Source of the DNA: Deltaproteobacteria bacterium CG11_big_fil_rev_8_21_14_0_20_49_13
GTDB taxonomy: Bacteria; UBA10199; GCA-002796325; 1-14-0-20-49-13
Direction: 5' to 3'
Length of the DNA stretch: 34,059 bases
Assembly: GCA_002796305.1 (NCBI GenBank)
Contig: PCWZ01000072.1
Location: forward strand, 16,918-50,976
Shown: in pieces, positions 1 through 34,059 of the stretch
How the letters are laid out: every line of letters begins with the position of its first letter
Numbering within the stretch: the first letter of the stretch is position 1
The notes under the pieces: model-generated
Told to the model about the DNA's origin: nothing
Seen by the model: the letters and a program-made list of their open reading frames with translations, nothing else
Databases searched by the model: none
Translations under genes and position numbers: made by a program

Positions 1-2137
1 CGGAGTTCCAACCGAGCGCCCACTCTCCGACTATCTCGTTCATGAACATTGCTATACCAAAAGTGCCCACCGTAGAGTCAAGTTTGCCGTTGCCGATGTA
101 GTCACCTGCTATGAGAGCGGTTCCAGTTCCAAGCCTCAATTGGAGCCCATATTTGGGATAAAAGCATTTCCAGAAGAATTTCCAACTATCGTTTATAACA
201 ATCTCCTCGCCCGCCGTCATAGAAGCAAAGCCTTTTCCCAAGGCTTCTTGTTTCAACTCTGATAACGCTTTTGGAAAGTCGCGAAAATCGGTAACAACTT
301 TTCTTGGAAGTGCGGTAACCAATCTTCCAAGCGTCTGCCATGTCTCTTTGGCAATGAAAGAAGAGGCGGCTCTCTTAATACCGTTGTTCACAAAAAATTT
401 CCAAGCCGTGGTTAGATTCACTCTCGCCAGGCTTAATAGGCTTCTGTTAAAACTGTAGCCTATTCTTGTTCCACCGATAACGAACGCCCAGTCCATAATA
501 TTGGCTGACCTTGCGCTTTTGGCAGAGTTCTCTCCTATTAGGGAGATGCCGGTCATCCTTGATTCGTTCAAAAGTCGTGCCGCTTCTGGATCGGAAAACA
601 AATTTTCCTGATTTATAGCCTTAGCTCCAGCTGCGCAGGCAACGCTCAGCCACGGACCGCCCGGCGAACAGATAACTGCCGACGCCATCGGAAAGAGAGA
701 TTCTTGCATCATGCTCTTACCGCGTAAGAACAGCGCCTTCGTTCTCTCATAAGCTTCTCGGCCGAAGTTGCCGACCGTATCCCACGTTATTTGTCTCTTT
801 TCGTCCACCAGCCACGGGTATCTTGTGTGCAAAACATCGAGATTATCATTGAAGGTTTTGGTGTCACTGAATCTTGCAAGTAGTTGCAGGTTGTTGATCC
901 CCGTGACTGGTAGGCCTGCGCTGAAGTAGCTTTCCACATGCGCGCGCCAATATATGTCCGCTACGGTTTCTCTCAGGGCCTTGCCACCGTTTGGAAGGTC
1001 CGAAGCCAGAGACTCGGCAAGAAGCGCGTAGTCTTTGAGACGTTTTATCTCCGTTTCTACGGCTACTATATCGACTATTCGGGCTGGATTGCCGAAAAGG
1101 GTATGGGTCATTGCCCCCGCTGGCATGCTCCAGTTAGACACGATGGTATAAAGGGCATTGATGTGATGGCCTGCTTCTAGAGGCCAACTTTCGGTTGTTC
1201 CTCTGGTTGCCGTAGCAGTATCAAGGAAACTCATGAATGCCGCTTCAAGATCCTTTATAGCTATGGGGTCGAACTTTCCGCTAAAGAACGCAGAATTATA
1301 CTTATGGATCCAAAACCTTGACCAAGCCACCGAATGCTGTGGATTTCCAGCGGTAATTACCTTCTCATACTCTTTAATGTCATTTTCCGTGAGCAGGCCT
1401 ATTCCGGCATCGAATTCCATGGAAAAATAGGCCGAAAGAACTGGATCTCTTCTGGCTGTATCTGAGGCTTTGTTAATAAGATCGTGAACCTCGGAATAGA
1501 GCCTGGGATCGTCATATATGCTGAGGTCTACATTTCCCTCAACGTACATTGCCGCCTGAAACCAAAGGAAGGGGTCATCTGATCCGATCAATAGTGTTTT
1601 TACTTTGTCAAGAATTTCTCTGACCGCTTCAAACCTGTACTGATAAAGTCTTTGTAGGTCTTTGTTTTCTAGTGAAGTTGGACCATTCAGCGCATAGATA
1701 CCCATTTTCCCTATTGCGTTGATAACGTCTTTGAGGTTATCGTAATGTTCTACGTTGACAGGTAGCTGTGGTAATAGTTCGTCCTGCGGGTCATTTGGTG
1801 GAGGTTGTGCTCGTTGGATGGCAAGAGAGTATTTCCATTCGCCGACAGTTTTTTCGATAAGGGGAATCTGCCCTTTAGAAAAAAGATAATCAAGGGTTCT
1901 GTGAAGCAGCTCTGGATCTTCCCTTGATGATACGTTTTGCCACGATTCTTGGATATTCGGCGAAAGGTCCGGTTTCGGTCTGAGGAGAGTTTGCAGAATA
2001 TTGGGTGCAAAGGATGTTGCGAACTCCAGAGCCTCTTTGTACCCATCCGGGGTGCATTCATTGACGCCCGACATTATTGGATAAGAGCCACTTAAACAGG
2101 CCCATGGATTGGAAGTGTATGTTACAGGTTCAGACAT
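1..2137 (-). CDS. large protein of unknown function, 3' end beyond the window
   Basis: On the minus strand a reading frame stays open for 712 codons from an ATG at 2137 to the left edge without meeting a stop, so the gene is real but its C-terminus is missing. The start is supported by a GGAGG ribosome site 8 bases upstream. There is no signal peptide. The first ~500 residues look globular and rich in helix, Trp and Tyr. The visible C-terminal part (roughly residues 500-712) has hydrophobic, glycine-rich stretches such as IGNGKLDSTVGTFGIAMF. I recognise no family, catalytic motif or nucleotide-binding loop. It diverges from the next gene and shares a 272-base intergenic region with it. The function cannot be inferred from context. 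Confidence 0.85.
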   Translation of the reverse strand, partial: MSEPVTYTSNPWACLSGSYPIMSGVNECTPDGYKEALEFATSFAPNILQTLLRPKPDLSPNIQESWQNVSSREDPELLHRTLDYLFSKGQIPLIEKTVGEWKYSLAIQRAQPPPNDPQDELLPQLPVNVEHYDNLKDVINAIGKMGIYALNGPTSLENKDLQRLYQYRFEAVREILDKVKTLLIGSDDPFLWFQAAMYVEGNVDLSIYDDPRLYSEVHDLINKASDTARRDPVLSAYFSMEFDAGIGLLTENDIKEYEKVITAGNPQHSVAWSRFWIHKYNSAFFSGKFDPIAIKDLEAAFMSFLDTATATRGTTESWPLEAGHHINALYTIVSNWSMPAGAMTHTLFGNPARIVDIVAVETEIKRLKDYALLAESLASDLPNGGKALRETVADIYWRAHVESYFSAGLPVTGINNLQLLARFSDTKTFNDNLDVLHTRYPWLVDEKRQITWDTVGNFGREAYERTKALFLRGKSMMQESLFPMASAVICSPGGPWLSVACAAGAKAINQENLFSDPEAARLLNESRMTGISLIGENSAKSARSANIMDWAFVIGGTRIGYSFNRSLLSLARVNLTTAWKFFVNNGIKRAASSFIAKETWQTLGRLVTALPRKVVTDFRDFPKALSELKQEALGKGFASMTAGEEIVINDSWKFFWKCFYPKYGLQLRLGTGTALIAGDYIGNGKLDSTVGTFGIAMFMNEIVGEWALGWNS

Positions 2138-2303
2138 TTATGTTCCTCCATGATCCATCTCACTGGTGTTAGAAACGGCGGCAGCAAAACCTATTTATTA
2201 TGCGGCTAAATGTCAACTGTTTACGACATATTCATAACGGACATGTTTTTTCAGCTCACACGTTTGTTATCGGAAGTTTCACAAAAAAGTTGCTAACTTT
2301 ATT

Positions 2304-2328
2304 AAGGAATAAGGAATAAATAAGGAAT
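2304..2328. repeat. short AAGGAAT heptamer array
   Basis: Three exact copies of the heptamer AAGGAAT lie at 2304-2310, 2311-2317 and 2322-2328, the last separated by 4 bases. The array is just upstream of a promoter and belongs to the heptamer-array class found elsewhere in the window inside genes. Confidence 0.6.
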
Positions 2329-2335
2329 AAATTTT

Positions 2336-2368
2336 TTGACTTCTTCCACCCCTTATGTCTATAAGGGG
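2336..2368 (+). promoter_or_regulatory. sigma70-type promoter overlapped by a perfect inverted repeat
   Basis: A -35 hexamer TTGACT (2336-2341) is followed 18 bases later by TATAAG (2360-2365). A perfect 8-bp inverted repeat, CCCCTTAT (2349-2356), 4-base loop, ATAAGGGG (2361-2368), covers the -10 element, which suggests a repressor operator. It could instead act as a 5'-UTR hairpin if transcription starts further upstream. The gene at 2410 follows, with a G-rich ribosome site. Confidence 0.55.
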
Positions 2369-2409
2369 CATCAGTTTCCTAATAAAAACGGGGGGGAGGG
2401 GGCAATAAT

Positions 2410-3006
2410 ATGACAAAGAGGATTCTAATAGTCGCTATGGCCTTGAGCGTTGTCTTTGCGGGTAAGATGTGGGCAGAGGATTCCGCGGCGCCTGTCAAGA
2501 AGGCCAAGCCTGTGAAAACGCCAAAGGTGGTTGAAACGAGACTTTCGGAACACGACATGAACCAGCTCGAGCGTTCCATAACCAAGGCAGTTGCCTCAAA
2601 GCAGGGGACCGGCTCGTGGGAATATACGGCCCAAAAATTAAAGCCCCCCAAGAACGAAAAGTGGGTCGATCGTTGGAACGAACTTGGAAAAAATGGGTGG
2701 GAGATGATCGACCATTTTGAGAACGTCTACATATTTAAGCGTCCCGCAGTTTTGGGGATGACATCTAAGGCCGCAGAGCCGGTTGTGGCTCCGGTAGAGA
2801 CGCCTGAAGAGATAAAGAAGGATGACAAGGCCCAGGAAAGGGCGATAAAGGATGCCGACAGGCAAAAAGAGAAGGCGGCAAAGGATGCGGAAAAAGCGGC
2901 AAAAAAAGCCCAGAAAAAACAGGAAAAAGCCGCCAAGAAGGCCCAAAAAGAGGCCGATAAGGTAGCGAAAAAGGCCGCCAAAGAGGCGGCAAAGACGAGG
3001 GAATAG
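2410..3006 (+). CDS. small exported protein with Lys/Ala-rich C-terminal tail
   Basis: A 198-residue protein with an N-terminal signal peptide: basic MTKR, hydrophobic core, likely cleavage after Ala22. Residues ~25-45 form a Lys/Pro linker. A compact region (~45-115) contains SWEYTAQKL and two Trp-rich segments (KWVDRWNELGKNGWEMIDHF), reminiscent of small domains that bear repeated W-x-x-x-L/G motifs. Residues ~130-198 are almost purely Lys, Ala, Glu and Asp (KAAKKAQKK-type repeats), predicted to be a long charged helix or coiled coil. Such tails can bind nucleic acid or anionic cell-wall polymers, but that is inference. It is a single-gene unit with its own promoter and terminator. Family unknown. 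Confidence 0.8.
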   Translation: MTKRILIVAMALSVVFAGKMWAEDSAAPVKKAKPVKTPKVVETRLSEHDMNQLERSITKAVASKQGTGSWEYTAQKLKPPKNEKWVDRWNELGKNGWEMIDHFENVYIFKRPAVLGMTSKAAEPVVAPVETPEEIKKDDKAQERAIKDADRQKEKAAKDAEKAAKKAQKKQEKAAKKAQKEADKVAKKAAKEAAKTRE

Positions 3007-3016
3007 TAGGGATATT

Positions 3017-3079
3017 GTCATTCCTGCGAAAGCAGGAATCTCGTTATATTAACTAGTTCCCCGCTTTCGCGGGGATGAC
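3017..3079. repeat. REP-like palindromic element, copy 1
   Basis: The element begins GTCATTCC and ends GGGGATGAC. It contains two hairpins, CCTGC-GAAA-GCAGG and CCCCGC-TTTC-GCGGGG. A clearly related copy with the same outer ends and the internal ATCTCGTT lies at 8351-8415. It sits just after the stop codon of the gene at 2410. Confidence 0.8.
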
Positions 3080-3085
3080 ACAAAA

Positions 3086-3111
3086 CCCGCCACCCGTGTG
3101 GCGGTTTTTTT
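3086..3111 (+). terminator. Rho-independent terminator
   Basis: A 7-bp GC-rich stem CCGCCAC (3087-3093), loop CCGT, GTGGCGG (3098-3104), is followed directly by seven T residues (3105-3111). It ends the transcript of the single gene at 2410-3006. Confidence 0.85.
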
Positions 3112-3170
3112 ATACTTGGATTCTCTTACTCCTTTATGCTAGGAGGTGAGCCGGTTGTATGTTTGGTAAC

Positions 3171-3256
3171 CAGTGAGCGAGAATCCGGCTTTGCCGGTTT
3201 GAGCGAAAGGGGATTGGGGGGAAGGAGCGTCGTCTGAGACGCGAGTCGTTCCCCCC
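3171..3256. repeat. repeat-like hairpin tract upstream of the kinase-like gene
   Basis: The tract holds the hairpin CCGGC-TTT-GCCGG (3185-3197) and a second, larger one with arms GGGGGGAA (3216-3223) and TTCCCCCC (3249-3256) that encloses an inner GCGTC/GACGC stem. It ends 6 bases before the ATG at 3263, and no clear ribosome site lies between. It resembles dispersed intergenic repeats and could also affect translation of the next gene. Confidence 0.5.
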
Positions 3257-3262
3257 ATCAAT

Positions 3263-4294
3263 ATGAAAGGTGAAAAGGGTCAAGCGCCCGATATCAAATT
3301 CGTCCTCGATGAGCTCAGCCATCCATTAACGGTTGTTTCTGAGGGGATAAACCTTCTGAAGGAATATTTTGATAACCATCAGGACCTTCGCCGCAAACAG
3401 GTCTTCGGTTCCGTTCAAACGAACCTTGAACGCGCGATGGCCCTTTTAAAAGGGATGTCCGAAAGTGTCGATGGCGGGTCCAAAAAGCCGTCTGCGGTTC
3501 ATTTTGACATACTCCATCAGATCCAGCAGGTGACGTCCACTCATGATCAGCTTTTTTTGCAACGCCAGCTTCATTACAGGGTGACCGCCTCAGCCGACAT
3601 GCCAAAGGTCTATGGCAATCCGGACCATATCTTTGTGGTCCTTTCACACCTCATTTCTAACGCCATAAAGTTCGCGCCGAGGTCTAGCGAGATAGATATC
3701 AAGGCAAGAGAGGTATCCTTAAGACAGGGAGCCGGGATAGAGGTGACGGTGTCCAACGAAAGCCCAAATTTTACCGAAAAGGACCGTTACCAGATATTCG
3801 AGAAGTTCTATAACACTAAGAGCACGGACAGCTCCGGGGTCGCCGGTCTTGGTCTTGCCGTATGCAGGGAGATAGTACAAAAGGCCGGCGGACAGCTTTG
3901 GGTCGATATCCCTTCAAAGGGAAGGGTCTCGTTCGCCTTCGTCCTTCCGTGCGCAGAGGTGGTTCAGACGAACAAACAAAAAGGCCACCAGACCTATAAA
4001 TACGATATAACGATAGCCAACTTTAAGGATCTGAAAGATTCCATAGGCGTCGAAAAAAGTTCCGCGATACTGCATCAGATCGAAGAAGAGGTAAGAAAGC
4101 TCGTTCGTTATCCGATAGATGTCGTGGCTACCTTCGAGGCGAGCGGTGTTATCAGCACTATCTACGAAACGCAGGAAGGGCATGCCTCATCGGTCGCTAC
4201 AAGGATATCACAAAAACTTGGTACAGAGGAGTTCAAGGCAGGAAGGGCGCGGGTCCCTGTAATTTTTAAATATCACCTCTCTATTTTACAATGA
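3263..4294 (+). CDS. atypical histidine-kinase-like protein with extra C-terminal domain
   Basis: A 343-residue cytoplasmic protein without membrane segments. Residues ~14-35 resemble a dimerisation/phosphoacceptor helix, with His20 in ELSHPLT instead of the usual HELRTPL. Residues ~118-230 are an HATPase_c domain: N-box SHLISNAIKF (Asn133), F-box IFEKFYNT (178-185) and G2 box GVAGLGLAV (192-200). The G1 box, normally D-x-G-x-G, is replaced by SNESPNF near 164-170, so ATP binding is doubtful. Residues ~245-343 form a separate domain whose opening (YDITIANFKDLKDSIG) faintly recalls a degenerate GGDEF fold; this is inference. No response regulator is adjacent. The stop overlaps the next start (ATGA), so it is translationally coupled to the acyltransferase gene. 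Confidence 0.75.
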   Translation: MKGEKGQAPDIKFVLDELSHPLTVVSEGINLLKEYFDNHQDLRRKQVFGSVQTNLERAMALLKGMSESVDGGSKKPSAVHFDILHQIQQVTSTHDQLFLQRQLHYRVTASADMPKVYGNPDHIFVVLSHLISNAIKFAPRSSEIDIKAREVSLRQGAGIEVTVSNESPNFTEKDRYQIFEKFYNTKSTDSSGVAGLGLAVCREIVQKAGGQLWVDIPSKGRVSFAFVLPCAEVVQTNKQKGHQTYKYDITIANFKDLKDSIGVEKSSAILHQIEEEVRKLVRYPIDVVATFEASGVISTIYETQEGHASSVATRISQKLGTEEFKAGRARVPVIFKYHLSILQ

Positions 4295-5892
4295 TAAAGC
4301 TTACGCCTCTCTTCATCATTCTTTTGGCCGTCTACGCAATTCCCATAACAAGACTTGCCCTCTTTTTTATTCCAAGGTTCGATCTGGAGCCCGTAAGAAA
4401 GATCGATGCGATCCTTGGGAGGATCGAGTGGTTCATTCATCCGTTAAGGGATTATCTTCTTTTTGCGGCGCTTATCTGTTCCGCCGGATACTTTATCTAT
4501 ACCGGTGAAATAGTGAATGCCCTTTTACTTGTTCCGTTCGCTCTCGTCTCCGTTTTTGCAAAGGTAAGGATTCTTCTTTTTAGGAGAAGAATGGCTGATT
4601 TCGGGGTTCGTCATCCGGATATCCATCCTAAATTATTCTTTGAATGCTACTATGCCGGATTCGGCCCTTTTCCGATAGCGATACCAAAGGACCCCAAAGA
4701 ACTCATAAAGCCCTTCGACTGTTCTTTTAAGGTCGGCAAAACGTCAAAGTGCTTTTGGCCGGTGCTCGCGGGAGTTTTCAATACAGCTACGATAGCAAGG
4801 CTTATCACTGCGTCGTTCAGATGGAAGGGACCCGAATATGCAAGAAAGGCCGCCGGAACTCTTTCAACCATATGGGGGACAAGGGCGGCACAGCTTGGCC
4901 GGATGTCTATAAAGACGGAGGGTTTGGATAAGCTAAATGGCCTCGAAGGCAAGAACGTGTTTGTATTCAATCATAAAAGCTTCTTGGATTTTGCCTTTGG
5001 GACGCTTGCCCTGTACGGCCACGGATACGATTTCAGGTTCCTTGCCGCGCGCGACCATTTCTTAGACAACCCGTTTCTGCGGTTCATCATGGGTCGGGCG
5101 ATGGAGGTCGTTGGAACCATCTTTGTGGACAGGAACGAAAAGTCTTCTTATCCAAGGGCGGCGGCTATAGAAGCCTCGGAAAAACTATTCAATCTGGATA
5201 TCGATATCGTCATGTTCCCACAGGGGACCCGAGCCTACGCTAACGTCGATGCAAAGGGAAAAAGGCTCGATTCCGGTTATTACACATCAGGCAATAAAAG
5301 ACGCCTTTGCGAATCCGGAGGCCACATGAAAAAAGGGGCCGCTCACATTGCTGTTGATACGGCCGTTCTCTTAAAGAAGGTGGAAAGAAGCCAGGTGAAC
5401 ATTGTGCCCGTTGCGCTTATAGGCACAGGCATGGCGGTGCCGAGAAAGAGCATCGTTATACAGAAGGATACGGACATAGTCATAAAAATAGGCCAGCCGA
5501 TAATTATCAAGGGGTCTGCGGTTTCAAAGCTAGAACATGATACGCATGAACATAAAGAGTTTGTCGATGACATCAATTTGAGGATCGATAACGCCTTGAA
5601 GGGGCTTTTAGATGTGCACTCACTTTTAGAAAAACGCTATTTTAGAGATATAAGATCGTTGATGCCGGCAACGGATTATGAACATGCGGCCGTCGCCATG
5701 AAGGCGTGGCGCGGCAGGGACTATCTCATCTACACACTTTTGGACTGCATATACGCGGCACATCCCAAGAATTGGCCCACGTTCCTTAGAGAGGTTTCTA
5801 ACCTCATGATGTCCGACGCACCTTTCGGTTCGTTCATGCATTTCAAGGAGAGGGTGGTCGATTTCATGATAGAAGGGACGACGCTTAAATGA
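4291..5892 (+). CDS. PlsC-like acyltransferase (1-acylglycerol-3-phosphate acyltransferase family)
   Basis: A 533-residue membrane-associated acyltransferase. Residues 1-25 and ~55-95 hold hydrophobic segments. The PlsC core starts near 215: motif I NHKSFLD (227-233, the NHX4D catalytic pair), IFVDR (~277-281) and motif III FPQGTR (309-314), followed by VPVALIGTG, which fits motif IV. The family transfers acyl groups to lysophosphatidate or related lipids. This protein is about twice the length of E. coli PlsC, with a long N-terminal region and a ~110-residue helical C-terminal extension, so its substrate may differ. It overlaps both neighbours by 4 bases and is the middle gene of a three-gene operon. 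Confidence 0.85.
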   Translation: MIKLTPLFIILLAVYAIPITRLALFFIPRFDLEPVRKIDAILGRIEWFIHPLRDYLLFAALICSAGYFIYTGEIVNALLLVPFALVSVFAKVRILLFRRRMADFGVRHPDIHPKLFFECYYAGFGPFPIAIPKDPKELIKPFDCSFKVGKTSKCFWPVLAGVFNTATIARLITASFRWKGPEYARKAAGTLSTIWGTRAAQLGRMSIKTEGLDKLNGLEGKNVFVFNHKSFLDFAFGTLALYGHGYDFRFLAARDHFLDNPFLRFIMGRAMEVVGTIFVDRNEKSSYPRAAAIEASEKLFNLDIDIVMFPQGTRAYANVDAKGKRLDSGYYTSGNKRRLCESGGHMKKGAAHIAVDTAVLLKKVERSQVNIVPVALIGTGMAVPRKSIVIQKDTDIVIKIGQPIIIKGSAVSKLEHDTHEHKEFVDDINLRIDNALKGLLDVHSLLEKRYFRDIRSLMPATDYEHAAVAMKAWRGRDYLIYTLLDCIYAAHPKNWPTFLREVSNLMMSDAPFGSFMHFKERVVDFMIEGTTLK

Positions 5893-6692
5893 AAGTAAGA
5901 TTCTTTCCTATCCTGCTTCTTGTTTCCTCCTGCTTCGTGTTTCAGGCCGCGTATGCGGCCGACAAGACGACCGGCTCCATCACGGGCGAGATAAAACTTG
6001 AAGGCAAAAGGCCGCCTAAAAAGGCCGCCCCGGCCATAGTGGAATATCAAGGCCCCTGCGGGACCAGACGCTCGACCGAAATAGTCAGGCTCTGGAAGAA
6101 TAGGATAACCGACGTTACGTTATGGCTCACGAGGGAGAAGGGCTCCGGTCCTAACCTTTTGAGCGGAACGCCGGCGGCGGTCGGCCAGTCATGCGAGTTC
6201 ATGCCAAAGATGCTTCCGGCAGTTCCTGGTTCGATCGTTAGGGTGATAAACAACGATCCATATACCCAGTGGCTTCTTGTAGAGGAGGAAGGTTTCAAAA
6301 AACGCCAGATAATGCAGGAGCCGGAAGGGGAGCCCGTAGAACTTGAGGTCAAAAAGGGGAAGGTGATACATCTTTCATCCGGTTTCTATCCCTGGATGGA
6401 GGCGTGGATAAGGCCAGTGCCGAAGCTTTTTGCCGTGGCCGCCACCAAATGGGACGGACTTTTTGAGTTTAACGACATTCCTCCCGGAAAATACACCATT
6501 CACGCTTGGCATTCATCCTTGGGTGAGACGTCCGAAGAGGTGATCGTTGAGGCCGGCGAGAAGGATAAGGTGGAGATCGCTTTTCAGCTTCCATTAGAGA
6601 GTCCGATACCTGTCATGAACGCATCGAGTCTTGAGAATTTTTTGAGCGGGTCGACCTACAGAGATGCTGATGAAAATCCGTTCAAGAAGTGA
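5889..6692 (+). CDS. secreted protein with carboxypeptidase-regulatory-like beta-sandwich
   Basis: A 267-residue exported protein. The signal peptide runs from MKVRFFPILLLV to AYA, with likely cleavage after Ala23; LVSSC at residues 11-15 also fits a weak lipobox, so a lipoprotein is possible. Residues ~28-45 (GSITGEIKLEG) and ~188-235 (GLFEFNDIPPGKYTIHAWHSS) are typical of carboxypeptidase regulatory-like or plastocyanin-associated beta-sandwich domains. The middle part carries GSIVRVINNDPYTQWLLV, which is cupredoxin-like, but no clear copper ligand set is seen. It probably acts in the periplasm or at the cell surface. It is the last gene of the operon with the kinase-like and acyltransferase genes and converges on rpe with 43 bases between; no clear terminator is visible there. 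Confidence 0.75.
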   Translation: MKVRFFPILLLVSSCFVFQAAYAADKTTGSITGEIKLEGKRPPKKAAPAIVEYQGPCGTRRSTEIVRLWKNRITDVTLWLTREKGSGPNLLSGTPAAVGQSCEFMPKMLPAVPGSIVRVINNDPYTQWLLVEEEGFKKRQIMQEPEGEPVELEVKKGKVIHLSSGFYPWMEAWIRPVPKLFAVAATKWDGLFEFNDIPPGKYTIHAWHSSLGETSEEVIVEAGEKDKVEIAFQLPLESPIPVMNASSLENFLSGSTYRDADENPFKK

Positions 6693-6735
6693 AAAGACCG
6701 CTCGCCTTGCTCGGGGGCGCCATTGCCCTCACAAC

Positions 6736-7380
6736 TCAAGCTTTCAGCTCTTCAATAGCCTTTTTATAATCCTTTTTACCGAAGATGGCGGAGCCGGCGA
6801 CTATTATCTGTCCCCCGGCGCTTGTCACTTCCTTTACGTTCGAGACCTTTATTCCGCCGTCAACCTCAATGAGCTTGTTCCATTTTTTATCTTCGTAGAT
6901 ATGTTTGTGAAGACGCCTTATCTTTTCAAGGCATGAATGGATGAGCGACTGGCCGCCAAATCCGGGGTTCACGGTCATTACAAGGACGAAGTCGGCATAT
7001 TCCACGAAGGGTAAGAACTTTTCAACGTCGCTCGGCGGGTTTATGACCGCCCCGGCCTTGCATTTCAGTTTTCTTATGGCGGTGAGTATCTTTTCTAGGT
7101 CGCACGCCTCAAAATGAACGGAGAGCATATCGGCCCCGGCCTCTGCGAACTTTTCGATATATTTTTCGGGATGCTCTATCATTAAATGGACATCAAGTGG
7201 AATGGCGGTGGCCTTTCGCACGGCCTTAACAACATCCGGGCCTATCGTGATGTTAGGGACGAAATGTCCATCCATGACATCCACGTGGATTATGTCGGCG
7301 CCGGCCTCTTCGACCGCTTTTACCTCTTCAGCAAGACGACCGAAATCGGCCGACAAAATAGATGGAGCTATTAATCTCAT
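6736..7380 (-). CDS. rpe: ribulose-phosphate 3-epimerase
   Basis: A 214-residue TIM barrel that interconverts ribulose 5-phosphate and xylulose 5-phosphate. Diagnostic features: IAPSILSADF at the N-terminus, metal ligands His32 and Asp34 in HVDVMDGHFVPN, His65 in DVHLMIE, Asp174 in EVDGGI, VMTVNPGFGGQ, and the phosphate loop near VAGSAIFG. The length matches the family. The start codon overlaps the fmt stop (ATGA), so it is coupled to fmt and closes the priA-def-fmt-rpe cluster. No repeat insertion is present in this gene. Confidence 0.97.
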   Translation of the reverse strand: MRLIAPSILSADFGRLAEEVKAVEEAGADIIHVDVMDGHFVPNITIGPDVVKAVRKATAIPLDVHLMIEHPEKYIEKFAEAGADMLSVHFEACDLEKILTAIRKLKCKAGAVINPPSDVEKFLPFVEYADFVLVMTVNPGFGGQSLIHSCLEKIRRLHKHIYEDKKWNKLIEVDGGIKVSNVKEVTSAGGQIIVAGSAIFGKKDYKKAIEELKA

Positions 7381-8342
7381 ATAAACCTATCTCCGACCTT
7401 CAGCCCGGAGCCCTTTAGGTATTCGACCGCCGGCATTCGTTTTTTACCGGGGGCCTGAACTTCCAGGATGCAGAGCTGGCCAAAACCGGTCGCCACGAAT
7501 ATTCCCTTATCAAGACCTATGATCGTTCCTGGTCTTTCCTTCGTTTCTATCTCAATCGGGGCCGCATCGTATATGATCAATTTATTCTTGTCATTTCTTG
7601 CTTCCTGCTTCTTGCTTCCTGCTTCTTCTGTGTATGTATATGCGCCGGGCCAGGGAGTTAAACCCCTTATTCTGTTATATATCCCGGAGGCGGAGCGGCC
7701 CCAGTCAATAAGCCCTTCCTCTTTGGAAAGCTTATGAAAGACTGTCGCCTCCTTGTGGTCCTGGACAAGCCCCGCAAGGGTGCCGGCTTCAATCCGGTCA
7801 AGGGTCTTTAGAAGAAGTTCCGCTCCCATCGCCGCCAGATGTTCATGGAGAGTCTCAGATGTGTCGTGAGAGGTGATCTCGGTGGCACATTGGAGGAGTA
7901 TATCTCCCTCGTCCATCTTTTTGTTCATGTACATTGTGGTGACGCCGGTCTTTTGTTCGCCGTTCATTATCGCCCAATTGATGGGGGCCGCCCCTCTGTA
8001 TTTAGGGAGAAGCGACGCGTGGACGTTAATGCATCCCTTGAGCGGAAGATCCAGTATCTCCTTAGGGATGATCTTGCCGTATGCCACAACTATTATTGCA
8101 TCCGGGGCCAACGTCTTTATTTTAAAAAGAAGTTCGTTATTGTCCTTGAGCGTTAGGGGCTTTTCGGTTGGAATGTCGTGTTCTTTTGCAAATTCGGCAA
8201 CTGGTGAGGGAGTTAATTTTCGGCCTCTTCCCGCCGGTTTGTCGGGCTGTGTCACAACGAGCGACACTTCGTGTTTTGAAGAGATGAGTGCGCCGAGGGA
8301 CGAGACCGCAAAATCGGGGGAACCCATAAACACTAGTTTCAT
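7377..8342 (-). CDS. fmt: methionyl-tRNA formyltransferase
   Basis: A 321-residue enzyme that formylates initiator Met-tRNA with 10-formyl-tetrahydrofolate. The formyltransferase domain shows VFMGSPDFAV, the catalytic Asn106/His108 in CINVHASLLPKYRG and Asp147 in the EGDILL region. The C-terminal OB-like domain starts near 210. At residues ~239-253 (EAGSKKQEARNDKN), between PWPGAYTY and LIIYDA, the protein has about 14 residues with no counterpart in E. coli Fmt. They are encoded by a heptamer array and keep the frame. The partner enzyme, peptide deformylase, lies just upstream in the same direction. A REP-like element occupies the gap between def and fmt. Confidence 0.96.
   Translation of the reverse strand: MKLVFMGSPDFAVSSLGALISSKHEVSLVVTQPDKPAGRGRKLTPSPVAEFAKEHDIPTEKPLTLKDNNELLFKIKTLAPDAIIVVAYGKIIPKEILDLPLKGCINVHASLLPKYRGAAPINWAIMNGEQKTGVTTMYMNKKMDEGDILLQCATEITSHDTSETLHEHLAAMGAELLLKTLDRIEAGTLAGLVQDHKEATVFHKLSKEEGLIDWGRSASGIYNRIRGLTPWPGAYTYTEEAGSKKQEARNDKNKLIIYDAAPIEIETKERPGTIIGLDKGIFVATGFGQLCILEVQAPGKKRMPAVEYLKGSGLKVGDRFI
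7586..7627. repeat. in-frame heptamer array inside fmt
   Basis: Four clean 7-bp units, GCTTCCT, GCTTCTT, GCTTCCT, GCTTCTT (7600-7627), are preceded by two degenerate ones. The array encodes the extra peptide in Fmt. A related array with the same heptamer lies in metH at 32046-32073. Confidence 0.8.
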
Positions 8343-8350
8343 ATAAGCTG

Positions 8351-8415
8351 GTCATCCCCGCGTAGACGGGGATCTCGTTTGTATAATCTGGATTCCCGCT
8401 TTCTTTGGGAATGAC
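8351..8415. repeat. REP-like palindromic element, copy 2
   Basis: It starts GTCATCCCCGCG and ends GGGAATGAC, with internal GGGGATCTCGTT. It shares outer ends, the ATCTCGTT core and hairpin layout with the copy at 3017-3079. It fills the space between def and fmt. Confidence 0.8.
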
Positions 8416-8419
8416 AGTG

Positions 8420-8929
8420 TCACAGTATCGATGTCTTCTTTATAAGCTTCAGATATTTATCCTGCTCCTTTTTGGAGACGAGGTCTATCAGAAGCTTGCC
8501 GTTCAGATGGTCTATCTCGTGCTGGAACGCGACCGATAGCAGCCCTTCGGCGAATATCTCGACCGTTTTTCCTTTTTTATCAAGGGCCCGAACGACTATC
8601 TTTTCGCGCCTCTTCATCTTTATCCTGAACTCGGGTATCGAAAGACAGCCCTCTTCCCATTCTATCTCGCCGCCTGAAGATATTATCGCCGGATTTGCAA
8701 GCTGGAGAAGGTTGGATCTTTTTCCGCCTGCAGGTGTTTCGGTCCCGATATCTATAACAATGACCCTAAGACCTATTCCCGCCTGTGGCGCCGCGAGGCC
8801 GACTCCTGCATCTGCGTACATCGTCTCGGCCATGTCGTCCATGAGCTTTACGATATCTTTGGTGACCTCTTTCACGGGTTTTGCAACCTTGTGGAGTATG
8901 GGGTCTGGATATGTGCGAATATTTAACAT
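8420..8929 (-). CDS. def: peptide deformylase
   Basis: A 169-residue iron/zinc hydrolase that removes the N-formyl group from nascent proteins. All three family motifs are present: GVGLAAPQ (42-49), EEGCLS (92-97, with metal ligand Cys95) and QHEIDH (136-141, ligands His137 and His141, catalytic Glu138). The ATG at 8929 gives the usual MLNIRTYPDP N-terminus and has GGA upstream. An ATG at 8935 or a TTG at 8944 would add a few residues. It begins only a few bases after the priA stop, so the two are probably co-transcribed. Confidence 0.95.
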   Translation of the reverse strand: MLNIRTYPDPILHKVAKPVKEVTKDIVKLMDDMAETMYADAGVGLAAPQAGIGLRVIVIDIGTETPAGGKRSNLLQLANPAIISSGGEIEWEEGCLSIPEFRIKMKRREKIVVRALDKKGKTVEIFAEGLLSVAFQHEIDHLNGKLLIDLVSKKEQDKYLKLIKKTSIL

Positions 8930-8945
8930 CGTCATTCCAAACAAT

Positions 8946-11009
8946 TCATAGCATATTGATCGGGTCTACATCAATAGATACCTTAACGCCACGGGGCGTC
9001 TTTTTCAGGTGGCCTAGGACGTTTGTAAGCCCGACTCTTAATCCCTTGATATCGCTACCTTTTAACATCAATTGCCAGCGGTAATTGTTCCTTATTTTAT
9101 GGATAAGGGCGGGTGTTGGGCCGAGAATGGTCACCCCTGTCATTGCGGGTCCAGCCTCTTGGCTGGGCGAAGCAATCTCATGCGCACATTTTGATTCGGG
9201 AGATTGCTTCGGGCTTTGCCCTCGCAATGACACAGCCAGACATTGCGCAAAGCCCATCACCTTTGCATCGTTTAGGCCCTGAACCTTGACCATTGCCAAC
9301 CGCCCGAAGGGCGGGTAGCTGAGCTCACGACGCATCGGTATCTCGTTCTCATAAAAATTGAAGAAGTCGTGTCCCATGGAGGCAGCTATTGAATAATGTT
9401 CGGGCGAATATGTCTGAATTATCACCTTTCCCTTCTTATCGCTCCTCCCCGACCGGCCTGCCACCTGTGTGAGCAGCTGAAACGTCCTTTCGCCGGACCT
9501 GAAGTCGGGGAAGTTTATCGAATGGTCCGCATCTAGGACGCCGACAAGCGTGACATTGGGGAAGTCGTGGCCCTTGGTGACCATCTGTGTGCCGACAAGT
9601 ATGTCTATTTTACCAGATCTCATCTGAGACAATATTTTGGAGCGCATGCCGGCCTTAACAGCCACGTCCCGGTCGAAACGCTCGATCCTTGCATCCGGAA
9701 AGAGGGCCCTTAGTTCCGATTCTATTCGTTCGGTCCCCGTTCCCAGATCTTTGAGCCTTGGGCTACCGCACTTAAGGCACTTGTTCGCCCTTTTTATCTT
9801 GTATTCACAGTAGTGGCACAGAAGCGAATCGTTCTCCTTATGATAAGAGAGGGTGATGTTGCAGTTGGGGCAGGTGAAGGCCTCGCCGCATTCCTCGCAA
9901 AGCACGAAACTTGCAAAGCCTCGCCTGTTGAGAAAGAGTATCGTCTGCTCTTTCTTGTTGAGGACCTCGGAGATGGCTCCCATGAGCTTTGGCGATATGT
10001 TGGCGCCTTTGGCGGAGAGGCGCATATCGATTATCTCAACCTCGGGAAGCGGCGCACCCGTGGGTCTTTCCTGAAGATGTATATAATGATACTTTTTAAG
10101 TTTGGCGTTCGTAAAGGTCTCGATCGAAGGTGTGGCGGAGCCCAAGATGCAGTGGACGTTCTCTATTTTTGCGCGCATCACGGCCGTATCGCGCCCGTTG
10201 TAGCGCGGGTTTTCGTCCTGTTTATATGACGGGTCGTGTTCTTCATCCACGATGATTAAACCCAAGTTCTTAAGCGGGGCAAAGACCGCCGAGCGAGTCC
10301 CTATAACTATCTTTGCCTTGCCATCCTTTATCCTCTTCCATTCGTAGAACCTTTTGGCCTCGGTGAGGCCGCTGTGATATGTAGCAACGCAGTCGCCAAA
10401 TCGCGCGACTATTCGCCCCACCGTTTGCGGAGTCATTCCTATCTCGGGTACGAGAAGTATGGCCGAGCGGCATTCTTTAATGACCTCTTCAAAGAGCCTC
10501 AAGTATACCTCGGTCTTGCCGCTTCCCGTAACGCCATGAAGCAGGGTCGTTTCGAATTTTTGCTCTTTTAGCCTCTCTTTGAGATCGTCCACGGCCCCTT
10601 TTTGTTCCGCCGAAAGGGTGACCTCTTCCTCGTTCATGAAGATGTCGTCTATGATGGTCTCCTTGGGGGTGACCTCCCGTTTTTTCTTGGTCCTTACGGC
10701 CAGCGAATTGGGAAGCGCGGTCTTTACCATCTCGCCTATTGGTACAAAGTAGTAATCAGAGAGCCATCTTATAAGCTCCACCATCTTTTCGGAAAGGGAC
10801 GGTTCGGTATCAAGGACCTCTAAGATATCTTTTATCCGAAATTCTCTTTGACTTTGACTTACGCACTCTTCCATCACATACCCCACGACCGTTCTTCGCC
10901 CGAGGGGGACCATGACCCTGTTCCCGACACGTACATCGAGCCCGTCGGGAACGGAGTAGGTAAATGCGCCCCTTAATGGAAGCGCTATTGCAACCTGTAC
11001 GGATCTCAT
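8946..11009 (-). CDS. priA: primosomal replication restart helicase PriA
   Basis: A 687-residue superfamily 2 helicase that reloads the replisome at stalled forks. The N-terminal 3'-DNA-binding domain is followed by Walker A GVTGSGKTE (159-167) and the DEEH box (255-258). A zinc-binding block (CEECGEAFTCPNC...CHYC...CLKC) lies within the helicase core, and the C-terminal helicase motifs include GTQMVTKGHDFPNV and QVAGRSGR. The tail ILGPTPALIHKIRNNYRWQ is conserved. Between LAVSLRG and TGVTILG, residues ~593-623 (rich in Ser, Pro and Gln) are foreign to the family and come from a 93-bp palindromic element. Helicase motifs are intact, so the protein is expected to work. Confidence 0.96.
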   Translation of the reverse strand: MRSVQVAIALPLRGAFTYSVPDGLDVRVGNRVMVPLGRRTVVGYVMEECVSQSQREFRIKDILEVLDTEPSLSEKMVELIRWLSDYYFVPIGEMVKTALPNSLAVRTKKKREVTPKETIIDDIFMNEEEVTLSAEQKGAVDDLKERLKEQKFETTLLHGVTGSGKTEVYLRLFEEVIKECRSAILLVPEIGMTPQTVGRIVARFGDCVATYHSGLTEAKRFYEWKRIKDGKAKIVIGTRSAVFAPLKNLGLIIVDEEHDPSYKQDENPRYNGRDTAVMRAKIENVHCILGSATPSIETFTNAKLKKYHYIHLQERPTGAPLPEVEIIDMRLSAKGANISPKLMGAISEVLNKKEQTILFLNRRGFASFVLCEECGEAFTCPNCNITLSYHKENDSLLCHYCEYKIKRANKCLKCGSPRLKDLGTGTERIESELRALFPDARIERFDRDVAVKAGMRSKILSQMRSGKIDILVGTQMVTKGHDFPNVTLVGVLDADHSINFPDFRSGERTFQLLTQVAGRSGRSDKKGKVIIQTYSPEHYSIAASMGHDFFNFYENEIPMRRELSYPPFGRLAMVKVQGLNDAKVMGFAQCLAVSLRGQSPKQSPESKCAHEIASPSQEAGPAMTGVTILGPTPALIHKIRNNYRWQLMLKGSDIKGLRVGLTNVLGHLKKTPRGVKVSIDVDPINML
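9139..9231. repeat. 93-bp palindromic element inserted in frame in priA
   Basis: Outer arms GTCATTGCG (9139-9147) and CGCAATGAC (9223-9231) are perfect inverted repeats. Inner arms CGAAGCAATCTC (9168-9179) and GAGATTGCTTCG (9200-9211) are also perfect. The length is exactly 31 codons, so the reading frame is preserved. Confidence 0.88.
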
Positions 11010-11059
11010 AACTTGGTCTAGTGACTTAGTTTATAGAGATAAAAGAATAAAGGGAAATA

Positions 11060-11725
11060 TTAGGTCGGTTTTCCGTGGCGGACATCGCGTCCTTTTACCA
11101 TGAATATTGCAAGCTCCGCAATGTTCGTGGAGTGGTCGGCGATGCGCTCGAAATATCTAACGATGGAGGTGGCGGGGAAGAGTATCCGGATGCTCTTAGG
11201 TTCTGTTTCGCTCCTGTTCAAGAGTTCAGTGATATATCTTTCTGTCAGATCGTCCACCTCGTCATCGCTTTTAAGAACCTCTTCGGCCTTTATCACATCC
11301 TTTTCAACGAAGGCATCAAGGCTTTCTTTGAGCATATTCTGGACCAGCAAGGTCATTTTGGTAAGATCGATCGGGGCCTCCCCGTTCTTAAGGATATCTG
11401 TCACGCGCTGCGACGCATTTACCGCAAGGTCCCCGACCCTTTCTAGGTCTGTGACTATCTTGAGCCCGCGGGTGATAAAGCGAAGGTCAGATGCCGCCGG
11501 CTGATATCTTGCAAGCAGCTGAATGCACTGTTCGTCTATCGCCACCTCAAGCGCGTTGACGGCGTGGTCGGACTCGACGACCCTTGCGGCAAGCTTTGTA
11601 TCCTTGGTTTTCAGCGCCCGAACGCAGTCCGAGAGCATGGCCTCTACCTTGCTTCCCATAAGTAGTATCTGCTGTTTCAGCGAGCTCAATGCCTCGTCAA
11701 AGTGATGGTCTATGTGCTGATTCAT
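11060..11725 (-). CDS. phoU: phosphate transport system regulator PhoU
   Basis: A 221-residue all-helical protein of two PhoU repeats. Each repeat carries the metal-binding E/D-x-x-x-D pattern: DLERVGDLAVNAS in the first, and YFERIADHSTNIAEL in the second. PhoU links the Pst transporter to PhoR and keeps the regulon off when phosphate is plentiful. The start has GGAGG 7 bases upstream. It is the last gene of the pst operon, 42 bases after pstB. Confidence 0.96.
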   Translation of the reverse strand: MNQHIDHHFDEALSSLKQQILLMGSKVEAMLSDCVRALKTKDTKLAARVVESDHAVNALEVAIDEQCIQLLARYQPAASDLRFITRGLKIVTDLERVGDLAVNASQRVTDILKNGEAPIDLTKMTLLVQNMLKESLDAFVEKDVIKAEEVLKSDDEVDDLTERYITELLNRSETEPKSIRILFPATSIVRYFERIADHSTNIAELAIFMVKGRDVRHGKPT

Positions 11726-11767
11726 ATTTTTCCTCCGGCATACTGGTAATTGAGATTTGGTTATTTC

Positions 11768-12517
11768 TTAACCATACCTCCCCGTTATATAATCTTCCGT
11801 TCTTTTGTCCGATGGCGCGGTGAAGACTCTGTTCGTGTTGCCGAACTCAACAAGGTCGCCAAGTAGCATAAATCCGCAATCGTCCGATACCCTGGCCGCC
11901 TGCTGCATATTATGTGTGACTATCACTATTGTATAGTCCTTTTTGAGGTCCTTCATCAGGTCTTCTATGTGTCCTGTGGCGATCGGATCAAGGGCCGAGC
12001 AAGGTTCGTCCATTAAGAGTATATCGGGCCTTACAGCGATAAGCCTTGCAATGCAGAGTCTCTGTTGCTGTTCACCGGATAGTTTGATGGCATTCTCTTT
12101 GAGCCTGTCCTTGAGGTCGTTCCAAAGGTTGACAGCTGTCAGACTTTCAAAGAGCGCCTCATCCAAAAGACCCTTCTTTTTGATGCCGTGTATCTTGAGC
12201 CCGTAGACTATGTTCTCATATATCGAAAGGGGGAACGGATTTGGTCTCTGAAAGACCATTCCAACGGACCTTCTAAGCTTGTTCTTATCAATTTCAAGGA
12301 GATCTTTTCCGAAGATATTTATGCTTCCGGTTATCTTTACGCCGGCAATCAGATCGTTCATCCTGTTGAATACGCGCAGGAGGGTTGACTTGCCGCAACC
12401 CGAGGGTCCTATGAGGGCGGTTATCTTTTTGGGCGCGATGGCGAGGTCAACATTCTTCAGGGCTTGAAAGTCCCCGTAAAAAAGTTCAAGGCCTTTGGTG
12501 GTTATTGCGTTCGTCAT
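11768..12517 (-). CDS. pstB: phosphate ABC transporter ATP-binding protein PstB (copy 1)
   Basis: A 249-residue ABC ATPase that powers phosphate import. Walker [10 protein letters not shown] (37-45), Q-loop Gln90 in VFQRPNPFP, Walker B ILLMDEP (166-172) and the switch His202 in VTHN are canonical. The signature, normally LSGGQ, reads LSGEQ (146-150): a Glu replaces the second glycine that contacts the partner's ATP. It overlaps the other pstB by one base (TAATG). The pattern complements that of the upstream copy, suggesting a PstB1-PstB2 heterodimer with one working ATP site. Confidence 0.95.
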
Positions 12518-13278
12518 TATCCGAACTTTCCGGTTATGTATTCTTCCGTCTTCTTCCGTGAAGGTGCGGTGAATATCTTGTTCGTATCGTCTATCTCAAC
12601 CAGCTCGCCCATGAGAAGGAAGGCCGTTCTGTCACCAACGCGCGCCGCCTGTTTTGTATTGTTCGTTACCAATATTATAGCATGATCCCTTTTAAGCTCT
12701 TTCATGGCGTCTTCGACCTTGGCGGTCGAGATAGGGTCAAGGCCGGAACACGGCTCATCGAACATAATGACATCTGGTTTTACCGCGAGAGTCCTTGAGA
12801 TGCAAAGCCTTTGCTGTTGCCCGCCCGAGAGCTTCATACCGCTCGAATCGAGCCTGTCCTTTACCTCGTCCCATAAGAAAGAGGCGCGTAAGGTGGATTC
12901 CACCATCTCGTTCTCCTCTTTTTTCTTTAACATCCTCTTCATCCTGGCGCCGAACAGGATGTTATCCCTTATGCTCATCGGAAGCGGAATGGGCATGGCA
13001 TAGACCATCCCTATCTTTCGCCTTAGATTTTCAACATCCCTTATGCCGGATACCTGTTCACCGTCGATAACGATCTCGCCATAGACCTTTGCGTTAGAGA
13101 CCCTGTCGATCATCCTGTTGATGGCTAGCAGAAGGGTGGATTTTCCGGAATTTGCGGGTCCTATCACCGTAAGGATCTCGTTATTTTTGACATCGAAAGA
13201 GATATCCTTAAGAGCCTGTTCTTTGCCGAAAAAAACGTTCAGCTTATTTATTGCGATCTTGTTCTGCATGTTGGTCAT
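12517..13278 (-). CDS. pstB: phosphate ABC transporter ATP-binding protein PstB (copy 2, degenerate motifs)
   Basis: A 253-residue paralogue in tandem with the other PstB. Walker [10 protein letters not shown] (40-48), the signature LSGGQ (150-154) and Walker B VIMFDEP are intact. The Q-loop glutamine is replaced by Ala94 (VYAMPIPLP instead of VFQRPNPFP), and the switch histidine is Asn206 (VTNN instead of VTHN). Both changes were confirmed in the codons. This half probably binds ATP but cannot complete a normal catalytic cycle on its own side, while its LSGGQ serves the site built on PstB1. The start overlaps the pstA stop (ATGA). Confidence 0.93.
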
Positions 13279-14117
13279 GCGGTCTTTCTTCCCCTCATTA
13301 GTCTATGCATCAAAGAGTAAGCCGTTATATTGATCACCAGTATCGTACAGATAAGGACCGCCGCGGTGGCATATGCATTATCGTTAGATATTCCCTCGCG
13401 GGCGAGTATGTAAAAATGAACCGACATCGTTCGGGCAGAATCGAACAGAGATGTCGGCATCTGTACCGCGGATCCGGCCGTAAATATTACAACAGCGGTC
13501 TCTTCTATCGAACGGCCGATGCCTAATATCACACCCGTAAGTATCCCGGGCAGGGCATAAGGGAGCACGGACCTTGTGACGACCTGCCATCTTGTCCCTC
13601 CGAGGGATGCCGCCACATCGCGGTAGGAAGACGGGACGCTTCGAAGCGCCTCTTCAGCCGTTCGAATGATGGTCGGCAGTATCATGGCGGCCAGAGAAAG
13701 ACCGCCTGAAAGTATCGACCACCCGAATCCCAACATAACAACAAATAGTATGAAGCCGAAAAGACCGAATATGATGGAAGGTACCCCTGCAAGGCAATTT
13801 ATCCCGAACCTTATAGCTTGAGTGAGCTTGCCTTCAACAGTGTACTCCGAAAGGTAGATAGCGCTGGCGATCCCTAAGGGCGCAGCTATTCCGACCGCGA
13901 CCATGACCATGAGAAGCGTTCCGACTATGGCGGGGAGTATACCCCCTTCACGTCCCATATCGAGGATCGGTTCTGTCAAGAAGCCCCAGGAAATGTGGCT
14001 AAAGCCTCCGGCAAGGACAAATCCTATGACGAAAACAAGCGCGCATACTGCCGAGGTCGTTGACATGAAAAGAAGCGACTTGGCTATCTTCTGCGTTATG
14101 GAAGGGGCTATTCTCAA
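13275..14117 (-). CDS. pstA: phosphate ABC transporter permease PstA
   Basis: A 280-residue inner-membrane permease with about six transmembrane helices. The coupling segment is the typical EALRSVPSSYRDVAASLGGTRWQ, followed by GILTGVILGIGRSIEETAVV. It forms the phosphate channel with PstC. Translation starts at TTG (14117), backed by a GGAGG site 6 bases upstream, and this TTG overlaps the pstC stop as TTGA. No in-frame ATG near the N-terminus would be better placed. Confidence 0.94.
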   Translation of the reverse strand: MRIAPSITQKIAKSLLFMSTTSAVCALVFVIGFVLAGGFSHISWGFLTEPILDMGREGGILPAIVGTLLMVMVAVGIAAPLGIASAIYLSEYTVEGKLTQAIRFGINCLAGVPSIIFGLFGFILFVVMLGFGWSILSGGLSLAAMILPTIIRTAEEALRSVPSSYRDVAASLGGTRWQVVTRSVLPYALPGILTGVILGIGRSIEETAVVIFTAGSAVQMPTSLFDSARTMSVHFYILAREGISNDNAYATAAVLICTILVINITAYSLMHRLMRGRKTA

Positions 14118-14950
14118 AACTTCCTCCGTGCGAACTTGAGCGCTGCCGTATTAAGGATCATAATAAAGAAGAAGAGGACTATGCCGGTGGCAAATAGGGC
14201 CTCCCTGTGATCGCCGACCGCGTACCCCATCTCTATTGCGATATTCGCCGTGAGCGTTCTTACAGAGTCAAGGATGGAGTGGGGAATGGTGGTGGCGTTG
14301 CCCGATATCATGATGACGGCCATCGTTTCACCCACGGCGCGACCCATTCCAAGTATCACTCCGGCGACGATACCGGACCTTGCGGCCGGAAGGAGGACTC
14401 TCCACGTCGTCTGCCATTCGGTGGCGCCGAGTGCCAGAGAGCCTTCTTTATAATTCTTAGGGATAGCGTTGATCGCGTCGATAGACACACCGACTATGGT
14501 CGGTAGTATCATTATCGCCAGAACGCACGATGCGGCGAGTATAGAAAGACCCGGTCCTCCAAGATGGTCCCTTATGATGGGGGCAAGCCACATGACGCCC
14601 AAGAATCCGTAGACCACCGAAGGGATGCCGGCCAGAAGTTCTATGGCAGGCTTCAAAACATTCACCCATTTTTTGGGGGCGAACTCGGCGAGATAGACCG
14701 CGCATGAGACCCCAAGCGGTACACCCATAAATAGCGAGCCGAAGGTCACACAGAGAGAACCTATGATGAAGGGGAATATTCCGAACTGACCATCCAGCGG
14801 AGCCCACACACGGCCGAATAGAAAATGGGTAAGTCCGCACTTTGCCATAATGGGTACGCCCTCCTTAAAGATAAAGAGCGCGATAAGTGCCAATATGGCG
14901 GTCGAAGAGCATGCGGCCAGCAGCAGGAGTTTTGAAATAAAACGGTCCAT
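14114..14950 (-). CDS. pstC: phosphate ABC transporter permease PstC
   Basis: A 278-residue inner-membrane permease, the partner of PstA. The first helix spans roughly residues 7-29. The coupling loop reads AINAIPKNYKEGSLALGATEWQ, followed by GMGRAVGETMAV, which is diagnostic of PstC. About six helices are predicted. It begins one base after the pstS stop codon and overlaps pstA by 4 bases. Confidence 0.94.
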   Translation of the reverse strand: MDRFISKLLLLAACSSTAILALIALFIFKEGVPIMAKCGLTHFLFGRVWAPLDGQFGIFPFIIGSLCVTFGSLFMGVPLGVSCAVYLAEFAPKKWVNVLKPAIELLAGIPSVVYGFLGVMWLAPIIRDHLGGPGLSILAASCVLAIMILPTIVGVSIDAINAIPKNYKEGSLALGATEWQTTWRVLLPAARSGIVAGVILGMGRAVGETMAVIMISGNATTIPHSILDSVRTLTANIAIEMGYAVGDHREALFATGIVLFFFIMILNTAALKFARRKF

Positions 14951-14951
14951 A

Positions 14952-15749
14952 TTATTTGACGGCTATCAGCCCCTCTTTTTCCAGCGTGTCCTGAGCCTCC
15001 TTTGAGAGGACATAATCCAGGAACTTCTTCGAATCAGGACTTAGTTCCTTCTTTGTCAGAAAATATATCGGTCGCGCGAGCTTGTAAGAGCCTTTTTTGA
15101 CGTTTCCGTTGTTGGCGTCTACTCCGTTATAGGAGACCGACCTTACCCTTTTATCGACGAGACTTATCGAGATGTAGCCTATGGAGTCGGGGTCGCTTGC
15201 GACCGCTTCGCGTATGGTGCCGTTCGAATTCTGGAAGAGGGCGTTCTTTGCAAGTTTTTCGTCGTCCATCACTAGGGTATCAAAGGACCTTCTGGTGCCG
15301 CTGCCATCTTCGCGGGAGATCACTCTTATCGAAGCGTCGGCCCCTCCGAGCTCCTTCCAATTCGATATCTTTCCGGAAAAGACATCCCGCGCCTGTTCAT
15401 TTGTAAGATCTGAAACGACGTTGGCCGGATTTACGACTATCGCTATTCCATCCCTTGCGACGACCGTAGCGTCAAGTACCAAGGCCTCTTTTGGGAGTTT
15501 CAATAGATCGGCCATTCCTATCTGGGCGCTTCCGGAAAGCGCCGACTGAACGCCAACAGCTGAACCTCCGCCCTGAACATTTATCCTTTGCGAGCCGTTA
15601 CTCTGCATGTAATGTTCGGCAAGTTTTTCGGCAAATGGTTGAAAGGCGGTGGAACCGGCAAGCGTTATTGTTCTGGATGATGACCTGGAGCATGCATACA
15701 TGTTTAAAGTGAGCAGTGCCGCACAGGCAAGTAACAATATTCGTTTCAT
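14952..15749 (-). CDS. pstS: phosphate-binding lipoprotein PstS
   Basis: A 265-residue periplasmic phosphate receptor. A signal peptide leads to Cys20 (MYAC), a likely lipidation site. Phosphate-binding segments are present: AGSTAFQPFAEKLAE near the mature N-terminus, GGGSAVGVQSA, and SREDGSGTRRSF. It delivers phosphate to PstCA. The ribosome site AAGGAGG is 5 bases from the ATG, the best in the window, consistent with a high requirement. A Pho box lies 60-77 bases upstream, so this is the first gene of the phosphate-starvation transcript. Confidence 0.95.
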   Translation of the reverse strand: MKRILLLACAALLTLNMYACSRSSSRTITLAGSTAFQPFAEKLAEHYMQSNGSQRINVQGGGSAVGVQSALSGSAQIGMADLLKLPKEALVLDATVVARDGIAIVVNPANVVSDLTNEQARDVFSGKISNWKELGGADASIRVISREDGSGTRRSFDTLVMDDEKLAKNALFQNSNGTIREAVASDPDSIGYISISLVDKRVRSVSYNGVDANNGNVKKGSYKLARPIYFLTKKELSPDSKKFLDYVLSKEAQDTLEKEGLIAVK

Positions 15750-15808
15750 ATGATCCTCCTTGTTAGACTAGTTTTTGTTGTCACGGGGTGGAAGACTAGA
15801 ATGTTTCT

Positions 15809-15826
15809 GTTACAATAATGTTACAG
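15809..15826 (-). promoter_or_regulatory. Pho box upstream of pstS
   Basis: On the minus strand the site reads CTGTAAC-ATTA-TTGTAAC, two 7-bp half-sites with a 4-base AT-rich spacer, i.e. an 11-bp period. This is the architecture of the PhoB box (consensus CTGTCAT repeats); TGTAACA occurs as a perfect direct repeat. Ten bases downstream is a weak -10 (TAGTCT, 15798-15793), the spacing expected for PhoB-activated promoters. PhoB and PhoR are encoded immediately upstream. Confidence 0.85.
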
Positions 15827-15836
15827 GGAGGTAAAA

Positions 15837-17030
15837 TCATTGTTGAGAAGAAAAGGGGATGCTGAGCTCAAACGTTGAACCCTTTCCGGGATCGCTCACC
15901 ACCGATATGGAAGCGTTTATCCTGTCGCAAAGATGTTTGGCAATAGCAAGGCCGAGCCCCGTGCCAGGCACCGAAATTGATGTATCGACCCTATAAAATC
16001 TTTCAAATATATGATCTAGCTCGTCTTTTTCGATGCCGGAGCCGTTATCTCTTATGGAGATCTTGATGCACCCGCTCTCTTTAATTACAGCTACTTGCAC
16101 GTTTCCGTTCTTTGACGAATATTTTATCGCGTTATCCAGAACATTATGGATCACGTGGCGGATGGCCGCCCTGTCGGACCTTATAACTGCGTTTACAGGC
16201 TCATATGAGATGGAGACGTTATTGGTATTATCTTCAAGCTCTGTTACGCAATCTTCCACTATTTCATTAACATCGAATTCAGAGAATTTCAGGGCGAAAG
16301 ATGGCGATTCGATCTTTGAGAGCGCCAGCACATCATCTATTAGCGCCTTTAGCTTGAGCGACTGTTCATGAATTGTCCTGATGAATTTTTCCGAAGACGT
16401 TTTATCGTTGATCGCTCCGGAGAGAATGATCTCGGAATACCCCAGAATGGATGTGAGCGGCGTTTTCATCTGATGACTGACATTGGCCGTGAAATCACGC
16501 CTCATTCCTTCCAGTTTTTTTGTCTTGGTGACGTCTGTGAGTACCGTTACACAGCCGCTGAAATTCTCGGTCTCAAAAGGGTCGTTCTTTGCGACAAAGA
16601 ACATATCGTTGTACACGAACTCGGCCTCTGTCCTTGATCCGCCGGAAATGGCGTTCTTCATGCTGTCATACATCTCCGGTACGCGCACGACTTCAAGAAG
16701 AGGCTTGCCCAGGCTCTTGGGATCGGTCCTGAATATTCTGTACCACGCCGGGTTTACCAGTATCACGACCATCTCGTTATTGGTCACGAGAAGGGCTTCA
16801 TCGATGTTGTTTATAACGGTCTCGAACTGGACGCGCTCGATCTCCAGTCTTCTCATCTTGCCGGCGAGCGATTCTGCAACCTCGTTGATCTTTATCCCTA
16901 ACTTTCCTATTGAGTCGCTCTTTGAAACTGGGGCCTTCTGGCTGAAATCACCCCGTTTTATTCTTTCAAGGACGAACGAAAGAATCCTGACCCTGCTTGC
17001 CATTTTCCATGGTAGAAAACTGTCGAACAT
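15837..17030 (-). CDS. phoR: phosphate-regulon sensor histidine kinase PhoR
   Basis: A 397-residue sensor kinase. Residues ~12-60 look like a HAMP-type linker, ~65-170 are a PAS domain (NIDEALLVTNNEMVVILVNPAW), and the dimerisation domain carries His186 in VSHQMKTPLT. The ATPase domain shows NVLDNAIKYS, DNGSGI, FERFYRVD and GTGLGLAI. The usual N-terminal transmembrane segments of PhoR are absent; the protein starts directly before the linker. It follows phoB with no gap and ends just before the Pho box. It phosphorylates PhoB under phosphate limitation, with PhoU and Pst providing the signal. Confidence 0.93.
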   Translation of the reverse strand: MFDSFLPWKMASRVRILSFVLERIKRGDFSQKAPVSKSDSIGKLGIKINEVAESLAGKMRRLEIERVQFETVINNIDEALLVTNNEMVVILVNPAWYRIFRTDPKSLGKPLLEVVRVPEMYDSMKNAISGGSRTEAEFVYNDMFFVAKNDPFETENFSGCVTVLTDVTKTKKLEGMRRDFTANVSHQMKTPLTSILGYSEIILSGAINDKTSSEKFIRTIHEQSLKLKALIDDVLALSKIESPSFALKFSEFDVNEIVEDCVTELEDNTNNVSISYEPVNAVIRSDRAAIRHVIHNVLDNAIKYSSKNGNVQVAVIKESGCIKISIRDNGSGIEKDELDHIFERFYRVDTSISVPGTGLGLAIAKHLCDRINASISVVSDPGKGSTFELSIPFSSQQ

Positions 17031-17711
17031 CTATTTACCCTTCCAAGAATAGCCTACGCCCCTTACGGAATGAAGATGCTTTCCGTAGTCTTTCAATTTT
17101 TCACGAAGTCTCGTAATATGAGTGTCGATCGTTCTGGAAAAGACATCTGACGAATATCCCCATACATGATCGAGTATCTTTTCGCGCGGAATGGCCTTCT
17201 CTTTATTTTGCAAAAGGAACGTGAGGAGCTTGAACTCGGTAAGCGTCAGTTCTATCTCTTTTTTGCCTATCGATACCGAATGTTTCTCCGGGTCAATTAC
17301 CATATCTTTGAACTTGATCGTTTTCTTGGGGAGGTCGTTTCTAGCAGTTCTTTTTAGGACCGACCTCGCTCTTAATATCAGTTCGCGGGGCGAGAAAGGT
17401 TTTGTGACATAATCATCGGCGCCAACCTCAAAACCTACTATTCTGTCCACCTCTTCCGACTTTGCGGTGAGCATGATAACGGGGATAGATGATGTCTCTT
17501 CTTTGGCCTTTATCTCTCTGCATATATCGAGTCCGCTTTTTCCGGGGAGCATGATATCCAATATGATAAGGTCGGGTTTGATATTGCGGACGGCCCTTAT
17601 GGCATCGCTACCGTGCGATATCACAGAGACCTCAAAGTTCTCTTGTTTGAAATTATATGAGACAAGGTCACGAATGTTCATATCATCTTCAATTACAAGG
17701 ATTTTTTGCAT
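17031..17711 (-). CDS. phoB: phosphate-regulon response regulator PhoB
   Basis: A 226-residue OmpR-family regulator. The receiver domain has Asp9/Asp10, phosphoacceptor Asp52 in LIILDIMLPG, Thr82 in MLTAKS and Lys104 in VTKPF. The C-terminal winged helix carries the recognition-helix region SRTIDTHITRLREKL. The ATG at 17711 gives the normal MQKILVIEDD start. The frame stays open further upstream to 17840, but that extension is low-complexity and unlike any PhoB. It activates the pst operon through the Pho box at 15809-15826. Confidence 0.95.
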   Translation of the reverse strand: MQKILVIEDDMNIRDLVSYNFKQENFEVSVISHGSDAIRAVRNIKPDLIILDIMLPGKSGLDICREIKAKEETSSIPVIMLTAKSEEVDRIVGFEVGADDYVTKPFSPRELILRARSVLKRTARNDLPKKTIKFKDMVIDPEKHSVSIGKKEIELTLTEFKLLTFLLQNKEKAIPREKILDHVWGYSSDVFSRTIDTHITRLREKLKDYGKHLHSVRGVGYSWKGK

Positions 17712-17964
17712 CGCCTTTAAAGTAGACCAAAAAGAGGCAAAAAAACAGTAAAAAGTCTTTTCTGTTAGCTTGACAATTGCAACGCGCATCTTATGGGCGT
17801 GGGCACTCACAATCCCCGCCGCCGCCATTGTAATGCTCACCTATTGGTTCACCCAGATATTCTAACCTTCGGTGCTAGGTACCGCTAATAAGGCATTATG
17901 GCTCTTCTCCCGATCGAGCGGGTCATTTGCGGGACAAGATGGCGGGAAAGGTGTTTATGAGAGA
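17712..17964. other. intergenic region upstream of phoB
   Basis: These 253 bases lie between the phoB start and the end of the MFS gene. I looked for a tRNA cloverleaf, Pho box, terminator and repeats and see none that is convincing. A TTGTCA on the minus strand near 17773 could be a -35 for phoB, but the -10 match is poor. Confidence 0.5.
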
Positions 17965-19182
17965 CTATTTTTGGCGCGCGCGTGTGTAACTACTTGAAAT
18001 GCTGTGGATGGCCAGCGCTATAATGCAGAACGCCCCGCCGCCCGCTATTACAATATGTGAGCCAAAACGTGATGCCGCAAAGCCGGAGATCAGGCTTCCT
18101 ATCGGCGCAAACCCAAAGAATGAAACCGTGAATATGCTCATCATGCGGCCTCGAAACTGAGGAGGAACAAGCGTTTGCATGATAGTATTTGTTCCCGCAA
18201 CTACTATGAAGCTGCCAACCCCTATAAGGACAAGTGAAGGCGCCGCCGCAACAAGGCTCGGCATGAATGCTATTGAGACGAGGCCAAGGCCGGTTGCAAA
18301 GAGGCACAACTTTATTTGTCTGTAGAGGCCTTCGTTGTCTTTTCTTAAGCCAAGATAGACCGCCCCGATAAGGGCGCCAAGACCCGACATGCTCATTGCC
18401 AGACCCAATTCGCGAGCAGAACCGCCGAACCTTTCGCTTACCACCTGAGGCATCAAAAAGATATAAGGCATGGCGGCCAGACTTAAAATAGACATAAAGA
18501 CAAGGGGCTTTTTTATCTCAACTATGTTCCATGCAACCTCCAGACCCTTGGTTATCGATTTAAAAATTGATTCATGATTGTTCTCCGACTCCTGCGGGTA
18601 GAGATCTTTTGTTCTCATTAAGAGCAGTGCCGCTATCACGAAGAGAAAGCTTGATGAGTTAACGGCAAAACATGCGCCCTCGCCGAACTCCGCGATCAAC
18701 AGCCCGGCGGCAACGGGACCTAAGACCCTTCCCGCATGAACGACCGAAGAATTTAGGGCGATGGCGTTTCCGATGTCTTCACCGCCTACCATGTCCATAA
18801 GAAAGCTCTGGCGCGCAGGGTAATCGAACGCAAAGATAAAACCTAAAAACAGTGAAAGGATGAATATAAGGACGGGGGTGATCTGTCCGGTGAGAGTGAG
18901 AAGCGCAAGAATGGCCGCCTGGAGCATTGCGATGGCCTGAATGACAATGACCAGCCTCCTGCGCATGAACCTGTCGGCGGCTACCCCTGCAAAAAGGCCA
19001 AAGATAAGGATCGGTATCTGAGTGGCAAAGCCTACCGCCCCAAGCCATCTAGGAGAGCCTGTGAGTCGCCACGTAAGCCAGCTGATAGCCGTTCCCTGCA
19101 TCCATACACCAAGGAGAGAGACAGACTGGCCGAAGAAATAGAGACGAAAATTTCTGTGTTTGAGCGAACGAAAAAGGTTCAT
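17965..19182 (-). CDS. MFS transporter, EntS-like (MFS_3) family
   Basis: A 405-residue inner-membrane transporter with about 12 helices. The loop between helices 2 and 3 carries the MFS signature AGVAADRFMRRRLV. The N-terminal SLKHRNFRLYFFGQSVSLLG and the segment FDYPARQSFLMDMV match the MFS_3 group, which exports siderophores and drugs. The substrate cannot be read from the sequence. The ATG at 19182 overlaps the preceding stop (ATGA). Upstream TTG and GTG codons would add two residues and are less likely. It is the distal gene of the activase operon. Confidence 0.88.
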   Translation of the reverse strand: MNLFRSLKHRNFRLYFFGQSVSLLGVWMQGTAISWLTWRLTGSPRWLGAVGFATQIPILIFGLFAGVAADRFMRRRLVIVIQAIAMLQAAILALLTLTGQITPVLIFILSLFLGFIFAFDYPARQSFLMDMVGGEDIGNAIALNSSVVHAGRVLGPVAAGLLIAEFGEGACFAVNSSSFLFVIAALLLMRTKDLYPQESENNHESIFKSITKGLEVAWNIVEIKKPLVFMSILSLAAMPYIFLMPQVVSERFGGSARELGLAMSMSGLGALIGAVYLGLRKDNEGLYRQIKLCLFATGLGLVSIAFMPSLVAAAPSLVLIGVGSFIVVAGTNTIMQTLVPPQFRGRMMSIFTVSFFGFAPIGSLISGFAASRFGSHIVIAGGGAFCIIALAIHSISSSYTRARQK

Positions 19183-20390
19183 CACCAACCCATGTTGGCA
19201 TAATTTCTCGCGAGCTCCAAGAAGATTTCTATGTCGCGTGAAAGGTTCTGGGTGGTCCCGTCAAAGTAGAATACCTTGATGGGAAATCCGCCGAGATCGG
19301 CGCTTATCTTCGGGAATACCGATTCTGCGACTATCTCGTTCATGCAGGCGAAAGAGCTGATATCAACGACTCCAGCGCACCCCATTTTGTGTGCATAGAT
19401 CGAACCTGCAGCGGAGAGAGTCATTTCGCCCAGGCATCCATACCACGGCAGGTAGGGAAGGCTTAATTTTAACAGATCGTCTATCGGGCACTCTTCTCTT
19501 CCTTTAAAATCGTCTTCGAACGGCTTTGTCAGAAAATGTTCTTCGCGTCGCAGGAACTGGCGTTTAATTAGGGCTTTCAGCATCTTCTTTGAGAACGTTT
19601 TGCCCGGTTCCTTGAGGCGCCTTATCTCATCTGCATTGGTGTATTGTATCCACTCGGCAACTCCCTGAAGCCAGCATTCGGCGCCATGTTCCTCCAGTTT
19701 CCTCACAAGGTCCTGATTTGAAAATGTGTTGAGTCTGCAAAATATCTCCCCAAGGACGCATATCAAAGGAAAAGAACCCCTGTTCTTGGTCGGTATGTTT
19801 TTGAACCGGTCACGCGCCTTTACCAAGGTCTTGGAGATCTCTCTAATTGAAAGATTCTTCTCAACGGCCTTGCAAAGATTATCGACCGCCTCCTGAAAAA
19901 CACGGTCGGTTTCGCCCTTGTTCGCCTCGTAGGGCCTGGTCATTAAAAGGAACTTTCTTAGGATATCCGCTCCAACAATGCCGCGCCATGCTGTTATCTC
20001 AAATCCGTTTCCAAGACCGTGGTATGCGTCCTTGCTTGTGAGCGAGAATAAAGGCACGTCGGTATAGCCGAGCCTGTCGAGCGTATTTCTCAGGAGGTCG
20101 TAATATTGGCCGAACCTGCAGGGGCCGTCGGCCGTGGCCATGAAGAAGGCGGCTTCATTCCTTGTAACGTCACCGCGCTCCAAGATAGCCAAAAAATCGC
20201 CGAGCGTTATCTTTGTGGGATAACATTCATCCCCCGATGTGTGTTTTCCGCCGAGGGAGACGGAAAAGTTATCGGACGGTGGGACGACCTTAGCCTTTAT
20301 TCCGTAAGCTCTGAATGCTGCCGATAAGACCCTTGCCCCGCCGTAGTCCATCTCGGGGAAAAATAGTGTTCTGCCTTGCAGTTCTTGCAT
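19182..20390 (-). CDS. 2-hydroxyacyl-CoA dehydratase-like protein (C-terminal part of a normally fused activase)
   Basis: About 402 residues, related to the subunit of 2-hydroxyglutaryl-CoA dehydratases and to the C-terminal third of ~1400-residue activase-related proteins. Cysteine motifs such as GDECYPTKITLGDF and GPCRFGQYYDL near the N-terminal half, and PWYGCLGEMTL and SFACMNEIVAE toward the C-terminus, are candidates for [4Fe-4S] ligands. The ATG at 20390 is chosen. A TTG at 20399 overlaps the activase stop and would add three residues. With the upstream gene it adds up to the length of the fused family, so the pair looks like a split protein. It is coupled to the MFS gene by ATGA. Confidence 0.82.
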   Translation of the reverse strand: MQELQGRTLFFPEMDYGGARVLSAAFRAYGIKAKVVPPSDNFSVSLGGKHTSGDECYPTKITLGDFLAILERGDVTRNEAAFFMATADGPCRFGQYYDLLRNTLDRLGYTDVPLFSLTSKDAYHGLGNGFEITAWRGIVGADILRKFLLMTRPYEANKGETDRVFQEAVDNLCKAVEKNLSIREISKTLVKARDRFKNIPTKNRGSFPLICVLGEIFCRLNTFSNQDLVRKLEEHGAECWLQGVAEWIQYTNADEIRRLKEPGKTFSKKMLKALIKRQFLRREEHFLTKPFEDDFKGREECPIDDLLKLSLPYLPWYGCLGEMTLSAAGSIYAHKMGCAGVVDISSFACMNEIVAESVFPKISADLGGFPIKVFYFDGTTQNLSRDIEIFLELARNYANMGW

Positions 20391-20395
20391 AAAGA

Positions 20396-23300
20396 TCAAG
20401 ATGTCGGAGGTCGGATGTCAGAAGTCGGATCTTTGATTTCATATTTTTGATATCTGACGTCAGACTTCTGACCTCTGCCTTTATTCAAGCTGTTTTTCAA
20501 CAGCCCTTTGCTGTCCAAATATGCTTCTATCCTTGTAACGGTCCCGGCATCGTTCGCATGCTCATCGAACTGGAGCGTCAGGTATGGTTTTTCGCCGGCC
20601 CATGTTGTAAAATGTTTGATGAACGAATCCGGTCCGCACTTAAAGTTAGTTATATATATCATGTGGAGATGTTTACGTTCCGCCACATATTTTGCCGCCG
20701 CTATTATTTTTTTGCCGTAGCCCCAGAACATGTTCTTGGTGATGCCGTCTATGTTCATTTCATCCAGAGGTAGAAAATCGAACGGGATCACGTTCATTCC
20801 GTAATAGTCCCTTAGTTTCTTGGGTGTGCTAAGGTTAGTTCCCGCATCATAGATGTTGTACGGACGGCCTATTATGACCAATGCAACGGCTCCGGCAGCC
20901 TCGATCATTTTTAAGGCGATGGCACCTGCCTCTTTGATCCTTCTTGCGTATTCACGCTGGGCGGAATAGGCGGCCTTTGCGGCATCGTCACTCTCTTTTC
21001 TAGATACGTTGAGATCCTTTGCCACCTTCCACATGCATTTAGATACGAACTCTTCGCCAAGTTCGAACTGAACGGTCGGGATGATGAACTTCACGTTGTT
21101 AAATTCCTTATGACCCTTCATTATAAAGGGAAGGGTCTGATGCCAGGGGCAGAGATAGGGGATTGGTGATCGGTCATCGGCGGTCGGTAATCGGTCAGAG
21201 CTTATAACGTTAGGCATGAATATGTGGTCGACGCCTTTTTTGAGAAGGTCTTTAATGTGTCCGTGAACGAGTTTTATCGGATAACAAGGCTCGGCGATAG
21301 AAAGTTCTGTACTGTCATGCGAGATGGTCTTGTTTGTTTCATCGCTGACGACCATCTTAAATCCGAGCGTCTCAAAATATGTGCGCCAGAACGGGAAGCG
21401 GTCGTAGAAGAACATGGCGCGGGGAATGCCTATTCGCGCGCTCGTACCATCGTGCTCTCTCGCGCTCGCAAAACCTAAAAGGATTTCTTCCCTTTTCTTG
21501 AACAGGTCGTCGACAACCGGAACGTTATCCGTGTGCGCCTTTTTGCGGAACTTTGAGGAACATTTATCTCCCCAATATGTCTTCTCTCCCTCGACGTTGA
21601 ACTCCTGAATGTCACACGTGTTGGTGCAGGCGTTGCAGGCGAACTCGCGCATCGTGTAGTTGACCTTGGCGATGTCGAAACCCCTAAACCTCGTAATTCG
21701 TGACTCGTAACTTGCAACTTGTTTTTTTAAGTCACTAGTTACAAATAACGAGTCACGGGCCAGCAGGGCCGCGCCTATCGCGCCTATCACGCCATTATGC
21801 GGAGGGACCGTTATCGTCTTTCCTAGTATCTGCGAAAAAGCGGCGGCGACGGAGTCATTATAAGCGGTGCCACCTTGAAAGAATATGTGGTCTCCGACCT
21901 TTCTTCCGCGAACAACCCTGTTCAGATAATTTGTGGCGACCGAATACGCGAGTCCCGCAACTATATCCCTAATCTTATTTCCCTTTAATTGGTGGGTGTT
22001 GACATCTCTCTCCATGAATACCGTGCAGCGTTCACCTAAGGAGATCGGCGCTTCGGATGAAAGGGCGAGATTTGCGAACTCTTTTTTGATGTTCAGTCCC
22101 AGCTTTATGGCCTGTTCTTCAAGGAAGGAACCGGTGCCGGCGGCGCAGGCCTCGTTCATGGCGAAATCCGTTACTACGCCGTTCTCTATCTTTATATATT
22201 TTGCATCCTGGCCGCCTATCTCAAAGATAGTATCGACCTTTTCGCCGGTGAATTTTTCACAGATATGAATGGCACCCGTTTTGTGGGCGGTGATCTCGTC
22301 TTTGGCAACATCGGCGCCGACGAGCTCTCCTATGAGCTCTCTGCCGGAACCGGTAGTTCCTACTCCAACGATATTTATCTTGGCGCCTATCTCGTCCCTT
22401 ATTCTGTGAAGACCCTCTCTTACAACTTCGATAGGTCGTGCCTTTGTATAGGTGTATATCTCCATCGCCATGTCGCCGTTCTTGTCTACAAGGACAAAAT
22501 TGGTGGAGACGCTACCGATATCGATACCCAGATAGACGTCAACCTTGCCGTGATCGGGGAAGTTGTATGGTCTTACACAGTCACGGAGGAAGCGGACGTT
22601 CTTGGTGGAAAGGGGGGGCGTTGTGACGTTGCCGTCATTCTGGGCATTAGCGAAGAATCCCCCGGCAGTAACCGTATTATCTGAATTCTTCGGTCGTTTC
22701 ACCCCCTCAGAACGGCATGTTAGCGAAAGCATCGCCGCGCCTAAAGCCCCGAAATATTCCGCACCCTCCGGAACGATGAGGTTTTTGTCATCCAGCGAAA
22801 ATGTCTCTTTGACGGCCGATACAACGCCTTCATTCAATGCAAGGCCTCCAATAAAGATAACATTGGGTTCAACGCGCCTTCCTTTTACGATGGTCGCCTT
22901 GAAATTTCTTACAACGGCCATGCAAAGACCCCGTAGAACTTCGGGGGGTGAATATCCTTTTTGCTGGGCGTGGATCATGTCTGATTTTGCAAAGACCGAG
23001 CATCTTCCCGCCACCCTTGCCGAGCGCTCTGCCTTAAGGACCAAAGGTCCTACCTCTTCTACTTTATAATGAAGGCGCTCGGCCTGCTGGTCGATAAAAG
23101 AGCCGGTCCCGGCGGCGCAGTCGCCGTTTATCCCGTATTCAACTATCTTACCGTCTTTTAATCTTATGAACTTGCTCGTTTCCCCGCCCATCTCAAAAAT
23201 GGTCCTGATATCGGGATAGAGCTTAATAATAACGGCAACGATCGCCTTAAATTCGTTAACACGTTGATATTTAAGGAGTTCTGCCCCAGTGCCGGTCACG

Positions 23301-23479
23301 GTGACCCCCGCCGGCTCCCCGAACGCCTTAGAAGCTTTTTCGATCAGATCTTCAGAAACATTAACCGGACGGCCAAATGTTCTCAGACCTTCTTTGTGCA
23401 GAATATTCCCAGATTCATCAAGCGCAACAAGCTTTACGCTTACAGAACCTATGTCTATGCCTAAATATGTTTTCTTCAT
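20396..23479 (-). CDS. acyl-CoA dehydratase activase, two tandem BcrA/D-type ATPase domains plus DUF2229-like region
   Basis: A 1027-residue protein of the BcrAD/BadFG ASKHA family that uses ATP to inject electrons into 2-hydroxyacyl-CoA dehydratases. Domain 1 (~4-252) starts YLGIDIGSVSVKLV and has cluster cysteines Cys121 (CAAGTG) and Cys160. Domain 2 (~315-575) starts YLGIDIGSVSTNFV with Cys445 and Cys485. Together they can mimic the [4Fe-4S]-bridged activase dimer. Residues ~600-1000 form a DUF2229-like region (CNACTNTCDIQEF, AEPCYPIKLVHGH, GRPYNIYDAGTN). Repeat-derived peptides sit in the inter-domain linker (~256-298), after domain 2 (~576-597), at ~760-774 and at the C-terminus (~1002-1027). 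The start has no ribosome site and lies about 5 bases from the predicted transcript start. Confidence 0.92.
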   Translation of the reverse strand: MKKTYLGIDIGSVSVKLVALDESGNILHKEGLRTFGRPVNVSEDLIEKASKAFGEPAGVTVTGTGAELLKYQRVNEFKAIVAVIIKLYPDIRTIFEMGGETSKFIRLKDGKIVEYGINGDCAAGTGSFIDQQAERLHYKVEEVGPLVLKAERSARVAGRCSVFAKSDMIHAQQKGYSPPEVLRGLCMAVVRNFKATIVKGRRVEPNVIFIGGLALNEGVVSAVKETFSLDDKNLIVPEGAEYFGALGAAMLSLTCRSEGVKRPKNSDNTVTAGGFFANAQNDGNVTTPPLSTKNVRFLRDCVRPYNFPDHGKVDVYLGIDIGSVSTNFVLVDKNGDMAMEIYTYTKARPIEVVREGLHRIRDEIGAKINIVGVGTTGSGRELIGELVGADVAKDEITAHKTGAIHICEKFTGEKVDTIFEIGGQDAKYIKIENGVVTDFAMNEACAAGTGSFLEEQAIKLGLNIKKEFANLALSSEAPISLGERCTVFMERDVNTHQLKGNKIRDIVAGLAYSVATNYLNRVVRGRKVGDHIFFQGGTAYNDSVAAAFSQILGKTITVPPHNGVIGAIGAALLARDSLFVTSDLKKQVASYESRITRFRGFDIAKVNYTMREFACNACTNTCDIQEFNVEGEKTYWGDKCSSKFRKKAHTDNVPVVDDLFKKREEILLGFASAREHDGTSARIGIPRAMFFYDRFPFWRTYFETLGFKMVVSDETNKTISHDSTELSIAEPCYPIKLVHGHIKDLLKKGVDHIFMPNVISSDRLPTADDRSPIPYLCPWHQTLPFIMKGHKEFNNVKFIIPTVQFELGEEFVSKCMWKVAKDLNVSRKESDDAAKAAYSAQREYARRIKEAGAIALKMIEAAGAVALVIIGRPYNIYDAGTNLSTPKKLRDYYGMNVIPFDFLPLDEMNIDGITKNMFWGYGKKIIAAAKYVAERKHLHMIYITNFKCGPDSFIKHFTTWAGEKPYLTLQFDEHANDAGTVTRIEAYLDSKGLLKNSLNKGRGQKSDVRYQKYEIKDPTSDIRPPTS
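20400..20475. repeat. inverted pair of heptamer arrays at the activase/dehydratase gene junction
   Basis: The left array has units GATGTCG, GAGGTCG, GATGTCA, GAAGTCG (20400-20427). The right array has CTGACGT, CAGACTT, CTGACCT (20454-20474). They are inverted copies: GTCAGAAGTC (20417-20426) pairs perfectly with GACTTCTGAC (20463-20472). The tract encodes the last ~25 residues of the activase and ends a few bases from its stop. Confidence 0.85.
21158..21199. repeat. in-frame heptamer array in the activase
   Basis: Consecutive units GGGGATT, GGTGATC, GGTCATC, GGCGGTC, GGTAATC and GGTCAGA encode SDRLPTADDRSPI, placed between MPNVIS and the conserved PYLCPWHQTLP. The frame is kept. Confidence 0.82.
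21692..21757. repeat. inverted pair of heptamer arrays in the activase
   Basis: The left units CGTAATT, CGTGACT, CGTAACT, TGCAACT (21692-21719) face the right units AGTCACT, AGTTACA, AATAACG, AGTCACG (21730-21757). CGTGACTCG (21699-21707) and CGAGTCACG (21749-21757) are perfect inverted arms. The tract encodes part of the linker after activase domain 2. The 14-mer AATAACGAGTCACG recurs in metH. Confidence 0.85.
22634..22692. repeat. palindromic element in the activase inter-domain linker
   Basis: It begins with GTCATTCTGGGC and has perfect 8-bp arms CGAAGAAT (22651-22658) and ATTCTTCG (22685-22692). Translated on the minus strand it gives part of the low-complexity linker (GGFFANAQND) between the two ATPase domains. 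GTCATTC is the same outer end as in the REP-like element at 3017. Confidence 0.6.
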
Positions 23480-23490
23480 GAGAGGGGGTG

Positions 23491-23519
23491 TTTTTAACCA
23501 AACGGTTAAGAAAAGTCAA
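23491..23519 (-). promoter_or_regulatory. activase promoter with TTAACC-N4-GGTTAA operator
   Basis: On the minus strand TTGACT (23519-23514), a 17-base spacer and TAAAAA (23496-23491) form a strong sigma70-type promoter. A perfect palindrome TTAACC-AAAC-GGTTAA (23494-23509) spans the spacer and the -10, the right place for a repressor such as a TetR-type protein (inference). The predicted transcript start is only ~5 bases from the ATG at 23479. Confidence 0.65.
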
Positions 23520-23548
23520 CCTACATCTGGGAACTTTTAAAATAGTCC

Positions 23549-23577
23549 TTGACGTTTTGAACCCCAGGGTAGATAAG
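23549..23577 (+). promoter_or_regulatory. candidate promoter of the por operon
   Basis: TTGACG (23549-23554) is followed after 17 bases by GATAAG (23572-23577). The -10 match is moderate. It is divergent from the activase promoter and lies ~28 bases before the porC start. Confidence 0.4.
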
Positions 23578-23604
23578 TGCGCCGAAATTTTCTCCAACAA
23601 AACT

Positions 23605-24153
23605 ATGCTAGAAGTCAGATTCCACGGTAGGGGCGGTCAGGGGGCTGTTACAAGTGCTGAACTTGTGGCCTTAGCCGCCATTGACAAGGGTAAGTACGCG
23701 CAATCTATGCCTTCTTTCGGTCCTGAGAGAAGAGGTGCGCCGGTTCAGGCGTACCTTCGAGTCTCCGATAAAGAGATCAGACTCCGTACCGAGATCGTAA
23801 ATCCGGACGTTGTCGTCGTCCTAGACGGCGGCCTTTTAGAGGTCTTGGACGTATCGGCCGGGCTCAAAGAGGGGGGCCTCATCATCATCAATACCGTAAA
23901 GCCTGTCGCAGAACTTAGAAAAGAGTTCGGGTTCAAGTGCAAGCTTGCAACGGTGGATGCCAACAAGATCGCACGCGAGGTCCTTGGAGTTCCCATTACG
24001 AACACAACGATGATAGGCGGTCTTTTGAAGGTTACCGGTATCTTGGAACCCGAGGCGCTCAAGGCTCCTATCGAACATCGCTTCAACGCAAAGATCGCAT
24101 CAAAAAACATCAAGGCCATGATCGAGGCCTATAAACTAACGGTGGTAGAATAA
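23605..24153 (+). CDS. porC: pyruvate:ferredoxin oxidoreductase, gamma subunit
   Basis: A 182-residue gamma subunit. It starts MLEVRFHGRGGQGAVTSAE, the family hallmark, and continues with SFGPERRGAPVQAYLR and the NTTMIGGLLKVTG segment. The ATG at 23605 gives the normal N-terminus; an upstream extension to 23488 is open but unlike the family. No ribosome site is seen. The gamma subunit contributes to CoA handling and interdomain contacts in the four-subunit enzyme, which converts pyruvate and CoA to acetyl-CoA, CO2 and reduced ferredoxin, or the reverse. It overlaps porD by one base (TAATG). Confidence 0.93.
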   Translation: MLEVRFHGRGGQGAVTSAELVALAAIDKGKYAQSMPSFGPERRGAPVQAYLRVSDKEIRLRTEIVNPDVVVVLDGGLLEVLDVSAGLKEGGLIIINTVKPVAELRKEFGFKCKLATVDANKIAREVLGVPITNTTMIGGLLKVTGILEPEALKAPIEHRFNAKIASKNIKAMIEAYKLTVVE

Positions 24154-24458
24154 TGACACAAATGACATGGAAAGGTTTGCCGCTTGGAAATATCGTCACT
24201 GAACCGGGCTCTGCCCGTAAATACAGGACCGGCGACTGGAGAAGTCAGCGCCCTATTTGGAACAAAGAAAAATGCATCAAGTGCGGCGCATGTTACATGT
24301 ATTGCCCCGAAGGGGCCATCTCTATGGCGGTCGACGGTTATCCATATGTCGATCTTTTTTACTGCAAGGGTTGCGGGATCTGCGCGCGCGAATGCTGGAC
24401 GGCGTGCTTTAAGATGATGCCCGAAGACGAAGCAAAAACGAAAGAAGGAAAGAAATAA
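24153..24458 (+). CDS. porD: pyruvate:ferredoxin oxidoreductase, delta (ferredoxin-like) subunit
   Basis: A 101-residue 2[4Fe-4S] ferredoxin-like subunit with Cys41, 44, 47, 51 and Cys71, 74, 77, 81, each in C-x2-C-x2-C-x3-C. It relays electrons from the beta-subunit cluster to external ferredoxin. The N-terminal ~30 residues (WKGLPLGNIVTEPGS) are typical of PorD rather than free ferredoxins. It is directly followed by porA without spacing. Confidence 0.95.
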   Translation: MTQMTWKGLPLGNIVTEPGSARKYRTGDWRSQRPIWNKEKCIKCGACYMYCPEGAISMAVDGYPYVDLFYCKGCGICARECWTACFKMMPEDEAKTKEGKK

Positions 24459-25634
24459 ATGGGAAAAAGAGTCGGAATGGAGGTCTCTCTTGCCGTTTCC
24501 GAGGCGGTAAAACATTCGAACACAGACGTTGTGGCGGCGTATCCTATCACCCCTCAAACGCATATCGTTGAAAGCCTTTCAGAGATAATCGCAGAAGGTC
24601 TTTTAGACGCCGAGTTCGTCTGCGTTGAATCCGAACACTCCGCGATGAGCGCATGCCTCGGTTCGTCGTCGGCAGGAGCACGCACCTTTACAGCGACGGC
24701 CGGACAAGGTCTGGAGCTGATGCACGAAGTGGTATATGTCGCCGCATCGATGAGACTTCCTATAGTCATGGCGGTAGCGAACAGAGCTCTTTCGGCGCCA
24801 CTTTCGGTCTGGGGCGATCATTCGGACGTTATGGCCGTGAGGGATACCGGATGGATCCAGATATTCTGTGAGAACGGACAGGATGCGTATGATCTGACAC
24901 TTTGGGCGTTCAAGTGCGCCGAAGACAGACGCGTACTTTTCCCGGTGATGGTCAATCTCGACGGTTTCCATCTGACCCACGTTGTTGAGCCGGTCTATAT
25001 AGAAGACCAGGAAAAAGTCACGGCGTATCTTCCAAAGAACAACTATCCGTTGCCGCTTGATCCGAGAAAGCCTGTCACGATGGGAGCCTTCGGCCCTCCG
25101 TTCATCTACACGGAAGCGCGCAAGGCCCAGGTGATGGCGTTCGAGGAGACACTGCCTGTCATCAAGGAGACCCTTGCCGATTTTGGAAAGACCTTCGGAA
25201 GAAATTATAATTTGATCGAAAAATACAGGATGGACGACGCAGAGACGGCGCTTATTACAATGGGAAGCTTCTCTCAAACGGCAATGGAAGCGGTAGATCA
25301 GCTCCGCGCCGAAGGGGGAAAGGCGGGTCTTATAAGGATAAGGCTCTGGAGGCCTTTCCCGTTCGAAGATTTCAGGAACGCATGCAAGGGTGTTAAGACG
25401 CTCGCTATTCTTGACCGCGCGGTCTCATTTGGCGGACCCATTGGCCCCGTGGCAAGCGAAGTAAGGTCGGCCCTTTATCCAATGAAGGAAAGGCCTTTCA
25501 TAGCAAGCTTTATCGGCGGTCTTGGCGGTCGCGATATATATCCTGAACAGTTCAAATATATGTTTACCCGTGCGATCGATCTCTGCAAAAAGGGCGAACA
25601 TGTTGAATATGAAATGATAGGAGTAAGAGAGTGA
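24459..25634 (+). CDS. porA: pyruvate:ferredoxin oxidoreductase, alpha subunit
   Basis: A 391-residue alpha subunit that binds the thiamine diphosphate pyrimidine ring and CoA. Motifs: AYPITPQTHIVE (27-38), VESEHSAMSACLGSSSAGAR and ANRALSAPLSVWGDHSD. The last is characteristic of pyruvate-specific rather than 2-oxoglutarate or branched-chain enzymes, so pyruvate is the likely substrate. The C-terminal domain (SFGGPIGPVASEV) is complete. A repeat element separates it from porB. Confidence 0.93.
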   Translation: MGKRVGMEVSLAVSEAVKHSNTDVVAAYPITPQTHIVESLSEIIAEGLLDAEFVCVESEHSAMSACLGSSSAGARTFTATAGQGLELMHEVVYVAASMRLPIVMAVANRALSAPLSVWGDHSDVMAVRDTGWIQIFCENGQDAYDLTLWAFKCAEDRRVLFPVMVNLDGFHLTHVVEPVYIEDQEKVTAYLPKNNYPLPLDPRKPVTMGAFGPPFIYTEARKAQVMAFEETLPVIKETLADFGKTFGRNYNLIEKYRMDDAETALITMGSFSQTAMEAVDQLRAEGGKAGLIRIRLWRPFPFEDFRNACKGVKTLAILDRAVSFGGPIGPVASEVRSALYPMKERPFIASFIGGLGGRDIYPEQFKYMFTRAIDLCKKGEHVEYEMIGVRE

Positions 25635-25640
25635 TAATGC

Positions 25641-25717
25641 CGCTCATGGTGAGCCTGTCGAACCAGGAACGTGATAATATAATATAAGGTCATCCTTCGA
25701 CAGGCTCAGGATGAGCG
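25641..25717. repeat. intergenic palindromic element between porA and porB
   Basis: The left arm runs GCTCATGGTGAGCCTGTCGA, the right arm TCGACAGGCTCAGGATGAGC. They are near-perfect inverted copies around an AT-rich centre. The element fills nearly all of the porA-porB gap. Confidence 0.8.
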
Positions 25718-25726
25718 AGAAAAGTT

Positions 25727-26662
25727 ATGGATCTATCAGCATACGCTTCTAGGTTGGTCGAAGCCCCCGAGAAATTCACGCAGGGGCACAGGGGTTGCGT
25801 CGGATGCGGCGAGGTTCTTGCATTGCGCCACGTATTCAAGGCCGTAGGCAGGGACATAGTGGTGGTCAACGCCACAGGTTGCATGGAGATCATCGCCTCC
25901 GCGTTCCCCACGACCGCATGGGAAGTTCCGTGGATACACACCCTCTTCGAAAATACCGCCGCGGTCGCTTCAGGTGTTGAGGCCGCCTACAAGGCGATGA
26001 AGAGAAAGGGTCTTTATCCGAAAGATCAGCCGGTAAAGGTCATTGCGATAGGCGGTGACGGCGGAACAGCAGATATCGGACTACAGGCGCTTTCGGGCGC
26101 GCTCGAACGCGGACACGATTTCATGTATGTCTGCCTCGATAACGAGGCCTACATGAACACGGGCGTTCAGAGGTCAGGGGCCACTCCTTACGGTGCAACG
26201 ACCACGACATCGCCCGCCGGCAAGACCATAGGTCAGGTGACATGGAAGAAAAATATGCCGGCGATAGCGGCGGCTCACGGCATCCCTTACGTTGCTACGG
26301 CTTCCCCCGCTTACATATTCGATCTTATGGAGAAGGTGAAAAAGGCGATGGCGGTAAAGGGTCCTTCCTACCTTCATATCTATTCTCCGTGTCCGACGGG
26401 ATGGAGATGCGCGACCGACCTTTCGATAAGATACGCAAGGCTCGTTGTCGAGAGCGGAATATTCCCCCTCTACGAGGTCGTTAACGGAAAATATAAGCTC
26501 TCGATGGATATCGAGAACCTTCTTCCGGTTACAACGTACATGAAAGGGCAGGGGCGTTTCAGGCATTTAATCGAGAAGGACATTAATTATATACAGGAAC
26601 GCGTGATCAAAGAGTGGGAGGAGTTAAAACAGAAGTGTAAACAGCCTTTATCCTTCGAGTGA
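25727..26662 (+). CDS. porB: pyruvate:ferredoxin oxidoreductase, beta subunit
   Basis: A 311-residue beta subunit that holds thiamine diphosphate and one [4Fe-4S] cluster. The thiamine motif is GDGGTADIGLQALSGALERG with LDNEAYMNTG. Candidate cluster cysteines are Cys24 and Cys27 (GCVGCGE), Cys52 and Cys222. Family length is normal. The last codons and the stop lie within the start of a repeat element (26654-26721), so the repeat supplies the stop codon. It is the last por gene, followed 67 bases later by nuoE. Confidence 0.95.
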   Translation: MDLSAYASRLVEAPEKFTQGHRGCVGCGEVLALRHVFKAVGRDIVVVNATGCMEIIASAFPTTAWEVPWIHTLFENTAAVASGVEAAYKAMKRKGLYPKDQPVKVIAIGGDGGTADIGLQALSGALERGHDFMYVCLDNEAYMNTGVQRSGATPYGATTTTSPAGKTIGQVTWKKNMPAIAAAHGIPYVATASPAYIFDLMEKVKKAMAVKGPSYLHIYSPCPTGWRCATDLSIRYARLVVESGIFPLYEVVNGKYKLSMDIENLLPVTTYMKGQGRFRHLIEKDINYIQERVIKEWEELKQKCKQPLSFE

Positions 26663-26721
26663 GCGAAGCGAATCGAGAAGCCTGCCCTGAACATGTTGAA
26701 TAGCTCTCGACTTCGCTCGAA
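26654..26721. repeat. palindromic element at the porB 3' end, copy of the metH insert
   Basis: It starts TTCGAGTGAGCGAAGCG and ends TCTCGACTTCGCTCGAA, the arms being rough inverted copies. The end 17-mer is identical to that of the element at 31726-31794 within metH. The porB stop TGA lies in its left arm. Confidence 0.85.
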
Positions 26722-26729
26722 TAATACAT

Positions 26730-27188
26730 ATGCCAGATCTAAAAAAAGTGGACGAGATATTAAAGAAACATGGTAACGACGTGGGACAGCTGATAGGCAT
26801 CCTGCAGGATGTGCAGGGGGAATTCAACTATCTTCCCAAGCATCCGCTGGAGCATGTTGCCCAGAAGCTGGGGATACCAGAGGCACAGGTGTACGGCGTC
26901 GCCACTTTCTTCAAGGCGTTCAGTCTTAAACCGCGCGGAAAGCATATCGTCCATGTATGCATGGGAACGGCTTGCCATGTTCGCGGGGCCAAGAAGATAC
27001 TCGAGGAATGTGAACGCGACCTTCAGGTTGCCGCCGGCGGAACGACCAAGGATATGAAATTCACCTTGGAAACCGTCAACTGTCTTGGCGCATGTGCGCT
27101 GGGTCCGATAGTCGTTGTGGACGGAGAATATCATGGAAGAATAACGGTGGAAGGGACGAAGAAGGCCTTAAAGAAGGTGGCGGAATGA
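26730..27188 (+). CDS. nuoE: NuoE/HoxE-type [2Fe-2S] thioredoxin-like subunit
   Basis: A 152-residue NADH dehydrogenase subunit. An N-terminal helical bundle (~1-65, with LPKHPLEHVAQKLG) precedes a thioredoxin-like [2Fe-2S] domain with Cys77, Cys82, Cys118 and Cys122 (VCMGTACHVRGA, VNCLGACALGP). It pairs with the NuoF-type subunit, whose start overlaps its stop (ATGA). No membrane Nuo subunits are nearby, so the enzyme is a soluble HoxEFU/HydC-like module. Confidence 0.93.
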   Translation: MPDLKKVDEILKKHGNDVGQLIGILQDVQGEFNYLPKHPLEHVAQKLGIPEAQVYGVATFFKAFSLKPRGKHIVHVCMGTACHVRGAKKILEECERDLQVAAGGTTKDMKFTLETVNCLGACALGPIVVVDGEYHGRITVEGTKKALKKVAE

Positions 27189-29038
27189 CAACCCCAAGAT
27201 TAAATTCAGAAGCTGATATAACAAAATGGCGCGAGTCTGTTCTTTCAAAGAGAGACCCCAAAAAGCCTACGATAATCGTCTGCGGCGGAACGGGTTGTAT
27301 CGCCTACGGCTGCAAGAAAGTTGTCGAAAAGGTCAAGGAAGAGATCAAGACCCAGGGCCTTGAAGGAAATGTGAACTTAAAGGTCACCGGCTGTCACGGG
27401 TTTTGCGAAAAGGGTCCCCTAATGGCCATCAAGCCTAACGGGGTCTTCTATAAAAGGGTCCAGGTAGAGGATGTTGCAGAGGTTTTGACCGAGACGATAA
27501 AGAACGGAAAACCGGTCGAACGCCTGCTTTACGAAGATCAGAACAATCAAAAGGTCCTGTCGGAAGATAAAATACCGTTCTACGCGCTTCAGAACAGGCG
27601 TGTGTTCGGTTCCAATATAGAGCTCGATCCCACTTCTATCGAAGATTATGTTGCAATTGAAGGTTACACCGCCCTTGCCAAGGCGTTAAAGATGAAGCCC
27701 GAAGATGTTATTAACGAAGTGAAGAAAAGCGGGCTTCGCGGTTGCGGTGGCGGCGGATTTGCCACCGGTAGAAAATGGGAGAGCTGCCGTAACGCCAAGG
27801 GCGATCCCAGATATGTGATATGCAACGCCGATGAAGGTGACCCCGGGGCTTATATGGACAGGTCGCTGCTCGAAGGGAACCCGCACCGTGTTATTGAAGG
27901 GATGATAATAGGAGCCCATGCGATCGGTTCGCATGATGGTTTCATCTATGTCAGGAACGAATATCCGCTGGCGGTTAAACATGCTGAGATGGCCATTGAA
28001 GAGCTAAGAAAGGCAGGGATCCTGGGAAAGAATATCTTAGGTTCCGGTTTCGATTTTGATATAAAAATTTGCAGGGGCGGCGGGGCGTTCGTCTGTGGCG
28101 AATCTACGGCACTAATGGCATCCCTGGAGGGTAAGGTAGGGGAGCCGCGCGCGAAATATGTTCACACGGTAGATTCGGGTCTTTGGGGAAAACCTTCGAA
28201 TCTTAACAACGTCGAGACATGGGCCAACGTCCCGTTCATCATAAATAAAGGGGCCGAATGGTTCTCATCGATCGGTACAAAAGGGAGCAAGGGCACAAAG
28301 ATATTCTCGCTCGTCGGAAAGATAAATAACACAGGACTCGTTGAAGTGCCCATGGGGATGAGCCTTCGCAAGATAATATTCGAGATAGGCGGCGGAATTC
28401 CGGGCGGTAAGAAGTTCAAGGCGGTGCAGACAGGCGGTCCGTCGGGCGGATGTATCCCCGAGGCGCAACTCGATCTGCCGGTTGATTTTGACGAACTCTC
28501 AAAGGTTGGCTCAATGATGGGTTCCGGCGGCATGATAGTGATGGACGAAGATAACTGCATGGTGGAGGTCGCCCGCTATTTCACGGACTTCCTTGTTGAT
28601 GAATCTTGCGGTAAATGCGTTCCGTGCCGCGAAGGTCTAAGACAGCTTTCAAGGATACTGAACCGTATCTGTGAAGGGAACGGCAGGGAAGAAGACCTTA
28701 ACATGATAGAACAGCTTGCGGAGACCATCACGGACGCTTCCATCTGCGCATTGGGCGGAACGGCGGCGAACCCGGTCATGAGCACACTAAAATATTTCCG
28801 TCATGAGTACGAGGCGCACATTAAAGATAAGAAATGCCCGGCAAGGGTCTGCAAAAAGCTCATCACATACAGGGTGATCGAAGAGAACTGCACCGGCTGT
28901 ACTCGCTGTGCGAGGGTATGTCCGGAGAAATGTATAAGCGGCAAGGCTAAAGAGGTCCATTTTATCGACGAGAAGAAGTGTATAAGGTGCGGCTTATGTC
29001 TCGATTCATGCAAGTTCAAGGCGATCGGGGTGAAATAA
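27185..29038 (+). CDS. nuoF: NuoF/HydB-type NADH-binding flavoprotein
   Basis: 617 residues in the order seen in electron-bifurcating HydB/BfuB proteins. A thioredoxin-like [2Fe-2S] domain has Cys33, 38, 70 and 74. The FMN/NADH domain starts at GLRGCGGGGFATGRKW (183-198) and includes CNADEGDPGAYMD. An SLBB segment follows. The N3-type [4Fe-4S] site is SCGKCVPCREG (Cys475, 478, 481, plus Cys521). A C-terminal 2[4Fe-4S] ferredoxin domain carries clusters near 569-583 and 599-609. It oxidises or reduces NAD(H); the extra clusters suggest ferredoxin exchange. The ATG at 27185 overlaps the nuoE stop. Confidence 0.95.
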   Translation: MTTPRLNSEADITKWRESVLSKRDPKKPTIIVCGGTGCIAYGCKKVVEKVKEEIKTQGLEGNVNLKVTGCHGFCEKGPLMAIKPNGVFYKRVQVEDVAEVLTETIKNGKPVERLLYEDQNNQKVLSEDKIPFYALQNRRVFGSNIELDPTSIEDYVAIEGYTALAKALKMKPEDVINEVKKSGLRGCGGGGFATGRKWESCRNAKGDPRYVICNADEGDPGAYMDRSLLEGNPHRVIEGMIIGAHAIGSHDGFIYVRNEYPLAVKHAEMAIEELRKAGILGKNILGSGFDFDIKICRGGGAFVCGESTALMASLEGKVGEPRAKYVHTVDSGLWGKPSNLNNVETWANVPFIINKGAEWFSSIGTKGSKGTKIFSLVGKINNTGLVEVPMGMSLRKIIFEIGGGIPGGKKFKAVQTGGPSGGCIPEAQLDLPVDFDELSKVGSMMGSGGMIVMDEDNCMVEVARYFTDFLVDESCGKCVPCREGLRQLSRILNRICEGNGREEDLNMIEQLAETITDASICALGGTAANPVMSTLKYFRHEYEAHIKDKKCPARVCKKLITYRVIEENCTGCTRCARVCPEKCISGKAKEVHFIDEKKCIRCGLCLDSCKFKAIGVK

Positions 29039-29049
29039 CCGCTTAAATT

Positions 29050-29775
29050 ATGGAAAATCTAATAACTATAAATATCGACGGTAAGGATGTTAAGGCGGAA
29101 AAAGGGAGCAACCTTCTTCCTGTTTTAAGTAAAATGGGGATATTCATCCCGACCCTCTGCACGCACGATCAGATAAAGCCTTACGGAGTTTGCAGGCTTT
29201 GCATAGTCGAGTGGGTAAGGGGAGAAGGCTGGACGAAGATTGTGACCTCCTGCAATTTTCCCGTGAAGGACGGCCAGAAGTTCCTGACCAATTCCGAAAA
29301 GGTCCGCCGCGAACGCCAGATGATAATGGAGCTGATACTTGCCCGTTCGTCGAACGTGCCAGAGGTGGTGGAGCTTGCCAAAAGGCTCGGCGTTACGGAA
29401 CCCAGATTCCCAAAGGATGAAGAAGGATGCATACTCTGCGGCCTCTGCATCAAGGCGTGCGAAGAGGTGGTGGGCGTCTCTGCAATAGGTTTTCAGAGCA
29501 GAGGCCCCAATAGAAGCGTCGTTTCTCCGTTCGACGATGAGGCTCACCGCTGTATTGGCTGCGGCTCATGTGTCTATGTCTGTCCCACTAATTATATAAA
29601 GATGGAAGAGAAGGACCACGTTAGAAAGATACCCCTCTGGCATGTTGAGTTCAAGATGCAGAAGTGCAAGACCTGCGGACAGGATATCGCCCCCGAAAAA
29701 CAGTTAAGATATATCAGAAGAAAAGCGGACCTTCCCGAGAACTTCTTTGATAACTGCCTTAACTGCAGGCCTTGA
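29050..29775 (+). CDS. HoxU/NuoG-like iron-sulphur protein lacking the His-Cys cluster
   Basis: A 241-residue electron-transfer subunit. The N-terminal [2Fe-2S] domain has Cys37, 48, 51 and 68 (CTHDQIKPYGVCRLC). Where HoxU and NuoG bind the His-Cys [4Fe-4S] cluster, this protein has ARSSNVPEVVELAKRLG with no ligands. Two ferredoxin-type [4Fe-4S] sites follow (Cys127-137 and Cys168-178). A C-terminal CxxC pair (Cys206/209, Cys236/239) could hold a further cluster or zinc. No H-cluster, molybdopterin or hydrogenase domain is fused, so this is an electron-transfer adaptor and not HydA. It is 11 bases after nuoF, with the terminal oxidoreductase partner unknown. Confidence 0.88.
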   Translation: MENLITINIDGKDVKAEKGSNLLPVLSKMGIFIPTLCTHDQIKPYGVCRLCIVEWVRGEGWTKIVTSCNFPVKDGQKFLTNSEKVRRERQMIMELILARSSNVPEVVELAKRLGVTEPRFPKDEEGCILCGLCIKACEEVVGVSAIGFQSRGPNRSVVSPFDDEAHRCIGCGSCVYVCPTNYIKMEEKDHVRKIPLWHVEFKMQKCKTCGQDIAPEKQLRYIRRKADLPENFFDNCLNCRP

Positions 29776-30032
29776 TTTGTTTTGAGTAGCGCTCTTATTT
29801 TCAGCAGGTCTTTATTGTAAATTCCGCCACGAAAATCAGGGAAACACCACGGGAACGGCTGGAACGATCCTTTCTGATAGTCTATTATCATATAGGCATA
29901 GCATTCGTCGGTCAGCGCTATCTTGTGGCCTCCAAATTTTCCGGAAGCAAGGACCAATTTACAGTGATCGATATATCCGGCGTCTATATTGACCTTCGGC
30001 TTTAATCCCCGCCTTGCCATTATGGCTTTCAC
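29776..30032 (-). pseudogene. 5'-truncated DUF4416 family remnant
   Basis: Translated on the minus strand, about 84 residues match the C-terminal half of DUF4416 proteins: KPKVNIDAGYIDHCKLVLAS, FGGHKIALTDECYAYM and FQPFPWCFPDFRGG. The family normally has ~180 residues. Here an in-frame TAA (30038-30036) lies just before the homology, so the N-terminal half is missing. The frame also runs on past the homology into DNA antisense to the HoxU-like gene, ending at 29592, so the natural stop seems lost too. A GTG at 30032 could start a short product, but a decaying fragment is more likely. It fills the gap between the HoxU-like gene and metH. Confidence 0.75.
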
Positions 30033-30042
30033 ATGTTATATC
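30014..30042 (+). promoter_or_regulatory. metH promoter, probably giving a leaderless transcript
   Basis: TTGCCA (30014-30019), a 17-base spacer and TATATC (30037-30042) fit a sigma70-type promoter. The start expected 7-8 bases downstream falls on the metH ATG at 30050, and no ribosome site exists there. Confidence 0.55.
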
Positions 30043-30049
30043 CCGTGCA

Positions 30050-32713
30050 ATGGATTTCTCTCATCTTTTGATATCCGGAAAGATCATCGTTTTTGATGGG
30101 GCGATGGGCACGGCCTTAGCTTCGCCAAGGAATGACAAATGTCCAAATGCCAATGAACGAACAAACTGCAATGAAGAGCTGAATCTAACCCATCCCGAAA
30201 TTGTAAAAAGTGTTCACCTTGATTTTCTGAACGCGGGGGCACGGGTCATTGAAACAAACACCTTTGGCGCTAACCGCCTGGTGCTCGCCGAATACGGCCT
30301 AGAAGACAAGGTGAGCGAGATAAATCTGGCGGCGGCCAATATCGCCAGAGCAGCAATTAACGAGTCACTAATCACGAATAACGAGTCACGTTTTGTCTCC
30401 GGTTCCGTCGGTCCTACAAGTAAACTTCCGACCCTTGGCCATATTTCGTTCGATGAGATGGTAGTGATCTATAAAGAGCAGATATCGGCCCTTATTGAAG
30501 GCGGAGTTGACCTTCTGCAGATCGAAACCTGTCAGGATATCCTGCAGGCGAAAGCGGCGATCATCGCATGCAAAGAAGTAATAAGTCGATCTGTCATTAA
30601 TGCCCATGATGACGTGCGAAATAAAATCCCGATTATCGTCACGCTTACCATCGAATCATCCGGCACCACGCTCCTGGGCACCGAAGTCGGAGCGGCCCTT
30701 GCCGCGCTCGAACCGCTTGGCATTTCAGCCTTTGGGCTTAATTGCGGCGGGGGACCCAAGCAGATGGAAGAGCACGTTAGATATTTATCTCAAAATTCGA
30801 GCGTTCCCATAGCCGTTCTTGCCAACGCCGGTCTTCCGGAAATAGTTAACGGTGTCGCCAGATACGATCTTTCGGCGGAGGAGTTCGGTAAATGGGCAGA
30901 GTACTACACTCGAGAACTGGGCGTTCAAATAGTAGGCGGGTGCTGCGGGACGACGTCGGAACATATTCGTTCGGTAGCGGATAAAATCACCCCCTCCCTT
31001 TGTAAGGGAGGGAAGGGGGAGGGAGACAACAGTTCAATTGTTCTACCAGCTCTAACTCCTCTCCCTCGACAAGGCTCGGGGCATGCTTACAAATGGGGAG
31101 AATATTTCTCATCACTTTACTCTCCAGTAGCCGTCGATCAGGAGCCAAGGCCGCTTATCGTTGGCGAGCGGATGAATATTAACGGTTCAAAAGAGTTCAG
31201 AGAACATATTTTAAAGGACGATTTTACCGCCGCCTCTCTCTTTGCCAAGCGTCAGGCGGGGACCGGAGCGCACGTTCTGGACCTTTCCGTTGCCTATGCC
31301 GGAAGGGACGAGGCACAAGATATTTCTGCAATGGCTTTGTCGCTCGCGGCATCATCCACTCTTCCTATAATGATCGATTCAACGAACCCCGAGGCGATAG
31401 AGGCGGCGCTTAAGAGGCTTCCCGGAAGGTCCGTGATCAATTCGATAAATCTGGAAGATGGAGGCAAAAAAGCGGTCATAATGATCAAGCTTGCCAAGAA
31501 ATTCGGCGCAGGTCTTGTTGCGCTCACGATCGACGAAAAAGGAATGGCGCGAGACGCCGACACCAAGCTAAAGATCGCCAATAGGCTGATAAAGCTCTGC
31601 GAGGATCTAAATGCGCCGCTCTTTATAGACCTTCTTACGTTTACGCTTGCCGACCCTGAGGCGGCAAAGTTCGGGAGCGGTCATGAAACTCTTAAGGCGA
31701 TAAAAAAACTCAAAACGATTTATTCTTCGGGCAAGCGAAGCGCGTCGAGAAGTCCGGTTCTGGGCCGGTCGAAGGGTTCTCGACTTCGCTCGAACGATAA
31801 TGTTCGTAGCATCTTAGGTGTCAGCAACATTTCGTACGGCCTAAAGCCCGAGATGAGAAAGGTCTTAAACAGCGTCTTTCTTTTTGAGGCGGTAAAGGCC
31901 GGTCTTGATGCGGCCATCGTCCATGCAGGGCAGATACTCCCCATTCATAAAATAGATAAAAAGGCGCTGAACCTTGCGCAGGAACTTATCTTTTGTAAAA
32001 GGAAGGATGCTCTGCAGAAGTTCATAGGGCATTTTGAGGGGAAGAAAGAAGCGGGAAGCAGGAAACAAGAGAAGAGAATGTCTGATGAGGAGAGGTTGAA
32101 ATATTCCGTTATCGACGGCGACAGGTTGGAGCTTGAGAAAATAATACCTACGATCATCAAGATATATCCGCCGACAGAGATAATAAGCAAGATCCTCCTT
32201 CCGGCAATGCGGACGGTCGGCGAAAAGTTCGGGAGAGGAGAGCTTGCCCTACCTTTCGTTCTCCAGTCGGCGGAGGTGATGAGGAGATCCGTTTCCTTGC
32301 TTGAGCCGTTTATGGACAGGACAAAGATGAAAGAGCAGGGGAAGATGGTCATTGCAACGGTAAGGGGCGACGTTCACGATATAGGCAAGAATCTTGTGGA
32401 TATAATACTTACGAACAACGGCTTTAAAGTTGTGAACTTGGGTGTCAAACAGCCTATCGAGTCGATCATCATGGCCATAGAGACAGAGAAACCTCAGGCG
32501 GTTGGGCTTTCGGGGCTCCTTGTCCAGTCATGCCTCATAATGAAGGATGACCTTATCGAGCTCTCGCACCGGGGCATAACCATTCCTGTAATATGTGGCG
32601 GCGCGGCGCTAACCGGTAAATTCGTAGAGAACGAACTACAAAAGGCCTATAAGGGAAAAGTTTATTACGCAAAGGATGCTTTCGAAGGACTTAAAATAAT
32701 GCAGTCACTATGA
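30050..32713 (+). CDS. metH: cobalamin-dependent methionine synthase MetH without the reactivation domain
   Basis: An 887-residue enzyme that transfers the methyl group of methyltetrahydrofolate through cobalamin to homocysteine. The homocysteine domain (~1-310) has zinc ligands Cys232 and Cys298/299 (GGCCGTT). The pterin domain starts IVGERMNINGSKEF (370-383). The cobalamin cap begins near 680, and the Rossmann part carries DVHDIGK (His776). The reactivation domain is a separate gene downstream, overlapping by 4 bases. Five repeat-derived segments are inserted: ~22-37, ~104-115, ~313-348, ~559-582 and ~664-677, mostly in loops or linkers. The ATG at 30050 gives the normal N-terminus before FDGAMGT. 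Confidence 0.93.
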   Translation: MDFSHLLISGKIIVFDGAMGTALASPRNDKCPNANERTNCNEELNLTHPEIVKSVHLDFLNAGARVIETNTFGANRLVLAEYGLEDKVSEINLAAANIARAAINESLITNNESRFVSGSVGPTSKLPTLGHISFDEMVVIYKEQISALIEGGVDLLQIETCQDILQAKAAIIACKEVISRSVINAHDDVRNKIPIIVTLTIESSGTTLLGTEVGAALAALEPLGISAFGLNCGGGPKQMEEHVRYLSQNSSVPIAVLANAGLPEIVNGVARYDLSAEEFGKWAEYYTRELGVQIVGGCCGTTSEHIRSVADKITPSLCKGGKGEGDNSSIVLPALTPLPRQGSGHAYKWGEYFSSLYSPVAVDQEPRPLIVGERMNINGSKEFREHILKDDFTAASLFAKRQAGTGAHVLDLSVAYAGRDEAQDISAMALSLAASSTLPIMIDSTNPEAIEAALKRLPGRSVINSINLEDGGKKAVIMIKLAKKFGAGLVALTIDEKGMARDADTKLKIANRLIKLCEDLNAPLFIDLLTFTLADPEAAKFGSGHETLKAIKKLKTIYSSGKRSASRSPVLGRSKGSRLRSNDNVRSILGVSNISYGLKPEMRKVLNSVFLFEAVKAGLDAAIVHAGQILPIHKIDKKALNLAQELIFCKRKDALQKFIGHFEGKKEAGSRKQEKRMSDEERLKYSVIDGDRLELEKIIPTIIKIYPPTEIISKILLPAMRTVGEKFGRGELALPFVLQSAEVMRRSVSLLEPFMDRTKMKEQGKMVIATVRGDVHDIGKNLVDIILTNNGFKVVNLGVKQPIESIIMAIETEKPQAVGLSGLLVQSCLIMKDDLIELSHRGITIPVICGGAALTGKFVENELQKAYKGKVYYAKDAFEGLKIMQSL
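30131..30158. repeat. in-frame heptamer array in metH, site 1
   Basis: Units AATGACA, AATGTCC, AAATGCC and AATGAAC are consecutive. They encode part of ASPRNDKCPNANE, right after the conserved FDGAMGT motif, where Thermotoga-type MetH has a segment shorter by about nine residues. Confidence 0.7.
30356..30390. repeat. in-frame heptamer array in metH, site 2
   Basis: Units ATTAACG, AGTCACT, AATCACG, AATAACG and AGTCACG are consecutive and encode INESLITNNESR before the conserved GSVGPT. The last two units match the activase array at 21744-21757 exactly. Confidence 0.85.
30986..31093. repeat. G/C-tract palindromic insert in metH, site 3
   Basis: CCCTCCCTT (30992-31000), a 3-base loop and AAGGGAGGG (31004-31012) form a perfect hairpin, followed by further G-rich and C-rich tracts. 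The region encodes a Gly/Ser/Pro/Lys-rich linker between the homocysteine and pterin domains. Confidence 0.7.
31726..31794. repeat. 69-bp palindromic element in frame in metH, site 4
   Basis: It starts TTCGGGCAAGCGAAGCG and ends TCTCGACTTCGCTCGAA; the length is exactly 23 codons. It encodes an Arg/Ser-rich peptide (SGKRSASRSPVLGRSKG and onward) inside the pterin domain, before ILGVSNISYGL. It is a clear copy of the element at 26654-26721. Confidence 0.9.
32046..32073. repeat. in-frame heptamer array in metH, site 5
   Basis: Units AAGAAGC, GGGAAGC, AGGAAAC and AAGAGAA encode EAGSRKQEKR just before the cobalamin cap. It is the same heptamer family and reading frame as the array in fmt (EAGSKKQEAR). 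Confidence 0.8.
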
Positions 32714-33351
32714 ATCCTCCATTTTACGGTGTCAAAACAGTCAAAAGTATTCCGTTAGACGAGATCTTTCGGTTAATAGATACCCATGCCCTTTTTGTCG
32801 GGAGATGGCAGTTTAAAAGGACGAAGGGGACAGAAGAGGCCTATCAAAAGATAATAAAAGAGAAGGTGTGGCCAAAGTTCGAGGAGCTGAAGAAGAGTGT
32901 GAAGGATGATGGGATATTTGAGCCCAAGGTCAGTTACGGATATTTCAAGAGGTCCCAGATCCTCAACTTAGAACTTCGAACCTCGAACTCCGAACCTGTC
33001 CCTCTGCAACTCGTAACTATAGGGAGCAGAGTAGCAGAAAAATGCGCCGAACTTTTCAAGGCGGGCAAATATACCGACTATCTCTATCTTCACGGACTTG
33101 CTGTGGAGGTGACCGAGGCGCTGGCTGAATATTCGCACAGGAATATCTTAAGAGAGCTGAACATCCCGTTCGATGCCGAAAGACCGCTTCCCGCAATGGC
33201 AAGGATCAGTCCCGGCTATCATGTATGGCCATCCCTTGCCGACCAGAAAGAGATGGTTCGGTTATTGAATGCTGGGGAGATAGGCGTAGAACTTTCCGAG
33301 ACCCTCCAGATGGTCCCGGAGTATTCCACCAGCGCGATGATTGTTCTTTAG
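32710..33351 (+). CDS. stand-alone MetH reactivation (AdoMet-binding) domain protein
   Basis: A 213-residue protein matching the C-terminal activation domain of MetH, which binds S-adenosylmethionine to remethylate cobalamin after oxidation. The AdoMet motif ARISPGYHVWPSLADQ (164-179) and the family end PEYSTSAMIVL are present, as is YLYLHGLAVEVTEALAEY. The region after VSYGYF (~80-98), normally longer and carrying CNSEGN-type residues, is replaced by a short stretch from a heptamer array (ILNLELRTSNSEP). The start overlaps the metH stop (ATGA), ensuring equal translation. Whether the shortened loop still supports AdoMet binding is uncertain. Confidence 0.9.
   Translation: MNPPFYGVKTVKSIPLDEIFRLIDTHALFVGRWQFKRTKGTEEAYQKIIKEKVWPKFEELKKSVKDDGIFEPKVSYGYFKRSQILNLELRTSNSEPVPLQLVTIGSRVAEKCAELFKAGKYTDYLYLHGLAVEVTEALAEYSHRNILRELNIPFDAERPLPAMARISPGYHVWPSLADQKEMVRLLNAGEIGVELSETLQMVPEYSTSAMIVL
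32971..32998. repeat. in-frame heptamer array in the MetH reactivation gene
   Basis: Four consecutive units, GAACTTC, GAACCTC, GAACTCC and GAACCTG, encode the Leu/Arg/Ser-rich segment that replaces part of the activation domain. Confidence 0.8.
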
Positions 33352-33386
33352 GCGGAATCCATTTGTGGGTGGTGCCGTTTGAAAGG

Positions 33387-33893
33387 TTAATCGATAGCTG
33401 TGCCGGATTCGTATTTGGAGTAATACCCAAGCACTTTTGGCACAAAGTTTTGCGTCTGCCGGTAGGGAGGAATTCCGTTAAAGCGTTCAACGGCCCCTGG
33501 CCCTGCGTTATATGCGGCAATGGCCTTTTCGAGGTTTCCGTCGAACCGGTCAATGAGTAGCCTTAAATACTTTGAGCCGGCATGGATGTTCTCTACCGGG
33601 TCCGTCGGGTCCTTAACGTTCAAGGCCATGCTTGTTGAAAGGCTTAGTTGCATAAGGCCAATGGCCCCTTTATTGGATACGGCGTTGGGGTTAAAACCCG
33701 ATTCAGCCCTTATGACGGCCGCGATGAGCGATGCCGGCAGGTTGTAGGTCTTGGCGGCCGCCTTAATAACCTCAAGATAGGAGTGGCTGTAGGCGGCAAC
33801 CTTTCCCTTTTGAACCTTGACCTCATCAGCCCTCCTTAGAGTTGGTATCAGGATGACAAGGGCTACTAACAATATGAGCGCTAGTCGTCGCAT
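33387..33893 (-). CDS. lytic transglycosylase, SLT domain
   Basis: About 168 residues. An N-terminal hydrophobic signal anchor (MRRLALILLVALVILIP) is followed by an SLT domain that cleaves peptidoglycan glycan strands. The catalytic Glu is in RAESGFNPNAVS; GAIGLMQL and AYNAGPGAVERFNGIPPYRQT complete the family motifs. It acts in the periplasm. The ATG at 33893 is preferred because a promoter overlaps the upstream ATG at 33917, which would add eight residues and lies close to the -10. It converges on the MetH reactivation gene with 35 bases between and no obvious terminator. Confidence 0.92.
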   Translation of the reverse strand: MRRLALILLVALVILIPTLRRADEVKVQKGKVAAYSHSYLEVIKAAAKTYNLPASLIAAVIRAESGFNPNAVSNKGAIGLMQLSLSTSMALNVKDPTDPVENIHAGSKYLRLLIDRFDGNLEKAIAAYNAGPGAVERFNGIPPYRQTQNFVPKVLGYYSKYESGTAID

Positions 33894-33906
33894 AAAAGAT
33901 TGAGAT

Positions 33907-33935
33907 AGGCTATACATTCAGTCGTTTTTTGTCAA
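33907..33935 (-). promoter_or_regulatory. promoter of the lytic transglycosylase gene
   Basis: A consensus -35 TTGACA (33935-33930) is followed after 17 bases by TAGCCT (33912-33907), or after 15 by TATAGC. The transcript would begin around 33900, some 7 bases before the ATG at 33893. Confidence 0.5.
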
Positions 33936-34059
33936 CGTTTTCCCATTCAAGTGTTCCGTAACCGCTTAGCGAAGCTTGTTACCGGTCGGTCAAAACCGAT
34001 AATTAGTGGTCACATCAAAAGCGATGATTATCTGATAGTCCAAGCGGTCTCACAAGGAG
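33936..34059. other. right-edge intergenic sequence
   Basis: No gene is visible in these 124 bases. The final bases, CACAAGGAG, look like a ribosome binding site for a plus-strand gene starting just beyond the window. Confidence 0.4.

Follow-up and report, generated by a model that had tools for sequence, protein, structure and literature searches.

A dispersed palindromic repeat of an uncultured deltaproteobacterial lineage is very probably tolerated in frame as a loop of MetH

The metH gene of Deltaproteobacteria bacterium CG11_big_fil_rev_8_21_14_0_20_49_13 carries a palindromic element inside the coding region of its pterin-binding domain. We are confident that this element is a lineage-specific dispersed palindromic repeat, located mainly between genes, which is tolerated in frame as a disordered, Arg/Ser-rich loop. 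A repeat-family origin of the metH insert follows from its nucleotide match to about 18 copies together with the empty sites seen in relatives. The window (the whole stretch of DNA analysed, 34,059 nucleotides) holds two copies; the relevant features, in window positions, are:

30014 to 32713, forward strand: metH, an 899-codon open reading frame with S-methyl_trans, Pterin_bind, B12-binding_2 and B12-binding domains
31720 to 31800, forward strand: metH element including the outer arms TTATTC and CGATAA, 81 bp or 27 codons, as delimited by a 13-copy alignment in which the outer T-A pairs are conserved
31726 to 31794, forward strand: core of the metH element, 69 bp (TTCGGG...CTCGAA), the best covariance model match in the genome (74.5 bits)
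31726 to 31751, forward strand: left arm TTCGGGCAAGCGAAGCGCGTCGAGAA, holding an extra small hairpin (GC-GAA-GC)
31777 to 31794, forward strand: right arm TTCTCGACTTCGCTCGAA, the half retained in the sister genus G001
30363 to 30390, forward strand: another repeat in metH, AGTCACTAATCACGAATAACGAGTCACG, read as the peptide ESLITNNESR; a second copy (21730 to 21757) also lies within an open reading frame
26654 to 26721, forward strand: core of the second copy of the element, 68 bp (26648 to 26727 with the outer arms), overlapping the 3' end of porB
26660 to 26662, forward strand: TGA stop codon of porB, contributed by the element

The initial annotation had paired the two cores on the strength of common ends. 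This proved correct: the coordinates are exact, and both arms and the 17-mer TCTCGACTTCGCTCGAA are common to the two copies. Their alignment over 80 to 81 bp, including the outer 6 nt, reaches a score equalled by none of 2000 shuffles, and blastn reports 76% identity over 76 bp (E=8e-8). The bounds given earlier are valid for the core but not for the full repeat, which continues for 6 nt on each side (TTATTC / CGATAA) to about 81 bp. Similarly, the length of exactly 23 codons applies to the core and not to the inserted length, as MetH here exceeds canonical MetH by about 24 codons net, and MetH of G001, the sister genus with half an element, by about 17. That the metH copy is in frame and adds an Arg/Ser-rich peptide to a conserved barrel is borne out by the open reading frame at 30014-32713 and its intact pterin-binding domain. 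The copy after porB, described as intergenic, does lie between porB and the next gene but is not strictly intergenic: porB (25727-26662, with a TPP-enzyme domain) runs into the element, which begins with TTCGAG and then supplies its stop codon. A further inverted repeat (CGCTCATGGTGAGCCTGTCGAA / TTCGACAGGCTCAGGATGAGCG, of the AGCCTGTCGAAG family) is present at 25641-25717, between the porA-type and porB reading frames. The MetH activation domain is encoded by a separate small reading frame (32710-33351) directly downstream of metH; in G003, a genome of the same taxonomic order, the two are fused.

Searched in the window alone, a 16-mer core gives a borderline result (8 of 100 shuffles yielded at least two matches when up to 3 mismatches were allowed). 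Genome-wide (1.96 Mb), the 17-mer is found at 17 loci with up to 2 mismatches, against none for a reversed-pattern control. The genome was analysed by such searches and by reading 20 stretches of it. A covariance model, with the best 150 candidates per genome scored, recovers at least about 18 distinct full copies in this genome (G000), at least two matches in the sister genus G001 and at least one weak match in G002; among the best 150 candidates of each of three other genomes of the order there are none. Of 46 genomes of the phylum, only G000 (12), G001 (2) and G010 (1) contain the 17-mer at up to 1 mismatch. A search for plasmid carriage of the element gave only weak partial matches (E 0.01 or more).

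Alignment of 13 full copies defines the unit as an inverted pair of arms of 17-26 nt with a variable loop, enclosed by an outer TTATTN...NAATAA. The consensus reads TTATTN-TTCGAGCG, side hairpin, AGTCGAGAA, loop, TTCTCGACTNCGCTCGAA-NAATAA, with a total length of about 57-81 bp. Across the 13 copies the left arm runs TTCGAGC...GTCGAGAA, often with a small side hairpin (GC-GAA-GC; CCGCCAAGCGG in copy L011), and the right arm is TTCTCGACTNCGCTCGAA. Pairing of the arms holds in 93% of cells, compared to 38-51% for slid arms. Right halves stand alone at L002, L009 and L016; two of these (L002 and L016) have common flanks (CAGCATCTCCCTAC / TAGTATCTCCCTAC) and perhaps represent a second, related repeat family.

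Most copies sit between genes or at gene ends. Only 4 of the 18 full copies fall in open reading frames while approximately 89% of the sampled DNA is coding, a strong depletion (P about 8e-11). All four are in frame in recognisable genes, namely metH and the following:

L010: CutM-like FAD subunit (a flavoprotein), with Pfam domains FAD_binding_5 and CO_deh_flav_C
L125: TatD-radical SAM protein
L126: Ser/Thr kinase, with the copy directly before the DFG motif

The host genes retain their Pfam domains, and orthologues without the insert exist for the CutM-like gene (G001 and G002), the TatD gene (G001 and G003-G005) and the kinase (G002). The cleanest site is that of the CutM-like gene, which reads CACFVRAGDKFAIAYG in G001 against CACFR-HYSSSESASSRRVETQCVGSRLRPNNN-AGDFIIAYG in our genome; the net gain of 26 codons equals 78 nt, or 6+66+6 (element plus outer arms). 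The idea that in-gene copies are multiples of three in length was not borne out: their cores measure 69, 66, 55 and 68 nt, which rules out such a length by design, and the frame is kept only in net. Intergenic cores vary in length. All four in-gene copies are stop-free and lie with the orientation of the model along the gene, and in each the right end is translated as TCT CGA (Ser-Arg). With n=4, the common orientation and right-end reading are only suggestive.

For metH the insert is absent in G003 and in more than 50 homologues of other phyla. Occurrence of the same insert in distant relatives had been named as the outcome that would make it an ordinary protein loop; MetH homologues of many phyla show neither the insert nor any repeat character at this site. 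They have the canonical ETxxxIxxIKxxxPxVxTxLGxSN, as does, according to the alignment, the solved MetH 8g3h. An AlphaFold2 model of the pterin domain (20 sequences) has a mean pLDDT of 88.5 with the barrel mostly above 90. The insert (model residues 201-218) has a pLDDT below 50 and follows a helix (181-196) and precedes a strand (223-228), so it is predicted to form a disordered helix-to-strand loop on an intact pterin-binding (folate) barrel. In TIM barrels the helix-to-strand loops are on the face opposite the active site, which fits the tolerance of MetH for the insert.

Sister genera differ at this loop. Just GGTTCTCGACTTCGCTCGAACAGTAATGT, corresponding to the right half of the element, is present in G001 (record CAIPVD01, uncultured delta proteobacterium), and in G002 (record JACPAJ01, Deltaproteobacteria bacterium) the loop holds tandem repeats of the ACGTAC type. 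Although MetH of G000 and G001 have 65% of their residues in common, codons match at only 0.33 of the shared degenerate residues. In the half element, however, 7 of 7 codons are identical, and these are part of the longest exact run of the gene (24 nt; the next is 16). Simple neutral inheritance of the half element does not fit these figures. The codon comparison suggests instead re-insertion or homogenisation among copies, or a constraint on the DNA.

It could still be argued that the metH insert is ancestral to G000 and G001 and came down vertically, G001 having lost an inner part of it. The position in the same loop in both genera and the common reading frame of the right end speak for this, but neutral descent should have scrambled the identical codons unless the DNA is selected or homogenised, and we regard the scenario as rather doubtful. 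Still less probable, in our view, is that the copies persist because they serve a function, for instance as a hairpin at transcript 3' ends, a terminator or an mRNA stabiliser as proposed for REPs, with the in-gene copies as by-products. The location of most copies between genes or at gene ends, the stop codon given to porB and the depletion in reading frames would agree with such a role. That depletion, however, is equally expected from purifying selection. Moreover, compensatory change in the arms does not exceed the level of shuffles, because of which hairpin maintenance is not separable from sequence conservation, and an Rfam search of the window returned no match.

Two further explanations appear highly improbable. 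An ordinary lineage-specific protein loop, resembling an intergenic repeat in its DNA by chance, would be in keeping with the variable length of MetH loops and with the place of the insert in one of them, but not with arms and outer flanks that match about 18 genomic copies at the DNA level, intergenic ones included, nor with relatives that lack the insert. Likewise, the strong hairpin predicted for the metH copy (about -31 kcal/mol) might be taken to mean that the ribosome skips this stretch of RNA, or that it is cut out of the mRNA, and that the protein never contains the peptide; yet all 4 in-gene copies are free of stops and keep the downstream frame, which neither skipping nor removal would need. 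We favour a dispersed repeat that is occasionally tolerated in coding DNA. When an element lands in a coding sequence, survivors would be those that keep the frame, bring no stop and hit a tolerant loop; translation of a surviving repeat would then give a disordered loop rich in Arg and Ser. The peptide in MetH is presumably neutral and retained in the mature protein.

The metH palindrome is one among several unrelated repeat families with in-frame copies in this genome. We counted 32 clusters of CATTGCGAG in a 407-kb sample of it, 9 of them in open reading frames of at least 150 aa (some of which may be spurious). The squalene-hopene cyclase (L155:10450-12783, contig C44) has four in-frame peptides of the CATTGCGAG type, such as VIARSESDEAIPRCKLSELDRHASLAMT, as well as the repeat-like peptides PALSGVEGS and HPEPVEG; the solved enzyme lacks these inserts. 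Within the window, the C-terminal domain of PriA (8949-11009, reverse strand) contains AVSLRGQSPKQSPESKCAHEIASPSQEAGPAMT, an insert derived from a repeat and not present in solved PriA. Methionyl-tRNA formyltransferase (Fmt, 7380-8342, reverse strand) has the insert EEAGSKKQEARNDK, derived from a GCAGGAAG-type repeat at 7586-7628 and absent from solved homologues. The GCAGGAAG-type repeat is also seen in the ClpB gene (L147) and in metH itself (about 32039-32074).

Three other sites in MetH of G002 hold palindromes of the CATTGCGAG type (VIASKAKQSSEQTRLPRRSTQRIECSARND; SLRGRSQKQF...ARND; VIARNEVTKQS...SARND). Two of the sites are loops occupied by other material in G000, in one case the repeat ESLITNNES and in the other the linker TPSLCKGGKGEG. 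Counting the full element in G000, the half with unscrambled codons in G001, the tandem repeat in G002 and the CGTC-type palindromes at three further G002 sites, we tentatively consider that certain protein loops may serve as repeated landing sites. MetH loops might then have been struck independently by different repeats, with some target preference at the DNA level, and recurrent in-frame insertion might be a steady source of new loops in the enzymes of this uncultured phylum.

How the element moves can be addressed only indirectly, its mobility being read from its dispersal. We found neither a transposition event nor a target-site duplication, and no transposase dedicated to it. A MITE would have terminal inverted repeats together with a target-site duplication. 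The element does have inverted ends, and all 13 aligned copies have a TA at either end. This TA hints at a target-site duplication, which the CutM-like site does not support, as it fits a 78-nt insertion without duplication. The genome has eight Y1_Tnp matches. The flanks of the Y1 (RAYT-like) genes L029 and L031-L035 are GGGGTCAGGCTTG or GGGGTCAAGTCTTG inverted repeats or variants of these; none of the Y1 genes with readable flanks is flanked by the metH-type palindrome, and a partial copy lies approximately 1 kb from one truncated Y1 gene. As the full-length Y1 genes that were read have a different inverted repeat on their flanks, they were rejected as a linked source of the element. Copies probably spread by transposition, and one might speculate that a RAYT-type Y1 enzyme acts in trans.

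Coding palindromes were first explained by way of Rickettsiales; here an unrelated uncultured lineage behaves alike, with several repeat families and with core enzymes of known structure (MetH, PriA, Fmt and squalene-hopene cyclase) as hosts. Since the inserts at a given loop differ among sister genera, the lineage can be used to test neutrality, the re-use of loops as landing sites and what moves the repeats. A practical caution is that protein length differences in MAGs may stem from repeat DNA.

The resemblance to Rickettsia palindromic elements (RPE) proposed in the initial annotation holds for the way the element works, not for membership. Like RPE-1 to RPE-7 and the Wolbachia palindromes it is dispersed, mostly intergenic and sometimes in frame in conserved genes that remain intact. 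In Rickettsia and Wolbachia, too, the group of coding palindrome found at a given locus, or close to it, may differ between orthologues of sister species (PMC3767692). Unlike RPE, which measure 100-150 bp (PMC3767692), our element is about 57-81 bp long, belongs to another lineage and has only about 4 of 18 copies in genes; it is likened by behaviour and not by consensus sequence. RPE hosts are Rickettsiales, whereas the nearest relatives here are MAGs labelled Deltaproteobacteria, and the 17-mer is confined to three genomes of the phylum. With the GTAG/CGTC REPs (PMC3733652) the element has in common inverted pairs, a position downstream of genes, the supply of stop codons and occasional in-frame copies in conserved genes. 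It differs in that its arms measure 17-26 nt and bear an additional side hairpin, and in having no linked transposase; by eye, none of the 13 aligned copies showed an unpaired GTAG or CGTC tag at its ends, the consensus of which reads TTATTN / NAATAA. The CATTGCGAG inserts of the lineage do resemble CGTC-type REPs. Similarly, the inverted repeats flanking the genome's own Y1_Tnp genes fit the published TIRYT motif GGGGWSAS (PMC3733652), but they are unrelated to the metH-type element. In REPtrons or RAYT-mobilised REPs the repeat flanks a Y1 gene; at the Y1_Tnp loci searched the element does not. Intragenic REPs encoding 20-30 aa have already been published for R. conorii and, outside Rickettsia, for O. 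terrae and Thauera (Di Nocera et al. 2013, PMC3733652); what is new here is thus the family and its lineage, not the category.
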